Shown here piece by piece: positions 1 to 64,000 of a stretch of 64,000 nucleotides of DNA. The notes beneath the pieces were generated by a model. That model was not told the origin of the DNA. It was given only the letters and a program-made list of their open reading frames with translations, and made no database searches. The stretch is from Phormidesmis priestleyi ULC007 (GTDB lineage: Bacteria; Cyanobacteriota; Cyanobacteriia; Leptolyngbyales; Leptolyngbyaceae), in NCBI RefSeq assembly GCF_001895925.1, contig NZ_MPPI01000003.1, forward strand, positions 1-64,000, read 5' to 3'. A program made the translations under genes and the position numbers. Numbering within the stretch: the stretch's first letter is position 1; every line of letters starts with the position of its first letter.

Positions 1-1
1 G

Positions 2-290
2 TCTTGGTTCAGCACGGGAAGAACCTTCGCTTTCGCGTCCGTTCCTCTCACCCGCTTGACTAATATAACTTGGCAAGGCGAACCGTGTCAAGCAAAATCT
101 GTGGAAAGTTTGGGGAATCAGCAAAGGAAAGCTGAAGCGAACAGTCAGCAAGCGTTTAGAGAACCTTAGGCTTTTAGGAAGTAACGCAATTCGCCGATTA
201 AAATGGCTCACGTACCACAAAGCGGGCATTATTAATAGTGTAGAAAATAGCTTTCTAGATTTAGCATCGAAAGGGCTTTCAATTGAATAA
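2..290 (+). other. Region before nadC; possible gene remnant
   Basis: No complete gene is visible before nadC. One frame is open from the window edge to a TAG at 167-169, and another is open from about 72 to a TAA at 288-290 without an ATG start. The second reads as a basic peptide ending in ENSFLDLASKGLSIE. Neither is recognised. They could be the tail of an upstream gene with a frameshift, or chance open frames. The stretch 291-366 is AT-rich and probably carries the nadC promoter, but no clear -35/-10 pair can be defended. Confidence 0.25.
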
Positions 291-366
291 AGCGCTCTGC
301 TAACTTATGCATTCTTGATCGGAGAACCAATTAACAGATTAGTGTTGTGTCAGTCTTGGGATCGTC

Positions 367-1239
367 GTGAATACTTCAACTGCTGCATCACCGCCTTTCG
401 TTATTCTTGATCGCTATCTTCAAGACTGGCTCATAGAAGATATTGGACGGGGCGATCGCACCACTCAAAGCCTTTTTCCTTCTGGCACTGGACAAAATCA
501 TGCGATCTTGATGGTTAAAGAGGATGGGGTGGTGGCTGGATTACCGATCGCTGCTAGAGTTTTCTACTTATTAGATCCGTGCGTGACATTCAAAGCGCTA
601 GCTATAGAAGGAGGCGTTTATCAAAAAGGAGAGACGATCGCCGAAATTCAAGGACCTTTTGATGCATTGCTTACAGGAGAACGGGTTGCACTCAATTTAG
701 CGATGCGGTTGAGCGGGATCGCAACAATGACTCGTAGGTATGTGGAGAAAATTAAAGATCTTCCTGCTCGACTGGTGGATACGAGGAAGACAACGCCAGG
801 GTTAAGGGTGCTAGAAAAATATGCGACTCAGGTTGGAGGAGCAGTCAATCACCGGATGGGACTAGATGATGCCGTGATGATTAAAGATAACCACATTGTG
901 GCAGCGGGTGGAATTGGAGCGGCGATCGCACAAGTTCGCGCTCACATTCCTTATCCCTTATCAATTGAAGTCGAGACGGAAGACTTAGACCAGGTTGAAG
1001 AGGCTTTGCAGCATCAGGCAGACATCATTATGCTAGATAATATGCCGCTTGATTTGATGCGGAGTGCAGTGCAAAGAATTCGGCAGAGCAATGAGCGGAT
1101 TAAGATTGAGGCTTCGGGGAATGTGACGATCGAGACGATTCGGGCGATCGCGGAAACTGGGGTGGATTACATTTCGAGCAGTGCGCCAGTGACGCGATCG
1201 CCTTGGTTAGACCTAAGCATGAGATTTGTCAAGCCTTAG
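367..1239 (+). CDS. nadC: Nicotinate-nucleotide pyrophosphorylase (quinolinate phosphoribosyltransferase)
   Basis: Cytoplasmic enzyme of de novo NAD synthesis. It converts quinolinate and PRPP to nicotinate mononucleotide, CO2 and pyrophosphate. The 290-aa length is normal for the family. Seen directly: EDIGRGDRTT (24-33) in the N-terminal sandwich domain, GER (104-106), the substrate-binding DTRKTTPGLR (138-147), NHRMGL (161-166), KDNH (173-176), then the barrel strands IEVET, IMLDNM, IEASGN and SSSAPV. The start is GTG at 367; no in-frame ATG precedes the conserved N-terminus. Its last 11 bases overlap the convergent peptidase gene. Assignment is secure. Confidence 0.96.
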   Translation: MNTSTAASPPFVILDRYLQDWLIEDIGRGDRTTQSLFPSGTGQNHAILMVKEDGVVAGLPIAARVFYLLDPCVTFKALAIEGGVYQKGETIAEIQGPFDALLTGERVALNLAMRLSGIATMTRRYVEKIKDLPARLVDTRKTTPGLRVLEKYATQVGGAVNHRMGLDDAVMIKDNHIVAAGGIGAAIAQVRAHIPYPLSIEVETEDLDQVEEALQHQADIIMLDNMPLDLMRSAVQRIRQSNERIKIEASGNVTIETIRAIAETGVDYISSSAPVTRSPWLDLSMRFVKP

Positions 1240-2017
1240 AAATAAAGTGAACCCAAAAGTTGCCATCTGGGATGCACAAGCGAGTAATCATGCTGTAGGA
1301 GTAGTGGACAGATTTTCCTTTGTTGTCTTCTAAGCCGAGGGCGTTGCGATCGTATCCCCACGAATACCATTCGCCGTAAGGATCGTTCACGATAAACCCG
1401 TTTTCGTCAAAGCCAGTGAGAACGACAATGTGACCAAAATCAGTGAAGTATCCGTGAATGACCACGGGCTTACCATCAGATAGCCACTCTTTGACTTGAG
1501 CGATCGTGGCATCGGCTCTAAAATCATCGCGAGCGCCGTAACGTTCAGCGATTAGAGCGAGATCGTGAGGATCGTGGCGACTCAGCCCATTGTTTTCGGC
1601 GTAATCGTAAAGTTCGTCTTCAAACTGACCTACTTTGGTCTTGCGCTTGATGCCCAAAAACTCAAAGCACATGGTAAGAGAGGTGACGTTGCAAGCACCG
1701 TTGGGGTTTAACTCATTGTCGCGTTGAGATTTATAAGGAATATTGAGTTTGATGCTATTGGGAATGGGCTTAGGAAAGACTCGAACTCCATCTCTTCGGA
1801 TCTCTGCGTGTTTGCCAAAAACATACCAAACGTTAGTATCTTTGAACGCGTCCTTAGAAAAAAAGCATCTAGCATGATCGCGCTCAATGTCGAAGGAGTC
1901 GAGTTCAAACTCTTTGCCAGCCTGAATAGATTGCTTGAAGTCTTCAGGAAGTTCTGAAGACTGAAGCGGCTTTCTTTTGAAAGTAGTTTGGGTAAGAATT
2001 TTGAGCCTGAGTGTCAT
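1229..2017 (-). CDS. C39-like cysteine peptidase (Peptidase_C39_2 type)
   Basis: A 262-aa protein with a papain-like C39 domain in its second half. Seen: YKSQRDNE with the oxyanion Gln, GACNVTS with the presumed catalytic Cys, GHIVVLTG with the His, and VNDPYGEW with the Asp, all in the order of the bacteriocin-processing C39 fold. The first ~90 residues are a separate region, possibly SH3-like. There is no ABC transporter domain and no clear signal peptide, so this is a stand-alone peptidase rather than a bacteriocin exporter. Substrate is unknown. It converges on nadC, with the two genes overlapping by 11 bases. ATG at 2015-2017 is the chosen start, with only a weak ribosome-binding site. 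Confidence 0.8.
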   Translation of the reverse strand: MTLRLKILTQTTFKRKPLQSSELPEDFKQSIQAGKEFELDSFDIERDHARCFFSKDAFKDTNVWYVFGKHAEIRRDGVRVFPKPIPNSIKLNIPYKSQRDNELNPNGACNVTSLTMCFEFLGIKRKTKVGQFEDELYDYAENNGLSRHDPHDLALIAERYGARDDFRADATIAQVKEWLSDGKPVVIHGYFTDFGHIVVLTGFDENGFIVNDPYGEWYSWGYDRNALGLEDNKGKSVHYSYSMITRLCIPDGNFWVHFISKA

Positions 2018-2295
2018 GGGGGCATCCGTTAATTTCTAGTAGTGGTAGATCATAAGAAGTTGGGTTTAGCGTTCCCAATTTCTAGCGGAGTAACTATAGA
2101 AGGATTCATGCTGTAGATGGAAGTTTCCAGACAGCAGGAGTAGGTTAGATCAATCAAGAAACATTAAGGATTTTTTTAATAGAGTTTAACGGTTTCCTTG
2201 CTTAAACGATCGCTCTTACTAAATGATAAAGAGCCGGGTCGCTATCTTATATATAGTTAAATCCGAGTGATGTTTTGCTTACAGGCTTTGAAATT

Positions 2296-4080
2296 ATGAA
2301 TGCTACGAATGCTTCACAGTCCTCTGAAGGGGTAATCGCACAGCTAAAAAACCGCTTTGAACAAGCCTTGATTGCTGCATTTGGAGAAGATCTAGCAGGA
2401 GCCGACCCGATGCTGGTTCCGACGAGCAATCCGAAGTTTGGAGATTATCAGTCGAATGCGCCATTGGCATTGGCAAAGCGTTTAGGGAAAGCACCAAGAG
2501 CGATCGCTGAAGAGTTAATTCAGCAGCTTGATGTCTCTGACGTTTGTTTGCCTCCGGCGATCGCAGGCGCGGGATTTATTAATTTCACCCTCAAGCCAGA
2601 GTATCTAGCGGCAAGACTTTCGGCTTTTCAAATTGACGATCGTTTAGGGGTGGAAGCTGTCAAAAAGCCGAAGCGGACGATCGTAGACTTTTCGAGTCCC
2701 AATATTGCGAAAGAGATGCACGTTGGGCATCTACGATCGACCATCATCGGTGATTGCATTGCTCGAATCTTGGAGTTTCAAGGACATGAAGTTCTGCGAC
2801 TAAACCATGTTGGAGATTGGGGCACTCAGTTCGGAATGCTGATTACCTATTTGCGTGAAGTTTGCCCGGAAGCACTGACCACTGCGGATGCTTTGGACTT
2901 GGGTGATTTAGTTGCGTTCTACAAAAAAGCAAAACAACGGTTCGACGAAGATCCAGACTTTCAAGAGAAGTCTCGACACGAAGTTGTGCGGCTGCAATCA
3001 GGCGCAGAAGACACGCTTCGGGCTTGGAATTTGCTGTGCGAACAGTCTCGAAAAGAGTTTCAAGTTATCTATAATCTGCTGGACATTTGCATTACCGAAC
3101 GCGGTGAATCTTTTTATAATTCGCTTTTGGCTTCGGTGGTTGAAGATTTAGAAAAAGTAGGCTTGCTTGTTGAAGATCAAGGTGCAAAATGCGTTTTTCT
3201 AGAAGGCTTTCAGAATCGAGAAGGGCAACCATTACCTCTAATTATTCAAAAGTCAGACGGAGGATATAATTACGCGACGACAGATTTAGCCGCAATTCGG
3301 TATCGAATTCAGCAAGATCAGGCAAAGCGACTAATTTATGTGACCGATGCAGGACAGGCAAACCACTTCGCTCAAGTGTTTCAGGTGGCGCGTCGGGCGG
3401 GGTGGATTCCTGAAGATGTGGACATTGAACACGTTCAGTTTGGACTCGTTCAAGGTGAAGATGGCAAGAAGTTAAAGACGCGATCGGGCGACACAATTCG
3501 GCTACGCGATTTATTAGATGAAGCGGTCGATCGTGCCCGTGCAGATCTAGAAGCGCGACTTCAAGAAGAAGGTCGTCAAGAAACAGAAGAATTCATTGCT
3601 AACGCTGCTCAAATTGTCGGAATTAGTGCAGTCAAATATGCTGACTTGAGCCAAAACCGCACTAGTAACTATATTTTTAGTTACGACAAAATGCTGGCGC
3701 TTCAGGGCAACACAGCACCCTATATGCTTTATGCTTATGTGCGAGTTCAAGGAATTAGTCGGAAAGGTGAGATTGACTTTCAAAACTTGGGATCTGACGC
3801 AAAGATTCTGCTGCACGAAGAGACAGAATTAACGTTAGCAAAACATCTGTTGCAGTTAGAAGATGCTTTAGATCAAGTAGGTCAAGATCTGTTTCCAAAT
3901 CGGCTGTGTCAATATTTGTTTGAACTGAGTCAAAAATTTAATCAGTTCTACGATCGTTGTCCCGTTTTGCAAGCTGAAGACTCTATAAAAACGTCTCGGT
4001 TGATGTTGTGCGATCTGACTGCTCGAACGTTAAAACTGGGATTGTCTTTATTAGGAATTCGAGTGCTAGAGCGAATGTAG
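2296..4080 (+). CDS. argS: Arginyl-tRNA synthetase
   Basis: Class I aminoacyl-tRNA synthetase that charges tRNA-Arg. Seen: N-terminal additional domain (about 1-110), [18 protein letters not shown] with the HIGH-type motif [26 protein letters not shown], the KMSK-equivalent [16 protein letters not shown], and a C-terminal DALR anticodon-binding domain starting at [10 protein letters not shown] and ending in GIRVLERM. Length of 594 aa is normal. An in-frame TTG lies at 2275, but ATG 2296 gives the expected N-terminus and is preferred. The upstream 257 bases are AT-rich and hold the likely promoter. The DUF72 gene follows after 12 bases, so the two probably share a transcript. Confidence 0.96.
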
Positions 4081-4092
4081 AACCTAAACATT

Positions 4093-4947
4093 ATGAACTT
4101 TTACATTGGCTGTGCAATCTGGGCTTATAAAGGTTGGGTCGGAGATTTATTTCCGGTCAAGAGTCGATCGTCAGACTATCTCAATCTCTATAGTCGTCGC
4201 TTCACCACAGTAGAAGGCAATACAACTTTCTACTCGATTCCTGATTCAGAGACTGTTTCACGATGGGCAGCAGAAACACCGCCTGGATTTAAGTTCTGTT
4301 TAAAGTTGCCAAAAACGCTAACCCACAATCATTTGTTAAAACCTTCGCTTCCGGGCGCGTTGAAGTTTTTAGAACAAATGCAAGGATTGGGCGATCGTTT
4401 AGGTTCAATGTTTGCCCAACTTCCTCCGAGCTACAGTCCTGCAAATTTCGATGATTTGGCAAGTTTTCTAGAAGGTTGGGCTAGAAATAAATCGCCTCTA
4501 GCGGTCGAAGTTCGGCATCTCGATTGGTTTAAAGAGCCTCATAACAGCCGCCTCAATGCGATGCTAAAAGATCTCAACGTGGGACGAGTTTTGCTCGACA
4601 CTCGCCCTATTTATAATGCACCTGACGATCCGCAGATTGGTTCTGAGCGCCGAAAACCCAACGTGCCACTGCAACCGATCGTCACTGCGCCGTTCAGTCT
4701 AATTCGGTTCATCAGCCATCCCAATCTAGAGATGAATCAAGTCTATTTAGAAGAATGGGTCAAAATCGTCGATCGCTGGCTCAAACAAGGAACGACCGTT
4801 TATTTCTTTGTGCATTGTCCTGTTGAGGAGCGATCGCCGCAAACTGCTCGTCACTTTCAGCATCTCCTTCAAAAACAGAACATTTCCATTCCGCCGCTCC
4901 CGTGGGACTCACTTGAGCAAACTCCGACTCAGCTAGATTTGTTCTAA
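4093..4947 (+). CDS. DUF72 (YecE-like) family protein
   Basis: A 284-aa DUF72 protein with a predicted TIM-barrel fold. Hallmarks: the start FYIGCAIWAYKGWVG, the string VEGNTTFYSIP, KFCLKLPKTLTHNH, MFAQLPPSY and VEVRHLDWF near residue 140, and the late VYFFVHCP. The biochemical role of the family is not established; no catalytic activity is claimed. It starts 12 bases after argS, suggesting co-transcription, and ends 177 bases before dnaK. No signal peptide or membrane segment is present, so it should be cytoplasmic. Confidence 0.88.
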   Translation: MNFYIGCAIWAYKGWVGDLFPVKSRSSDYLNLYSRRFTTVEGNTTFYSIPDSETVSRWAAETPPGFKFCLKLPKTLTHNHLLKPSLPGALKFLEQMQGLGDRLGSMFAQLPPSYSPANFDDLASFLEGWARNKSPLAVEVRHLDWFKEPHNSRLNAMLKDLNVGRVLLDTRPIYNAPDDPQIGSERRKPNVPLQPIVTAPFSLIRFISHPNLEMNQVYLEEWVKIVDRWLKQGTTVYFFVHCPVEERSPQTARHFQHLLQKQNISIPPLPWDSLEQTPTQLDLF

Positions 4948-5042
4948 AGAAGGAATTAGAGCGACCCAGCAAATAAACTGAAGCCTTGCACTGAGGCTAG
5001 AAAGCAGGTCGAGCTATAGGAACGATCGCTAGACGGAATCTC

Positions 5043-5069
5043 TTGACTTCCTCACTAGCAAGATAGAAT
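5043..5069 (+). promoter_or_regulatory. Possible sigma-70 promoter for dnaK3
   Basis: TTGACT at 5043-5048 and TAGAAT at 5064-5069 resemble -35 and -10 boxes upstream of dnaK. The spacer is only 15 bases, or 16 if CTTGAC is taken as the -35 box, which is shorter than ideal. No CIRCE element (inverted TTAGCACTC) is visible, so there is no sign of HrcA control. Confidence 0.3.
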
Positions 5070-5124
5070 GAATCCAGCAAAAGTTCTCAACATTTAGTTA
5101 GACACGCGAGGAGCATCGCAAGGC

Positions 5125-7623
5125 ATGGGAAGAGTAGTCGGTATTGACTTGGGGACTACAAACTCGGTGGTAGCAGTCATGGAAGGCGGAAAGCCTGTTG
5201 TGATCGCCAACGCAGAAGGAATGCGAACAACGCCCTCCGTCGTCGGCATTAATAAGGAGGGCGAACGGCTAGTCGGGCAGATGGCAAGACGGCAATCGGT
5301 GCTCGACCCCCAAAACACCTTTTTTGGGGTCAAACGCTTTATTGGTCGCAAATATAGCGAACTGTCACCTGAGTCGAAGCGCGTGCCCTATACGATTCGC
5401 AAAGACGAAGTGAGCAATATTCGGATCAAATGTCCGCGGCTCGATCGCGACTTTGCCCCCGAAGAAATTTCGTCAATGATTCTCAAGAAGTTGGCAGCCG
5501 AAGCCGCTCGATATTTGGGTGAACCGATTACCGGAGCCGTGATCACCGTTCCGGCTTATTTTAATGACTCGCAGCGACAGGCAACCCGTGACGCTGGGCG
5601 AATTGCAGGCTTAGATGTGAAGCGCGTTCTCAATGAGCCAACTGCGGCATCGTTAGCTTATGGACTCGATCGGGGACAAAGTGAAACTATCCTAGTGTTT
5701 GACTTGGGCGGTGGCACATTTGACGTATCCATTCTCGAAGTCGGCGATGGCGTATTTGAGGTCAAAGGCACCAGCGGCGACACGCAGCTAGGAGGCAATG
5801 ACTTTGACGAAAAAATTGTGGACTTCTTAGCAGAAGAATTTCTAGAAAAAGAAAAAATTGATTTGCGGCGAAATCGTCAAGCCTTGCAGCGCCTAACTGA
5901 AGCCGCCGAAAAAGCAAAAATTGAGCTATCTGGGGTCGCAGTCACCGAGATTAACCTACCCTTTATCGATGCCAATGCAGAAGGCCCCCTGCATATTGAA
6001 ACTCGCTTGACCCGATCGCAGTTTGAAGGCTTTTGTGGCGACTTACTTTCTCGGCTGCGCGGACCCCTCAAACAGGCGTTTCGCGATGCGGGCATGACCC
6101 CGATGGATATCGATGACATTGTGTTAGTGGGCGGCTCGACTCGAATCCCGATGGTGCAGCAAGTCGTGCGATCGATTATCAACAAAGAACCCAATCAAAA
6201 CGTCAATCCCGATGAAGTCGTCGCGGTTGGGGCAGCGATTCAGGCAGGAATTCTCGCGGGTGAAATCAAAGACATTCTGCTGCTAGATGTCACGCCGCTG
6301 TCTTTTGGGTTGGAGACGATCGGCGGAGTCATGAAAAAATTGATTCCACGCAACACCACGATTCCGACTCGCCGATCAGACACCTTCTCGACCTCAGAAG
6401 ACAACCAGACAATGGTGGAAGTCCACATCTTGCAAGGCGAACGAGATATGGCATCGGGCAACAAATCGCTCGGTCGCTTTAAGCTGATGGGCATTCCGCC
6501 TGCACCGAGAGGCATTCCGCAAGTGCAGGTGTCGTTTGACGTGGATGCCAACGGCATTCTGCAAGTCACCGCGATGGATCGCACAACCGGGCGAGAGCAA
6601 AGCATCACCGTCCAAGGCGCTTCAACACTGGGCGAAGAAGAGGTGCGGCAGATGATTCGCAACGCCGAAGAGTTTGCAGAGGTCGATCGGCTTCGCAAAG
6701 AAAAAGTCGAGAAGCGCAATCGGGCTGAAGCGCTCACCTTTCAAGCCGAACGGCAACTGCGAGAAGCCACCCTCGATTTTGGGATGCAGTTTGTCAGCAG
6801 CTACCGTTCTCGCATCGAGCCATTAACTCGGCAACTGCGCGAGGCTCTGGCAGACAACAACGATCGCGGCGTTGACCTTGCTGAAGCTGACCTCAAAGAC
6901 GCTCTCTACGACCTAAATCGCGAAGTCTACCAGCAAAATCAGGGTGACGAAGAAGGCGGATTCTTTGAGTCGATTAAAAATTTCTTTCTGGACGATGACG
7001 ACGATTACGATTATTACAACGATCGTCGCGACCCTTATGACTATGGCGCACGACGAGATAACGATTGGGATACGCCGCGTCGTGACTCGTTTGGGAGTCG
7101 AGATCCCTACGATGGCTCCGCTCGACGCGACTATGACTCACCGAGACGTGACTCGCGAGACGGCTATAATTCTGTGCCTCGCGACTATCCAGCGAGTGAG
7201 CCGCGCCGCAACCGCGACTATGATGCGCCCAGACAAAGCAACGATGGCAACGTGCCCCGCGATCGTGGCTACGATTCACCCCGGCAAAATGACAATTACA
7301 ACGCGCCTAATCGAGATTCTCGCGATTCTCATAGCGACCGCGACTACAATGCTCCGAGACGCAATCGCGATGCCGACTCGCCTAGAGCCGATCGTGATTA
7401 TCCGCCCGCCCGCCCATCGCGTAGTGATACTGGAAGTCGTGACTACGAAGCTCCGAGACGCAATGGTGACACTGATTTGCCCAGACGCGATTCTCAAAGT
7501 GATCCCTATAGCAACAACGCTTCCGAGAGTCGTCGTCCTAGCCGAGGCGACACTTCTAAAAAGCGTCCGAGTCGCCCCAACTACGATCGAGATAATTGGG
7601 ACGACGAAGACGATTGGCTCTAA
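5125..7623 (+). CDS. dnaK3: DnaK3-type Hsp70 chaperone with long charged tail
   Basis: Hsp70 chaperone of 832 aa. ATPase motifs seen: GIDLGTTNS near residue 6, FGVKRFIGR, the linking [33 protein letters not shown] and [12 protein letters not shown]. The substrate-binding domain follows the linker [13 protein letters not shown]. From about residue 613 comes an amphipathic [18 protein letters not shown], then some 200 residues of Arg/Asp/Tyr/Ser/Pro low-complexity repeats with the unit RDYDxPR. E. coli DnaK is 638 aa; cyanobacterial DnaK3 proteins are known to be longer at the C-terminus and to sit beside a dnaJ. In Synechococcus, DnaK3 was reported as essential and membrane-associated; that role here is inference. 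Start ATG 5125. Confidence 0.92.
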
Positions 7624-7708
7624 AAAAGTAGCTGAATGACGAGGGCTAAGTTGCCCCAAACTTGATCCTCAGACCTTAAACTTCAAACCTCAAACTTGCT
7701 CTAATGCT

Positions 7709-8710
7709 ATGCAGAATTTCCGAAACTATTACGAAATCTTGGGGGTCGAAAGAGATGCGTCGAGCGATGAGATCAAAACAGCGTATCGAAAGTTAGCGCG
7801 TCGATATCACCCCGATGTCAACCCCGACAATAAAGCGGCGGAGGACAAGTTTAAGGAACTCAGCGAAGCTTACGAGGTGTTGGGGGATGTCACCAAGCGA
7901 TCGCAATATGATCAGTTCGGAAAATTCTGGCAACAGCAAGGGTTTCAAGGAGCCGCAAGAGCGGCGAAGAATGTCTGGAATAAAACGACTGGTAATGGCG
8001 CTCAAGAAGTCGATTTTGGCGAATATCGCAACTTCAACGATTTTGTCGATCAGTTGTTAAATCGGCGAGTCACCACCAATACCACCAGCACCCGACCGCC
8101 TCAAACTGACTATTATCGTCCCGGCAGCAGCAAAACGAGCTATACCGTGCCGAGTGCCCGATCGACTACGACTCGTCGCGATGCTGAAGCGCGTCTGACT
8201 GTGCCGCTAGAAAAAGCCTATTCAGGTGGACGGGAGCGCATTCGGCTAGAAGATGGACGATCGCTCGAAGTCAATATGCCCGCTGGCATGATCACAGGGC
8301 AGCGCATTCGGCTAAAAGGGCAGGGGATGTCTGGCGGAGATTTGTATCTCAAAATTGAGGTATCGCCGCACCCATTTTTTAAGTTAGAAGGTTCTGATGT
8401 CGTCTGTCAGTTGCCGATTACGCCGAGTGAGGCAGTTTTGGGCGGCGCGATCGAAGTCCCAACCTTAGATGGTTTGGTGAAAATGACGATTTCGGGCGGT
8501 GTACGATCGGGTCAGCGCTTGCGATTGGCAAACAAAGGCTATCCCGAAGTCGGCAGTGATGCGCGGGGCGACGCGCCTAAAGAACGGGGCGACCAAATTG
8601 TTGAGTTGCAAATCGTCATGCCTAAAGAGCTAACAACTCAAGAACGCGAACTTTATGAAAAGCTGCGCCAGCTAGAAACGTTTAATCCTCGTGCAAATTT
8701 GCTTGGGTAA
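7709..8710 (+). CDS. dnaJ: DnaJ-family co-chaperone (type II, no zinc finger)
   Basis: Hsp40 co-chaperone of 333 aa that should stimulate the ATPase of the adjacent DnaK3. Seen: an N-terminal J domain ([12 protein letters not shown] ... RRYHPDVN) with the essential HPD at 34-36, a linker rich in Gly, Thr and Ser (~75-160), and the two C-terminal beta-sandwich domains ([38 protein letters not shown]). The cysteine-rich zinc domain is absent, so it is of the DnaJ2/CbpA type. It lies 85 bases after dnaK3 on the same strand. Synechocystis has the same dnaK3-dnaJ order, so co-expression is likely. Confidence 0.9.
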
Positions 8711-8767
8711 GCCTAAATCACCCAATATCCTAGACTGGATTGAAAGATTTAATACAAATTATAGAGC

Positions 8768-9031
8768 ATGGAAAATCTAGTGGAAATGTTTACCACAGAG
8801 GTTAGTAGCGATGGACAGACTCCAATTCCAGAGGATGTTCGTGAATTGCTAAATCTGCATCCGGGCGATCGAGTCGAGTTTGTGATCTCTGAAGATGGCA
8901 AAGTCTATCTTCAACCTGCAAAAATCGATGTTCGGCAGCTATCTGCAATGCTATATAAGCCAGAGAGAAAACCTCTTTCTATTGAGAAAATGGATGAAGC
9001 GATCGCTCGATGTGCTGGAGAATCAAGTTGA
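8768..9031 (+). CDS. AbrB/MazE-like antitoxin of a PIN toxin module
   Basis: Small acidic protein of 87 aa with a swapped-hairpin AbrB-type DNA-binding N-terminus: VSSDGQTPIPEDVRELLNLHPGDRVEFVI is the usual AbrB pattern (split here: strand, IPEDVRE helix, LHPGDRV turn). The C-terminal tail (MLYKPERKPLSIEKMDEAI) would wrap and inhibit the toxin encoded next. Its stop TGA (9029-9031) overlaps the likely TTG start of the toxin, a tight translational coupling typical of type II modules. Autoregulation of the pair is expected but no operator was identified. Confidence 0.82.
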   Translation: MENLVEMFTTEVSSDGQTPIPEDVRELLNLHPGDRVEFVISEDGKVYLQPAKIDVRQLSAMLYKPERKPLSIEKMDEAIARCAGESS

Positions 9032-9423
9032 GAGGGCTAGATACAAACGTCATCCTCCGATATCTGTTGCGAGATAACGAGGAACAATGGCAACTGGCTG
9101 ATCAGTATATTAATAATGCTCTAGATACGACCGAGACTTGTTTTATCAACAATATTGTTCTCTGTGAAGTGGTCTGGGTGCTGCGATCGGGCTATAAACT
9201 TAGCAGATCAGAGCTGATTGATACAGTGGAGAAACTGCTAAGAACTAACATTTTTGTGTTTGAGAATCAAGAAGCGGCATGGTGGGCAGTTCAACAAATG
9301 AAGCGAGGAGGGGCTGACTTCTCAGACTATTTGATTCTGAAAGTAAATCAACAAATGAAGTGTGTAGAAACCGCTTCTTTTGATGCCAAGCTGCAAGGTG
9401 TCGAAGGAATTAGATTGTTGTAG
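9028..9423 (+). CDS. PIN-domain toxin (VapC-like RNase)
   Basis: Predicted Mg-dependent ribonuclease toxin. PIN motifs seen: GLDTNVILRYLL at the N-terminus with the first Asp, LCEVVWVL with the conserved Glu, and GGADFSDYLI with the later acidic residues. The frame is open from an ATG at 9010, but the PIN fold normally begins two or three residues before LDTNV, so the TTG at 9028 that overlaps the antitoxin stop (TTGA) is the better start, giving 131 aa. Length is normal for VapC. It should be neutralised by the preceding AbrB-like protein. Confidence 0.83.
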   Translation: MRGLDTNVILRYLLRDNEEQWQLADQYINNALDTTETCFINNIVLCEVVWVLRSGYKLSRSELIDTVEKLLRTNIFVFENQEAAWWAVQQMKRGGADFSDYLILKVNQQMKCVETASFDAKLQGVEGIRLL

Positions 9424-9487
9424 CTGGATAGATAGAGATAGCCCAATATCCAGCAAAAAGTCTTGTTAGGCAGAAGTCGTGAAAAAG

Positions 9488-10132
9488 TTAGGAGTCAGCT
9501 TGATAGTTGGAACCTGATTTGTGATCCTGGTTTGATTGCGCGAGAATTAGATTAATTAAGCTTGTGACTAGGCGATCGTAGTCCATTGGCATTACGTCTT
9601 TGCCGTGCAGGATGTGCTGCACCAACATATAAGACACAAGAGAACCGAAAAAGATTTGCGCGATCGCTTCAGGGTCAGCAATGCCGAGTTCTGGATGGGT
9701 TTCAAAATATTGGCTGAGTAAGTGTCGCCCTTGCTTGATGACCGTGGTTGTGAATAATTTTGCTAATTCTGGGAAGCGATCGGACTCTGCAATAACCAGC
9801 CGGATCAAACACAAATAATTTTGATCTGCAACTTTAGAGCCGTAAATCTTGGCAACTTGCCTCAATAAGATCGCAGGCTCACCCCGCAACTGCCCCCCGT
9901 CATAGACTTCTTGGAATCGGGAGAGTGTCATCCACTCTAATAACGCTTTAAACAGCCCTTCTTTATTGGTGAAGTGGCTGTAGATCGTTTGCTTGGAAAC
10001 GCCCGCTTCTGTGGCAACACGATCCATGCTGGTGCCCGCATAGCCACAACTGAGAAACACGCGCATGGCTCCCTGCAAAATCTGTTCTTGCTTAGGGGTG
10101 ATGCTAAAAGGAACAACGTCTAATGAGGTCAT
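9488..10132 (-). CDS. TetR/AcrR-family repressor of the adjacent efflux operon
   Basis: A 214-aa transcription factor. The N-terminal TetR helix-turn-helix is plain: ILQGAMRVFLSCGYAGTSMD, then VATEAGVSKQTIYSHFTNKEGLF (read as two consecutive helices; residues ~15-65). The rest is an all-helical ligand domain. It is divergently transcribed from an HlyD-ABC efflux operon, with a 25-bp palindrome between them. The arrangement matches enterobacterial ybiH (cecR)-ybhGFSR, so it most likely represses both itself and the efflux genes until a ligand binds. The ligand cannot be told from sequence. Confidence 0.88.
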   Translation of the reverse strand: MTSLDVVPFSITPKQEQILQGAMRVFLSCGYAGTSMDRVATEAGVSKQTIYSHFTNKEGLFKALLEWMTLSRFQEVYDGGQLRGEPAILLRQVAKIYGSKVADQNYLCLIRLVIAESDRFPELAKLFTTTVIKQGRHLLSQYFETHPELGIADPEAIAQIFFGSLVSYMLVQHILHGKDVMPMDYDRLVTSLINLILAQSNQDHKSGSNYQADS

Positions 10133-10206
10133 GAATCACAGATTATTGCTCGATGGGCAGGAAACCATTTCTTCGCGTATTAACTTTTTCTAACGAGCGT
10201 TGTTTA

Positions 10207-10231
10207 ATCATACTAGACGGTCTAGTATGAT
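10207..10231. promoter_or_regulatory. 25-bp palindromic TetR-type operator
   Basis: A perfect inverted repeat with 12-base arms ATCATACTAGAC and GTCTAGTATGAT around a single central G. It lies between the divergent TetR gene (start 10132) and the HlyD gene (ATG 10303). Length, symmetry and position are those of a TetR-family operator. It probably overlaps the promoters of both transcripts; no promoter boxes were assigned. Confidence 0.8.
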
Positions 10232-10302
10232 CGAAAGCTTAAAGCATTTTATTTTTGACTGCCAAGAGTTTCTTTCATAGCGCATCCTCTAGGCCTATCA
10301 CC

Positions 10303-11607
10303 ATGACTCAGCTTGTTCCCCCACCGATCAACCAGCTTCCAGATTCGCCACAGTTAAAGCCTGAAGGGCGGCGGATTCCTAAACCTTTGTTAGTGATTCC
10401 GATCGGTCTGGCGATCGCGGCGATCGGCTATGGAGTCTGGCGTTTGATGCCTCATCCAGAGCCAACGACCCTGCATTTAAGCGGTCGGATCGAGGGCTAT
10501 GAGACAGACATCGGTGCAAAAACGGGCGGACGGGTAAATTTTATTGCGGTGCGCGAAGGCGACGAAGTTAAGAAAGGACAGGTCTTGGTGCGAATCAATG
10601 ATGAAGAAATTCAGGCACAGCTTAGAGGCGCAACTGCAAATATAACTTCTGCCCAACAGCAAGCGCAGCAAGCCCAGTCTCAAATTGATGGCATCGACAG
10701 CAAGATTCGGGAAGCAGAACTCAATCTAAAACAGTCGAAAGGCGATGCCACCGGGCGAATTAGTCAGGCACAATCCACTGTTTCAGCGGCAAACGCTCAA
10801 CTCGCAGAAGCGATCGCCCAAGTCAAACAAGCTGAGGCGCAGGTCAGACAAGCTCAGTCGTCGCAGAGATTTGCTGCCACAGATCGCGATCGCTATGCCC
10901 AGCTAGTTTCTCAAGGTGCGGTCAATCGACAGCAGTTTGACCAAGCGCAAACCGCCTTTGAGACGGCTCAAGCATCGGTGGAAACTGCTCAGGCAACACT
11001 CTTAGCGCGTCGAGCAAGCGTGGATGCGGCTCGTGATCAACTGAGTGCAGCTAAAGGCGGCTTTACGCAGGTGCAGACAACGGGCATTAATCCTGACATT
11101 CGAGGCGCTCAACTGTCGGGATTTTATCAACAGCGCCAGCAGGCAGTCGCTCAACTCAAACAGGCGCAAGCTCAGATCAAAACCGCTCAAGAGAAGCAAA
11201 AAGAAATTCAGGCGCAGCTTAATTATTTGAATGTAACCAGCCCAATCGCAGGCGTGGTGACAGCCCGCCCGATCGAGCCTGGGGCAGTGGTCGCTCCGGG
11301 CAAAACGATGCTAACGGTGATGGATCTGACTTCGGTTTATCTGCGGGGCTATGTGCCAGAGGGCGAGATTGGCAAAGTTCGCGTAGGTCAACCTGCCAAG
11401 ATTTTTCTCGACTCCAATCCTAGTCAAGGGCTGACGGCTAAGGTGTCGGCGATCGATCCCAAAGCATCGTTTACGCCAGAAAATATTTATTTTCGCAACG
11501 ATCGCGTCAACCAAGTGTTTGGGGTGAAGCTGACGATCAACGATACCAAAGGCTTTGCTAAACCTGGAATGCCAGCCGACGGAGAAATCACTTTAGAGAC
11601 TAAATGA
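10303..11607 (+). CDS. HlyD/YbhG-type membrane fusion (periplasmic adaptor) protein
   Basis: Adaptor that links an inner-membrane transporter to an outer-membrane channel. One N-terminal membrane segment (LLVIPIGLAIAAIGYGVW) follows a short cytoplasmic Pro-rich leader. Then comes the first lipoyl half (GAKTGGRVNFIAVREGDEVK), a long Gln/Ala-rich coiled-coil hairpin (residues ~90-300), the second lipoyl half (VTSPIAGVVTARP) and a beta-barrel region (VYLRGYVPEGEIGKVRVGQ). The frame is open from a TTG at 10255, but ATG 10303 gives a normal leader and is chosen (434 aa). First gene of the efflux operon, 21 bases before the ATPase gene. Confidence 0.9.
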   Translation: MTQLVPPPINQLPDSPQLKPEGRRIPKPLLVIPIGLAIAAIGYGVWRLMPHPEPTTLHLSGRIEGYETDIGAKTGGRVNFIAVREGDEVKKGQVLVRINDEEIQAQLRGATANITSAQQQAQQAQSQIDGIDSKIREAELNLKQSKGDATGRISQAQSTVSAANAQLAEAIAQVKQAEAQVRQAQSSQRFAATDRDRYAQLVSQGAVNRQQFDQAQTAFETAQASVETAQATLLARRASVDAARDQLSAAKGGFTQVQTTGINPDIRGAQLSGFYQQRQQAVAQLKQAQAQIKTAQEKQKEIQAQLNYLNVTSPIAGVVTARPIEPGAVVAPGKTMLTVMDLTSVYLRGYVPEGEIGKVRVGQPAKIFLDSNPSQGLTAKVSAIDPKASFTPENIYFRNDRVNQVFGVKLTINDTKGFAKPGMPADGEITLETK

Positions 11608-11628
11608 TGCCCTCTGGAGGCTGGAGTC

Positions 11629-13629
11629 ATGACTCAAAAAACGGTGACGAATAGCCAGATCACAGAAGTTCGGCCCACTGATCCTGCGGCTTCAGACGAT
11701 GTGATTCGCGTGATCGGTTTGCACAAACACTACGATCGGGTGGCGGCAGTTCAGGGAGTTGATTTCTCGGTGCGACGCGGCGAAGTCTTTGGGCTAATTG
11801 GGCCGGACGGTGCAGGCAAGACGACGACGTTTCACATTCTCGGCGGCGTGATGGAGGCGACAGCAGGGGATGTGCAGGTGTTGGGACAACCGCCACGAGA
11901 TGCGCGATTAAAAATTGGCTATCTGACTCAGCAATTTTCGTTGTATCTGGATCTCAGCATTGACGAAAATTTGCGCTATGTGGGTGGATTGCGGCAAGTG
12001 CCCGATCGTCAATTTTCGGAGCGGCGCGAAAAATATCTGCGCTTGATGAATTTAGAGAAATTTGGCGATCGCCTTGCCGGAGAGCTATCGGGCGGCATGA
12101 AGCAAAAACTTGCGTTGTGCTGTGCGCTTGTGTCCCAGCCTCAAGTGCTGTTGCTTGACGAACCGACGACGGGCGTTGATCCCGTTTCCCGGCGCGAGTT
12201 TTGGGATGTGTTGGCAGCACTGTCATCCGAAGAAGGGGTGACGATCGTGGTGGCAACTCCTTATCTAGATGAAGCAGAACGCTGCAATCGAGTGGCGCTG
12301 ATGTATGACGGTCAGATTCAGCAGATTGGCACACCCGCCGAACTGAGAAACAGTTTAGGACTGCATCGCCTCGAAGTGCATACGCCCCAGTTGCAGGCAG
12401 CCGAGCAAGTGTTGACTACGCTATCTGAGTCCGATGCGATCGTGGATGTGCAGACGTTTGGCGATCGCTTAGATGTGCTGGTGAGTGATCCGCAAACAGG
12501 AGAATCTCAGGTGCGTGAATTATTTCGCCAAAACCACCTGCAAGCAGACACGATCGAACTCGCTGAACCCACACTAGAAAATGTGTTTGTGACTCGATTG
12601 CGCCAGCAGGGATCGGCACCGGAGTTTTTTGAGTTTCCGAGATCGCGAGGCGGCAATCGAAACGTCACTACAGGATCTTCCTCTGATTTTGCGATCTATT
12701 CTCACAACCTAAATCGGAGTTTTGGCAGCTTTCGGGCCGTTAAAAATGTCAATGTCGAAGTGCGCTACGGCGAAATTTTTGGCTTACTTGGAGCCAACGG
12801 AGCCGGAAAAACCACCACGATTAAAATGCTGTGTGGATTGCTGCCCATCAGTTCTGGCGATATTTCACTCGGAGGAGAACGCGGAAATCTCCGCAGCAGC
12901 GAACTCAGGCGACGAATTGGCTACATGAGCCAAAAATTCACCCTCTACGATGACTTAACCATTCTGCAAAACCTGGAATTTTATAGCGGCGTATATGGAG
13001 TGCCTCGCAGGCTGAGACGCGAAAAAATTGACTGGGTAATCGCCACCTGCGGACTCGACGGACGAGAAACCATGCTCACCGGACAGCTTCCGGGCGGTTG
13101 GAAACAGCGCGTCGCGTTTGGTGCCTCAGTCATGCACGAACCCGATATTCTGTTTCTCGACGAACCGACCTCTGGCGTTGACCCACTAGCGCGTCGTCAA
13201 TTCTGGAAGTTAATCAACGATTTCGCCCGCAATGGTACGGCCGTTTTAGTCACCACCCACTATTTGGAAGAAGCCGAACAGTGCAATCGCATGAGTTTTA
13301 TGGTGGCGGGTGAAATCGTGACAGAAGGGTCGCCCAGCCAGATCAAAGCATCCCAACCAGGACAGTTGATTGAAGTGGTCATCGACCAAACTCAAGCGGC
13401 TTCTAATTTACTCAAACAGCAGATGGAGTCTTGGCGAGTTTCGATCTTTGCCGATCGCCTTCATATAGTCCTTGACGATCCCGATCGTGACATTCCGATC
13501 GTGCGATCGCTGCTCAAATCTGCCAATCTCACCATTCATTCTCTGCGTCCAATCCCATTCTCGCTCGAAGATGCTTTTATCGGAGTCGTGCAGCGGTTAG
13601 CGCAAAGCGCAACTCCAGAGGAACCGTAG
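11629..13629 (+). CDS. YbhF-like fused double ABC ATPase
   Basis: Two complete ABC nucleotide-binding domains in one 666-aa chain. Domain 1: Walker A GPDGAGKTT (58-66), signature LSGGMKQK, Walker B VLLLDEPTTGVDP. Domain 2 (from ~360): Walker A GANGAGKTT (~388), signature LPGGWKQR, Walker B ILFLDEPTSGVDP. The tandem ATPase with two following ABC-2 permeases is the YbhF/YbhS/YbhR architecture, which exports drugs or lipophilic substrates. A GGAG-containing ribosome-binding site precedes ATG 11629. The substitution of Ser by Pro in the second signature (LPGG) is seen in some relatives and may lower ATPase activity at that site. Confidence 0.92.
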   Translation: MTQKTVTNSQITEVRPTDPAASDDVIRVIGLHKHYDRVAAVQGVDFSVRRGEVFGLIGPDGAGKTTTFHILGGVMEATAGDVQVLGQPPRDARLKIGYLTQQFSLYLDLSIDENLRYVGGLRQVPDRQFSERREKYLRLMNLEKFGDRLAGELSGGMKQKLALCCALVSQPQVLLLDEPTTGVDPVSRREFWDVLAALSSEEGVTIVVATPYLDEAERCNRVALMYDGQIQQIGTPAELRNSLGLHRLEVHTPQLQAAEQVLTTLSESDAIVDVQTFGDRLDVLVSDPQTGESQVRELFRQNHLQADTIELAEPTLENVFVTRLRQQGSAPEFFEFPRSRGGNRNVTTGSSSDFAIYSHNLNRSFGSFRAVKNVNVEVRYGEIFGLLGANGAGKTTTIKMLCGLLPISSGDISLGGERGNLRSSELRRRIGYMSQKFTLYDDLTILQNLEFYSGVYGVPRRLRREKIDWVIATCGLDGRETMLTGQLPGGWKQRVAFGASVMHEPDILFLDEPTSGVDPLARRQFWKLINDFARNGTAVLVTTHYLEEAEQCNRMSFMVAGEIVTEGSPSQIKASQPGQLIEVVIDQTQAASNLLKQQMESWRVSIFADRLHIVLDDPDRDIPIVRSLLKSANLTIHSLRPIPFSLEDAFIGVVQRLAQSATPEEP

Positions 13630-13634
13630 CCAAC

Positions 13635-14741
13635 ATGAAACGAATTCTCGCCCAATGCACCAAAGAATTAGCGCAGTTTCGTCGCGATCGCCTCACCCTG
13701 GCGCTGGCGTTTATTTTACCTGTGATGACGCTGTTTATCTTCGGATTTGCCATCCGATTAGAGGCAAAAAATATTGCGATCGTCGTGCAAGACTTCGATC
13801 GCAGCAATCTCAGCCGACGATATACCGAGGGATTATATCAAACCAATCAGTTTGTGCCAGCCCAGTGGAGCGGAGATGACCCCATGCAGGATGCGCTCGA
13901 TCGCGGCATTGCTAAAGCTGCTGTGATCATCCCGCCTGACTTTAGTCGAGGCATCGCCGCCGGAAAAACCAGTCAGCTACAGGTATTAATTGACGGCACC
14001 GATGTCAACAATGCGCGAGTCATTAAGAACAGCATTCAAGCCTTCACGCGATCTTTTTTGCAAGATCAGAATCTGATGTCAGGAACGAGCAAAATCACAC
14101 CACGGTTGCGTCTCTGGTTTAATCCGGGGCGGCGAGAATCGCTCTACATTGTGCCGGGAGTGTTTGGCGTGATTTTGGCGATTTATCCATCACTGTTGGC
14201 AGCGTTGGCGATGTCGCGAGAAAAAGAACAGGGCACGATTTTGCAAGCCTACGCTTCTAGCATCAGCGCGGCTGAGTTGCTGTTAGGCAAATGTCTCGCC
14301 TATTTGGTGGTTGGCATTGGGCAAGCGATATTTGTGATCGGCTTAGGATGTGCAATCTTTCGCATTTGGTTTGTGGGTGATCCGAGTCCTTTTTTAATCG
14401 GGACGGGTATCTTTTTGATCGCCAGCATTATGTTTGGTTTGCTCATTGGTGTCCGGGCTAATAATCGGAGTGTTGCCGTTCAAGGTGTAGCAACCGCAGG
14501 CTTTTTATTAGCATTGCTGTTGTCAGGATTTATCTATCCACTGAGTAACATTCCGTTTCCGTTGTCACTCGTGACTAATATTGTTCCGGCTCGCTATTTT
14601 ATTGAGATCAGCCGGGATGCCTTTGTGCGAGGCACGGGATGGGAAGGCGTTTGGGTGGCTCAGGTGTGTTTGGTAGTGTTGGCGTTTGTGCTGTTTAACA
14701 TCGCCCGTCGCATTCTGGGTCGAATGCAATTACCAGGTTAG
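13635..14741 (+). CDS. ABC-2 type permease (YbhS-like)
   Basis: Membrane subunit of the efflux transporter, 368 aa. One N-terminal membrane helix (LALAFILPVMTLFIFGFAI), a large extracytoplasmic domain (~45-175) and five C-terminal helices form the ABC-2 topology. The family string AMSREKEQGTILQ, here AMSREKEQGT at ~195, is the coupling helix contacting the ATPase. The gene starts five bases after the ATPase stop and ends ten bases before the second permease, so the operon is tight. It would pair with the following gene as a heterodimer. Confidence 0.9.
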   Translation: MKRILAQCTKELAQFRRDRLTLALAFILPVMTLFIFGFAIRLEAKNIAIVVQDFDRSNLSRRYTEGLYQTNQFVPAQWSGDDPMQDALDRGIAKAAVIIPPDFSRGIAAGKTSQLQVLIDGTDVNNARVIKNSIQAFTRSFLQDQNLMSGTSKITPRLRLWFNPGRRESLYIVPGVFGVILAIYPSLLAALAMSREKEQGTILQAYASSISAAELLLGKCLAYLVVGIGQAIFVIGLGCAIFRIWFVGDPSPFLIGTGIFLIASIMFGLLIGVRANNRSVAVQGVATAGFLLALLLSGFIYPLSNIPFPLSLVTNIVPARYFIEISRDAFVRGTGWEGVWVAQVCLVVLAFVLFNIARRILGRMQLPG

Positions 14742-14751
14742 AGGGCTTTGA

Positions 14752-15876
14752 GTGATGAAACTGCTGCGTCGTTTAATCGAAAGTCGTTTTTGGGCATTGA
14801 CCGTTAAAGAAATCGGTCAGATTTTGCGGAATAAACAGTTGATTTTTCTATTGGTGTTTCCGCCAACGATACAACTGTTGATTTTTGGGTTGGCGTTGAA
14901 TCCCGATGTGCAAAACCTCAAGTTAGGAGTGGTTGATTATTCCAACACGCCGATGAGTCGAGAATTGGTGTCAGCCTTAACTGCAAATGGTGTGTTTCGA
15001 GTCGATCGCGCTCCACCCAATGAGCAGATTTTGGGTGAGCAAGTTCGGCGAGGCGAAATCATAACTGGGCTGGTAATCCCACCGACCTTTAACCGCGATC
15101 TCAAGAGCGATCATCCCGCAGAAGTGCAAGTTCTGATTGATGCCGTCGATGCCAACACTGCCGGAATTGCCAGTGGTTACGCCGCCCAGATTATCAATCA
15201 CTTCAGTCAGCAATTGGCTCCTCAAAATCAAGCGCCGATCGAGACCCAAGTCACCATTCTCTACAATCCAGGATTGATTTCTAGCTGGTTTATCGTGCCC
15301 GGCGTTTTGGGACTGGTGCTGAATTTAGGTAGCTCGCTTGTGTCCACGTCGGCAATCGTGCGAGAAAAAGATACGGGCACCTTAGAACAATTGTTGATGA
15401 CTCCAGCCGCCGCATGGGAGATCATTTTGGCGAAAGTGGTGCCGCTATTTGTCTTGCTGTTAGGAGAGGTTATGCTAGCAGTGACCGTTGCCACTCTGGT
15501 CTTTCACGTCCCCTTTCGAGGGAACTTTTTCTTATTCATGGGCTTCTCAGGACTCTATATCTGCGTGGGCATCGGGATCGGATTTCTCTTAGCCACGGTT
15601 TCGCGGAGCCAGCAGCAGGCGATTCTCACTTCTTTTTTTATCAATTTGCCGCTGATCCAACTGTCAGGGGCGATCGCGCCCATTGAAAGTATGCCGCGAT
15701 TTTTTCAGATATTGTCGCTGTTTAACCCACTGCGGCACTATGTCAAGGTTGTTCGTGGGGTTCTCCTCAAGGGCAACGGGTTAGAGGTGCTTTACCCCGA
15801 AGCGATCGCCCTTACGGCTTTTGCAGTCGCTCTGCTGGCAATTAGCACCTACAAATTTCGGACGCAATTAAGCTAA
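14752..15876 (+). CDS. ABC-2 type permease (YbhR-like)
   Basis: Second membrane subunit, 374 aa, with the same topology as its neighbour: N-terminal helix (LIFLLVFPPTIQLLIFGLAL), large external loop, then the coupling segment AIVREKDTGTLEQLLMTP at ~205 and five helices. Start may be GTG 14752 or ATG 14755; either gives the same protein within one residue. Last gene of the inner-membrane set. It is followed by a palindromic element and then the TolC-like gene. Confidence 0.9.
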   Translation: MMKLLRRLIESRFWALTVKEIGQILRNKQLIFLLVFPPTIQLLIFGLALNPDVQNLKLGVVDYSNTPMSRELVSALTANGVFRVDRAPPNEQILGEQVRRGEIITGLVIPPTFNRDLKSDHPAEVQVLIDAVDANTAGIASGYAAQIINHFSQQLAPQNQAPIETQVTILYNPGLISSWFIVPGVLGLVLNLGSSLVSTSAIVREKDTGTLEQLLMTPAAAWEIILAKVVPLFVLLLGEVMLAVTVATLVFHVPFRGNFFLFMGFSGLYICVGIGIGFLLATVSRSQQQAILTSFFINLPLIQLSGAIAPIESMPRFFQILSLFNPLRHYVKVVRGVLLKGNGLEVLYPEAIALTAFAVALLAISTYKFRTQLS

Positions 15877-15966
15877 ATCGTTTGTTTGATCGACAGCACA
15901 AGCGTTATCCTGCTTAAGGTTGTCGATCTGAAATTTATCGCTGGGAGAGATAGGCTCCTTGAATTT

Positions 15967-16094
15967 ACGTTAGTTCGATGAGTTCTTTCGCTTCGTTCTT
16001 TAGGGCTTCTGCTCCCTAAATTCCCCAATTCTGGGGGACTTAGGGGGCAACCCAGATTTGTAACCGCAGCGAAAAGCTTCATCGAATTAACGTT
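15967..16094. repeat. Palindromic MITE-like element, family B
   Basis: About 128 bp with imperfect terminal inverted repeats GTTAGTTCGATGA and, in reverse complement at the far end, GTTAATTCGATGA, each followed by TTTCGCT-like bases. The core pairs CCCTAAATTCCCCAATT with a GGGGGACTTAGGGGG strand and would fold into a long hairpin. Related copies lie at 59050-59217 and, degraded, at 41350-41430. It sits between the permease stop and the TolC start and carries no gene. Confidence 0.7.
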
Positions 16095-16158
16095 AAATCT
16101 CAGTCTCAACCAGTCTGTAAAGCTAGTTTCTTTAGTCTGTGGGCTAACCAAGAATCGT

Positions 16159-18060
16159 ATGAAAATGTTTCTTCATTTAATTCAAGTGGGTGTGGGAGCT
16201 TTGATCGCTTTTGGCTCTGTGGGTGCAGCTTATTCACAGACATCGCCTTCTGGTCAGCCCCAGAAACGCTCTAATCTTGCCGCTCAGTCACCCCCCCTCA
16301 AAACGATCGCCGCCACCTTTGAGGGTGAAGCTGCTTCGACCCCTACCAAACCTGTGACGATCGTCAGAATTGTCCAAACCTTTGGCGGCAGCGTGCAGAA
16401 AGTCTCGGCTGAACGTGCCAAAAAAGTGCCCTCCCTCTTAGCTGAGGCGAAAAAGCCCCGATCGGAGACGAAACCGACGATCGCCCAACCGTCCTTTGAG
16501 GGTGCCAAAATCGTCGAGGTTTTTGCCAACGAGCCACAAAAGGCTTCAGACTCAGCCGTTGCTCAGACTCCTAAGCCTGTCACGCCTCCCCGATCGACTC
16601 CGCTTCCGCCCTCTAATCCTCCCGCGTCATCTCCGCGGACTCCAGCGACCACTACACCAACCCCCGGCACACCTACCCCTACGCCTACAACTTCTAAATC
16701 TGACCCAACCCCTGCCCCTGCCTACCTCAATTCACCCGCCAACCCGCTATTATTTCCGACTCGCCCCGACGAAGTGCGCCTAGCCGGAACTCAACTGATC
16801 AGCTTGCAGCAAGCGATCGAGCTATCAGAGCGCAATAACCGTGACCTTGAAGTAGTTAGACTTCAGCTAGAAAGCAGTCGAGCGGCGTTACGCGAAGCTC
16901 AAGCTACGCTTTATCCCACGGTGGGACTTCAGTCTAGTTTAAATCGCTCTCAGAGTGCATCGGGTGACATTTCAGCAAAGGTGCAAGCACAATCACCGCA
17001 ATCTCAGCTATTTGGGGCTTCTAGCACCAACCCGCCCAGCACCAGCCTGAGTGGAGCGATTCAACTCAACTATGACATTTTTACATCGGGTCGAAACAGT
17101 GCTCAAAGAAAGGCCGCAGAACGGCTGGTAAGAGCCGCTGAGTTGACGGTTGAGCAGACTCGTGAGCAGTTACGACTCGACACGACAACTGATTATTACA
17201 ATTTGCAAAGTGCCAATGAACAGGTGCGAATTAATCAGGCAGCCGTGATCAATGCCCAAAGAAGTTTGAGTGACACACAGGCGCAAGAGCGTGCAGGGTT
17301 GGGCACTCGGTTTGATGTGCTGCGATCGCAGGTTCAACTTGCCAATGCTCAACAGCAACTCACCAACGCGATCGCCACTCAGGGTATCAATCGTCGTCAA
17401 CTGGCTGTGCGTCTAAGTTTACCAGAGTCGCTCAACGTCTCAACTTCTGACCCCGTGCAGCCTGCTGGCACTTGGGGTTTGCCGATCGAAGACACGATCG
17501 TCCTGGCTTATAAAAATCGAGCTGAACTAGAAACGCAATTAGTGCAGCGAGAGGTCAGTGAGCAACAGCGCCGAGCGGCATTAGCAGCGTTAGGCCCGAC
17601 TGTCAGTGCGACAGCTAGCTACAACCTGCTCAAGAGCTTTGAGGCACCCGTCAAGGATGTAGGCAATGGCTACACCCTGGCTCTGCAAGCTCAATGGAAC
17701 TTTTTTGATGGTGGAGCCGCTCAAGCCCGCGCAGCCCAGCAAGAGCGAAACAAAGAAATTGCCGAATCTCGGTTTGCCCAAAGCCGCAACAACGTCCGCT
17801 TTCAGGTTGAGCAAGCCTATACCAATTTGCAGGCAAACCGCGCCAACATTGACACCACAACTACGGCTCTCGGACAGGCAGCCGAAGCACTACGACTAGC
17901 TCGATTGCGCTTCCAAGCAGGTGTAGGAACCCAAACCGATGTGATTAACGCAGAGACAGATTTGACTCGTGCAGAAGGCAACCGGGTCAGTGCAATCATT
18001 GGTTATAACCTCTCTCTTGCCCAATTGCAACGAGCCGTTAGCAATATCGCTGCCCGATAG
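16159..18060 (+). CDS. TolC-like outer membrane efflux protein
   Basis: Outer-membrane factor, 633 aa. A signal peptide (hydrophobic stretch LIQVGVGALIAFGSVGAAYS, cleaved near AYSQ) is followed by ~150 residues rich in Pro, Thr and Ser (PTPGTPTPTPTTS) and then two OEP repeats: ISLQQAIELSERNNRDLEVV at ~215 and DTIVLAYKNRAELETQ at ~440, each with long coiled helices. LSLPESLN and NFFDGGAAQARA match TolC family patterns. It lies downstream of the HlyD-ABC genes and would complete a tripartite exporter, although a palindromic element intervenes. The extended Pro-rich N-terminus is seen in cyanobacterial TolC homologues and may cross peptidoglycan. Confidence 0.9.
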   Translation: MKMFLHLIQVGVGALIAFGSVGAAYSQTSPSGQPQKRSNLAAQSPPLKTIAATFEGEAASTPTKPVTIVRIVQTFGGSVQKVSAERAKKVPSLLAEAKKPRSETKPTIAQPSFEGAKIVEVFANEPQKASDSAVAQTPKPVTPPRSTPLPPSNPPASSPRTPATTTPTPGTPTPTPTTSKSDPTPAPAYLNSPANPLLFPTRPDEVRLAGTQLISLQQAIELSERNNRDLEVVRLQLESSRAALREAQATLYPTVGLQSSLNRSQSASGDISAKVQAQSPQSQLFGASSTNPPSTSLSGAIQLNYDIFTSGRNSAQRKAAERLVRAAELTVEQTREQLRLDTTTDYYNLQSANEQVRINQAAVINAQRSLSDTQAQERAGLGTRFDVLRSQVQLANAQQQLTNAIATQGINRRQLAVRLSLPESLNVSTSDPVQPAGTWGLPIEDTIVLAYKNRAELETQLVQREVSEQQRRAALAALGPTVSATASYNLLKSFEAPVKDVGNGYTLALQAQWNFFDGGAAQARAAQQERNKEIAESRFAQSRNNVRFQVEQAYTNLQANRANIDTTTTALGQAAEALRLARLRFQAGVGTQTDVINAETDLTRAEGNRVSAIIGYNLSLAQLQRAVSNIAAR

Positions 18061-18305
18061 TGATTCCGCAGGCAGAGGCGAAGATCAATAATTCTAATTG
18101 CTGCGGGTTTTCTGGCTCCGATCGCATAAGTTCAAGGCACAATAAACTAAAAGGCATTGATGTAATATCATCTGTCACATTGTTGATTGAATTAGGCATA
18201 ACTTATAAAGAACGTCGTGTTTGTATAAAGAGTCTTACTTTCCAGAAGACTTGTCGAGAGATTAAGTGTCAACCATTTCCCTTTATGTCCTTGAGGATTG
18301 CCCCC

Positions 18306-19292
18306 ATGACTCATCCTAAAACGTCCGCTTCCACCGTTCAAAAACGATATCAGCGTTATCTTTTGCTGTGCGGACTCGGTTGTGTGGTCAGTTCAGGCTT
18401 TTTGGGCAGTGACATAACCCTCGCTCAAACTCAGACACCCGTTCTGGAACTAGCTCCTTCTGCCCCAGCCCCAGCCGCTCCTGCCTCGTTAGATCCTGCC
18501 CCTGAATTGGCGGCCCCGGTGGTGACACCTAGCGCGATCGCCCCCGTCGAGAGTGGAGATTTGTTTATCGATCGCACCCATTACAGCGTAGGGGCAACCG
18601 AGCGTCGCGACCCTACACCTGCGGCTCAGGTCGTGCAGGTCGATCAAGTCAGCGCGCCCGTCAACGTCACTCCGACGCATTTGGGTTCCGTCAGCGTTTC
18701 AGCAAGGGGGATTGGTTGGAGTTCGAGTCCGGGTAGCACCACGGCGATCGGGCGAGAATATAGCACCGTGCGCGACTACTACAATCGCACGATTCGCCCT
18801 CCTGCTCGCCTCGGCAATGGCAATATTCGATTAATTTTTCCGCTCTCGATTCCCTCAGCGATTACGTCTGTTTTTGGCTGGCGCGTTCACCCCATCACAG
18901 GTGACAGTCGCTTTCACTCTGGCACCGATCTAGGCGCACCGATGGGAACGCCCGTTTTGGCAGCTTATGCAGGTCAAGTAGCGTTTGCAGACCTTTTTGG
19001 TGGATATGGACTAGCGGTGGCAATCAACCACAATCAAGGCACTCAGCAGACGCTTTATGGTCACTTATCAGAGATCTTCGTCAAACCCGGAGATATCGTG
19101 CAGCAAGGAATGGTGATTGGGCGGGTCGGCAGCACCGGAGCCTCAACCGGGCCTCACTTACACTTTGAGTTTCGGCAGTTGACCACAGAAGGATGGGTGG
19201 CGATGGATGCAGGAACGCAGTTAGAAACCTCGCTGGCTGATTTAGTGAAAGCGTTGCAGGTAGCTCAGTCGCCTGCGAAACCCGTTCAGTAA
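18306..19292 (+). CDS. M23-family peptidoglycan endopeptidase (LytM-like)
   Basis: Secreted zinc metallopeptidase, 328 aa from ATG 18306, which has a GAGGA ribosome-binding site eight bases upstream. The frame is open back to 18060, but that region has poor coding character. A signal peptide (YLLLCGLGCVVSSGFLGSD) is followed by a Pro/Ala-rich linker and then the M23 domain at ~190-310: FGWRVHPI, RFHSGTDLGAP (zinc His and Asp), LYGHLSEIFVKPGD and HLHFEFRQ (zinc His). Relatives cut peptide cross-links in peptidoglycan or activate amidases. It may be transcribed with the TolC gene. Confidence 0.88.
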   Translation: MTHPKTSASTVQKRYQRYLLLCGLGCVVSSGFLGSDITLAQTQTPVLELAPSAPAPAAPASLDPAPELAAPVVTPSAIAPVESGDLFIDRTHYSVGATERRDPTPAAQVVQVDQVSAPVNVTPTHLGSVSVSARGIGWSSSPGSTTAIGREYSTVRDYYNRTIRPPARLGNGNIRLIFPLSIPSAITSVFGWRVHPITGDSRFHSGTDLGAPMGTPVLAAYAGQVAFADLFGGYGLAVAINHNQGTQQTLYGHLSEIFVKPGDIVQQGMVIGRVGSTGASTGPHLHFEFRQLTTEGWVAMDAGTQLETSLADLVKALQVAQSPAKPVQ

Positions 19293-19434
19293 CCACGCAG
19301 AAATTGACTGCAAGCGCTGTTTTACTGAAAGCTAGGGTTGCTTTAAGCGGGATCGTTCTCTTGATAGATAGGCGATTCTACTTGTGGTTAGATAATAAGT
19401 AGTGTTGACCGTCACATCGAGCCGACTTGTCTAA

Positions 19435-21207
19435 ATGCTTGACGCGCTGCCTCCCGATCGCTTCCCCTCAATTCCCCTCCCCACTAACGAAGCCGAACGC
19501 CTGGAAGCACTGCGGCGATATCACGTTCTCGACACCCCTACTGAGATTGCGTTTGATCGGATCACAACACTCGCAGCACGACTGTTTGATATGCCGATCG
19601 TGCTGGTTTCGTTAGTCGATCACTCTCGTGCCTGGTTTAAGTCGAGCTATGGGTTTGATCTTTGCGAAGTGCCACGGGGCGACGCGATCTGCAATTTTGC
19701 GTTGCTCTATAACGACATTCTCGTCGTTCCTGACACTCGCAAAGACGATCGTTTTGCCTGCAACCCTTTTGCAATCAGTGAACCAGGCGTTCGCTTTTAT
19801 GCAGGTGCGCCCCTGATGACCCATGATGGCTATAACCTGGGCACCCTCTGTTTGCTAGACGGTAACCCGCGAGAAGCGTTAAGCGATGCCCAAAAAGCGA
19901 CGTTGATCGATCTCGCCGCGATGGTGGTTGATGAGCTAGAGCTACGGCTTGCCGCCAAAAAAATTGCTCAGGCCGATGCTGCTCTTCTGACGGTTACCCA
20001 AGGCGTTTCGGCGGTGACGGGCAACGCATTTTTTCAAGCGCTCGTGCTGCACTTTGCCAAAGTTTTAAACGTTGAATATGCCTTTATTGGGCTAGTGGTT
20101 GACCACGAAGACAAAGCCATTCAAACGATCGCAGTGTGCGCTCAGGGTGAAATTAGCGAAAATTTTGACTATTTGCTTAAAGACACGCCCTGTCAAGCCG
20201 TGATCGAAAAACGCACGATTTGCTGCTATCCGCATCGAGTACAAGCGCAATTTCCTGACGCACCCTTATTGGCTCCTCTCAATATCGAAAGTTATATTGC
20301 GATTCCCTTTTTTGACTCAACGGGTTCTGCGATCGGGTTACTGAGCATGATGGATGGCAAACCTTTAGAAAATGTGCAGCTTGCTGAGTCTCTGCTGACG
20401 ATTTTTGCCCTGCGAATTACAACCGAGCTAGAGCGCCAACAGACCGAAGAAACCCGCACCCAAATGCTTGCCCATGAGCAGCAAGCCCGTACCCAAGCCG
20501 AAGCCGCTAACCGCATGAAAGACGAATTTCTGGCCGTTCTTTCTCACGAATTGCGGACTCCACTTAACCCAATTTTAGGCTGGGCAAAACTGCTGCGATC
20601 GCGCACCCTTGACCCTGCCAGAACCGAGCAAGCGCTAGAAACGATCGAGCGCAATGCAATATTACAGACGCAACTCATTGACGACTTATTAGATATCTCG
20701 CGAATTGTGCAGGGCAAACTCAGCCTCACCATTGCCGCCGTTGATCTAAATGTGACGATTCAGTCAGCGATCGACACGCTGCAATTAGCGGCTCAAGCCA
20801 AGACGATCGCGGTTAAATTTGAGCCGCCTTCCCTGCCGATTTGGGTGTCAGGCGATGCGAACCGACTTCAGCAAGTGGTCTGGAATCTTTTGTCAAATGC
20901 CATCAAGTTTACACCTGCCGAGGGAAAAATCGTTGTTGACTTAAAGCAGGTCGCTGATAATCACGCTCAAGTTCAAGTCAGCGACACCGGAAAGGGGATT
21001 GTGCCTGACTTTTTGCCGTTTGTGTTTGAGTCTTTTCGGCAAGCAGATAGCGCTACGACTCGGCACTTTGGCGGGTTGGGGTTGGGGTTAGCGATCGTTC
21101 GGCAATTAGTCGAATCACACGGCGGCACCGTTGAAGCTGATAGCCTTGGAGAAGGACAAGGAGCTACTTTCACGCTTAAACTACCCCTGCTAAGAATCGT
21201 GGATTAA
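19435..21207 (+). CDS. Soluble GAF-GAF sensor histidine kinase
   Basis: 590-aa cytoplasmic kinase without membrane segments. The first GAF domain (~30-165) carries [13 protein letters not shown] and [21 protein letters not shown] second GAF (~190-320) has [17 protein letters not shown]. After a coiled coil comes HisKA with the phosphorylated His371 in [14 protein letters not shown], then HATPase_c with the N box ([14 protein letters not shown]), G1 (VSDTGKGI) and G2 ([12 protein letters not shown]). No receiver domain or response regulator gene is adjacent, so it is an orphan kinase. The last codons (RIVD, stop) lie inside the terminal repeat of the following MITE, so the C-terminus has been shaped by that insertion. 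Confidence 0.9.
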
Positions 21208-21427
21208 ATAACCTGTAAAAGTCTTATGATTTGTCATCGCCGAGACTTTTGCCCCCTAAATCCCCCACGAGTGGGGGACTTTGAAACTGGAGTCTTGGCT
21301 CAAAGTCCCCCAAAATGGGGGATTTAGGGGGCAAAAGCCGACCCAAACGAGTGCCAAAGACTTGTGTGTACACCGTAGCTCTTTAGGGTGAGGGCGAGAA
21401 GTTGCACCTTAATAAATCCACGTTCCT
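21195..21427. repeat. 233-bp MITE, family A long form, copy 1
   Basis: Near-identical to 28314-28546 in the opposite orientation. Ends are AGAATCGTGGATTAAAT on the left and, reverse-complemented, TTAGGAACGTGGATT on the right. The core folds through GCCCCCTAAATCCCCCA paired with TGGGGGATTTAGGGGGC. Both neighbours end in it: the kinase stop TAA (21205-21207) and the convergent MATE stop (21426-21428) each lie in a terminal repeat. It may act as a two-way terminator; it codes for nothing. Confidence 0.85.
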
Positions 21428-22778
21428 AAACGTTTCTAGTCAACCGAAAAAACCGAATGTTGTTCAAGCATGCAGACATCAAAAGTCCGGCGATGAATCC
21501 TGCCCATAGTCCTTGAGCGCCAAAGGGGCCAATAATGCCGAGACAATAGCCGATCGGCAACCCTACCACCCAATAAGAAATTAAATTAAACAGCATGGGC
21601 ATTCGCGTATCTTTTAAACCTCGCAGTGCGCCGATCGCCACGACTTGCAGCCCATCAAAAATCTGAAAAATTGCCGCCATCATCAGCAATTGGACTGCGA
21701 TCGCTTTCACCTGCGGATCGTTAGTGTAAAGTCCGGCGATCGTCATCGGCAAGCAAACCAGCACCAGAGACGCACTCGTCATAATCGCCACCGAAATCAC
21801 GAGGCTAGTCAAGCCGCTAAATCGTGCGTCTATAAAATTGCCCTGCCCGACTAACTGCCCAACTCGAACGGTAGTCGCGATCGATAACCCCAACGGCACC
21901 ATAAATGTCATAGCGGCAATGTTAAGCGCCACCTGATGCCCCGCTAAAATATTGGTTCCTAGCCCGCCGATCAGCAGTGTGGTCACGGCAAACATCCCCA
22001 CTTCTAGAATCAGGCTCAACCCGATCGGAATCCCCACTTTTAGCAGTTCTAAGAGTTTCCTCGCGCTGGGTCGGTCAAATCGCTCTAGCAGATTAAAGGG
22101 TTTAAGCTGCCGATTGATCACGACATAGACGCTCATACACGCGAGCATAATCCACCACGATACTGCCGTTGACCATCCGGCTCCTACGGCTCCAAGTTCT
22201 GGAAAGCCAAACCGACCGTAGATCAGCACCGAGTTGCCGACAATGTTGCACCCCAGCGCCACCAGTGTGAAATACATTCCGGGCTTCATGACGGCGATGC
22301 CTTCGTTAAACAGCCGCAGCGCCATAAACGCAAACGCTGCCGGAAGACCCCAGCTAATCGCTTTGATATAACCATCTGCGATCGCAACGACACCTGGCTC
22401 TATGCCCATCCAACTGAGCGCGGGAGAAAGATGCCGGACGATCAAGACAATCGGCAGCGCGATGAACTGGCTCAAATAAAGACCTTGGCGCACATAGGCA
22501 CCGATCTCGTGTCGTTCACCCGATCCATAAAACTGAGCCACGATCGGAGACAGCGCAATTAAAACGCCATTTGCAAACACTTGAAGCGGGAAAAACAACA
22601 TCGTTCCTGCGGCGATCGCGGCGAGATGTTGCGCGTTATAGTGCCCGACCATTACGGTGTCTACAAACGTCATCAGATTTTGCCCAACTTGAGCCGCCAT
22701 CACCGGAATGGCGAGACGGAGAATAATCTGGCTTTCCTTGAATAACAGAAGCGGATAATTTTGGGGTAAACGAGTCAT
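21426..22778 (-). CDS. MATE-family multidrug/sodium antiporter (NorM-like)
   Basis: 450-aa integral membrane protein with the twelve-helix MATE pattern. Family features seen: LRLAIPVMAAQVGQNLMTFVD in helix 1 (split as LRLAIPVMAAQ and VDTVMVGHY), AIAAGTMLFFPLQVF, LPAAFAFMALRLFNEG, GHQVALNIAAMTFMVPLGLS and the late DTRMPMLFNLISYWVVGLP. It would export cationic drugs or metabolites in exchange for Na+ or H+. It converges with the kinase gene, with a MITE between; the TAG stop is part of the MITE end. Start ATG 22776-22778. Confidence 0.93.
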   Translation of the reverse strand: MTRLPQNYPLLLFKESQIILRLAIPVMAAQVGQNLMTFVDTVMVGHYNAQHLAAIAAGTMLFFPLQVFANGVLIALSPIVAQFYGSGERHEIGAYVRQGLYLSQFIALPIVLIVRHLSPALSWMGIEPGVVAIADGYIKAISWGLPAAFAFMALRLFNEGIAVMKPGMYFTLVALGCNIVGNSVLIYGRFGFPELGAVGAGWSTAVSWWIMLACMSVYVVINRQLKPFNLLERFDRPSARKLLELLKVGIPIGLSLILEVGMFAVTTLLIGGLGTNILAGHQVALNIAAMTFMVPLGLSIATTVRVGQLVGQGNFIDARFSGLTSLVISVAIMTSASLVLVCLPMTIAGLYTNDPQVKAIAVQLLMMAAIFQIFDGLQVVAIGALRGLKDTRMPMLFNLISYWVVGLPIGYCLGIIGPFGAQGLWAGFIAGLLMSACLNNIRFFRLTRNV

Positions 22779-22904
22779 TGTGGATCAAGATTCAGACTGA
22801 CTCTTTTAAAGAAGTGTGTAAAAGATTCAGACTATAGCTTTGTGATGGGTCATGTCTTCTTCCGATCGAGCAATTTTGGGTGTTGCAGAATCAGCATTTC
22901 CCTT

Positions 22905-23324
22905 CTACTTTTGTTCAGGTGTCCAAAATTGTAGATCTTGAATTGTGCCAAAGTCTCGGTAGTTCATCGTCCAAACTGGGCAACGACGACGTTGAGCAGT
23001 GTGAATCACAACAGATGCATCCTCTAAACTCCCACTCCAACCTGGTAATGACTGAATCATTCGCTGTAGCGTTAGCACATCAGATTGAGCGAGAAAAACA
23101 GGTTGCAGAACATCCAGCATGAGCGTCAGTGCATCGCAAGCAATCTCATAGCGTTGATGATTCAGCAACCACTTATAGACCTCAAAGAGAATTGGAAGGG
23201 GCATCCAAAGAATCGTTTTCTGTTGAAAAAGCTGACGAAATCCAAGTTCTGCTTCTGCATGATAGCGATCGTTCTCATAGAACAGGGCAATTAACGCTCT
23301 TGCATCTAAAACAATTTGCTTCAA
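22905..23324 (-). CDS. PIN-domain toxin
   Basis: 139-aa predicted VapC-like RNase. The first acidic motif is LDARALIALF at residues 6-15, followed by PILFEVYKWLL (conserved Glu) and GSLEDASVVIHTAQ (acidic pair), and a late VWTMNYRDF. The start is a TTG overlapping the stop of the antitoxin gene (TTGA at 23321-23324), so the two are translationally coupled. It is read away from the Phd/RelE pair that lies in the other direction. Confidence 0.8.
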   Translation of the reverse strand: MKQIVLDARALIALFYENDRYHAEAELGFRQLFQQKTILWMPLPILFEVYKWLLNHQRYEIACDALTLMLDVLQPVFLAQSDVLTLQRMIQSLPGWSGSLEDASVVIHTAQRRRCPVWTMNYRDFGTIQDLQFWTPEQK

Positions 23325-23581
23325 TCGTAATCCTCTGCACGCTCATCAGAGTGGTGCGGGGCCTGTTTAACGATTCCTGATAATGCCATAAATTTCTCAA
23401 CCTGTTTGGGTTGTGGAGCCGCAACTTCACTCGCTACAGAATCCTTTTCTAATAGTTCTAACCCAAGTTTTGGTGCCAACGCTTCTTGAATCAAATCTGA
23501 TATCGTGAGGTCTGGATTTTTTTGTAAATAGCTCTGAATCAGCAGAACGAGATCATCTGAAATTTCTATTGTCTGTTTCAT
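23321..23581 (-). CDS. Antitoxin partner of the PIN toxin (RHH-like)
   Basis: 86-aa protein beginning MKQTIEISDDLVLLIQSYL, the strand-helix pattern of ribbon-helix-helix or VapB-type DNA-binding proteins, with LTISDLIQEALAPKL as the second helix. The acidic tail SDERAEDYD would contact the toxin. It precedes the toxin with a 4-base overlap. The 109 bases between this gene and the divergent Phd-like gene (23582-23690) must contain both promoters. Confidence 0.72.
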   Translation of the reverse strand: MKQTIEISDDLVLLIQSYLQKNPDLTISDLIQEALAPKLGLELLEKDSVASEVAAPQPKQVEKFMALSGIVKQAPHHSDERAEDYD

Positions 23582-23690
23582 CAGACACCATAGTTAGTAC
23601 TAAAGTTTTTTCGATTCTAGTTGTATTGTAGACGGTGATGCACAACCGTTTACAGACTAAAATTGATGGATTGCTAGAGAAACAAAGTGA

Positions 23691-23900
23691 ATGAACGCTC
23701 AAGCTAAAGACTATCCCTTTGCACAAGAATTCATTACCGATGCTGAGGGGCACATCCGCAAAGTCGTTATTGATGTTGCAGATTATCAGAAATTGATTGA
23801 AGCGCTTGAAGATGAAGGGCTTTACCGCGCAGTGGCTGAGGTTCGTAACGAAATTCCTTTGAGCTTAGAGGAAGCACTCAAGGAAATGGCAGCAGAGTGA
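23691..23900 (+). CDS. Phd/YefM-like antitoxin
   Basis: 69-aa small acidic protein. FITDAEGHIRKVVIDVADYQ is a single strand-turn-strand followed by the helix LIEALEDEGLYRAVAEV and an acidic tail ending EEALKEMAAE, the layout of cyanobacterial antitoxins of RelE-type toxins. Its TGA stop overlaps the GTG start of the next gene (GTGA at 23897-23900). Family name is tentative; the role follows mainly from context. Confidence 0.7.
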   Translation: MNAQAKDYPFAQEFITDAEGHIRKVVIDVADYQKLIEALEDEGLYRAVAEVRNEIPLSLEEALKEMAAE

Positions 23901-24166
23901 AGGTTGAATATTTACCCAGCTTTCTAAAGGATTTGAAAGCGCTCAAAAGCACACCCGGCTTTGAAGCTATTAATGCGCTCGTGTTTGAAGAGATTCCCCG
24001 ATCTACATCTCTGGGAGAAATCAGCAGTTTGAAAAGGCTCAAGGGGGTTGACGATGCGTACCGGATTCGCGTCGGTGATTATCGGATTGGCTTGTTCACG
24101 CTTAAGGAAACAATCACTTTTGCTCGTGTATTGCATCGAAGAGAGATTTACCGATACTTTCCCTAA
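23897..24166 (+). CDS. RelE/ParE-superfamily toxin
   Basis: 89-aa predicted mRNA interferase. The RelE pattern is present: VEYLPSFLKDLKAL in helix 1, SSLKRLKGVDDAYRIRVGDYRIGLF across the central sheet (LKGVDDAYRIRVGDYRIG), and a final FARVLHRREIYRYFP with the C-terminal Arg, His and Tyr typical of active members. GTG start coupled to the antitoxin stop by a four-base overlap. Confidence 0.85.
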   Translation: MKVEYLPSFLKDLKALKSTPGFEAINALVFEEIPRSTSLGEISSLKRLKGVDDAYRIRVGDYRIGLFTLKETITFARVLHRREIYRYFP

Positions 24167-24216
24167 TGGGTAGACTGCGATAGTCGTTCCCATGAAATAA
24201 GGTGAGGATCTCGACC

Positions 24217-24370
24217 TAATTCAATCCATTCGCAGTTGCTTAAGCGGCTGAATGCCCAACCACTCCAGATCTTGTTTAAGCTTTTTAAGCTGAGCGCGAT
24301 CGACCAGCAATAAATCGGGAGACAGCCGCGCCACGAAACGAGATCGTAGTATCTCACTGCGGGCGATCGC
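24217..24370 (-). pseudogene. Duplicate 3' fragment of the helicase-associated gene
   Basis: 154 bp that match 25201-25354 with about seven mismatches by eye. The matching region is the last ~50 codons and stop of the gene that ends at 25205. Here the fragment has no upstream coding region. It is therefore a detached copy, in direct orientation, on the far side of the mazEF module. Confidence 0.85.
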
Positions 24371-24455
24371 TCAGATCGATAGCAAAGCGCGATACGATTG
24401 TGCCCAATCGTTCATAAGGTAGGATCGACATACCATTTAGAGAAGCACAATCAGG

Positions 24456-24701
24456 ATGAACAAACTTATAACTTCTGAGCAAAAGCTGCTAGAGAAAATC
24501 CGGCAACTTCCCCCTGAGAAAGTGATTGAAGTTGAGAATTTCGTTGATTTTCTGGTTCAACGAAATCAAAACACTACGCAACGAATGAACTGGGATAAAA
24601 AAATAGCAGAAATGGCAAATGACCCAGAGATTCAAGCTGAAATTGCTGCCATTGATTTAGAGTTTGCGATCGCTGAAATGGATGGACTAAATTCTCAATG
24701 A
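24456..24701 (+). CDS. DUF2281-like/MazE-type antitoxin
   Basis: 81-aa protein starting MNKLITSEQKLLEKIRQLPPE and continuing VIEVENFVDFLVQRNQ, the pattern of DUF2281-type antitoxins. A second helical part contains the acidic AIDLEFAIAEMDGL. Its TGA overlaps the ATG of the mazF gene (ATGA 24698-24701). The toxin is disrupted, so this antitoxin is an orphan unless it serves another MazF in the genome. Confidence 0.75.
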   Translation: MNKLITSEQKLLEKIRQLPPEKVIEVENFVDFLVQRNQNTTQRMNWDKKIAEMANDPEIQAEIAAIDLEFAIAEMDGLNSQ

Positions 24702-25196
24702 GCATTCAGCGGGGACAAATCTACTTTGTCAATCTCAACCCGGTTCAGGGCAGGGAACAAGCTGGTAAGTAGACAGACCTAATTAAATGTAAGATGCCCA
24801 AATCGCCCTCACCCTAAATCCCTCTCCCTAGGGAGAGGGACTTTGAATCTTGCTCCCTTCTTCTTGGGGAGAAGGGTTGGGGATGAGGGTCTTCTATTTA
24901 ATTCCACTCAGCTACTTAAACGTCCTGTTCTAGTTTTGTCTATTGATGCGATTAATCAACTACCCCTCGTTGTTACTGGGGTCGTCGGAACTAAAGGCGA
25001 AAATATTTCTCGTGACTATCCAACCAATGTTCGCGTTTTCACAGCAGAAAGCGGATTGTCTCTAGAAACTGTTTTTCTCTGCTTTCAGCTTCGATCTCTA
25101 GATGCCGATCGGTTTCCTTCAAAACCATCTGGACAGATCTCTGCCGAGAAGATGGAGCAAGTTGAAGCAGCCGTTCGGTATTGTTTAGGCTTATAG
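24698..25196 (+). pseudogene. mazF: mazF/pemK-type toxin gene broken by a MITE
   Basis: The first 24 codons read MSIQRGQIYFVNLNPVQGRE then QAGK and hit a TAG created by inserted DNA. After 24918 the MazF reading resumes with RPVLVLSIDAINQLPLVVT, NISRDYPTNVRVF, LCFQLRSLDADRF and ends at a TAG at 25196. Removing 24768-24916 plus one copy of the TA duplication restores an uninterrupted MazF of about 116 aa (QAGK-RPVLVLS), the normal length. The insertion adds 151 bases, so it also shifts the frame. The reading frame from 24843 begins inside the element and would give only the C-terminal part. Confidence 0.92.
24768..24916. mobile_element. 149-bp MITE inserted in mazF, with TA duplication
   Basis: Terminal inverted repeats AGTAGACAGACCTAATTAAAT-like on the left (first 12: AGTAGACAGACC, then TAATTAAAT) and, reverse-complemented on the right, AGTAGCTGAGTGG then AATTAAAT. 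The element is flanked by TA (24766-24767 and 24917-24918). The core contains the palindrome CCCTCTCCCTAGGGAGAGGG. A TA duplication is the hallmark of IS630/Tc1-mariner transposases, so a parent of that class is inferred. Confidence 0.85.
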
Positions 25197-25204
25197 ACGC
25201 TAAT

Positions 25205-27415
25205 TTAATCCATTCGCAACTGCTCAAGCGGCTGAATGCCCAACCACTCCAGATCTTGTTTAAGCTTTTTAAGCTGAGAACGATCGACCAGCAATAAATC
25301 GGGAGACAGCCGCGCCACGAAACGAGATCGTAGTATCTCACTGCGGGCGATCGCGTCAAATACCTCCCAGTTGGTGCAACGCAAAACGACAATTTCTGCC
25401 ATCTCAAGCGTGGGTGGACGACCTGCCCAGGCAGTTAACGCCACTTTTAATAAGGGTGGCAATTCGTCAGTGCGTCTGGCTTCTAAAAAGTCAAGAATAT
25501 CACTGGCTTTGTTGCCTGCTTGCGCCGCTTTAACGACACTGGCTTGAGTCAGTGTCCAAGTGTTATCTGAATCTTTCTCCATCCATCGCTGTAGCTGCGT
25601 TTCTAATAGCAGATCCTTGACTGACTTTACTTGCGTTACTTCTCCGGTTTCACCGATTTTTAAGCAGCGACTTAACGGCTGGTCATAGCGGATTTTTTGT
25701 TTGATCAATGCCTCAATCGCTGGCGTGTTTTGATCGATTAGCAGAAAGCGATCGCCCAAGATTTTGCCACTCACTCCCTGATTCATTGCCGTTTGCATTG
25801 ATTGATGATCTGCAAACTCAATCATCTGCGTTTCGCGTCGCAATGTAATTTGTTCTCGCAATCCTCCCCATTGTTGAAGGTCGATTTCTACATTTTGCGG
25901 CACCGGAACCTTTGCCCCAGTTCGCAGTGCGTTGAGAAATTCTTCTAGCGATCCGCCGCGCTCTAACCCTCGATAAACTGACTCACGGGTGAGGCGATAA
26001 TGGGCAGTGTGCTGCTGAATGTCGAGACGATCGGCATAGCGATCGAGAAAGATCATTTGAGACGGGGCGACTTCATCAACATAGACCAAAAGCTCAAAGT
26101 TGGGTTGCACAATCCATGCAGGTTGCGGAGCCATCTCGACAAACGATGCAGCCAAATCGGGATGCAAAATCATTTGCCCTAACTCGGTGACTCTAAAACT
26201 GACGATCGCCTCATTTTGATTCGAGAATTCCGATCGTGAATTCCAGCCTAATTCGACGATTCCTAACAGATACAACCATGTTGATAATGCGTAGCGAAAC
26301 CAATGTTTTTCGCGTTGCTGCCATTCTTTGCGCTGCCGATCTCTCCAGCGTTTAGCGCTTTCTTCTGGGTCAACTCCCGCCGCACGAAATTGGGATGGAA
26401 TAAACCCGGTCAGTGAGAAGCGATCGCCGATGCGATCGAACAGAAATTTTTCTAAATCATCAAGGCTAAACCAGGCAGATTGATCAGACGGCAACAGCTT
26501 TAGCACCAGCAATAAAATCTGACGCGCCTCAATATAGCTGCTGGCATCAAAAAAACTGCTGGCTTTCCATTCAGTCCATTCAGCCGCGACGCTAAACCCT
26601 ACCAACAGTTGACTGATCTGAACCGGGTAAGGACGATTGGCAAAGGTTTCGATCGGCGCAGCTAACTCTAGCTGAGTGTCGTCCCTGTGGGTAGTCAAAA
26701 TTCCTGAATAGACACTCGCTGCTGTTAGGGCGATCGTCGGTTGCGGAAACCAAAACCCATCGATTTCTGTACCGTCTTCTTCCCAACGCTGCGCCTTAGT
26801 CAACTTGCGGAGGCTGTTGACTTGAGGAGTGCCCGATTTAGTTAGCTTCAGACCTCCCAACCCTGAGACTGCCTGCATAAAGCCCAAAATCGTCAACACC
26901 ACACTGGCAGGACGACGATAAGAAGAAATTTTAGGGGCGGCGGTTTCTTTGAGATCTAAGGTCGGAAAGTGAGGTTCGCTAACCTGTTCTAGAATTCGTT
27001 CATCAGAGAGCAGTTGTTCAAAATTTAGCCCATAGCCATAATAACCATCGATCGAATGAGTCGCGATAAATACACCGCTACGAATCAACTCGTGAGCATA
27101 AGCGATCGCTTCGTTGCCAAATTTATTGGTGAGATCGGGCTGCTCAACTCCCAACAGCGCTGCCGTGATCATCACCGTGCGAACCGAAACTTTGCCGCCT
27201 TGGGCTTTTGCCAGCTCTAATGCCAATCGTGCATAAGGCTTTAACTCGGCGATTAATTGCTGAATCTGCTTTGCGTCTTTTAGCCCACGAGCGATCGCCG
27301 CAATGCACTCACTTTTAGACGTTTGTTTGCCTCTAAACCCCCAAGACTTCGCCATGTCTTGGACGATCGGTTGCGCGAGTTGAGTCAGATAGGTGTCAAA
27401 TCGCAAAGGAACCAT
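25205..27415 (-). CDS. XPB/Ssl2-type helicase-associated protein (Helicase_C_3)
   Basis: Large cytoplasmic protein of 736 aa. Around residue 430 lies PAWIVQPNFELLVYVDEVAP, followed by YRLTRESVYRGLERG and VPVPQNVEIDLQQWGG, the signature of the Helicase_C_3 domain found in Mycobacterium Rv0862c-like proteins next to XPB helicases. No Walker motifs are present, so it has no helicase motor. The N-terminal half is winged-helix-like but unassigned. Start: an AGGAGG site (27421-27426) lies five bases before ATG 27413-27415; GTG and ATG codons just upstream are too close to it. It follows a 77-aa gene and a Uma2 gene in an overlapping operon. Its last 51 codons are duplicated at 24217-24370. Confidence 0.72.
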   Translation of the reverse strand: MVPLRFDTYLTQLAQPIVQDMAKSWGFRGKQTSKSECIAAIARGLKDAKQIQQLIAELKPYARLALELAKAQGGKVSVRTVMITAALLGVEQPDLTNKFGNEAIAYAHELIRSGVFIATHSIDGYYGYGLNFEQLLSDERILEQVSEPHFPTLDLKETAAPKISSYRRPASVVLTILGFMQAVSGLGGLKLTKSGTPQVNSLRKLTKAQRWEEDGTEIDGFWFPQPTIALTAASVYSGILTTHRDDTQLELAAPIETFANRPYPVQISQLLVGFSVAAEWTEWKASSFFDASSYIEARQILLLVLKLLPSDQSAWFSLDDLEKFLFDRIGDRFSLTGFIPSQFRAAGVDPEESAKRWRDRQRKEWQQREKHWFRYALSTWLYLLGIVELGWNSRSEFSNQNEAIVSFRVTELGQMILHPDLAASFVEMAPQPAWIVQPNFELLVYVDEVAPSQMIFLDRYADRLDIQQHTAHYRLTRESVYRGLERGGSLEEFLNALRTGAKVPVPQNVEIDLQQWGGLREQITLRRETQMIEFADHQSMQTAMNQGVSGKILGDRFLLIDQNTPAIEALIKQKIRYDQPLSRCLKIGETGEVTQVKSVKDLLLETQLQRWMEKDSDNTWTLTQASVVKAAQAGNKASDILDFLEARRTDELPPLLKVALTAWAGRPPTLEMAEIVVLRCTNWEVFDAIARSEILRSRFVARLSPDLLLVDRSQLKKLKQDLEWLGIQPLEQLRMD

Positions 27416-27424
27416 CATCACCTC

Positions 27425-27658
27425 CTACAGCACTTTGGGGAGTTGCCCCAACTTTTTAAGACGTTCTAATAATTCGTCGAGTTTGCCGGGTGCCACGATC
27501 GCCGTCAGGTCATTCAATCGTGTGAGAATAAACGGCGCAGTTCGCGGATTAGACATCAGAGTAGTGAGTAAAAGCGGCGTAGCAACCTCGATCAGCGACA
27601 CCCGATCGTGCAGGGTAGCGATCGCTTGATTTGAGGTGACCGCTTTGCGTTTTGTCAT
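27425..27658 (-). CDS. Conserved small protein between Uma2 and helicase-associated genes
   Basis: 77-aa protein, basic at the start (MTKRKAVTSNQ) and otherwise helical with hydrophobic LIEVATPLLLTTLMSNPRTA. Not recognised. Its ATG overlaps the stop of the Uma2 gene by four bases (ATGA), and its TAG lies within the ribosome-binding site of the helicase-associated gene. Such coupling suggests that the three products act together or are needed in fixed ratio. It could be a subunit or adaptor; no function is assigned. Confidence 0.65.
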   Translation of the reverse strand: MTKRKAVTSNQAIATLHDRVSLIEVATPLLLTTLMSNPRTAPFILTRLNDLTAIVAPGKLDELLERLKKLGQLPKVL

Positions 27659-28245
27659 CCTCCCGCCCTCAAGATTTGATCAGCCATCAGTTGTAAGTCA
27701 GGAAACATAACAGAGACAACTTGATTGTCCCCTCGAAACTTTCTCGACTGATAAGCCTCATCCTTGAGAGTCAACACTGCTAATACTGTTCTATCTGGGT
27801 CAATCTGCCAAAACTCAGGAATGCCTCGCGCTGCATACTCCTTCGGTTTTTCAACATAGTTACGATTGTAGTTATCGCTACCTGGTTTCCCTGGTGAGAC
27901 GACTTCGATCACCAGCGACGGGATAGGCATCTCAAAAGTGAGTAGAGCTTGCTTCTGACCACTGATAGCGATCGCAGATTCTTCTGAATGAACCATCAAG
28001 TCAGGCTCCCTAGCTGTGACTTCGCTGCTACTGACAGAAATTTGCTGCTTGATTCCCAATCGACTATAGGAAATGCCCAGTTGCAAAAAAGCTGCAATCA
28101 GAAAAACAGCAATCTGAGTATTCAACGTACTTTCAGCACCCTTCTCAACTAACTCCCCATTAACCAGTTCATAACGGGTGTCAGTGCCATCGTCATAGTC
28201 AAGATATTCCTCAATCGTTCTAAATCGGGGTTTGGCTTGCGTCAT
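27655..28245 (-). CDS. Uma2 (DUF820) family PD-(D/E)XK endonuclease-like protein
   Basis: 196 aa. Seen: the Uma2 opening FRTIEEYLDYDDGTDTRYEL with VNGELVE, then REPDLMVH, the core strand SLVIEVVSPGK, and YVEKPKEYAARGIPEFWQID, which carry the acidic and Lys residues of the PD-(D/E)XK fold. Uma2 genes are greatly expanded in cyanobacteria and their targets are unknown; many are solitary. This one heads an operon with a 77-aa protein and a helicase-associated protein, which is less usual. Start ATG 28243-28245. Confidence 0.88.
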   Translation of the reverse strand: MTQAKPRFRTIEEYLDYDDGTDTRYELVNGELVEKGAESTLNTQIAVFLIAAFLQLGISYSRLGIKQQISVSSSEVTAREPDLMVHSEESAIAISGQKQALLTFEMPIPSLVIEVVSPGKPGSDNYNRNYVEKPKEYAARGIPEFWQIDPDRTVLAVLTLKDEAYQSRKFRGDNQVVSVMFPDLQLMADQILRAGG

Positions 28246-28313
28246 TGGCGTTAGCTTCGCTCCACATAGTGTTCGCCCTCCAGTTTGCCTTACGCTGCTT
28301 TGTCGATCAACTT

Positions 28314-28546
28314 AGGAACGTGGATTTATTAAGGTGTAACTTCTCGCCCTCCCCCTCAGGAGCTACGGTGTACACCAATCTTTGTCGCTGCGTTTGGGTC
28401 GGCTTTTGCCCCCTAAATCCCTCATTCTGGGGGACTTTGAGCTAATACTCTGGTTTCAAAGTCCCTCACTCGTGGGGGATTTAGGGGGCAAAAGTCTCGG
28501 CGACGACAAATCAGAGGACTTTTACAGGTTTTTAATCCACGATCCT
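28314..28546. repeat. 233-bp MITE, family A long form, copy 2 (inverted)
   Basis: Reverse-orientation copy of 21195-21427 with the same length and only scattered mismatches. Ends TTAGGAACGTGGATT and, reverse-complemented, TTAGGATCGTGGATT. Core again pairs GCCCCCTAAATCCC with GGGATTTAGGGGGC. It lies between the start of the Uma2 gene and the end of the flavoprotein gene. The rest of 28246-28605 holds no recognisable gene; open frames here run through the element. Confidence 0.85.
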
Positions 28547-28605
28547 AAGTTACTAATCGGGTCAAGTCTTGAAGTTAAATCTCAGGATATCGCACTCACG
28601 CTAAA

Positions 28606-29868
28606 TCACGATCGCTGTTCTGTCAGTTCTACGAGAGAATCTCTTGCGATCGCTTGCCCGGCAATATAGCCCGTCGTCCAAGCGCTTTGGAAGTTAAACC
28701 CGCCCGTAACGCCATCAATGTCTAACACTTCGCCCGCTAAATAAAGCCCCGGACAGCAGCGACTCTCCATCGTTTTGAAATTGACTTCTTTAAGATTCAC
28801 GCCGCCACAGGTGACAAATTCTTCTTTAAATACTCCTTTTCCATTAACAGTGTATTTCCCTTGAGTCAGTTCTTGAATCAGCAGATTGAGCGTTTTATTT
28901 GAGAGTTCTGCCCAGCGAGCTTCTTTATGAATGCCGACAGCAGCCGTGAGTTTTTCCCACAAACGACGAGGTAACAGCACTGGGCAACTCGACCCGATCG
29001 CTCGTCTCGGCAACTGCGATTTGACTGCCAACAATTCTTGCCGCAGCGCTTCTGGATTTTGCTTGGGCAACCAGTTAATCACCAGCGTGGCTTGATAACG
29101 ATGCTCATGCAGAACTCTAGCACCCCACGCAGACAACTTCAGCACCGCCGGGCCGCTCAAGCCCCAGTGCGTCACTAACAGCGCTCCAGTTTGCTCTAGT
29201 TTGGTGTCGCCTACCTGCAACCGCAACCGCACCGGATCGACGGCAATTCCTGACAAATCTTCTAGGCGATCGTCCGTCAAGTTAAACGTAAACAGAGAAG
29301 GGGCAGTCGGCTCGATCGTATGTCCCAACTCTTTCGCAATCTGATAGCCTTGGGGATTGCTGCCCGTCGCAATTAATAATCGATCGGCGTTGAGAACTTC
29401 GCCTGATCGCAATTCAATCTCAAAAGCGCCATCTTTTTTGATAACTGATTTAACGCTGGCTCCTAGACAAACATTAATTCCAGCGTCTTGAGCTTGTTGA
29501 ATTAGACAGTGAGCGATCGTGGCAGAATTGTCTGTAATCGGAAACATTCGCCCGTCTGCTTCGGTTTTGAGCTTGACGTTTCGCGCTGTAAACCACTCGA
29601 CCGTATCTTTAGCTTGAAATTGACTAAAGGCACCCCGCAGCGCTTTGCTACCTCTGGGATAGTTCTGCACCAGGATTGCCGGATCAAAACAGGCATGGGT
29701 GACATTGCAGCGTCCGCCACCCGACACGAGCACTTTGGTGAGCGGTTGCCGACTCGCTTCGAGCAGCGTCACATCAGCGCTACAGTTGGTTTGGGCACAG
29801 GTGATCGCACCAAAGAAGCCAGCCGCTCCTCCTCCAATCACGACCACTTTCAACGGTTGAGATAACAA
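28606..29868 (-). CDS. HI0933-like NAD(P)/FAD-dependent oxidoreductase
   Basis: 420-aa flavoprotein of the HI0933/YhiN/BaiN group. Seen: the FAD-binding VVVIGGGAAGFFGAI at residue 8, VLVSGGGRCNVTH at ~45, the second dinucleotide strand LLIATGSNPQG, and the late LYLAGEVLDIDGVTGGFNFQ with AWTTGYIAG. Relatives include bile-acid C=C reductases in gut bacteria, but the reaction in cyanobacteria is unknown. Normal length. Start ATG 29866-29868. Confidence 0.9.
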   Translation of the reverse strand: MLSQPLKVVVIGGGAAGFFGAITCAQTNCSADVTLLEASRQPLTKVLVSGGGRCNVTHACFDPAILVQNYPRGSKALRGAFSQFQAKDTVEWFTARNVKLKTEADGRMFPITDNSATIAHCLIQQAQDAGINVCLGASVKSVIKKDGAFEIELRSGEVLNADRLLIATGSNPQGYQIAKELGHTIEPTAPSLFTFNLTDDRLEDLSGIAVDPVRLRLQVGDTKLEQTGALLVTHWGLSGPAVLKLSAWGARVLHEHRYQATLVINWLPKQNPEALRQELLAVKSQLPRRAIGSSCPVLLPRRLWEKLTAAVGIHKEARWAELSNKTLNLLIQELTQGKYTVNGKGVFKEEFVTCGGVNLKEVNFKTMESRCCPGLYLAGEVLDIDGVTGGFNFQSAWTTGYIAGQAIARDSLVELTEQRS

Positions 29869-29929
29869 AGAATTTGGTTAAAAACGATAGAGACTTAATT
29901 CTAACGGGTGAGGAGCGATGAGATTGATC

Positions 29930-30004
29930 GAGCGGTGGTAGTTGTCGTTGAAACTGTGCGATCGCATCCAACACGTCTTTTACTCTATTTTGCCAATCTC
30001 TAGA
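29930..30004 (-). pseudogene. Truncated hepT (HEPN toxin) remnant
   Basis: Immediately after the nucleotidyltransferase stop, another frame reads SRDWQNRVKDVLDAIAQFQR, which matches the N-terminal helix of HEPN (HepT/DUF86) proteins, usually MSRDW. No start codon is present and the similarity ends after about 25 codons; the RX4-6H active site is missing. This is the expected position of hepT after mntA, so the toxin has been deleted. Confidence 0.6.
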
Positions 30005-30290
30005 AGGCGCGAATAGCCTCCCGGAAAATAGGCTCTCGTAGGTAAGGTTTGAGTGAGTCGGGCGTACCCAAATCAACCGAACTCTCTAAAATCTCTTCTA
30101 GGTATCGTTTTAGACGGACAAACGTGAACAAACCAATTGGACGATCGAACTCTACTAGCAGATCAACATCGCTGTCTATTCGCGCTTCATCTCTTGCCAC
30201 TGAACCAAACAGAATAAGAGACTTCACGCCAAAATCTTTCAGCGTGTTCTGATGGTTGGTCAGTATTGCAAGGGCTTCATGTTGTCGCAT
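30000..30290 (-). CDS. MntA-like minimal nucleotidyltransferase antitoxin
   Basis: 96-aa MNT-domain protein. The nucleotidyltransferase motif is complete: LILFGSVARDEARIDSDVDLLVEF, that is GSVAR followed by the DVD metal-binding pair. In characterised MntA-HepT pairs this protein transfers AMP to the HEPN toxin and silences it. Here the toxin downstream is reduced to a short remnant, so the antitoxin is apparently solitary. Start ATG 30288-30290. Confidence 0.85.
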   Translation of the reverse strand: MRQHEALAILTNHQNTLKDFGVKSLILFGSVARDEARIDSDVDLLVEFDRPIGLFTFVRLKRYLEEILESSVDLGTPDSLKPYLREPIFREAIRAF

Positions 30291-30386
30291 TACACAGCCT
30301 ACAACTAGGAGAAAGATCTACTGTCGTTGAAATGGTGCGATCGCTGCGTTTAGTCGGAAAAGATTTGTTAGTTTGAGCCGAGATCA

Positions 30387-30581
30387 TCAAAGGTTGCTCG
30401 TTGCATCTGACGTGCTAAATCTTTCCCATCCAGCATCTTTTGGATCGATGCTAATCATTCGTCCTGAAGCTTTTGAACGATCGATATACACTTGAAAAGC
30501 TGCTAAGTCTTCTCGATTAGTCAAAACATAATGACGTAGCTCATCAAGGCTCATCAAATCATTATAGTTTGCAGATGTCAT
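30387..30581 (-). CDS. DUF6887-like small protein
   Basis: 64-aa protein starting MTSANYNDLMSLDELRHYVLTNREDLAAFQVYIDRS (read as LMSLDELRHYVL and NREDLAAFQVYIDRS). This is the pattern of DUF6887, a short cyanobacterial family usually encoded with a DUF6888 partner, as here. Function is unknown; the two-gene overlapping layout resembles a toxin-antitoxin pair, which is an inference. Its ATG overlaps the partner's TGA (ATGA). Confidence 0.65.
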   Translation of the reverse strand: MTSANYNDLMSLDELRHYVLTNREDLAAFQVYIDRSKASGRMISIDPKDAGWERFSTSDATSNL

Positions 30582-30715
30582 GGCTCGTATCCTCCAGTTG
30601 GTTTAATCTCAAAATCAAGATTTTCTTCAACAAGTACGTATAAGTTTCCAGTGCGTTCATCTATCCTAACGAGTTCAATGCTTCTACATTGCCTCACCTC
30701 TCCATAAGCATTCAG
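30578..30715 (-). pseudogene. DUF6888-like partner, apparently truncated
   Basis: The frame ending in the TGA that overlaps the DUF6887 start reads NAYGEVRQCRSIELVRIDE, then RTGNLYVLVEENLDFEIKP and TGGYEP. This resembles the second half of DUF6888 proteins. There is a stop at 30719-30721 and no ATG; only CTG (30713-30715) or GTG (30695-30697) could start it. Members usually have some 15-20 more residues at the N-terminus, so this copy looks cut short, or its start is non-canonical. Confidence 0.5.
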
Positions 30716-30725
30716 TATTTAGAAT

Positions 30726-31319
30726 TTAAAGATAACTTTTGTCAGAAAATTGCTTCATCATTCGTCTAAAGAGTTGGTAGTAGGTTATCGAACTTATCAA
30801 TGATAGTAGTAAATAAATCACTGCATACAGCATCTTTGAATAGCACAATGCTATAAATGGTAGAAGAGTACCGACAATAAAGAAGACTATCAGGAGAGAC
30901 CTAAATGAAGTCTTATAAACGCCTGTAATAAACCTCTGCTCACTCTTTCCCATATTAAAGTTGAAAAGCTGTGAGTCTTCTGCTTCTCCTAGAAATTTCT
31001 TTATCTCTATTTCATAAGCTTGAAGGTTGTAAACAAAATACCATCCATAAGCCTGCTTAATCAGAAACAAATATCCAATTATGTCGATAACTGCTAATAT
31101 GCTTAAGAAACCTAAAAACAAAATAGAACTAGAATCAAGCTTAGAATTTATAGGTGCAATTAGGTCAGAAATAGGCTTCCATATAACTATCACTGCACCT
31201 GCTGCTCCAAAGAGTTTGAAATCATCAAAAGTACTCTTGATAAGTTCATCACACTTTTCGCTGAGTCTTGTATACTCTTTGTAAAGATAGTCAATTTTCT
31301 GATTAGAATCTGTACTCAT
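30726..31319 (-). CDS. Hypothetical four-helix membrane protein
   Basis: 197 aa from ATG 31319 (a GTG lies four codons earlier). The N-terminal ~40 residues are charged and helical. Four hydrophobic segments follow: FGAAGAVIVIWKPI, ILFLGFLSILAVIDIIGYLF, SLLIVFFIVGTLLPFIALCY and LYAVIYLLLSLISSITYY. Base composition is clearly more AT-rich than the surrounding genes, and codon use follows. It lies at the edge of the toxin-antitoxin island. Not recognised. A membrane effector role is possible but unsupported. Confidence 0.65.
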   Translation of the reverse strand: MSTDSNQKIDYLYKEYTRLSEKCDELIKSTFDDFKLFGAAGAVIVIWKPISDLIAPINSKLDSSSILFLGFLSILAVIDIIGYLFLIKQAYGWYFVYNLQAYEIEIKKFLGEAEDSQLFNFNMGKSEQRFITGVYKTSFRSLLIVFFIVGTLLPFIALCYSKMLYAVIYLLLSLISSITYYQLFRRMMKQFSDKSYL

Positions 31320-31490
31320 CACTAGGTACACCCTATCTCTGCTGTAAACCTGATTGCCCTATTAATAGCCTCAAAGCAAACTGACTAATCCACAACTTTA
31401 AGATAATTTAACTTTAAGGTATCAGTAACTTCGGCTACTGCTTCCACTGAGGATTTGAGGTATCGCTATTTCTGGGCTTAATGTTTCTGC

Positions 31491-33251
31491 CTATTTCAAG
31501 GCTTCTTCGAGCTTATTTTGATTCCACAGAGTTCGATACAAGCCGTCTTTCTCTAGCAATTGCCCGTGAGTTCCCGATTGCATGATTTGCCCTTGATCCA
31601 TCACGAAAATCCGATCGGCAGATGCCGCCGCCGAAAGTTGGTGAGAAATAAACACTACCGTCTTACGCTGGGTTCCTTCTGAGAGATTTCTCAAAATCTG
31701 GGTAGCGGTTTGGTTGTCTACACTCGACAGCGCATCATCTAAAATCAAAATCGGGCTATCGACTAAGAGCGCACGGGCAAGAGCAGTCCGTTGTCGTTGA
31801 CCGCCAGAAAGGGTGATGCCTCGCTCACCGACGATCGTGTCATAGTGCTGCGGAAAGTTAAGAATCTCATCGTGAATTTGCGCTTGTTTTGCCGCTAACT
31901 CAACTTCAGATAACTCTGCATGAACCTTGCCATAGCGAATGTTGTTTTTAATCGACGTGCTGAATAGAAAACTTTCTTGCGGTACATAAGCGATCGCGCT
32001 TCGCAAATCTTCAATCCGCAAACTTGTAATGTCATATCCATCTAAAAATAATTGACCCGGCGAAATATCTAATAAGCGAGGAAGCGCATTTGCCAAGGTG
32101 GATTTGCCGGAGCCGATCGCCCCCACGATCGCCACAGTTTCCCCTGGAGCAATCTCAAAGCTGATGTGATTGAGCGCCGGAACTGCCTTTTCTGGCTCAC
32201 TGGTGGGATAGGTGTAAAGCAAATCTCGCGCCGTTAATCTGCCTTTCACCTGGTCGATCGCTAACGGAATTGCATCAGGTTTATCTTTAATTTTGGGTTC
32301 AACCGTGAGAATAGATTCGACTCGATCGATACTCACTTCACCCCGTTGGTAAGCTGTGATCGTAAAGCCCAGCAGCGCTGTCGGAAACACTAACTGTCCA
32401 ACAAGCAGCAAGAGCGCGATGAAATCACCGACCGAGATTGTGCCACTGGCGATCGCGCCACCGCCAAACCACAGCAAGATCAATCCGCTTAAATAACCCA
32501 AACCTTGGAGAATTGGAAACAGCGTATTGCGAGTCTTTGCCAGTTCCAGATTCGCATTCAACAACTGCCGATTTAATTGCCGAAACGCCTTACGCTCGTT
32601 TTCTTCTTGACCATAAATCTTGATCAGCGCAATGCCGCTCATGTCTTCTTGAATCAACTCGCTCATGGTCGAGAGTTCTTCTTGCACGGCAAGCTGCTGA
32701 TTTCGCAACTTATGGCTAAACAAATTCACCAAAATCAACATAAACGGATAGACCGAGATTGCCATCAAGCTCAATCTCACGTTAATCCGCATCATGACAG
32801 GCAGCGTCAGGGCATAAGCAAAGGTTGTGTTTGCCAAACTCAGGACCGCAAAGCCAAGCAAGCGCCGAATGTTTTCGACATCGCTCGTCGCTCGGTTGAT
32901 TAGATCTCCGATCGTATTCGTCGCAAAATAAGACGGCTCTAGCCTGAGCAAATGATTAAAAATCTTTTGCTTGAGATCAAACTCAACTTGCCGCCCTACC
33001 CCAAACAGCAAAGTTCGCGAGATCATTCGCACACACCACATCACTGAGGCAAGCACCAAGATCAGCCCCACAAAATATAAAACACGATCGACGCTGAAGG
33101 TGACTCCTAACTCGTCGATCGCGTCTCGAATCAACAGCGGAATGTAAACCGCCAGCGCGTTCACAACTAGCAAAGTGCCGATGCCCAACGCCGTATTGCG
33201 CCAGTGGGGACGTAAATAAACCCCTAGTTTTTGAAGTTGGGAACGCGCCAT
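31491..33251 (-). CDS. ABC exporter, fused membrane and ATPase domains (MdlB/MsbA-like)
   Basis: Half-transporter of 586 aa that should work as a homodimer. Six membrane helices occupy residues ~15-310, with FDLKQKIFNHLLRLEPSYF and GDLINRATSDVENIR in the coupling loops. The ATPase has Walker A GAIGSGKST, Q-loop YVPQESFLFS, signature LSGGQRQR and Walker B ILILDDALSSVD. ATG 33251 is preferred to the in-frame TTG at 33269. Substrate is not deducible; close relatives export lipids, peptides or drugs. Confidence 0.92.
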   Translation of the reverse strand: MARSQLQKLGVYLRPHWRNTALGIGTLLVVNALAVYIPLLIRDAIDELGVTFSVDRVLYFVGLILVLASVMWCVRMISRTLLFGVGRQVEFDLKQKIFNHLLRLEPSYFATNTIGDLINRATSDVENIRRLLGFAVLSLANTTFAYALTLPVMMRINVRLSLMAISVYPFMLILVNLFSHKLRNQQLAVQEELSTMSELIQEDMSGIALIKIYGQEENERKAFRQLNRQLLNANLELAKTRNTLFPILQGLGYLSGLILLWFGGGAIASGTISVGDFIALLLLVGQLVFPTALLGFTITAYQRGEVSIDRVESILTVEPKIKDKPDAIPLAIDQVKGRLTARDLLYTYPTSEPEKAVPALNHISFEIAPGETVAIVGAIGSGKSTLANALPRLLDISPGQLFLDGYDITSLRIEDLRSAIAYVPQESFLFSTSIKNNIRYGKVHAELSEVELAAKQAQIHDEILNFPQHYDTIVGERGITLSGGQRQRTALARALLVDSPILILDDALSSVDNQTATQILRNLSEGTQRKTVVFISHQLSAAASADRIFVMDQGQIMQSGTHGQLLEKDGLYRTLWNQNKLEEALK

Positions 33252-33304
33252 GATTAGGGACTCTATCAAAAATTTAGAAACTCTCTCATCCTATCGCTAT
33301 CTCC

Positions 33305-33338
33305 AATGTAGAGACACGACATGTCGTGCCCCTACGTT
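33305..33338. repeat. Short palindromic repeat relic
   Basis: GTAGAGACACGACATGTCGT followed by GCCCCTAC forms a hairpin and matches the style of the GGGGCATGGC-type cyanobacterial palindromes seen elsewhere in this window. It lies in the 109-base gap between the YdcF-like and ABC exporter genes. Confidence 0.5.
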
Positions 33339-33360
33339 CGATCGCAATTTGGAATTGGGT

Positions 33361-34572
33361 TTAGATGGTGCTGACGGGTCTAATCCAACCCCGCAGGAAA
33401 TAATAGATAGAGGCAATGTATTCATTGATCACGCGGGAACTCAGAACAAATGCCTGAGTGTTGGGCAGCAAATCACCTAAGCGAAAACTGCGCTCAGTTA
33501 AATCTCGACCCTGAGTGCGCCGTCGCAGTGAGTCGCGCTGCGGCAGCGTATGAAAATCAGTGGGGCGAGAAACGATCGTGACGACTGTTTCTGATCCCTG
33601 ATTATTAAACTCTCGATTAAACGTCAGTGCCGCTCGACTCATCTCGATCGCAGAGGTGACTAAAAAAAGCTGATTTCCAAAGTTGACCTGTCGAGAGCGC
33701 AGCAATGCTCGGACGTTGAACGCGCTGTCGTGCATGGTAGGGCTATTGTTATCTTCTAAAATGCCGCCCAACGGAACGCCCTGACTTTGCAAAAATCTCA
33801 CAATATCTCTTGATTCTGCGGTGCCTTCTCGCGTCTCGCCCTGTTTACGATCGCGTTCCTCTCTAGACCCAGCACTCACCACCAGCAGAGGATTGTTGCC
33901 CCGCGTCACTTCTTCTTGATAAAGTCGCGCCGCATAGATTAAGCGATTGCCCTGCTCGGTGAGTTGAGTCGGCTGCTGAGTCAGAATATTGTAGGCATTT
34001 TCAGTTAATGGCTGTGGCGGCTGAATCAGCGGTGCTTGAGCGTTTTGATTGGGTGTCGGGGCAGGAGCAGGCTGAGTTCGCGGGCGAAGCTGGAGCCGAG
34101 TCGTGCCTTGACCTAGCAGCACGATGACGCGCCGTCCTCCTATTGCCTCTGCCGGAGCCGCACGAGTGATTTGTAGGGCTTGAGCTTCTGCGCGTTGACC
34201 CAGAAAATAAGACACCGCCGGGATGCTCAAAATCAGCAGCAACGGAATTGCAATTCTGAGCAAGATTAAGCCCGTTTTAGAAACCGTCCCCCTAAAAATT
34301 CCTGGTAAGACGATTAGCAAGAAAATCAGAATTAACCCCAAAGGGCTAAATGGAATAGCAAGAACCTGCCAAATATCTCCAAATAGCCCCTCAGCCGGGC
34401 CACCTCGATAAAAAGTGATGGCAGCCACTCCTAGCAGCAGCAAAATAACTAATCCGCCTAAAAATGCTCTAGGCAGTGCTTTGAGCAAAACATACCAGGT
34501 GAAAAGCCCCACGACAATCCAAAGCAACACCTGGGTCAAGAGCACAAATACGTCTGTTACCAATAAGACCAT
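33361..34572 (-). CDS. YdcF/SanA-like DUF218 membrane protein
   Basis: 403-aa protein. Residues 1-130 hold about five hydrophobic helices (TQVLLWIVVGLFTWYVLL, LGGLVILLLLGVAAITF, LGLILIFLLIVLPGIF, LLRIAIPLLLILSIPAVSYF). The C-terminal half is the DUF218 domain: RRVIVLLGQGTTRL, RLIYAARLYQEE, LLVVSAGSREERD, EDNNSPTMHDSAFNV and FLVTSAIEMSRA. Relatives affect envelope integrity (SanA, ElyC), but the reaction is unknown. A Pro-rich linker (~175-200) joins the halves. Start ATG 34570-34572. Confidence 0.85.
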   Translation of the reverse strand: MVLLVTDVFVLLTQVLLWIVVGLFTWYVLLKALPRAFLGGLVILLLLGVAAITFYRGGPAEGLFGDIWQVLAIPFSPLGLILIFLLIVLPGIFRGTVSKTGLILLRIAIPLLLILSIPAVSYFLGQRAEAQALQITRAAPAEAIGGRRVIVLLGQGTTRLQLRPRTQPAPAPTPNQNAQAPLIQPPQPLTENAYNILTQQPTQLTEQGNRLIYAARLYQEEVTRGNNPLLVVSAGSREERDRKQGETREGTAESRDIVRFLQSQGVPLGGILEDNNSPTMHDSAFNVRALLRSRQVNFGNQLFLVTSAIEMSRAALTFNREFNNQGSETVVTIVSRPTDFHTLPQRDSLRRRTQGRDLTERSFRLGDLLPNTQAFVLSSRVINEYIASIYYFLRGWIRPVSTI

Positions 34573-34934
34573 GCTGTAATTCCTTAAAGTTCTGTGGCGA
34601 ACCTCGTTTAGTATTTAGACTCAATTCATAAAGCACGAAGTTAATCTATCAGTCATGCATTCAGGAAGGCATTTATGCCTCAAAACCCCATTTCGTCTAG
34701 GATTGTACCGAAAATTGCCGATTTGTCATCCAAAATTAAGTACGATCGCCGCAATTTTTTTCAAACTGAAGTTTAAAGTGCAGAACTTTAGTAGAATTCT
34801 CGGCGCTAACCTGGCTCAAAAAGGGTAAAAGTCGTGCAAAATGCAGGATTGTCACTCCCAAACGCAAGCTTAAATCTAAGCAGCGCGAATTTTGGTCAGT
34901 TAGAAGGGTGTTGTAGACAGTGAGGTAACGATCG
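34573..34934. other. Gene-free stretch upstream of the YdcF gene
   Basis: Nothing convincing is seen in these 362 bases. An open frame on the minus strand (34736-35044) has no family resemblance and poor codon use. The region probably contains the promoter of the YdcF-like gene. Confidence 0.4.
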
Positions 34935-35021
34935 GTGGAATTAATTCTGGCAGGAATTGTGTTTGTTGTAATCTTTTTTCTCCTAATGCAAGAGCTTTTT
35001 GGGAGCAAAAAGAAAAAATAA
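34935..35021 (+). CDS. Possible 28-aa single-span membrane peptide
   Basis: GTG-started frame reading VELILAGIVFVVIFFLLMQE then LFGSKKKK, stop TAA 35019-35021. It has one uninterrupted hydrophobic helix of about 17 residues and a four-lysine cytoplasmic tail, the layout of the tiny membrane proteins of photosynthetic complexes. It is not a known photosystem or cytochrome b6f subunit that I recognise. No strong ribosome-binding site is seen. The remaining bases to galE (35022-35212) hold no other gene. Confidence 0.35.
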   Translation: MELILAGIVFVVIFFLLMQELFGSKKKK

Positions 35022-35212
35022 CGGCGATCGAGATCTGGGATCAAGCAGACAACCCGCTAAAAGTTTGGCGAGATCCTGGCAATCTCACTTAAACCTTCTG
35101 TAAGCGTTTGATGAGCTTGTCCTGAGAACCGGGGCTTTTATTGAATAAGGTTTTAGGATTTAGAACGAATTCCTAAGCCTTGAAAAGAACTGCAATTTCG
35201 TGAGGATCTAGC

Positions 35213-36217
35213 GTGCAATCAGATAAACCAGCCATTTTAGTCACCGGAGGAGCCGGGTATATTGGCTCCCATGCGGTGTTAGCCCTTCAACGCGCCGGGT
35301 ATCACGTCGTCATTCTCGACAACCTGGTCTATGGACATCAAGACCTCGTAGATCAAGTGCTCAACGTCGAATTAGTGGTGGGCGACACTAACGATCGGGC
35401 GCTGCTCGATCGCCTGTTTTCCTCGCGCAAATTTGCGGCAGTCATGCACTTTGCGGCCTATGCCTATGTGGGCGAGTCAGTCACTAAACCCGACAAATAT
35501 TATCGCAACAACGTGGTGGGCACCCTGACTCTGCTAGAAGCAATGACGGCGGCGGCGATCGACAAATTTGTCTTTTCTTCGACCTGTGCAACTTATGGCG
35601 TTCCCAATACGGTGCCGATCCCAGAAGACCACCCTCAAAATCCGATTAATCCCTACGGGGCGACGAAGCTGATGGTCGAGCGGATCTTGGCTGATTTTGA
35701 CCAGGCATACGGACTCAAATCGGTGTGCTTCCGCTATTTCAATGCCGCAGGTGCAGACCCTAAGGGGCAGTTAGGCGAAGACCATGCGCCAGAAACCCAT
35801 TTGATCCCGCTGGTGTTAATGACCGCATTGGGCAAGCAAGATTCAATTTCAATTTTTGGCACCGATTATCCGACCCCGGACGGAACGTGCATTCGCGACT
35901 ATATTCACGTCACTGATCTGGCTCAAGCACACGTGCTGGGGTTGGAATATCTGTTAAAAGGCGGACACTCAGAAACGTTTAATTTGGGCAACGGCAGTGG
36001 CTTCTCAGTCAGAGAGGTAATTGAGAGTGCGCGTCAGGTAACGGGAACCCCGATCGCTGCCATCGAGCACGATCGTCGCCCTGGTGATCCGCCTGCGCTG
36101 GTAGGCAGTGGCGAAAAAGCCCGAACCATTCTAGGCTGGAAGCCCGAATATCCCGACATCAGTCAGATTCTTACCCACGCCTGGCAGTGGCACCAAAAGC
36201 GTCACGGAGCAAAATAA
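35213..36217 (+). CDS. galE: UDP-glucose 4-epimerase
   Basis: 334-aa short-chain dehydrogenase of the extended type. It interconverts UDP-glucose and UDP-galactose for polysaccharide synthesis. Seen: NAD-binding TGGAGYIGSHA at ~11, DNLVYGHQD, VMHFAAYAYVGESV, FSSTCATYG with the catalytic Thr region, YGATK (Tyr-x3-Lys), YFNAAGADP and GTCIRDYIHVTDLA. GTG 35213 is the start; a GAGGA site lies six bases before it. A short MITE begins right at the TAA stop, and the convergent sugar transferase ends on its other side. Confidence 0.95.
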   Translation: MQSDKPAILVTGGAGYIGSHAVLALQRAGYHVVILDNLVYGHQDLVDQVLNVELVVGDTNDRALLDRLFSSRKFAAVMHFAAYAYVGESVTKPDKYYRNNVVGTLTLLEAMTAAAIDKFVFSSTCATYGVPNTVPIPEDHPQNPINPYGATKLMVERILADFDQAYGLKSVCFRYFNAAGADPKGQLGEDHAPETHLIPLVLMTALGKQDSISIFGTDYPTPDGTCIRDYIHVTDLAQAHVLGLEYLLKGGHSETFNLGNGSGFSVREVIESARQVTGTPIAAIEHDRRPGDPPALVGSGEKARTILGWKPEYPDISQILTHAWQWHQKRHGAK

Positions 36218-36293
36218 TCGTGAAATTACGTAGGGCATGGCATTGCCGTGCCCGTCGCCCTTGCAAATAACCAACATTATTCAATCCACAATC
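36217..36293. repeat. 77-bp MITE, family A short form, copy 1
   Basis: Ends ATCGTGAAATTA on the left and ATTCAATCCACAATCCTAA on the right, a degenerate form of the TTAGGATCGTGGATT repeat. The core GGGCATGGCATTGCCGTGCCC is a near-perfect hairpin (split here GGGCATGGCA and TGCCGTGCCC). It fills the gap between the galE stop and the convergent sugar transferase stop exactly and may terminate both. Confidence 0.8.
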
Positions 36294-36932
36294 CTAAAAT
36301 GCGCCTACCCTAGCAAAAATGACGTAGAGGGTTTTTAGAATCAAAACCAGATCATAGAGCGGTGTCCAGAGAGCCTGATAGCGCAAATCAAGCTTGACAA
36401 TATCCTCAAAGTCAGTAATGGTCGATCGACCGTTAACCTGCCATTCACCCGTCAACCCTGGTTTAACGGTTAGACGCTGCCAGTGATGTTCACTATAGTG
36501 AATCACCTCATCAGCAGTGGGCGGGCGCGTCCCTACCAGGCTCATTTCTCCAGTCAAAACGTTCCAAAATTGCGGTAGCTCATCTAGACTGGTGCGACGG
36601 AGAAACCGCCCGACTCTGGTGATCCGAGGGTCTTGCTGATTTTTGAAGATCAGCCCTTGTGCCTCGTTCTCAACTTGGGTCTTTAGCGCCTCTGCATTGT
36701 TAACCATTGAACGAAATTTATAGATGCGAAACGGCTTGCCCATCAGCCCATATCGCTCCTGACTATATAAAATATTGCCGGGGCTATCGAGCCGAATGAC
36801 GATCGCCATTGGCAAGAAAATTAAGCCGACGATTCCTAGCCCAATGAGGCTGCCCATCACGTCGATCGCTCGTTTGACAATAGAGCAAGTCGATCGATGC
36901 GGGACGTTAAGGTGAACAGAAGCCGTAATCAT
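36294..36932 (-). CDS. Bacterial sugar transferase (undecaprenyl-phosphate glycosyl-1-phosphate transferase)
   Basis: 212-aa member of the WcaJ/RfbP/EpsL family. It adds the first sugar phosphate to undecaprenyl phosphate in exopolysaccharide or capsule synthesis. Seen: [20 protein letters not shown] with the single re-entrant helix, [57 protein letters not shown] (DELPQ core), TRPP and [14 protein letters not shown]. It is of the short type without the N-terminal multi-helix domain. Neighbouring galE fits an exopolysaccharide role. Its TAG stop lies within the MITE end. Confidence 0.92.
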
Positions 36933-37195
36933 AAAATCGGCAACCCCTGATTAAGATTTAGCGCGTACTGTCGAGCTAGTTTCAGTGATGGGAACGGTGA
37001 AAATACTGAAAATGCCTGTCCAGTCATGCGTATCCCAGAATATAGTTAACGTCTTAGTGAGCGACAGTGCTAAACGCAACACTTCCTCAAATCTTTTTGT
37101 TGCTTGAATAAATTAAACTTTTTGTGAAGTTCTGATGAAGCGCTTAGGGTTGAAGAACGTAGAGCCGTAGTCTATTTGGGAAAGAGGTTTGGTGC

Positions 37196-37492
37196 GTGAC
37201 AGAATCGGACGATCGTTTAGAGGCTACTGTTGGGCAGATTGCAGAAACCGTGCTGGCAGCGACTGACGCGATCGAACAACTCGCCGATCGCTTAGATGAG
37301 TTGTCGTCTCAAGTTCAGCAGCAGGGCTATGAAATTTTTGCCTTGAGCGATGCGATGCAAACGTTAGCAGCAAACCAGGCTGATACCCTCATTCGACTGT
37401 CTGAGTTGACCGAAACTTTGCAGCAAATGAATGCGTCTTTAAAAGAAGCTGATGATTCTCCCTCCGAGGAATTACGGAGCAACCGAGCTTAA
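37196..37492 (+). CDS. Small coiled-coil protein, unknown
   Basis: 98 aa, GTG start at 37196. Almost wholly heptad-like helix: VGQIAETVLAATDAIEQLAD, LDELSSQVQQQGYEIFAL and LIRLSELTETLQQMNASL. Acidic at both ends, without membrane segment. Not recognised. Codon use is like the neighbours, so it is probably a real gene. The 263 bases before it show no other feature. Confidence 0.6.
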   Translation: MTESDDRLEATVGQIAETVLAATDAIEQLADRLDELSSQVQQQGYEIFALSDAMQTLAANQADTLIRLSELTETLQQMNASLKEADDSPSEELRSNRA

Positions 37493-37717
37493 GACTCAAA
37501 ATTCTGGCGATTACGATTCTTTGCGTAATTCATTGAAACTTGATAATTCTGTCGAGTTGGAAACAATTTGCAGACAAAGTTTTATACTTTAGAGTTCAAC
37601 CTTTGATGCCTGGAGGTTGAATGAGTCAAGACCTTTGAGTATTACCCGAATGGGTAAGTGATTTTGACCGGGGTTGTAAGGCAAACTCTATAACAGGGCA
37701 TTGAGGACGGCAACTCC

Positions 37718-38638
37718 ATGACACTTGCAGAAGAAATTGCTGACAGATGGCGTTTACAGTTACAGAGTGATCTGCCCAAGAGCAGTCGATCAACTCACGA
37801 AACCATCATTCAATGGCTTTTAGGAGAAGACCAAGTGCGGTTTGACGACTTGCTTCCCCATCAGCTAGAAATCGCCAAACAAGCGATGGATTATCGCTAT
37901 CGCATTCTGTGTCAGCGCTATCTAGACGCAGGCCCCGAACGTGCTTATAAGGGGCTGATTCAGCGATTGAGTAGCCTATTTTTGATTCGCAACAAAATCC
38001 GCACTTGGATTGCGCTCTCGCGCGATCGTCAGCGATCGGTCGTCGATGTGCTGCAAGAAGTGATCCAAGAATTGCTGCAAAATGATCACTATATGCAGCA
38101 GCAAATTGCCTGGATTGCTCAATGTACGAGCGATCCCCGGCTTCGCAATGCGCTTGTTTTAGCCAGCACCGAAGAATATTGTCTCCGCCCGATTCGCAAT
38201 CAGCCGCTGCTGGTCTATCGCTTTGTCAACTATCTGCGACGCTCTCAGCGTGGCGGTATGACTCAAGTTCCGGTTGCCGATTTTATTCGCCTAGTCTCAG
38301 AAGAGATTGCGCCCGACGACTCTGAAGGGTCAGTCAGCTTGCTCGACGGGCAGGCGATCACTCACTATCAAGAAGCGCAGGCGCAAGAACAACAGCAAGA
38401 ACTGCGACAGACGATCGCGCAAGAGTTTGAGTCTTATTTAGCAGAGCGAGTTGATCCCCTGGCGGCTGAGTGGCTCAAACTTTATTTGCAAGGGCGATCG
38501 CAGGAGGCGATCGCCCAAGATCTTGATATGCCCATCAAACAGGTTTATCGACTGCGAGAAAAGGTTAACTATCACGCGGTTCGAGTTTTCGCCTCTAAAA
38601 ATCAGCCAGAACTTGTGACCGAATGGTTAGGACGATAA
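37718..38638 (+). CDS. HetZ-related protein with C-terminal helix-turn-helix
   Basis: 306 aa. The run QLEIAKQAMDYRYRILCQRY, followed by LIQRLSSLFLIRNKIRTWIAL and LLVYRFVNYLRRSQRGG, is what I recall for the cyanobacterial HetZ-related protein 2 family. The C-terminus EWLKLYLQGRSQEAIAQDLD then IKQVYRLREKV is a sigma-factor-like helix-turn-helix, so DNA binding is likely. HetZ itself is an early regulator of heterocyst differentiation; relatives occur in non-heterocystous filaments with unknown roles. Start ATG 37718. The 225 bases upstream contain no gene but may hold the promoter. Confidence 0.65.
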   Translation: MTLAEEIADRWRLQLQSDLPKSSRSTHETIIQWLLGEDQVRFDDLLPHQLEIAKQAMDYRYRILCQRYLDAGPERAYKGLIQRLSSLFLIRNKIRTWIALSRDRQRSVVDVLQEVIQELLQNDHYMQQQIAWIAQCTSDPRLRNALVLASTEEYCLRPIRNQPLLVYRFVNYLRRSQRGGMTQVPVADFIRLVSEEIAPDDSEGSVSLLDGQAITHYQEAQAQEQQQELRQTIAQEFESYLAERVDPLAAEWLKLYLQGRSQEAIAQDLDMPIKQVYRLREKVNYHAVRVFASKNQPELVTEWLGR

Positions 38639-38728
38639 GGATCGTAAATTAAATAAAGTAGGGGCATGGCACTGCCGTGCCCGTTGGTGTTGCAAGTAAC
38701 CGCGATATTATTTAATCCACGATCGTAA
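38637..38728. repeat. 92-bp MITE, family A short form, copy 2
   Basis: Left end AAGGATCGTAAATTAAATA, right end TATTTAATCCACGATCGT, almost exact inverted repeats. Core GGGGCATGGCACTGCC with its complement CGTGCCC forms a hairpin, followed by TTGCAAGTAACCG, which is shared with the copies at 36217 and 49548. It begins at the TAA stop of the HetZ-related gene. Confidence 0.85.
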
Positions 38729-38817
38729 GCCAAATGTAATCCCTACGACTCATGACAGATTCAGAGTTTGCTTTAATGAATCACAATTGACCCGAAACGT
38801 CATTGGCGATATTCACT

Positions 38818-41316
38818 ATGACCGTTGCAAACTCGATCTCAACCAAAGCTCCTCTGTCTCCAGAAGACCTGCAAAAGATAGATGCCTACTGGCGGGCTGC
38901 GAACTATTTGTCGGTCGGGCAGATCTACTTGCGCGACAATCCTTTACTTAAAGAACCGCTCAAACTGGAGCATGTCAAACCGCGATTGCTCGGTCACTGG
39001 GGCACTACGCCCGGTCTAAATTTCATCTATGCTCACGTCAATCGACTGATCAAACGCTATGACTTGAACGCGATTTATGTCGCTGGGCCGGGGCATGGCG
39101 GGCCGGGAATGGTAGCAAACACCTATCTAGAAGGCACCTACAGCGAGTTTTACTCCAACATTACGCAAGACGAAGAAGGGATGCAAAAACTGTTCTTGCA
39201 GTTTTCCTACCCTGGCGGAATTCCGAGTCATGCGGCTCCTGAGACACCGGGTTCGATTCACGAGGGGGGTGAATTGGGGTATGCGTTGGTTCACGCTTAT
39301 GGTGCGGTGTTTGACAACCCTGATCTATTTGTCTGTGCTGTGGTGGGCGATGGTGAAGCCGAGACAGGCCCGTTAGCGGCGAGTTGGCACTCCAATAAAT
39401 TTATCAATCCGGTGCGAGATGGGGTAGTGTTGCCAATTCTGCACTTAAACGGCTATAAGATTGCTAACCCGACGGTTTTAGCGCGGTTAGACGATCGAGA
39501 GTTAGAACACCTGTTCATTGGTTACGGATACAAACCCTACTTTGTAGAAGGGAGTGATCCGGCAACGATGCACCAGCTAATGGCGGAAACGCTGGATACG
39601 ATCGTCACCGAGATTCAGGGCATTCAGCGAGAAGCTCGAACGCATGGATTCACCGATCGTCCTCAATATCCGATGATCGTGATGCGGACTCCGAAAGGGT
39701 GGACAGGGCCAAAAGTCGTCGATGGCGTTCAAATCGAGAACACGTTTCGAGCGCACCAGGTGCCACTATCAGAGCTTGCCAGCAAGCCAGAACACATACA
39801 AATGCTGGAATCGTGGATGAAAGGCTATAAGCCAGAGGAACTTTTTGACCAAACAGGCAAACTGATCCCCGAATTGGCGGAACTGGCTCCAGTGGGCGAT
39901 CAGCGCATGGGGGCAAATCCTCACGCTAACGGCGGTTTATTGATCAAAGATCTCAGATTGCCCGACTTTAATGACTATGCGATCGATATCAAAGATCCCG
40001 GCACGGTCGCAGCGGAATCAACTCGCGTGTTGGGAATGTTTCTGCGCGATGTGATGAACTTAAACGCAGAGCAACGCAACTTTCGAGTGTTGAGTCCTGA
40101 TGAGAATAACTCGAATCGATTAACGCCTATTTTAGAAGCCACCGATCGCGTCTGGGCTGCCGAGATTTTGCCCGGTGATGATCACCTTTCTCGTGACGGT
40201 CGCGTTATGGAAGTGTTGAGTGAGCATCTCTGTCAAGGGTGGCTAGAAGGCTATCTGCTCACAGGTCGTCACGGATTTTTCTCGTGCTATGAGGCGTTTA
40301 TTCACATCGTTGACTCGATGTTTAATCAGCACGCCAAATGGCTCGAAGCCTGTCGTCATATTCCCTGGAGAAAGCCGATCGCGTCGCTCAATTATTTGCT
40401 AACGTCCCACGTTTGGCGACAAGATCACAACGGATTCACGCACCAAGATCCGGGCTTTTTGGATGTGGTGATCAATAAAAAAGCGACGATCGTTCGCATT
40501 TATTTGCCCCCGGATGCCAACACATTGCTCTCGGTTGCCGATCACTGTTTACGCAGTCGCCACTATGTCAATGTGATCGTCGCCGGAAAACAACCCGAAC
40601 TGCAATGGCTCGATATGGATGCGGCGGTCAAACACTGCACCGCAGGATTGGGAATTTGGGGATGGGCGAGTAACGATCAAGCCTGCGAACCCGATGTAGT
40701 GATGGCGTGTGCAGGCGATGTCCCGACTCTGGAAACGCTGGCAGCCGTTGACTTTTTGCGGTTGCACTTCCCCGATCTCAAGATTCGCGTGGTCAACGTT
40801 GTGGATTTAATGACGCTGCAACCTCAGACCGAGCATCCTCACGGCATTTCCGATCGTGAGTTTGACTCGATTTTCACCACCGACAAGCCAATCATTTTCG
40901 CGTTTCACGGCTATCCTTATCTGATTCATCGCTTAACCTATCGCCGCACCAATCACGATAATCTACACGTCCGAGGCTATAAAGAAGAGGGAACCACGAC
41001 AACCCCCTTCGACATGGTGGTTTTAAATGATCTCGATCGCTTCCATTTAGCGCAAGATGTCATCGATCGAGTTCCTCAACTAAAACATCGTGCCGCTTAT
41101 GTGAAACAGATGATTCGAGATAAACTAATTGATCATCAGCATTACATTATTGAGCATGGTGAAGATATGCCAGAGGTAGAAGATTGGAAATGGCAATATT
41201 ACAGTGGTTCTAATGCTGAGAAATCACAGCCGAAAACCACCGTAGAACAGACCTCTGACAAAGAGGCGATCGCCACAGGCGAAATGGATGACTCGGCTGC
41301 TTCGGCTCATTCATAG
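38818..41316 (+). CDS. xfp: Phosphoketolase (xylulose-5-P/fructose-6-P)
   Basis: 832-aa thiamine diphosphate enzyme. It splits xylulose-5-P or fructose-6-P with phosphate into acetyl phosphate and a triose or tetrose phosphate. Seen: [71 protein letters not shown] (the ThDP/Mg motif), [12 protein letters not shown] and [11 protein letters not shown] 38818 is preferred to the in-frame TTG at 38803. The C-terminal 35 residues are a hydrophilic Ser/Thr/Glu tail beyond the usual end. It heads the cluster with a phosphatase and acetate kinase, which can use the acetyl phosphate. Confidence 0.95.
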
Positions 41317-41349
41317 CGTAAGGCTGACTTGCCCTCTCCCTTGGGAATC

Positions 41350-41430
41350 GCCCCCTAAATCCCCCATTCTGGGGGATTTAGGGGGCAGAAGCCGCTGACA
41401 ACGAAGCGAAAAAACTCGTCGAACTGACAT
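41350..41430. repeat. Degraded palindromic element, family B
   Basis: GCCCCCTAAATCCCCCATT pairs with the following GGGGGATTTAGGGGGC as a near-perfect hairpin. The right end CGAAGCGAAAAAACTCGTCGAACTGACA matches, in reverse, the end of the family B elements at 15967 and 59050 (core GTTCGACGAG). The left terminal repeat is missing. It lies between the phosphoketolase and the phosphatase genes. Confidence 0.65.
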
Positions 41431-41473
41431 CATATTAGCCTCCACAATTTACTCCATCTACTAATCACAATCG

Positions 41474-42112
41474 ATGAGCCTAAGACTTTACTTTCTCCGT
41501 CACGGACAAACCCCTTTCAGCCGTGAAAATAGCTACTGCGGCGCTCTTGATCCTGAGCTAACTGACGAAGGCACACAAATGGCAGAAGCGTTTGCCATCG
41601 CCTATCAAGCCACTCCTTGGACAGCCATTTTCGTCAGCCCGATGAAACGCACGATCGCCACTGCAAAACCGCTTTGTGACGCAGTTGGAATCGGAATGCA
41701 ATTGCGAGATGGATTGAAAGAGATCAAATATGGTAAATGGGAAGGAGAAACCGTTGAAGCCGTTCAGGCAACTTATAGAGAAGAGTATGTGAAATGGTTG
41801 GCAGAACCCGCTTGGAATGCTCCAACAGGCGGAGAAACGGCAGTCGAAATTGCCAACCGATCGTCCTCTGTGATTACTGAAATTCAGCAGCATTACCCCG
41901 ATGGAAATGTTTTAGTTGTATCGCACAAAGCCACGATTCGGATTATTTTGTGTAGCTTGCTAGGCGTTGACTTGGGGCGGTTTCGCACTCGCATTGCGGC
42001 TCCGGTTGCGTCGGTCAGCGTTGTAAAATTCGATCGTCACGGGCCTTTATTAGAGCGATTGGGCGATCGCAATCACCTAAGTGAGGCGTTGCAAGCATTG
42101 CAGGGAACATGA
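41474..42112 (+). CDS. Histidine phosphatase (phosphoglycerate mutase-like)
   Basis: 212-aa enzyme of the histidine phosphatase superfamily. Seen: LYFLRHGQTPFSRENSYCG with the phospho-acceptor His (RHG), SPMKRTIATAKPL, the acid KEIKYGKWEG, and VLVVSHKATIRIILC with the second catalytic His. It could be a cofactor-dependent mutase or a phosphatase; motif alone does not decide. Position between phosphoketolase and acetate kinase, with its TGA overlapping the ackA ATG (ATGA 42109-42112), argues for a role in this carbon route, for example clearing a sugar phosphate. Confidence 0.9.
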   Translation: MSLRLYFLRHGQTPFSRENSYCGALDPELTDEGTQMAEAFAIAYQATPWTAIFVSPMKRTIATAKPLCDAVGIGMQLRDGLKEIKYGKWEGETVEAVQATYREEYVKWLAEPAWNAPTGGETAVEIANRSSSVITEIQQHYPDGNVLVVSHKATIRIILCSLLGVDLGRFRTRIAAPVASVSVVKFDRHGPLLERLGDRNHLSEALQALQGT

Positions 42113-43323
42113 AAATTTTAGTGCTGAATGCTGGCTCAAGTAGTCAAAAAAGCTGTCTTTATGAGTTAGATGGCGAGTTGCCCAATCAGCCACCACAGCC
42201 GATTTGGGAAGCCAAAGTCGATTGGACTCATCATCAGAGTTTTGCAGAAATTGAGGTCAAAACTCAGCAGGGAGCCGTTTTACAAGCAGAGATTCCGGGG
42301 CAAGACCGACCCGAAGTGATCGCTCAGATGCTCGATAAACTGTGGAGTGGTCAAACCGCCGTGATTCAGCAGCCTTCAGACATTGATATCGTGGGTCATC
42401 GGGTCGTTCATGGCGGACAGGACTATCGAGAAAGTGTCCGAGTTACCGCAGAAGTGAAAGCAGCGATCGCTCGTCTCGCCATTTTTGCTCCGATTCACAA
42501 CCCAGCCAATTTAGAGGGCATCGACGCGATCGAACACGTTCTCGGATCGGTGCCACAAGTCGCCGTTTTTGATACGGCTTTTCACTCTAAATTGCCCTCA
42601 TCGACGACGGTTTATCCAATTCCCTACGAGTGGTTTGAGAAAGGCATTCAGCGCTATGGATTTCACGGCATTAGTCATCGCTATTGTGCCGATCGAGCCG
42701 CTCAACTTCTGCAACGCGACGCATCAGATTTGCGATTGATCACCTGTCATTTGGGCAATGGCTGCTCGTTAGCTGCGATTCGGGATGGTCGTAGCGTCGA
42801 TACCACAATGGGCTTCACACCGCTAGAAGGCTTGATGATGGGCGCTCGATCGGGGTCAGTTGATCCCGGAATTCTGATTCATTTACTGCGGCAAGAAGGC
42901 TTTAATGCTGACACGCTCGATCGGATGCTCAACCAAGAATCTGGCTTAAAGGGCGTGTCTGGAGTCTCTGCCGATATGCGACGAATTCGAGCCGCGATCG
43001 AGCAAAACAATCCCCGCGCAAAACTAGCGTTTGATGTTTATATTCATCGGCTTCGTGCCCAAATTGGAGCGATGCTGCCCAGTTTAAATCGACTAGATGC
43101 GTTAGTTTTTACAGCAGGCGTAGGTGAAAACAATCCAGAAGTTCGATCGGCTGCCTGTGAAGCGTTTGAATTTTTGGGGTTGAAACTTGACGACTCAAAA
43201 AATACTAATCATCCTAAAGATCAAGATATTGCAACGCTGGATTCAACAATTCGAGTATTGGTAATTCACACTCAAGAAGATTGGGCGATCGCGCAAGAAT
43301 GCTGGAAAATCTTCACTCAATGA
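42109..43323 (+). CDS. ackA: Acetate kinase
   Basis: 404-aa ASKHA-fold kinase. It makes ATP and acetate from acetyl phosphate and ADP. Motifs seen: LVLNAGSSSQK at the start, VGHRVVHGGQDY, FDTAFHSKLP, YGFHGISHRYC, CHLGNGCSLAAI, FTPLEGLMMGARSGSVDPG and FTAGVGENNPEVR. Catalytic Asp is in VFDTAFH and the Arg pair in HRVVHGG and GARSG. With phosphoketolase upstream this gives a bypass from Calvin-cycle intermediates to acetate with ATP formation. Translationally coupled to the phosphatase gene. Confidence 0.95.
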   Translation: MKILVLNAGSSSQKSCLYELDGELPNQPPQPIWEAKVDWTHHQSFAEIEVKTQQGAVLQAEIPGQDRPEVIAQMLDKLWSGQTAVIQQPSDIDIVGHRVVHGGQDYRESVRVTAEVKAAIARLAIFAPIHNPANLEGIDAIEHVLGSVPQVAVFDTAFHSKLPSSTTVYPIPYEWFEKGIQRYGFHGISHRYCADRAAQLLQRDASDLRLITCHLGNGCSLAAIRDGRSVDTTMGFTPLEGLMMGARSGSVDPGILIHLLRQEGFNADTLDRMLNQESGLKGVSGVSADMRRIRAAIEQNNPRAKLAFDVYIHRLRAQIGAMLPSLNRLDALVFTAGVGENNPEVRSAACEAFEFLGLKLDDSKNTNHPKDQDIATLDSTIRVLVIHTQEDWAIAQECWKIFTQ

Positions 43324-43540
43324 ACTGAATCACTCGAACTTTAGAGCCAAGCAGATCACGATATTGAGCAGATTTCGCTTCGATTTCTTGCAATCGCCCC
43401 AACGCTAAACCACACGGTCTACCATATTTTGCTTGAACCCGATCGCTGGCGATTTGTAGTGCTGTCTGCGATCGCTGAACAAAATCATCAAGATCATAGT
43501 CATGATTGGGAACGAAATAATCTTTAACCACTAGAGACAT
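43313..43540 (-). CDS. Small protein abutting a truncated glycosyltransferase, unknown
   Basis: About 75 aa from ATG 43540 (other ATG/TTG codons just upstream; GTG downstream also possible). Reads VVKDYFVPNHDYDLDDFVQR, then LALGRLQEIEAKSAQYRDLL and ends KVRVIQFIE. Not recognised; no membrane segment. It overlaps the end of the glycosyltransferase frame in a different phase and the end of ackA by 11 bases in convergent orientation. It may be an intact small gene fused against a deletion point, or the remains of a longer one. Confidence 0.45.
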   Translation of the reverse strand: MSLVVKDYFVPNHDYDLDDFVQRSQTALQIASDRVQAKYGRPCGLALGRLQEIEAKSAQYRDLLGSKVRVIQFIE

Positions 43541-44288
43541 CATCAAATAACGTCGCTCCGCCTGCGATGACTAACTGAGCGTTTGGATAGTCGTTTAACA
43601 CTTGCTTACAGGCTTGCAGCAATCGAATTGAATTCTTTCGAGGTTCGATGCTGCCCACCGTTAAATAGATGGGAGATCCTGTTAGGTGCGATCGCTCTTT
43701 AAACAGTGGTTCAGAACCATTGAAATTAGGAGAGAATCGCTTTAAGTTAACACCCTTAATCACTCGCGGAGCGTGAATCTGATAATGTTGCTGAAGTTCA
43801 TTTTGCCATTTCTCACTTACACACAAACAGAGATCTGATTCACGAATCGATCGATCCTGACATTGCTGAAGATAAAGGCTAATGTAATCTTCAATGTGAT
43901 GAACGGTTCGCACAAAGTGAGGAATCTGCTGTTGCTGAACGAGTTTTGCTAACGCATTAGCACTAATGCAATCTTGAGCGTGATAGACATCATAAACAAG
44001 TTGAGCCTGACTCAGATAGTCTACAAATTCTTGAATGCGTTGTTGAATAAGTTTATCAATGTCAGTCGGTGTCGATCGAGCAGGCACAGCCCCATAGTCA
44101 CAAGATAGCGGATAATCAAATCCTTTTCCATCTTTATCCAACGCATAGACGCAAACGCAATGACCTAAACCATGCAACGCCTCTGCTAACTCCAACGTGT
44201 GAGGAACGCTTTCTCTAGGCTTTGTGGAGTAGGTAAATAAAGCGATCCGGTAGAGGCGATCGTCTGTCAGTACAGAAGTTTTTGGCAT
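43524..44288 (-). pseudogene. Glycosyltransferase (MSMEG_0565-type GT4), C-terminal half missing
   Basis: 254 aa with a normal start (YRIALFTYSTKPRESVPHTL, LELAEALHGLGHCVCVYALD) and the Rossmann features of group 1 glycosyltransferases: VYDVYHAQDCISANAL, HFVRTVHHIEDY, YLTVGSIEPRKNSIRLLQA and LVIAGGATLFD. Members run to about 380 aa; here the frame ends five residues after GGATLFD. The donor-binding half with the E-x7-E motif is therefore absent, and the enzyme is probably inactive. The downstream sequence is unrelated, which suggests a deletion or rearrangement at about 43536. Confidence 0.7.
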
Positions 44289-44418
44289 TTCAATTGAAAC
44301 GAGTTAGTAATAGTTCTCAGTAATAGTTCTCAGATTGCAGCATTTTTTCAAAACGACAAATCACTTGCCCCTCACCCCTGCTAATCTAAAACTGTGAAGC
44401 CAATATTGAGAGTTTTTT

Positions 44419-44934
44419 ATGAATTATCTTGTGGCAGTGCTGGACGATCGCATTCAGGCAGAAGCCGCTTACTCTGCGCTAGAAAAAGACGGCTTGCCGA
44501 TGGACAAAGTATCAATCTTGGGCAGAGGCTATAAAAGTGCCGACGAATATGGCTTGATTGACCCCAACGAGCAAGCCGGAAAACAAGCCAAGGGAATGGC
44601 GGTTTGGTTGGTGCCATTTGGGTTTGCGGCTGGCTTATTGTTTAACTCCATCACTAAGTTGGACACGTTTCCATGGGCGGGCGCGTTAGGAAATCAGCTA
44701 ATCGGTGGGGTGCTGGGCGCGATCGGGGGCGCAATGGGCAGCTTTTTTATTGGCGGTGGCGTAGGGCTGGTGGTGGGCAGTGGAGATGCCTTGCCCTATC
44801 GCAATCGCCTCAACGCTGGCAAATATATCGTGGTCGTCAAAGGGTCAGATGCACTGACTCGCAAAGCAACCAGCATTTTGCGCCAATTTGAGCCAGAAAA
44901 TCTGCAAGGTTATTTTGATGCCAGTGATGTCTAG
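44419..44934 (+). CDS. Glycine-rich membrane protein, stress-protein-like (paralogue 1)
   Basis: 171 aa. An N-terminal ferredoxin-like part (YLVAVLDDRIQAEAAYSALE, ILGRGYKSADEYGL) is followed by two Gly-rich membrane segments (VWLVPFGFAAGLLFNSIT and LIGGVLGAIGGAMGSFFIGG) and a return strand YIVVVKGSDALTRKA. It resembles cyanobacterial proteins annotated as general-stress or DUF1269-like. The gene at 54205 has the same architecture and shared strings, so the two are paralogues. Role unknown; a membrane channel or stress sensor is speculation. Confidence 0.7.
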   Translation: MNYLVAVLDDRIQAEAAYSALEKDGLPMDKVSILGRGYKSADEYGLIDPNEQAGKQAKGMAVWLVPFGFAAGLLFNSITKLDTFPWAGALGNQLIGGVLGAIGGAMGSFFIGGGVGLVVGSGDALPYRNRLNAGKYIVVVKGSDALTRKATSILRQFEPENLQGYFDASDV

Positions 44935-44957
44935 AGTCTATAGGAGGGCACGTTAGT

Positions 44958-45203
44958 TTGTTTGGCGTCTTGTTTGGATCTCAAGGGGATGTGAGTACTG
45001 TAACGATTTTGCAAAAAAACATTCGGCTTCAAGGCATCTATGTGGGCAGTCGCGATATGTTTGAAACTATGAATCGAGCGATCGCGCTGCACCAGCTTGG
45101 ACCCATTGTCGATCGAGTCTTTTCGTTTAACGAAGTCCGTGAAGCTTTGAACTATCTAGAAAGCGGTGCTCAATTCAGTAAGGTTTGTTTAAAGCTTTCC
45201 TAA
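44958..45203 (+). pseudogene. C-terminal remnant of a zinc-type alcohol dehydrogenase
   Basis: 81 codons matching the last quarter of MDR-family NAD(P)-dependent alcohol dehydrogenases: GSQGDVSTVTILQKNIRLQG, IYVGSRDMFETMNRAIA, PIVDRVFSFNEVREALNYLE and GAQFSKVCLK. The catalytic zinc ligands and the Rossmann GxGxxG lie in the missing part. The frame starts at a TTG just after the preceding gene, with no credible start. The final 36 bases recur 74 bases further on as a direct repeat. Confidence 0.8.
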
Positions 45204-45278
45204 CATGAGCCATCCGGGACAGAATGGCAGAGTCGCCAAACGCTCAATTCAGTAAGGTTTGTTTAAAGCTTTCCTAAC
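45168..45278 (+). repeat. Two 37-bp direct repeats
   Basis: Identical 37-bp units at 45168-45204 and 45242-45278, both beginning GCTCAATTCAGTAAGG and ending GCTTTCCTAAC, separated by 37 bases. The first is the end of the alcohol dehydrogenase remnant including its stop. The rest of the gap to 45795 is AT-rich and shows no gene. Confidence 0.85.
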
Positions 45279-45795
45279 GCTAGACGAGTGAATTTTGGGG
45301 TCAGGGTTAACTCCTTACAATTTAACCTAATAAATTTCCTGACACTGATAGTAAAACTGCGTAGAATAATATACTAAGCTACTCAAGATTGCGTATTCGA
45401 TCTGGCTTCAAAGATGTTCATAATCCTTGCCAGTCTTTTACGTTTAAGCGAATATCTTGCATGTGCAAAAAGGGTGTAACGAACGTACTTCTCAGGGTGT
45501 AAGTTTTCCCTTTGGTGGATGCTCCGATCGACTGATGTTTGTCGATTCAAAGTTTTTACGTTGGGCGCAAATAAATCTATGTAAAGCTTCTTTGTGGAGC
45601 ATTATGTAGTTTCCATGTGTTTGACCCACAGTGCAGCATCATTGGGCACAGAACGCTACAGTATCATCACTTAGGTGTTTTCCCCAGTACTCAATTTTCT
45701 TCACCCTGCTGAAAAAAAGCCCTATAGCAATGACTTTAAGAGTGCAGTTTTTAAGTACCCCCCGATCTGACCGCAGTCTCTCTGGTGTTCCTCTA
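45279..45795. other. Gene-free AT-rich stretch
   Basis: About 500 bases before the PEP-CTERM-like gene without a convincing gene. The downstream reading frame is open from 45631, but its first 55 codons (from a GTG) look non-coding, and ATG 45730 and 45796 are the real candidates. Probably holds a long leader and promoter. Confidence 0.4.
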
Positions 45796-46821
45796 ATGAG
45801 TAATCAAACTCGAAAATCGTCTCAAAGACCTTGTTTTCAGTCCAAAATTGCGATCGGAGTGTTGGCTGGCTGGCTAGCAAGCAACTTCTCAGCCCAAGCG
45901 ATCGCGGCAGACATCGCGATCGGCAACGGTGGCATTAAGTTCGATCGGGATACCACCCTTGAGCCAAGCTTTCTAGAGTCTCATGGGGCTTATCAGTCTA
46001 CGTTTGGAGTCCTCAACGTTGACACCAACGAAAAGATCCCTCTATTGGTTGAAGTTAAGCCTGCTGACGCATCTGCTTCGGTAGGTCGCCCCTCGACAAA
46101 AGTAAACGATCGAGATACTCGATTAGACTTTGCAGGCACCCCCGGAAATACCGTCCCCCAACCGATCTCCAAGTTCACGTTTCGGGCGAACAATAATTAT
46201 GTTTTCTATTTAGAATCCACTCTCAATGGTCGCCCCGCTGGGATTGTTTACTCCACAGACACCCTTAACCCCAATCAAGAACGGCAAGTTGTTTTTGCAG
46301 GCAAACCCGCCGATCTTTGCAACCCAGACGGCATGCTCATAGCGTGGGATGACACTGGCTCAAAACTAGTCAAAACTCGACAGCAGCAAGACGAAGATTT
46401 TGATGACTACATTGTCAGACTGCGCGATAGTGCCTGTGCCCCCAAGGCAAGTGAGCCTCCGGGTGTGATAGCAGGTGCTCCTCCTGGCAGTGTGCCGCCG
46501 GGTGCATCTGGCGGGGGGGGAGACGGTGGACTGATTGGGGGTCTAGGTGCACTGGGGGCAATGATCGCTCTCCTGGCACCGGATGACCATAAAAAGGATA
46601 ATTCCTCGCGGGTGACCAATCCACCGGGAACTACTCCACCAGGAACCAATCCACCGGGAACCAATCCACCAGGAACCAATCCACCAGGGCCTCCGCCCAA
46701 AGATACCCTTCCTCCGGGTAAGCCAATTCCGACACCATCGACGTTTTTGGGGTCTACACTGGCACTTGGCTTAGTCGCGTTCACGAGAAGACGACAAGAT
46801 AAGCGCCTTAAGAAAAAATAA
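45796..46821 (+). CDS. Secreted protein with NPPGT repeats and PEP-CTERM-like tail
   Basis: 341 aa from ATG 45796; ATG 45730 is an alternative. Signal peptide: KIAIGVLAGWLASNFSAQAIAA. The mature N-terminal ~200 residues form a compact domain with FDRDTTLEPSFLESHGAYQS and VLNVDTNEKIPLLVEVKP. A Gly/Pro-rich part follows, with a hydrophobic GGLIGGLGALGAMIALLAPD, then repeats of NPPGT encoded by 15-bp units at ~46617-46690. The tail IPTPSTFLGSTLALGLVAFT then RRRQDKR is a PEP-CTERM-type sorting signal (Pro-x-Pro, hydrophobic helix, basic end). It should be processed by an exosortase and displayed or released. Function unknown. Confidence 0.72.
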   Translation: MSNQTRKSSQRPCFQSKIAIGVLAGWLASNFSAQAIAADIAIGNGGIKFDRDTTLEPSFLESHGAYQSTFGVLNVDTNEKIPLLVEVKPADASASVGRPSTKVNDRDTRLDFAGTPGNTVPQPISKFTFRANNNYVFYLESTLNGRPAGIVYSTDTLNPNQERQVVFAGKPADLCNPDGMLIAWDDTGSKLVKTRQQQDEDFDDYIVRLRDSACAPKASEPPGVIAGAPPGSVPPGASGGGGDGGLIGGLGALGAMIALLAPDDHKKDNSSRVTNPPGTTPPGTNPPGTNPPGTNPPGPPPKDTLPPGKPIPTPSTFLGSTLALGLVAFTRRRQDKRLKKK

Positions 46822-47005
46822 TCCTAATTCGATTTACGTGTACAGATCCTCATCAGGGTACAGCAATGCTCATCCAGAAAGAGCGCGGGGTATGGGCATG
46901 ATAGGTCGTGCCCTCTCGTTGCCGCACAACTGAACGTGATTTTCTGCCCTCATTTCTGTTTGAGGCTCTAAAATCAAGCCAGTGCTGTGGTTATTAGCTT
47001 CTCCA

Positions 47006-47509
47006 ATGGTTCAATATACGCTTGCTCAAAGCCCCGAAGTCATTCTCACAGTTTCGGGCAAAGACTCCGCAAAAGCCCGTGAAAAGGCAATGGATCAACT
47101 CATGGAATTGATGGATGACGGTAAACTGCCGACTGATTTAGCAGATGGGTTCAGTCCGAAACAGTTTATTGAAGTCAAAGACCCCGGAGCGATCGCTGCT
47201 GGTGATGAAGATTCACTCAATCAAGCCGTTCAGATTTTGAGCAGCCTCGCCACGCTCAAGCTGAAGGTTCAAGAGTCTCGCACTGAGGCGCTACAAGTGC
47301 GCGAACAGCTTGATATTTTGTTTTCAGACGATTTTGTGAGCGAGGAAGAAGTCATCCAACTCAAGGATGGCTTCAAAGTTCTCAAAACTTATGCTCAAGC
47401 AAATTTGCGATATCGAGAAGCTCGCGCCCAGGCAGAAGAGGCCCGTATCGTCTTAGATCAGGCGCTTCAGTCGCCTCCAGAGCCAAAGACTCACAAGGGT
47501 AAAGGTTGA
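47006..47509 (+). CDS. Conserved cyanobacterial hypothetical protein
   Basis: 167 aa from ATG 47006; the frame is open from a GTG at 46982, which would add a short hydrophobic start. Pattern: VILTVSGKDSAKAREKAMDQ, LMELMDDGKLPTDLADGFSP, then a long helical part VRQ-like (LKLKVQESRTEALQVREQL, NLRYREARAQAEEARIVLDQ) and a Pro/Lys tail. No family name can be given. Its TGA lies inside a 13-bp terminal repeat of the following element. Confidence 0.6.
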   Translation: MVQYTLAQSPEVILTVSGKDSAKAREKAMDQLMELMDDGKLPTDLADGFSPKQFIEVKDPGAIAAGDEDSLNQAVQILSSLATLKLKVQESRTEALQVREQLDILFSDDFVSEEEVIQLKDGFKVLKTYAQANLRYREARAQAEEARIVLDQALQSPPEPKTHKGKG

Positions 47510-48147
47510 CACACTCCCCTGCCCTAAAAGGACGGGTGCGACTCGTTCGCTAGAAACTAATCTATTTCTAGATTGGGGGATTAGCGGCAAGGAGCCACAG
47601 GAACGCAAGTCCCGTTGAACCTCGACTCCAACAATGTTCGTATCGGTGAAATTCCGACCCTTTGTGGTGACAAGGTGAAGGATGGAGATTCAGCGATGGA
47701 GTTCTGAAGCTCTTAAAACACGCCGAAACTCCCATCAAGCGCCACGTCAAGGTCAAAGGAACGGTATCCCTCTACGATGGGAACTGGACGTACTGGAGTA
47801 AAAGACGGGGTGTATACCCTGGCATCAGCACAGAGTCTCAACTGCCATCAAGCGTCAGAAAGGCTAATGTGCTGAATGGGGACTTCATTTCCATCTGGAT
47901 GACGCGATTGAAATTCATCACCTTGATGGAAATCATCGCAATACCAAAATGGAGAATTTGACAGCCATTCAACCGTCACTGTCACAACTGGATACACGGT
48001 GGAAACGGCAATCTCTCAACTCAATTGAGTACCCATACCCAGGGTCAATCTGGAGAGGAGCCGAGTAAGCGGAAACTCTCACGTCCGGTTTTGAAGCCAA
48101 GCATGGGAGGCGACCTCCATGCTTAGGTTAACGAAGTGTGTCAACCT
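47503..48147. mobile_element. Group II intron relic within a 13-bp inverted repeat
   Basis: The segment is bounded by perfect 13-bp inverted repeats AGGTTGACACACT (47503-47515) and AGTGTGTCAACCT (48135-48147). Inside, GTGCGACTCG at 47536 resembles a group II intron 5' end. GAGCCGAGTAAGCGGAAACT at 48058 continuing CTCACGTCCGG resembles domain V, and AAGCATGGGAGGCGACCTCC with ATGCTT resembles domain VI. The total of about 600 bp is far below a full intron (2-3 kb), so most of domain I and the reverse transcriptase are gone. No gene other than the maturase remnant lies in 47510-48161. Confidence 0.75.
47722..47993 (+). pseudogene. Group II intron maturase remnant (HNH end only)
   Basis: Two frames hold the C-terminal part of an intron-encoded protein. 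The first reads IKRHVKVKGTVSLYDGNWTY then WSKRRGVYPG. After a frameshift the second reads AIKRQKG, stop, CAEWGLHFHLDDAIEIHHLD and GNHRNTKMENL, an HNH endonuclease core with its HH and N residues but with the second Cys of the usual CxxC changed to Trp. The reverse transcriptase domain is deleted. It cannot encode a working maturase. Confidence 0.8.
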
Positions 48148-48161
48148 ACAACTATTTTCTG

Positions 48162-49547
48162 ATGACAGATTTGCAACCGATTCAGGTGATTGGCGGAGGA
48201 ATTGCGGGCACCGAAGCCGCGTGGCAAATTGCCCAAGCGGGCGTACCTGTGATTTTGCACGAGATGCGTCCTCAACGACTTAGCCCAGCTCACCACAGTG
48301 AGCATTTAGCTGAGTTAGTGTGCAGCAACTCGTTTGGGGCACAAGCCACCGATCGGGCATCGGGTCTACTCCATGAAGAATTGCGTCGGCTAGGCTCGAT
48401 CGTCATTAGCAAAGCTAACGAACATCAAGTTCCGGCGGGGGGAGCGTTGGCGGTCGATCGCGCCCAGTTTAGCAAAGACCTGACTGACACTCTCGCCAAC
48501 CATCCACTGATCGAATTGCGTCGCGGCGAACTTCCTCAAATTCCCGCCGAAGGAATTGTCGTTCTCACAACGGGGCCGCTGACCAGTCCCGCCCTAACGG
48601 AGGATCTACGTCGCTTTACGGGCATGGAATATCTGAGTTTCTTCGATGCTGCTAGCCCGATCGTCGTGGGCGAATCGATTGATTTTGAAGTGGCATTTCT
48701 GGCATCTCGCTACGATCAGGGAGAAGCCGCCTATCTCAACTGCCCGATGAACAAAGACCAATATTTGCATTTTTGGCGAGAATTAGGTCAGGCAGAACAG
48801 GCAGAACTCAAAGATTTTGAGCGAGAAACCGCCAAGTTTTTTGAGGCGTGTTTGCCGATCGAAGAGATGGCACGACGCGGCGAAGACACGATGCGCTATG
48901 GCCCGCTCAAACCCGTGGGACTGTTTGACGATCGCCTCGGCGATTTCCGTGCGCCCGAAAATCAGATCCATCGACCTTATGCAGTGGTGCAACTGCGTCA
49001 AGAAGACAAGGGCGGACAGCTTTGGAATATGGTCGGCTTTCAAACCAACCTGAAATGGGGCGAACAAAAGCGCGTGTTCAAACTGATCCCCGGTTTAGAG
49101 AATGCTGAGTTTGTCCGCATGGGTGTGATGCACCGCAACACGTTTATCAATTCTCCCAAACTTCTGCACGCCACACTGCAATTTAAACAACGCCCGACGC
49201 TGCTTGCTGCTGGGCAATTGAGTGGCACCGAAGGCTACACGGCTGCTGCTGCCGGAGGGTGGTTGGCTGGTACTAATGCCGCTCGTATCGCCTTGGGACT
49301 GCCAACCGTCTCACTCCCTGTCACAACAATGATGGGTTCTTTGTTTGACTTCATCAGTTCCGCGTCGCCCAAGCACTTCCAGCCGATGCCGCCCAACTTT
49401 GGCATTTTGCCCGCGCTGCCGCAGAAGATTCGCAACAAGCAAGAACGCTATGGCGTGTATCGCGATCGTTCCCTCTCTGATCTCGCCACCTGGAGCCATC
49501 AAACCAAGATTTCGGATCGGGAAGTGTCTGCGGCGATCGGAGCTTAG
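48162..49547 (+). CDS. trmFO: tRNA (uracil-54-C5)-methyltransferase, folate/FAD-dependent
   Basis: 461-aa flavoenzyme that makes ribothymidine at position 54 of tRNA using methylene-tetrahydrofolate. Seen: FAD motif [16 protein letters not shown] at the start, [26 protein letters not shown] and [16 protein letters not shown] with the two cysteines implicated in catalysis, [28 protein letters not shown] and [21 protein letters not shown] 48162 is chosen; the GTG at 48138 lies in a mobile-element terminal repeat. The stop TAG is part of the following MITE end. Confidence 0.95.
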
Positions 49548-49646
49548 GATCGTGAATTAAATTTAAGAGGCAGATTTACGAACGGGCATGGCACTGCTAT
49601 GCCCATTAGCCTTGCAAGTAACCGACATTCTTTAATTTACGATCCT
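49548..49646. repeat. 99-bp MITE, family A short form, copy 3
   Basis: Left end TTAGGATCGTGAATTAAAT (starting at the trmFO stop), right end TTTAATTTACGATCCTT, inverted repeats. Core GGGCATGGCACTGC with TATGCCC forms the hairpin, then TTGCAAGTAACCGACATT, shared with the other short copies. The remaining 49647-49979 contains no gene and probably the promoter of the GH57 gene. Confidence 0.85.
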
Positions 49647-49979
49647 TGGTGATTTTGCAAATTAGCGATTCAAGCAATGACCCTGTAAACCTTAAGTTCA
49701 TCTTAAATTGGTCTAGAACTTGCGATTCAATCAGTTATTCTTGCAAAGCTTCAGTGCTGTGGGAATTCTAGAGAAGTCTAGTTTTTAAAAGTTGATCAAG
49801 CGGTGTCACCCTTTAGACTGAGTTGATCCCCACAACTTTAAGCTTTTAGTCAGATTTTTGTCTCTTTTCAACTCCGCTATCGTGCGGGTCAGCTTTGTTT
49901 TTAGAAGCTCGGTGCGATCGCTTTGCAGTTTTTGAATCTCACCGACTTCCAGGTTTCTCCTTCACCTAAGAGTATTTTT

Positions 49980-52592
49980 ATGACGATCGATGCAACTCCG
50001 CAGACTCAAGTGGATACCGATCCCCATTCTGAAATTGAGTTCACGCCAGGTCATGAACCGTTGACGCTATCCGACTCGCAAAACCCTCTCAAGCGCGCGA
50101 TCGGAGTTTACATCACCGTTCACGGGCACTTTTATCAACCGCCTCGCGAAAACCCTTATTTGGATGCGATCGAGCGTCAGCCCAGCGCTGCCCCTTTCCA
50201 CAATTGGAATGAGCGGATTCACCACGAATGTTATCGCCCCAATGCCTTTGCCAGAGTGCTGAACGATCGCGGCAATATCGTCAAGATCGTCAACAACTAC
50301 GAATATTTGAGCTTCAACATCGGCCCCACTTTAATGAGTTGGATCGAGCGTCATGATCTCGAAGTCTATCAGCGCATCTTAGAAGCCGACCGCAAGAGCT
50401 GCGATCGACTTAACGGGCATGGAAACGCGATCGCGCAGGCATACAATCACATGATTCTGCCGTTAGCAAATCAGCGAGATAAGCAGACTCAGATTCGCTG
50501 GGGCAAAGCAGACTTTCGATCGCACTTTGGGCGCGATCCCGAAGGCATGTGGCTGGCTGAAACTGCCGTTGACGATGCAACGGTCGAGGCACTGATTGCT
50601 GAAGGCATCAAATTCATCATCCTCGCGCCTTCTCAAGCGCAGCGCTGCCGTCCTCTAGTCGCGTCTGAACCCAACCTCTGGAGCGAAGTCGGCGGCAGTC
50701 AAATTGATACGACTCGTCCCTATCGCTGCTTCTTAAAAAAAGGACGCGATCGCTCGCTCTCTGACTCCTGGAACCTGGAACCCGATCCCGATGCTTACCT
50801 TGATATCTTCTTTTACGACGGCCCGATCTCGCGCGATATGGGATTTGACAGCGCCCTCAGCAGTTCTCACAATCTTGCGAGTCGGCTAGGTCAAGCCGTG
50901 CGCGGGGATCACCGACCTACTCAACTAATCGCAGTGGCAACCGATGGCGAAACCTTTGGACACCACAAAGCTGGGACTGAAAAATGTCTCGCCTACGCAT
51001 TCGATGAAGAGTTTTCGCATCAAGGTTGGACGGTCACCAACTTCGCCCACTATCTCAGCCTTACGCCGCCGACTTGGGAAGTCGAACTAAAGCCCGTCAC
51101 GGCTTGGAGTTGCGCTCACGGGGTCGATCGCTGGCAAGATGACTGTGGCTGTGGCGGCGGCGGTTTATGGAATCAGCAATGGCGACGACCGTTGCGCGAT
51201 GCCCTCGATTGGCTGCGAGATCAGTTAACCAAAGTCTACGAAGACACAGGCAAGAAATTTTTTCGCGATCCCTGGTTAGCGCGAGATGAATCGATTCAAA
51301 TTATGCGCGATCGTACCTCCACCAATGTCGATCGTTTCTTAGCCCAGCACCAAACTCACAAGCTCACCGCTGCCGAACGCATCGACGCTTTGCGGCTGCT
51401 AGAAATGCAGCGCCACGCCATGCTGATGTACACAAGCTGCGGCTGGTTTTTTGAAGAACTGTCACGCCCCGAAGGAACGCAGATTCTTCGCTATGCCTCA
51501 AGAGCGCTAGAACTCGCCGGAGATGTCGCCGGAGTGCAGCTTGAAAAAGGATTTGTGAAGCGACTAGCGCTGGCACCGAGCAACGTAGACTCCTTCAAAA
51601 ATGGTGCCGAAGTCTATCGTCAACTCGTCGTGTCTGCCCAAATTAGCTTTGAGCAAGTCGCGTCACACTACGCCATCAGTTCGCTATTTACCTCATACAC
51701 CACAGAAGAGCGGGTCTATTGCTATGAGGCGCATCAACTCGACTATCAGCAGCAGCGGATGGGTTCTCTCACTCTGGCGATCGGGCAACTGCATCTCACG
51801 TCAGAAATCACCCGCGAAACCGCTCATCTAGTGTTTGCTGTGCTGCACCTAGGCGGCTGGGATTTTCACTGCTGCATTCAGCCGTTTGCAGGGCGACGTA
51901 GCTATACCTCGCTCAAAGAAACCTTGATGGGATCGCTCAAGCAAGGCAGCGCGGCACAGACTATCTTGGCGATGAGTCAGATTTTTGGCAATCAGTCCTA
52001 CAGTTTGCAGACCTTGTTTGCCGAAGAGCGTCACCGCATTATGCAGCTTTTGACTCAAGAAACCCTGACTCGATTGGATCAGCTTTACACACAGGTTTAT
52101 CGAGACAATTATGGAGTGCTGATGGCGTTCCATCGGGACGAGTTGCCCGCACCGCGAGAATTGCAGGTCGCCGCAGAGATTGCCCTGAGTCATCGTCTGC
52201 TGTTAGCACTGCGATCGCTCGAACAAGAAACCAGCGATGCTGCCAGTGATCGTCTCGACGCAAGTTTAAATCACCTGCTCGAATTGGAAGCGATCGCGAC
52301 CGAAGCCAACCACCTCCACTGCAATCTGACGGCGCTCGAAGCAAAACAAATCCTAGAGCGATTTATCCAGCGATCGCTCTGGCAACTGTTGCACTTTGAT
52401 TCTAAAACCGCAGCGAGAGAAGTTCTGCGTTTAGAACGCTTGCTCGATCTAGGTCAGCAACTTCGGCTTAATCTCAACCTCGCCCAAGCTCAAGAATTGT
52501 ATCTGCAATGGCTGCAATCTTCGCAGGACAGTTCTCAACCACATTGGCTCCGATTAGGGCAAAAGCTGGCAGTCAATGTCTCGATCGCTTAA
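49980..52592 (+). CDS. GH57-family glycoside hydrolase with DUF3536
   Basis: 870 aa from ATG 49980; the frame extends to a TTG at 49923. Catalytic GH57 part: VYITVHGHFYQPPRENPYLD at ~50, FHNWNERIHHECYRPNAFAR, IVNNYEYLSFNIGPTLMSW, and GMWLAETAVDDATVEALI with the likely nucleophile Glu. VATDGETFGHHKAGTEK carries the conserved Asp/Glu-His region. From ~390 on is DUF3536 (WSCAHGVDRWQDDCGCGGG, with four cysteines nearby). GH57 enzymes act on alpha-glucans, so a glycogen-related role is reasonable, but the substrate of the DUF3536 subgroup is not known. No signal peptide. Confidence 0.9.
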   Translation: MTIDATPQTQVDTDPHSEIEFTPGHEPLTLSDSQNPLKRAIGVYITVHGHFYQPPRENPYLDAIERQPSAAPFHNWNERIHHECYRPNAFARVLNDRGNIVKIVNNYEYLSFNIGPTLMSWIERHDLEVYQRILEADRKSCDRLNGHGNAIAQAYNHMILPLANQRDKQTQIRWGKADFRSHFGRDPEGMWLAETAVDDATVEALIAEGIKFIILAPSQAQRCRPLVASEPNLWSEVGGSQIDTTRPYRCFLKKGRDRSLSDSWNLEPDPDAYLDIFFYDGPISRDMGFDSALSSSHNLASRLGQAVRGDHRPTQLIAVATDGETFGHHKAGTEKCLAYAFDEEFSHQGWTVTNFAHYLSLTPPTWEVELKPVTAWSCAHGVDRWQDDCGCGGGGLWNQQWRRPLRDALDWLRDQLTKVYEDTGKKFFRDPWLARDESIQIMRDRTSTNVDRFLAQHQTHKLTAAERIDALRLLEMQRHAMLMYTSCGWFFEELSRPEGTQILRYASRALELAGDVAGVQLEKGFVKRLALAPSNVDSFKNGAEVYRQLVVSAQISFEQVASHYAISSLFTSYTTEERVYCYEAHQLDYQQQRMGSLTLAIGQLHLTSEITRETAHLVFAVLHLGGWDFHCCIQPFAGRRSYTSLKETLMGSLKQGSAAQTILAMSQIFGNQSYSLQTLFAEERHRIMQLLTQETLTRLDQLYTQVYRDNYGVLMAFHRDELPAPRELQVAAEIALSHRLLLALRSLEQETSDAASDRLDASLNHLLELEAIATEANHLHCNLTALEAKQILERFIQRSLWQLLHFDSKTAAREVLRLERLLDLGQQLRLNLNLAQAQELYLQWLQSSQDSSQPHWLRLGQKLAVNVSIA

Positions 52593-52658
52593 TGCTCTGA
52601 GAATAAACAGGGAGACGATCGATACAATTAGCGTATCGAGATTACCTAGGAAATAGCC

Positions 52659-52880
52659 ATGCTGAAAAGCTACGAAGCGATTTATGACAATGGTCAGGTG
52701 AAGTGGTTAGGAGAACAGCCTTCGGTGCAGTCTGCCCGTGTGATTGTGACAGTTTTAGAGGAGACTGCATTGCCTGTGAAACGTCGATTTCCGCCAGATG
52801 CGATCGCGGGTAAGGGCAAAACCTTGGGCGACCTTGTGAGTCCGATCGTGGATGAAGAGGATTGGGAATGTCTCAAGTGA
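52659..52880 (+). CDS. VapB-like antitoxin
   Basis: 73 aa. MLKSYEAIYDNGQVKWLGEQ is the short strand-turn start of the cyanobacterial antitoxins paired with PIN toxins, followed by ARVIVTVLEE, a linker and the acidic tail SPIVDEEDWECLK. The gene overlaps the start of the toxin gene by 13 bases, so the two are co-translated. Confidence 0.75.
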   Translation: MLKSYEAIYDNGQVKWLGEQPSVQSARVIVTVLEETALPVKRRFPPDAIAGKGKTLGDLVSPIVDEEDWECLK

Positions 52881-53269
52881 TTGTGCTTGATACCCACATT
52901 TGGTTTTGGTCAATGACTCAGGAGTTTGAGCGATTTCCATCCCATTGGCGAGATATCATCGCAACAGCTAGACAAGTCGGTGTATCAGCAATCTCATGTT
53001 ATGAAATTGCTCTAGCACAGCGGCGAGGACGACTAGAGCTGCCTTGTCCTGCTAATCAATGGTTTCAAGATGCGTTAGAACCAGCAGGAATCACGCTCTT
53101 CCCTTTAACTCCTGAGATTGCCTGCCGTGCAGTCGATTTATCTCCTGTTCACAGAGATCCGTTCGATCGCTTGATTATTGCGACAGCTTTGGAATATAGA
53201 GCGAAGCTTGCCAGTGTGGATGGTTTATTTTCTCAATATTCTGAACTTGACACTTGTTTGATGAAATAG
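52868..53269 (+). CDS. VapC-like PIN-domain toxin
   Basis: 133-aa predicted RNase from ATG 52868. PIN motifs complete: VIVLDTHIWFWSM with the first Asp, AISCYEIALAQRRGRLEL with the Glu, and SPVHRDPFDRLIIATALEY with DPFDR, the VapC signature, then KLASVDGLF. It is of the type with the LDTHIWLW start common in plant-associated bacteria and cyanobacteria. Start by ATG rather than the TTG six bases earlier. Confidence 0.88.
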   Translation: MSQVIVLDTHIWFWSMTQEFERFPSHWRDIIATARQVGVSAISCYEIALAQRRGRLELPCPANQWFQDALEPAGITLFPLTPEIACRAVDLSPVHRDPFDRLIIATALEYRAKLASVDGLFSQYSELDTCLMK

Positions 53270-53341
53270 TCAAACGCAATGTTTAAGCAATCGCAGCGAT
53301 CGCCCTTAATTTTGCAACACCGGGCATGGCATGCTATGTCC

Positions 53342-53650
53342 CTACAAATTTCGCTGGAACTCTTCTACTAAATCGATCAGATTGACCTGGCATTGCATCG
53401 GCAGCAGGTCGATCAGAGGCACCTCACGCTTACCGCCGCCCAGCTTTACAGGGATGCCGCGAAGAATCTCTAATACCTGTTCTTCTTGAATCGATTTCTC
53501 AGACATTAGAGGATAAAGCTTTTCTGCTAAAACGGTGTGCAAATGGGCATCCGATAAATAAAGATGCCACTTTGCAACATCCATGTAGATGTTTTCGCCA
53601 ATGTCTGCCGCTAGAGACTCGATTGTTTCAGACGTGCTTAACTTTGCCAT
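53342..53650 (-). CDS. DUF3181 family protein
   Basis: 102 aa: LAADIGENIYMDVAKWHLYL, SDAHLHTVLAEKLYPLM, ILRGIPVKLGGGKREVPL and PLIDLLPMQCQVNLIDLVE. This is the DUF3181 pattern, conserved across cyanobacteria and of unknown function. Soluble and mostly helical. The 70 bases between the PIN toxin and this gene include a hairpin relic GGGCATGGCATGCTATGTCCC-like at about 53323-53343 (GGGCATGGCATGC). Confidence 0.85.
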   Translation of the reverse strand: MAKLSTSETIESLAADIGENIYMDVAKWHLYLSDAHLHTVLAEKLYPLMSEKSIQEEQVLEILRGIPVKLGGGKREVPLIDLLPMQCQVNLIDLVEEFQRNL

Positions 53651-53714
53651 AAGAGTAAATTAAAAAGGTTTGAGTGATAATTAACTACTAACGGTCAACT
53701 CCTCCTAGCGACCC

Positions 53715-54026
53715 CTATCCTTTGGATGATTTTGCAGATTTCTCTCGTGGCTTGAAGCCTGTTGCTGGGGCTGGAGTTGTTGCCACAGGTTCAGAATAGT
53801 CAGCGATCGCAAACACATAAATTCCGTGAGCCAGCAAAATCGCCGCCCAAATGCCAGTCACCCAGACTGACCAAGACCAGTCAGCCTTCTGCAAAATCTT
53901 AAAAAACCACATCCCAGAATTGACTGCCGTAAACAGGGGGACGTGAGTGGCAAACGTCATACGATCATCAAGGCGACGATAGTCAGCATCTTTACGATCG
54001 GGAATCCGAGACCAACGAGGAGGCAT
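53715..54026 (-). CDS. 2TM domain protein
   Basis: 103 aa. RRLDDRMTFATHVPLFTAVN leads into two membrane helices (FATHVPLFTAVNSGMWFF and WVTGIWAAILLAHGIYVF) joined by a short Trp-rich loop, the 2TM pattern. The tail is Pro/Ala- and Lys-rich (FKPREKSAKSSKG) and probably cytoplasmic. Function unknown. Start ATG 54024-54026. Confidence 0.75.
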   Translation of the reverse strand: MPPRWSRIPDRKDADYRRLDDRMTFATHVPLFTAVNSGMWFFKILQKADWSWSVWVTGIWAAILLAHGIYVFAIADYSEPVATTPAPATGFKPREKSAKSSKG

Positions 54027-54204
54027 AGAACAAACCCACAGCAGAAATGTGATATCTCAATGGTAGCGGGAAAGGGGAAAAGAGAAGAGTAGACAGGCAG
54101 GCGCGAAGGGTGAAAAATAATTAAATTAGTCTGTTTGATACTGAGCAAATCTATCGCAACGGTTTAGAATTCAGACAGAAACCGCCATTTCCCCCATTCA
54201 CTTT

Positions 54205-54738
54205 GTGACAGTTACCAGGTTCTTGCGAAAAACGGGTCTCGTGCGCCGACAGACTCATCTCGCAGTCACGATATTTCCAGATGAAGCCTCTGCTTTTCAG
54301 GCATATCGATTGCTGCACTACTACGGCATTTCTCCCGAACATTTGGCGATCGTGGGCAAGGGTTATAGCAACCCTGACCACATCGGGTTGCTCAGACCGA
54401 TGCAAATTGTTATGCGTCAAGCGCGTAGCTGGTCAATCGTGGCAGGCACGATCGGTTCGCTGATTGCTTTTGTGCTGGTTTTAGTGCAAAGTCACGGCTA
54501 CAGCAACCTCGATAGCCTGAAACCTCTATGGCTAATCCCGACTGCTGGGGTAGTTAGCGGGTTTTTTGGAGCCTTTGTGGGCGGACTGTTTGGCCTGTTT
54601 GGCGAAGGCACAACCGTTAGTGTTTATCGTCATCACCTCAACCGGGGGCAATATCTGCTGATGATGGAAGGACCCGAAAAACTGGTGCGCTGGGGGCAAG
54701 AAGTGTTGAGCCAATATTCTACATCGCGATCGTCTTGA
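54205..54738 (+). CDS. Glycine-rich membrane protein, stress-protein-like (paralogue 2)
   Basis: 177 aa, GTG start at 54205. Same build as the gene at 44419: HLAVTIFPDEASAFQAYRLL, IVGKGYSNPDHIGLL (compare ILGRGYKSADEYGLI), two membrane segments (IVAGTIGSLIAFVLVLV and GVVSGFFGAFVGGLFGLFG) and a final YLLMMEGPEKLVRWGQE. It carries an extra basic N-terminus (RFLRKTGLVRRQT). Its TGA overlaps the TTG start of ribD by four bases (TTGA), so the two genes are co-translated; whether that has functional meaning is unclear. Confidence 0.7.
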   Translation: MTVTRFLRKTGLVRRQTHLAVTIFPDEASAFQAYRLLHYYGISPEHLAIVGKGYSNPDHIGLLRPMQIVMRQARSWSIVAGTIGSLIAFVLVLVQSHGYSNLDSLKPLWLIPTAGVVSGFFGAFVGGLFGLFGEGTTVSVYRHHLNRGQYLLMMEGPEKLVRWGQEVLSQYSTSRSS

Positions 54739-55844
54739 GCATAGATAGCCAGACCGCCGAACAAGAGCAATTCGATCGGGCCATGATGCGGCGATGTCTG
54801 GAACTTGCCCAAGCCGCGCAGGGTCAGACGGCACCTAACCCATTAGTTGGGTCGGTGATTGTGCAAAACCAGAAAATTGTAGGCGAAGGGTTTCATCCCA
54901 AAGCGGGCGACCCTCATGCTGAGATTTTTGCCTTGAGAGACGCTGGAGAACTTGCCCAAGGTGCAACACTCTACGTCAATCTAGAACCCTGTAATCACTA
55001 TGGGCGAACGCCTCCTTGCTCTGAAGCGGTGATTGCGGCAGGGCTAAGACGGGTGGTGGTGGGCATGGTCGATCCAAATCCTAAAGTAGCGGGTGGAGGT
55101 ATTGCTCGACTGCGGGAGGCAGGAATCGGGGTGACGATCGGCGTAGAAGAGGCGGCGTGTCAAGCATTAAACGAGGCATTTGTCCATCGCATTCTGCACC
55201 GCCGTCCGTTTGGCATTTTGAAATATGCCATGACTTTAGATGGCAAAATCGCCGCCACAACCGGGCATAGTAGTTGGGTCACCGGAACGGCATCGCGACA
55301 GCGAGTCTATCAGGTGCGATCGACCTGTGAGGCAATCGTCGTTGGCGGTAATACTGTTCGCAAAGATAATCCTCATTTGACGACTCATGGCGCGACTGCT
55401 CACAATCCTTTACGAGTGGTGATGAGTCGATCGCTCGATCTGCCCACAAGTGCAAACCTTTGGCAAACTCAAACGGTTCCGACGCTTGTTTTGACAAGTT
55501 TGGGAGCGAATCCAGATATTCAGAAACGCTTAGTTGACCAAGGAGTCGAAGTCATGGAGCTTGAGCAGCTAACTCCATTTGCAGCCATGACACATTTGTA
55601 CGATCGCGGCTTATCTGCTGTTTTATGGGAGTGTGGCGGCACGTTGGCAGCTCGCGCGATCGCTGATGGCTGTGTGCAGAAAATTCTGGCGTTTATTGCG
55701 CCCAAAATTATTGGCGGCATCGGTGCCCCTTCACCCGTCGGCGACTTAGGACTGATGGACATGACTCAAGCACTGACTTTAGAGCGAGTCCAATGGAGCG
55801 CGATCGAGGGAGATTATTTGATTGAAGGGTATTTAAACTTGTGA
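54735..55844 (+). CDS. ribD: Riboflavin biosynthesis deaminase/reductase
   Basis: 369-aa bifunctional enzyme of riboflavin synthesis. The N-terminal deaminase has TAPNPLVGSVIVQ, PHAEIFAL (zinc His61, catalytic Glu63) and LEPCNHYGRTPPCSE (zinc Cys86 and Cys95). The C-terminal reductase has LKYAMTLDGKIAATTGHSSW, VGGNTVRKDNPHLT, LWECGGTLAARAI and PKIIGG. It is full length. TTG 54735 keeps the full N-terminal helix; an ATG at 54783 would cut it short. The last residues (LNL, stop) fall within a MITE terminal repeat. Confidence 0.95.
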   Translation: MSIDSQTAEQEQFDRAMMRRCLELAQAAQGQTAPNPLVGSVIVQNQKIVGEGFHPKAGDPHAEIFALRDAGELAQGATLYVNLEPCNHYGRTPPCSEAVIAAGLRRVVVGMVDPNPKVAGGGIARLREAGIGVTIGVEEAACQALNEAFVHRILHRRPFGILKYAMTLDGKIAATTGHSSWVTGTASRQRVYQVRSTCEAIVVGGNTVRKDNPHLTTHGATAHNPLRVVMSRSLDLPTSANLWQTQTVPTLVLTSLGANPDIQKRLVDQGVEVMELEQLTPFAAMTHLYDRGLSAVLWECGGTLAARAIADGCVQKILAFIAPKIIGGIGAPSPVGDLGLMDMTQALTLERVQWSAIEGDYLIEGYLNL

Positions 55845-56134
55845 ATTAAATAGAACCCTACATTGTTCAAGCTACATTTTATACCAATTTTGGAAGCAAT
55901 TGCGACGGATCGTTTAATCCGACGGGGCACGGCATGCCATACCCCTACGCTTTTTGTACGGACATGGCGCTGCCGTGTCCTCATGCGAATCGGTCGCATT
56001 CACAAATCAAATTGGGATTAGTTTTAGCCTTTCGCCCACAGCCCCTAGCCCTACCGGACTCTGGCTCCCTCTCCTGCGGGAGAGGGCTGGGGTGAGGGTA
56101 AATCCGGGTCTTATTTAATCCACCATCTTTAACG
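55835..56134. repeat. Nested MITEs after ribD
   Basis: Outer element: left end TTAAACTTGTGAATTAAATA (includes the ribD stop), right end TTATTTAATCCACCATCTTTAA, inverted repeats of family A (written here in parts: ATTTAATCCACCATC). Inner element about 55895-56025: left ACCAATTTTGGAAGCAATTG then CGAC, right the inverse of CCCAATTTGATTTGTGAATG then CGAC. The inner part holds two GGGGCACGGCATGCC-type hairpins. After it come CCCTCTCCTGCGGGAGAGGG and GGTGAGGGTAAAT. No gene. Confidence 0.75.
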
Positions 56135-58501
56135 TTGAGTTGGGCACTGTTTTGTCAGCGCCCCGATCGCTTCGATTAACTGCCCAATATCCAACGGTTT
56201 AGGTAGATGAATTTGATAGCCTGCGGCAAATGCTTGCTGCCTGACATCTTCATCCACATAGGCAGTCAGCGCGATCGCCGGAACATTGTGACCTGCTTCT
56301 AGGGCACGAATTTCACGCAACATTTCATAACCGTCTTTTAGCGGCATTGCAATATCGCTGATAATCAACGTCGGGGTGAGTTGTTGAAAGGCGGCGATCG
56401 CCTCGTCTGCTGAGGTTGCTGTGGTGATCGTCGCGCCTTCGTTTTCGAGCAAAAATTTGACGAATTCAAGGCTATCGGGTTCGTCATCAACCACTAAAAT
56501 TTGCAGTTGGTCAAAGCCTTCAGAAGCGCCATTTTGAGGATCAGAGAGCGGCAAGCAACAGTTGACGAGGGGCAATCTTGCCGTGAAGGTTGCACCTTGC
56601 GCGTCTCCTTGGCTCTCAGCTTGAATCGTGCCGTTGTGAAGTTCGATCAGTTCGCGTACGATCGCGAGTCCGAGTCCTAACCCATCTTGCGATCGAGGAA
56701 CGTTGGTTTGAGCTTGCCTAAAGCGATCAAACACATAGGGTAAAAAGTTTGCATTAATGCCCTTTCCGGTGTCTTTCACACAGATTTCTGCCTGTGAGTC
56801 TTTTTGCGTTAGCGTAATCTCTACTTGACCATTCTCTGGAGTGAATTTGATTGCATTCGTCAACAGATTCCAAATCACTTGCTGTAGACGATTAGAATCT
56901 CCTAAAACTTCGTTCGCGGCGTGATCGATGTTTGATTTAATTTGAATTTGTTTTGACTCAGCTAAGGGGCGAATCATGTCGATCGCGGCTTCAATCACAA
57001 AGGGCAGATTGACCAACACGCGATCCATTCTCAGGTTGCCTTGCACCATGCGCGAGATATCGAGCAGATCTTCGATCAGTTGCGATTGAGTTTTGGCACT
57101 GCGCTCGATCGACTGCAACGCACGAGTTAATGTCGCTTGATCAGAAGGTTTAGTTTGCAATAGCCGCGCCCAGCCAAAAATTGAGTTGAGGGGCGATCGC
57201 AATTCGTGAGCAACGATCATCAAGAGTTCGTCTTTGCTGCGGTTTGCGGCTTCGGCTTCTTCGCGGGCAGCTTGAGCTTCTCTAAGTAGCTGACCTCGTT
57301 CAGTTTCAGCTTGTTTACGATCGGTGATTTCCAACACCATCACATTGATGCCGAACACGCGATCGTCCGTATCTTTCTGGGGATAGTAACTAACCAGCCA
57401 GTGACGCTCTACTCCAGGTTGGGCACGATTGATCCCACTCACCTCTAAATCAAGAATCGGTTTACCCGACTCAATCACTTGTCGATAGATCGGCTCTAGT
57501 TGATCGACCATCTCTGGCACGACCTCCCGCAGGGTGCGCCCAATATGCTCAGACACAGGCAAGCCATTAATCTCGGCTAACCGCTCATTGATTCGGACAA
57601 ATTTGAAATCGGTATTGATGAAGCATAGCCCAATAGGAGCGGCCGTATAGATCGCTTCAATCTCTGCAAATTGCTGCCGGGCTGTTTCTTCAGACCGCTG
57701 ACGTTCGTCTTCGGCGCGCAAGCGATCGCTGACATCTCGCCACGCCATCACCAGCCCATCGCCTAATTTTGATGCCCGCACCTCATAGGCTCTGGAAAGA
57801 TGCTGCCCTCCAAATCGGTCTGAATATTCCAGTGACTCTTCAAGCATCGGTTCCCCGGTTTCGACGACGCGGCAGTGTGAGGCAAACACGTCACTGTCTC
57901 GATACGCCGGAAACAGTTCACGCGCCGTTTTGCCAACATCTTTAGCGGTCAGGCGGTTGCTTTCAAGGGCGGCTTGATTGTAGTAATCAATACGAAAGTC
58001 GATAATTTGCCCAGTGTCATCACGAATTGCTGTGTGAATGCCAAAGCAATCGAGCATGGTTTCGATAGAGGCGCGGAAGCTTTCTTCACTGTGTTGAAGT
58101 TTTCGGCGCAGTTTGGCATTCTCGATCGCGCTCCGCATCGCTAATCGCACGTCGTCGGGTGTGAGTAGCCCTTTGACTAAATAATCTTCGACCCCATTTT
58201 TGAATGCGCTGGTGGCGGTGACAGCATCGTTATCACCGCTGACCATAATCACAGGCGGGCAATTGCCATCGGTCTGCGCTTTTAGTTGGGTCAAAAACTC
58301 AAAGCCATTAAAGTCTGATAGCTGAATGCCGAGCAAAATTCCGTCAGGAACCTGAACACGACAGAGGTTCAGCCCTTCGGCAGCGGAGTCAGTTTCTAGA
58401 ATTTGATAAGAGATTTCAGAATCAGCGAACAAATACCGTCTAAAAACAGAGCGATCGCTTTCAGAATCTTCGATGATCAAAACGATGCGTTGCTCTGCCA
58501 T
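56129..58501 (-). CDS. Hybrid sensor histidine kinase (REC-PAS-PAS-HisKA-HATPase-REC)
   Basis: 790 aa, soluble. Domain order: receiver 1 (5-125), PAS (~150-265), PAS (~290-400, GLCFINTDFKFVRINERLAE), HisKA with His432 in VAHELRSPLNSIFGW, HATPase ([46 protein letters not shown]), receiver 2 (ILVVDDEPDS, IISDIAMPLKDG, ALTAYVDE). Receiver 2 has its Asp. Receiver 1 has the acid pair (EDSESD) and the Lys (YLVKG) but Gly58 at the phospho-acceptor position (ILLGIQL), so it cannot be phosphorylated normally. Start ATG 58501 rather than GTG 58507. Confidence 0.9.
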   Translation of the reverse strand: MAEQRIVLIIEDSESDRSVFRRYLFADSEISYQILETDSAAEGLNLCRVQVPDGILLGIQLSDFNGFEFLTQLKAQTDGNCPPVIMVSGDNDAVTATSAFKNGVEDYLVKGLLTPDDVRLAMRSAIENAKLRRKLQHSEESFRASIETMLDCFGIHTAIRDDTGQIIDFRIDYYNQAALESNRLTAKDVGKTARELFPAYRDSDVFASHCRVVETGEPMLEESLEYSDRFGGQHLSRAYEVRASKLGDGLVMAWRDVSDRLRAEDERQRSEETARQQFAEIEAIYTAAPIGLCFINTDFKFVRINERLAEINGLPVSEHIGRTLREVVPEMVDQLEPIYRQVIESGKPILDLEVSGINRAQPGVERHWLVSYYPQKDTDDRVFGINVMVLEITDRKQAETERGQLLREAQAAREEAEAANRSKDELLMIVAHELRSPLNSIFGWARLLQTKPSDQATLTRALQSIERSAKTQSQLIEDLLDISRMVQGNLRMDRVLVNLPFVIEAAIDMIRPLAESKQIQIKSNIDHAANEVLGDSNRLQQVIWNLLTNAIKFTPENGQVEITLTQKDSQAEICVKDTGKGINANFLPYVFDRFRQAQTNVPRSQDGLGLGLAIVRELIELHNGTIQAESQGDAQGATFTARLPLVNCCLPLSDPQNGASEGFDQLQILVVDDEPDSLEFVKFLLENEGATITTATSADEAIAAFQQLTPTLIISDIAMPLKDGYEMLREIRALEAGHNVPAIALTAYVDEDVRQQAFAAGYQIHLPKPLDIGQLIEAIGALTKQCPTQR

Positions 58502-58507
58502 ATACAC

Positions 58508-58965
58508 TCATAACCTACGCAAAGATCAGTTTTTGGTTTTTCCTCACGGGTTGAGGTTGTAAACATCACTTCTGCATTGCATTTAAGAACAAGTCGAAAT
58601 CGATTCACAAGCCTTGTCATCATCTCAACGACCAGAACTTTTGAGCCTTGCGGTGAGGGAAGCTGACTGTCTGTCAGGGTGCGACCTCTATCTGATGTCC
58701 CAAGAAAACTCTCGGTTCTTTGTTCCATGAGGTTTTTGATAATTTATTGTGGAAGTCAATGAGTAAATTTAATATCTGCTTTGAAGAAACTCAAAAACCT
58801 TTTCAAATATAGATTACAGGCATTTTGTATCAAGTAGAGGTCGCACCCTCTGTCAGGAGAGTCGCTCACTGAATCGAGTTGTAAATGGTAGTAGTTTTGG
58901 GTGGCAATCGGACGGTAAACGTTGCCCTTTTGCCGGTGCCTTCACTCTTCACAATAACATACCCG
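58508..58965 (-). pseudogene. Decayed hybrid histidine kinase, split by a MITE
   Basis: Upstream of the intact kinase, on the same strand, 58965-58864 reads GYVIVKSEGTGKRATFTVRL then PPKTTTIYNSIQ, stop: the end of a histidine kinase ATPase domain (compare [15 protein letters not shown]). After a 174-bp insertion, 58665-58540 reads SPQGSKVLVVEMMTRLVNRF, then LVLKCNAEVMFTTSTREE, a receiver start that has lost its acid pair. The catalytic boxes further upstream are missing. The order kinase tail then receiver is that of a hybrid kinase. Confidence 0.65.
58676..58849. mobile_element. 174-bp MITE with 5-bp target duplication
   Basis: Terminal inverted repeats AGGGTGCGACCTCTATCTGA and, reverse-complemented at the right end, AGGGTGCGACCTCTACTTGA. 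The element is flanked by CTGTC on both sides (58671-58675 and 58850-58854), a 5-bp duplication. The interior is AT-rich without a gene. It splits the remains of a hybrid histidine kinase. Confidence 0.85.
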
Positions 58966-59038
58966 TAAGTTCCTAAACTAAAAACCTATCTTACGATCGA
59001 AGGGTCAGGAACCTTGGTATCCAGGGTCACTGCAAGAT

Positions 59039-59228
59039 GTTAAGGTTAGGGTCAGTTCGACGAGTTTTTTCGCTTCGTTCTTCAGCGCTTCAGCCCCCAA
59101 ATCCCCTAATTCTGAGGGACTTTAAGCCCAGACTTTAGGTTCAAAGTCTCCCAATTTTGGGGGATTTAGGGGGCAGCCCGGATTGGCAACCGTAGCGAAA
59201 AGCTTCATCGAATTCACGTTAAGGTTAG
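59039..59228. mobile_element. MITE-like element, family B, with 11-bp direct flanks
   Basis: Element 59050-59217 with terminal repeats GGTCAGTTCGACGAG and, reverse-complemented, GTGAATTCGATGAAG, each followed by TTTTCGCT. The core pairs CCCCCAAATCCCC with GGGGGATTTAGGGGG. The direct repeat GTTAAGGTTAG occurs at 59039-59049 and 59218-59228 and may be the target-site duplication. Related to 15967-16094. The remaining bases 58966-59038 show nothing. Confidence 0.75.
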
Positions 59229-59233
59229 CGAAA

Positions 59234-59992
59234 CTATAGCCGCAAAGCGTGGCTACGAGACATCATCCGACTCGGCTCAACCTGAATTGTTGCCTCTGCT
59301 AGTGGCAAAGTCCGAACAGCGTGGGTGTAGACATTGACCTGATAAACTTTGCCGTTATCAACATCCAACCCCGTCAGCCAACCGCTTTTAGGATGGTAAG
59401 CGCCCGTGTCAATGCCCAGCCAGCCTTGCCCACGCGCGATCGCACCCGGAATCACGCCCGGAAACGTAAAGGTGATGGTATGCCCGGTGATAATCAGCTT
59501 ATTAGCAAAATAGGGCTGAGGGCTGCTGTGAAATTCTTCTCGAATCCAGCAAAATTCATGGGAGGTTTGCTGCTCGATCGTGAGATTAGGATGAACGCCT
59601 GCATGTACGAGCCAGAGATCGCCCAAGTCTAAATAATTGGGTAGGGTTTGCAGCCACTCGATATGTTCTAGTAAGATTCCGGCATCGCCATAGCTGGCAA
59701 CGGTTGCCCGCCCGCCACTTTGCAACCAGGCTTGCAGCGCTGGAGCGAAAACTTGACCGTTAGGAAAAGATTCGAGTAATAGCTGCTCGTGATTGCCGAG
59801 TATGCATTGATAGGAGCTATTTTTGACAAACTCGACCACTTGAGAACTTTGAGGGCCCCGATCGATCAAATCACCCAAGAAATAAACCTGATCTTCAAAA
59901 CCGGGCGCGAGCGCCTCCAGTAATGTCATCAACCCGTTGTAGTGACCATGAATATCACCGATGACAATGCGACGAGGAGAAGTAAGGTTCAT
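59234..59992 (-). CDS. PPP-family serine/threonine protein phosphatase
   Basis: 252 aa from ATG 59992 (an in-frame TTG at 60013 is less likely). Metal and phosphate motifs: VIGDIHGHYNGL (GDxHG), YFLGDLIDRGPQS (GDxxDRG), CILGNHEQLLL (GNHE), WLVHAGVHPN and IITGHTITF with later His. This is the bacterial PrpA/lambda-phosphatase-like group that removes phosphate from Ser/Thr or Tyr proteins, or cleaves diadenosine polyphosphates. Physiological substrate unknown. Confidence 0.9.
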   Translation of the reverse strand: MNLTSPRRIVIGDIHGHYNGLMTLLEALAPGFEDQVYFLGDLIDRGPQSSQVVEFVKNSSYQCILGNHEQLLLESFPNGQVFAPALQAWLQSGGRATVASYGDAGILLEHIEWLQTLPNYLDLGDLWLVHAGVHPNLTIEQQTSHEFCWIREEFHSSPQPYFANKLIITGHTITFTFPGVIPGAIARGQGWLGIDTGAYHPKSGWLTGLDVDNGKVYQVNVYTHAVRTLPLAEATIQVEPSRMMSRSHALRL

Positions 59993-60249
59993 GCGATCAC
60001 TTTTCTTAAACAAGAGGGGGAATCTGAGAAAACTGGGCCTAAATTTTTGGAAGCCGACTTTTTGAGCCTAGTGATTTCTACATCATCAGAACTCATGATC
60101 CGGGTATCCATTCAAAATAGGTGTAATAGGTCAATCCAATGCTGAAGCGTCAGTCAGCTATTAACCTTGCTACTTAGGACGATTATGCCTTGACCTACCT
60201 AGCAACCCACACTGCAAGTAGCAAAAAACACAGGAACTCTGCGAGAACT

Positions 60250-60975
60250 TCATCTTCCTAAAGCTCTCAAAAACTGTTGCAAACTCGAAAACAGGTTTTG
60301 CTTAGGAGCTTGCGCTCCCATCGCTTTAGCAAAGATTTCGTCTAGCTTCTCAGAATCGGGCTTTTCGCGCTCTTCGGCGATCGCTTGATAGACTCCATCA
60401 GTCTGCAACCAAACCTGCCAAGGCGACGGATAGCAGCGCATTAGAGCCGTTTGATCGTCGAGAGGACGCAAGAAATAGCACGGCTCGATCGTGCTGAGAA
60501 AGCGATCGCGCAGTTTTCGCCCTGCATAGCCGATGCCAATCGTCGCCACATCTTCTAATCGAGGATTGAGCAGCACGATCGGGCGATCGCCAACCGCGTT
60601 ACAAATTTGCTCAACGGGCGCAACTTCTACGGAACTCGGCGCAATAAATAGATAAACTTGGTCGTCTGGGTCAATATAGTCTTCAACCGGGGTGGTTTGC
60701 CGCGACCCTGCTACATCTAAGCTGCGAATCTGAAAAGGCACATCACCCCAATCTCGTTTTGCCAGGGCTGCGGTGCCAGCATCGGTGAAAAAAACTTTTA
60801 ACCCCGCTCCCAAATCTGCAAACGCAGGCACAAACTTTTCTGCCACAGGTAGAGGTTTGAGTTCGGGAAACAGTAGCTCGACTTGCAGACGAGAATAGCC
60901 TGCCGCGATCGCCGCTTGGGTCGCAATTTGGGCTTGAGCGATCGCGTCGTCGAGAGTTTGAGGAAGTTGAGCCAT
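60250..60975 (-). CDS. DUF1995 family protein
   Basis: 241 aa. LPQTLDDAIAQAQIATQAAI, GYSRLQVELLFPELKP, VFFTDAGTAALAKRDWGD, VYLFIAPSSVEVAPVEQI, IVLLNPRLEDVATIGIGYAG and CYFLRPLDDQTALMRCYPSP with WQVW form the DUF1995 pattern, found in cyanobacteria and plastids (plant relatives are linked to photosystem assembly). Soluble. Role here is not known. The 257 bases before it toward the phosphatase contain no other gene. Confidence 0.88.
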   Translation of the reverse strand: MAQLPQTLDDAIAQAQIATQAAIAAGYSRLQVELLFPELKPLPVAEKFVPAFADLGAGLKVFFTDAGTAALAKRDWGDVPFQIRSLDVAGSRQTTPVEDYIDPDDQVYLFIAPSSVEVAPVEQICNAVGDRPIVLLNPRLEDVATIGIGYAGRKLRDRFLSTIEPCYFLRPLDDQTALMRCYPSPWQVWLQTDGVYQAIAEEREKPDSEKLDEIFAKAMGAQAPKQNLFSSLQQFLRALGR

Positions 60976-61090
60976 TACAAAAAGTCAGAAGGTACGAACT
61001 GCGAGAAAAAGCAGATTTCTCGTCACAAAGAACGGTTAAATGATGGAGTGATCTGCTTTCTCCTACACTACTACACCCCCACCCCTAACA

Positions 61091-61984
61091 ATGCTGAGTT
61101 CAACCAGAGAACTGCTAGAGACGGCACAACGAAATATCTATGCGATCGGGGCCTTTAATGTCTATAACCTTGAAGGCGTGAAGGCGGTCATTGGTGCAGC
61201 AGAAGCAGAACAGAGTCCGGCAATGCTGCAACTGCATCCAAGTGCGCTGGTGTATGGAGGGTTTCCGCTCGTGTCGCTGTGTTTAGAGGCGGCGCGATCG
61301 TCCACGATGCCGATCGCAGTTCATCTCGATCACAGCACCTCAGCCGACGATATTCGCATGGCACTCGATTCGGGGATGCTGTCAATTATGGCGGATGGTT
61401 CTCACTTGCCCTATGAGCAAAATGTGACGTTTACAAAAGAAATGACGCAATGGGCGCACGAAAAAGGCGCGATCGTAGAAGCAGAAATCGGCAGAATTAG
61501 CGGCACCGAAGATGGTCTGAGCGTTGCCGAAAAAGAAGCGAAGATGACCGATCCCGATCAAGCGGTAGAGTTTATCAAGGCGACGAAGGTCGATGCGTTA
61601 GCGGTGACGATCGGCAATGTCCACGGAGAGTATAAGAGCGCACCTCGATTAGATTTTGCTCGATTAGAAAAGATTCGTCATTTAGTCGATGTTCCGTTAG
61701 TGCTGCACGGCGCATCAGGGCTGCCAGAATCGATGATTAATCGCTCGATCGAGCTAGGAGTCTGCAAGTTTAACGTCAACACCGAAGTCAGACAGGCTTA
61801 TATGGAAACCCTTCAGCAAGGACTCTGTTCGTCATCGCTTAAAGATCTGCTCGACTCAATGGCCGCGACGATCGAGGCAATGCAATCTGTCGTAGTGGAA
61901 AAGCTACGGCTATTTGGGTCTTCTGGCAAGGCACATCTGCACCAATCGCCCTACGCTGAGATGCTTGCGGCAAAAAGACATTAG
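61091..61984 (+). CDS. Class II ketose-bisphosphate aldolase family protein (GatY/KbaY-like)
   Basis: 297-aa zinc-dependent aldolase. Seen: YAIGAFNVYNLEGVKAVIGA, PIAVHLDHSTSADDIRMALD with the catalytic Asp and zinc His, SIMADGSHLPYEQNV, VEAEIGRISGTEDG, VTIGNVHGEYKSAPRLDF (zinc His), VPLVLHGASGLPESM (zinc His) and CKFNVNTEVRQAYM. It groups with tagatose-1,6-bisphosphate aldolases rather than the long fructose-bisphosphate aldolase that serves the Calvin cycle, but substrate choice cannot be settled from motifs. Start ATG 61091. Confidence 0.88.
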   Translation: MLSSTRELLETAQRNIYAIGAFNVYNLEGVKAVIGAAEAEQSPAMLQLHPSALVYGGFPLVSLCLEAARSSTMPIAVHLDHSTSADDIRMALDSGMLSIMADGSHLPYEQNVTFTKEMTQWAHEKGAIVEAEIGRISGTEDGLSVAEKEAKMTDPDQAVEFIKATKVDALAVTIGNVHGEYKSAPRLDFARLEKIRHLVDVPLVLHGASGLPESMINRSIELGVCKFNVNTEVRQAYMETLQQGLCSSSLKDLLDSMAATIEAMQSVVVEKLRLFGSSGKAHLHQSPYAEMLAAKRH

Positions 61985-61996
61985 CACTTTTTGCCC

Positions 61997-62623
61997 CTAC
62001 TTCTCCCATCTCCAATTGGGGCGGTTCCATTCATAAACGCCTTGAATCTCATATTCATTGCCGTTCTCAAATCGGACGGTGCAGTTTGTGCTGAATTGGT
62101 TCTCAGCAACCCCATCTTTATAAAGGGGGCTTTGGGTTTCAGTAATGCCAACCACCGTGCAAGAAAACCACTCTCGGCTGCAAGGCCCAGTGTCTTGCAC
62201 CCACTCCCACAGCCCGTTAGACAGCTCAATGCGATCACCCACTTTTAGCCACACCGATTCTTCTTCATAGTCAGCGAGATCAGCCGCAGTAATCGTTTCT
62301 AGCCACTGAAGCCCAAAAGAATCTCGAATAAACTGCACGGTGCCTGAAGTGCGATCGTGCAGCCAGTCATTAAGCAGCGTGGTTTTCCAAGATTTGTTTT
62401 GCTGCTCTTGAGCTTTGATAAATTGAAACAAGGCTTGACGTTGATCAGAGGTCAGTGCAGCCAGGGGATTGAGCGCTAATCTCTGATCAGGGGATGATTC
62501 ACACAGTCGCTCTCTCAGCACAGCAAATAGAATCTGCTGTTGAGCATCGTTTAAAGGATAGCCAGCCGTTTCACAGTGACGAAGGGCAGTTTGCAGGGCT
62601 GCTTCGATCTCAGCTTGGGTCAT
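61997..62623 (-). CDS. Conserved cyanobacterial hypothetical protein
   Basis: 208 aa from ATG 62623; a longer frame starts at TTG 62677. N-terminal helical region MTQAEIEAALQTALRHCETA, LNDAQQQILFAVLRERL, then LTSDQRQALFQFIKAQEQQN, WKTTLLNDWLHDRTSG, VQFIRDSFGLQWL, and a beta-rich C-terminus VWLKVGDRIELSNGLWEWVQ, VRFENGNEYEIQGVYEWN. Not recognised as a named family. Soluble. It converges with the aldolase gene. Confidence 0.65.
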   Translation of the reverse strand: MTQAEIEAALQTALRHCETAGYPLNDAQQQILFAVLRERLCESSPDQRLALNPLAALTSDQRQALFQFIKAQEQQNKSWKTTLLNDWLHDRTSGTVQFIRDSFGLQWLETITAADLADYEEESVWLKVGDRIELSNGLWEWVQDTGPCSREWFSCTVVGITETQSPLYKDGVAENQFSTNCTVRFENGNEYEIQGVYEWNRPNWRWEK

Positions 62624-62721
62624 GGGCAAACCGATAAAGGGAGCAATAGGAACTCTAAGCCCGTCATTCAATCCCAATTATGACAGAAGTGTCGTTTAGC
62701 TTACATCGCTTCTGAGTCGTC

Positions 62722-63570
62722 TCAAGATTGGTCTAGAAGCGAGAGCGCTAGTTGATAAATTTGCCGCCGGGGGAGCGAGGTCTGTTGGGCAAGCTGACGG
62801 CTGGCATCAGAGCGAGAAAGCCCTTGATCGAGCAGACTTTGTAGCTCAGACTTTAAAGCGGTTTCTGATAAGACGACTTGCACCGATTCAGCGCCAGCCA
62901 CGATGATCGTATATTCTCCTTGAGGTTCTCGCTTGAGATAAAGCTCGATCGCTTCATCAACCGTGCCTCGCCAAAATTCTTCGTGCAATTTTGTTAATTC
63001 TCGTGCCAAAGTGATTGAGCGATCGCTCCCTAACATATCTGCTAAATCTTGCAAAGTAGCTCTCAATCGATGAGGAGATTCATAAAAAACGATCGTCCGT
63101 GATTCAGAGCGCAAGCTTTCTAAGTGAGGGCGACGGGCTTGACTTTTAGCGGGCAAAAATCCTTCAAAGATAAAGCGATCGCTGGGCAAACCCGATGCAC
63201 TCAACGCCGTGATCACGGCGCTGGCTCCCGGAATCGGCACGACCGTAATCGCTTCATCAGCACAGGCTTTGACTAATTCATACCCTGGGTCAGAAATTCC
63301 GGGCATTCCCGCATCACTGACAAGGGCGATCGAGCGTCCTTGCTGCAATCTTGACAGTAGCTCTGAGGTGCGAGTTGTGAGATTGTGTTCGTGATAGCTG
63401 ATCTGAGGTGTTTTAATTTGAAAGTGATGCAGCAACTTTCCAGTATGTCGAGTGTCTTCAGCCGCAATCAAATCGACCGTCTGCAAGATCCGCACCGCCC
63501 GAACGGTCATATCTTCGAGGTTGCCGATCGGAGTGCCCACAATATAAAGAGTTCCAGCATTTGCATCCAT
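62722..63570 (-). CDS. rsmI: 16S rRNA (cytidine-1402-2'-O)-methyltransferase
   Basis: 282-aa SAM-dependent enzyme of the tetrapyrrole methylase fold that modifies C1402 in the decoding centre. Seen: LYIVGTPIGNLEDMTVRAVR, IAAEDTRHTGKLLHHF, YHEHN, LVSDAGMPGISDPGYELV, VVPIPGASAVITALSASGLP, FEGFLPAKSQAR and IVFYESPHRLRATL. ATG 63570 is chosen; the TTG at 63597 would overlap the divergent kinase start. Normal length. Confidence 0.95.
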   Translation of the reverse strand: MDANAGTLYIVGTPIGNLEDMTVRAVRILQTVDLIAAEDTRHTGKLLHHFQIKTPQISYHEHNLTTRTSELLSRLQQGRSIALVSDAGMPGISDPGYELVKACADEAITVVPIPGASAVITALSASGLPSDRFIFEGFLPAKSQARRPHLESLRSESRTIVFYESPHRLRATLQDLADMLGSDRSITLARELTKLHEEFWRGTVDEAIELYLKREPQGEYTIIVAGAESVQVVLSETALKSELQSLLDQGLSRSDASRQLAQQTSLPRRQIYQLALSLLDQS

Positions 63571-63596
63571 AAGGGCGATCGTAGCGTGTTGAGACA

Positions 63597-64000
63597 ATGA
63601 GAAAACACGGACTTTTTATTGGAATGATCACGCTTGATTTGATTTATCTCGTCGAGCAGATGCCAAACCGCAATCAGAAAATTGCAGCGCTCAGCTCCAC
63701 GATCGCGGCAGGCGGCCCAGCAACCAATGCAGCCGTCGCTTTTAGCCATTTAGGAAACGATGCCACACTTTTAGGAGCCGTGGGTGCCCATCAAGTTAAT
63801 CATTTGATTTTGGCAGATTTGCAGCAGTGTGGGGTGACGATCGCTGATCTCGCTCCAACTCGAATTGATTCGCCTCCGGTGTCGTCGATTATCGTCACTC
63901 AATCAACTGGAGAACGAGCAGTCGTGGCAATGAATGCGATCAAGTCTCCCCTTAACGCGAGTTTATCAATGAACTTAGACGAAGTTGATATTGTCTTGAT
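63597..64000 (+). CDS. PfkB-family carbohydrate kinase (5' part, runs off the window)
   Basis: The frame from ATG 63597 is open to the window end (134 codons). MRKHGLFIGMITLDLIYLVE, then AALSSTIAAGGPATNAAVAF with the PfkB substrate-binding GGPATN, SHLGNDATLLGAVGAHQVN and VSSIIVTQSTGERAVV are the N-terminal features of PfkB/ribokinase-type kinases. The catalytic Asp motif near the C-terminus is outside the window. The sugar substrate cannot be named. Divergent from rsmI, 26 bases apart. Confidence 0.85.
   Translation, partial: MRKHGLFIGMITLDLIYLVEQMPNRNQKIAALSSTIAAGGPATNAAVAFSHLGNDATLLGAVGAHQVNHLILADLQQCGVTIADLAPTRIDSPPVSSIIVTQSTGERAVVAMNAIKSPLNASLSMNLDEVDIVL

Follow-up and report, generated by a model that had tools for sequence, protein, structure and literature searches.

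A two-gene unit in Phormidesmis priestleyi and on Deinococcus plasmids that may encode an XPB-regulatory pair resembling TFIIH p8 and p52

Three tightly spaced genes on the minus strand of Phormidesmis priestleyi ULC007 raise the question of which of them belong together and what their products do. The window, that is, the whole 64,000-nucleotide stretch of contig NZ_MPPI01000003.1 that was analyzed, comes from a Phormidesmis genome of 5.68 Mb in 118 contigs. The first gene (27655-28245) encodes a Uma2 protein of 196 aa (Pfam Uma2, E 1.3e-24) and overlaps by ATGA the second, a 77-aa ORF (27425-27658) whose product is a putative p8/Tfb5-like small subunit. The third, a 738-aa ORF with a GTG start (25205-27421), begins 3 bp downstream of the second and encodes a motor-less protein, a putative p52/Tfb2-like partner of the XPB helicase, referred to below as the large protein. 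A preliminary description had presented these genes as a candidate three-gene operon that looked like a unit for nuclease-based DNA processing or defence. Here we confirm the three ORFs and the tight junctions between them, as well as its identifications of the first gene as Uma2 and of the third as encoding a Helicase_C_3 protein without a motor. The function and the extent of the unit are read differently: with modest confidence, we consider that the second and third genes are a conserved two-gene unit for an XPB-regulatory pair, built like the p8-p52 pair of TFIIH.

Helicase_C_3 (PF13625; 76.9 bits against a cut-off of 34.2) is the sole Pfam family found in the 738-aa protein, where it occupies two stretches (residues 437-553 and about 620-703); the helicase core is absent according to Pfam. 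For the 77-aa protein, Pfam yields nothing credible. Between the window and P. priestleyi BC1401, a sister strain of the same genus, dN/dS equals 0.076 for the 77-aa gene and 0.109 for the 738-aa gene, with 0.110 for the neighbouring MATE gene. Both genes of the pair are under purifying selection.

The composition of the unit can be followed across five loci. In BC1401, the 77-aa gene is followed by the large gene and then by the MATE gene, while Uma2 and the toxin-antitoxin genes of the window are absent; the 77-aa and 738-aa proteins are 91% and 84% identical, respectively, to those of the window. A GTDB-wide scan for close relatives of the 738-aa protein returned, apart from the window genome, this strain alone. 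A tblastn search of plasmids added three Deinococcus sequences related to the large protein (30-32% identity across about 300 aa). All three plasmid loci have the same order, XPB helicase, a hypothetical protein of 99-115 aa, and the large protein (805-815 aa), and in each of them the small and large genes overlap by ATGA. The 77-aa protein and a Deinococcus small protein share 36% identity over 61 gapless residues (pairwise BLASTP, E 3e-10), and their hhalign match (E 3.6e-8) scores above all shuffles (0/150); by these comparisons the two are homologous. The pair of small and large genes is present in five of five loci (the window, BC1401, and the three Deinococcus plasmids), which answers the question, posed in the preliminary description, of whether the 77-aa protein is a constant companion of the large one.

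The Deinococcus plasmid operon is similar to the Phormidesmis locus in its homologous small and large proteins, their order, and an ATGA overlap. It differs in containing XPB, in the longer N-terminus of the small protein, and in an extra C-terminal region of the large protein. This C-terminal extension, absent from Phormidesmis, looks WYL-like by eye in all three proteins (L029, 6729-9164; L030, 6708-9155; L031, 6774-9191), and Pfam names nothing in it. At the N-terminus of the L030 and L031 small proteins there is a basic tail that matches the AT-hook weakly (E about 0.1); the 77-aa protein lacks this tail. In cyanobacteria the pair is rare: among 292 genomes sampled across the phylum, a full-length relative of the large protein occurs in the window genome only, and the same sample contains no convincing second 77-aa gene. 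A search for relatives in viral contigs and phages found none.

Motor-less Helicase_C_3 proteins also exist in a canonical form, annotated as 'helicase-associated domain-containing protein'; presumably, Rv0862c of M. tuberculosis is such a protein located beside XPB. In several cyanobacteria, the gene directly before XPB encodes a partner of this canonical form (625-660 aa), and canonical partners without any small protein are found both in cyanobacteria and in Paenibacillus (657 aa). A 99-aa gene beside the partner in Actinomyces oris was considered as a relative of the small protein and rejected, as its product looks like a membrane protein. The canonical partners and the 738-aa type are alike in having Helicase_C_3 near the C-terminus, in lacking a motor, and in their link to XPB, whereas the 738-aa type is longer, has two Helicase_C_3 stretches, and is accompanied by a separate small subunit that is absent from the canonical loci. 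One could view the 738-aa type as a relocated canonical partner; this is weakened by BC1401, which carries a canonical 642-aa partner (L027, 2961-4886) in addition to the 738-aa type. The window genome has the 738-aa type only, with no canonical partner at E 0.1.

In TFIIH, p52 and p8 bind the N-terminal domain (NTD) and the motor of XPB and control its ATPase (PMC7708078, PMC6422496). The fold of the XPB NTD recurs in the p52 clutch, and these two domains pair with each other; p8, in turn, is a binding partner of the p52 C-terminal domain and shares its fold (PMC6422496; PMC7708078). Before any test, the order of domains had led us to predict a p52-like 738-aa protein and a p8-like 77-aa protein. 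In the large protein, residues 437-547 (25781-26113, minus strand) align with residues 308-423 of human p52. Together with their Deinococcus relatives, they match p52 over 108 columns (hhalign probability 94, E 1.4e-7) with Z of 15, a score reached by 0 of 150 shuffles. A motif, (R/Q)(L/I/V)TRES, is common to the clutch region of the large proteins and p52, and its threonine falls at the position of XPB T119 in the alignment (PMC6422496). On these grounds, residues 437-547 can be assigned to a putative clutch/MD2-type domain with the XPB-NTD fold.

The 738-aa protein is similar to p52/Tfb2 (GTF2H4) in being motor-less and in carrying, in its C-terminal half, a domain of predicted XPB-NTD fold with the profile match and the motif described above. 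Unlike p52/Tfb2, it has no Pfam Tfb2_C, possesses an extra C-terminal DRD-like domain, and holds Q439 in the alignment column of ct p52 E359, a glutamate essential for XPB activation (PMC7708078). Its N-terminal 430 residues lie outside the match to p52, and the hhalign match runs only partly into the p8-binding C-terminal domain region (Tfb2_C); Tfb2_C (PF18307) itself has no match to the pair at E 10 in any of five sources. The extra domain, a predicted beta-alpha-beta-alpha domain formed by residues 675-731 (25229-25399, minus strand), resembles, when combined with its Deinococcus copies, both the XPB DRD (E 3.3e-7, Z 14.6) and the small proteins (E 3.7e-5, Z 9.7). Searched against PDB, the profile of this domain has no TFIIH match, and neither has the profile of the whole canonical partners. 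A tree of clutch domains does not separate p52 from the bacterial groups. The AlphaFold model of the 738-aa protein, built from a two-sequence alignment, has a pLDDT of 34.

For the small protein, a profile of five small proteins searched against all PDB sequences placed Tfb5 in the top five positions with E 0.22, all five matches being versions of one yeast protein. Tfb5 was also first with the core-trimmed profile (E 0.14) and with a profile to which the C-terminal domains of four canonical partners had been added (E 0.003, 50 columns). Compared with a p8 profile made of the human, yeast, and Chaetomium sequences, this broadened family gave E 8e-5 and Z 10 (0/150 column shuffles). The narrow profile of small proteins matched p8 weakly (E 0.017, Z 3.5, 1/150 shuffles); human and Chaetomium p8 scored at noise against it, and yeast Tfb5 is the only one that matches the family as a single sequence. 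In none of the five sources does the Pfam Tfb5 profile (PF06331) match the pair. A two-sequence alignment gave an AlphaFold model of the 77-aa protein that is all-helical (pLDDT 71), as opposed to the expected beta-alpha-beta-alpha structure; neither this model nor that of the 738-aa protein is usable. Judged by its profile matches, the 77-aa protein appears to resemble Tfb5 in sequence and to be, like it, a stand-alone product of about 70 aa, the sequence similarity being weaker with the narrow profile.

Like p8/Tfb5/TTDA (GTF2H5), the 77-aa protein is free-standing and about 70 aa long, and the profile match is collinear over about 50 columns; its being encoded together with a large partner is counted as a further likeness. 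It differs from p8/Tfb5 in the absence of the Pfam Tfb5 family and in being somewhat closer to the XPB DRD. Because Pfam Tfb5 and Tfb2_C are both silent, the glutamate column holds Q439, the clutch tree does not resolve p52, and the C-terminal domain profile of the 738-aa type finds no TFIIH protein, we do not file the pair as members of the Tfb2 and Tfb5 families. Our claim, based on sequence profiles, is one of remote homology to p52 and p8 and of a similar way of working.

The same comparisons bear on another scenario, which we regard as rather unlikely, namely that the two genes encode an ordinary divergent version of the bacterial XPB partner. The small protein would then be a split-off XPB-DRD-like domain without any special relation to p8, and the similarity to p52 would reflect the shared XPB-NTD fold. 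Such an origin would agree with the scores of the broadened small family, which is closer to the XPB DRD (E 2e-7, Z 14.3) than to p8 (Z 10), with the near-equal hhalign matches of residues 437-547 to the XPB NTD (E 1.1e-7) and to p52 (E 1.4e-7), and with the canonical partners of cyanobacteria and Paenibacillus that do without a small protein. It agrees less well with the PDB searches, in which Tfb5, and not the XPB DRD, came first with all three profiles, or with the Z-scores against p52, to which the large protein is nearer (15) than the XPB NTD (11) or the canonical partners (6.4) are. Moreover, the small subunit is a separate protein whose gene accompanies that of the large one, which mirrors the arrangement of p8 and p52.

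The link to XPB itself is provided by gene order. The 738-aa protein had been placed in a motor-less family that accompanies XPB, and the position of its Deinococcus homologues beside XPB bears this out. In the window genome, XPB is not adjacent to the 738-aa gene. Each of the two Phormidesmis genomes (the window genome and BC1401) has one XPB located away from the pair; in the window genome it lies on another contig as a 598-aa frame with a Helicase_C_3 N-terminal domain of its own and the helicase core. The Deinococcus operon of XPB, small, and large genes supplies the link that is absent by position in Phormidesmis. The separation in both Phormidesmis genomes, together with the WYL-like appearance of the Deinococcus C-terminal region (by eye and unconfirmed by Pfam), could point to a pair that works independently of XPB, for instance as a DNA-binding or transcription-regulating complex; we consider this improbable, given the conserved XPB-small-large order in three of three Deinococcus loci and a domain content that is the same as that of the N-terminal half of XPB.

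The position of Uma2 next to the pair has a different history. Just ahead of the 77-aa ATG of BC1401 (at 9761), the region 9701-9753 matches positions 28564-28613 of the window (BLASTN, 81% identity, E 2e-4). This remnant of the leader preceding the 77-aa gene in BC1401 lies, on the minus strand, upstream of Uma2 in the window. Between the leader and Uma2 there is a multicopy repeat of about 240 bp with inverted ends (28311-28549, no strand), which is MITE-like and has 16 further copies in the genome at 89% identity or more, as well as many weaker ones; its end repeats are CTTAGGATCGTGGATT and AATCCACGTTCCTAAG. A second copy in the window occupies 21190-21429, and tens of copies are seen genome-wide. 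A leader found upstream of Uma2, with a multicopy repeat in between, indicates an insertion. The simplest history is that, in the lineage of the window, a segment of about 905 bp (27659-28563, minus strand), bearing Uma2 and the 240-bp repeat, was probably inserted between the 77-aa gene and its leader. Loss in BC1401 is a possible alternative for this comparison of two genomes and needs an exact excision.

Uma2 stands beside the pair in one of the five loci and in none of the three on Deinococcus plasmids. As the window genome has 79 Uma2 matches, an Uma2 neighbour says little. The view that the three genes are locked together as an operon does not survive the BC1401 pair without Uma2, the Deinococcus loci, and this abundance. 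The preliminary description had named as adverse to it a large gene found widely without the other two and Uma2 scattered at random: Uma2 is indeed not a conserved neighbour, but wherever the 738-aa gene was seen, the 77-aa gene accompanied it.

The toxin-antitoxin surroundings reported earlier are real: DUF2281/PemK and RelB-like/ParE pairs separate the 738-aa gene from the MATE gene. The region 22905-25196 appears to hold three stacked two-gene modules of the toxin-antitoxin type, the third pair being without a Pfam match and PIN-like by eye. In BC1401, the large gene and the MATE gene are separated by 207 bp, with none of the three modules. A 155-bp direct repeat (96%; 24216-24370 and 25200-25354, 984 bp apart) places a second copy of the 738-aa gene's 3' end beyond the DUF2281/PemK module, as if the module had inserted at the end of the gene and, through a duplication, kept it intact. 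Joint action of the Uma2, 77-aa, and 738-aa proteins as a nuclease-based DNA-processing or defence unit is very improbable and, with Uma2 not part of the unit, has no support: the tight overlaps in the window genome, the toxin-antitoxin modules nearby, and the PADLOC label of the Uma2 protein as candidate PDC-S03 are outweighed by the single Uma2-bearing locus of five, the insertion signature with its multicopy repeat, the 79 Uma2 matches, and the lack of any PADLOC label for the 77-aa and 738-aa proteins.

For the favoured XPB-regulatory pair, the following mechanism can be proposed. The large subunit would use its own version of the XPB NTD to dock on that of the helicase, in the manner of the p52 clutch. 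The beta-alpha-beta-alpha domain that occurs in XPB and C-terminally in the large protein would exist in the 77-aa protein as a free-standing copy; the 77-aa protein would pair with the large one, touch the XPB motor, and complete a collar around it, as p8 does. In this way the pair may both turn on and limit the XPB ATPase and, with it, the opening of DNA during repair or transcription. In Phormidesmis, whose genome has a single XPB, the pair would work on this XPB in trans, with Uma2 as a later insertion. XPB binding, the stoichiometry, ATPase control, and a role in repair are what we infer from the domain content and the Deinococcus operon. Two further observations speak against this explanation: the Phormidesmis pair is away from XPB, and BC1401 also keeps a canonical partner. 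A stronger statement, that bacteria own a real XPB-p52-p8 core module, forming a single operon in Deinococcus and dispersed over the genome in Phormidesmis, is tentative, and we put it at somewhat below an even chance.

Outside eukaryotes, a two-protein XPB complex is exemplified by archaeal XPB-Bax1, in which Bax1 is a nuclease that binds the ThM and HD2 of XPB (PMC13024598). Unlike Bax1, the Phormidesmis and Deinococcus pair contains no nuclease domain that we could find. As of 2012, bacteria were stated to have no identified homologues of the other TFIIH subunits (PMC3353954), and the function of bacterial XPB was called elusive in 2026 (PMC13024598). Our literature search, with subscription papers and preprints outside its scope, found no report of bacterial p52 or p8 homologues.

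In summary, the proposal puts a name to a small protein that had carried no annotation and to a family so far labelled 'helicase-associated'. With a p52/p8-like pair in the XPB operon of radiation-resistant Deinococcus, bacterial XPB would have a regulator, and its role would become testable in small soluble proteins. Such a pair would also bear on the origin of the TFIIH core: if bacteria do own an XPB-p52-p8 core module, the regulatory heart of TFIIH would not be a eukaryotic invention, and bacteria would offer an easy model of XPB regulation.
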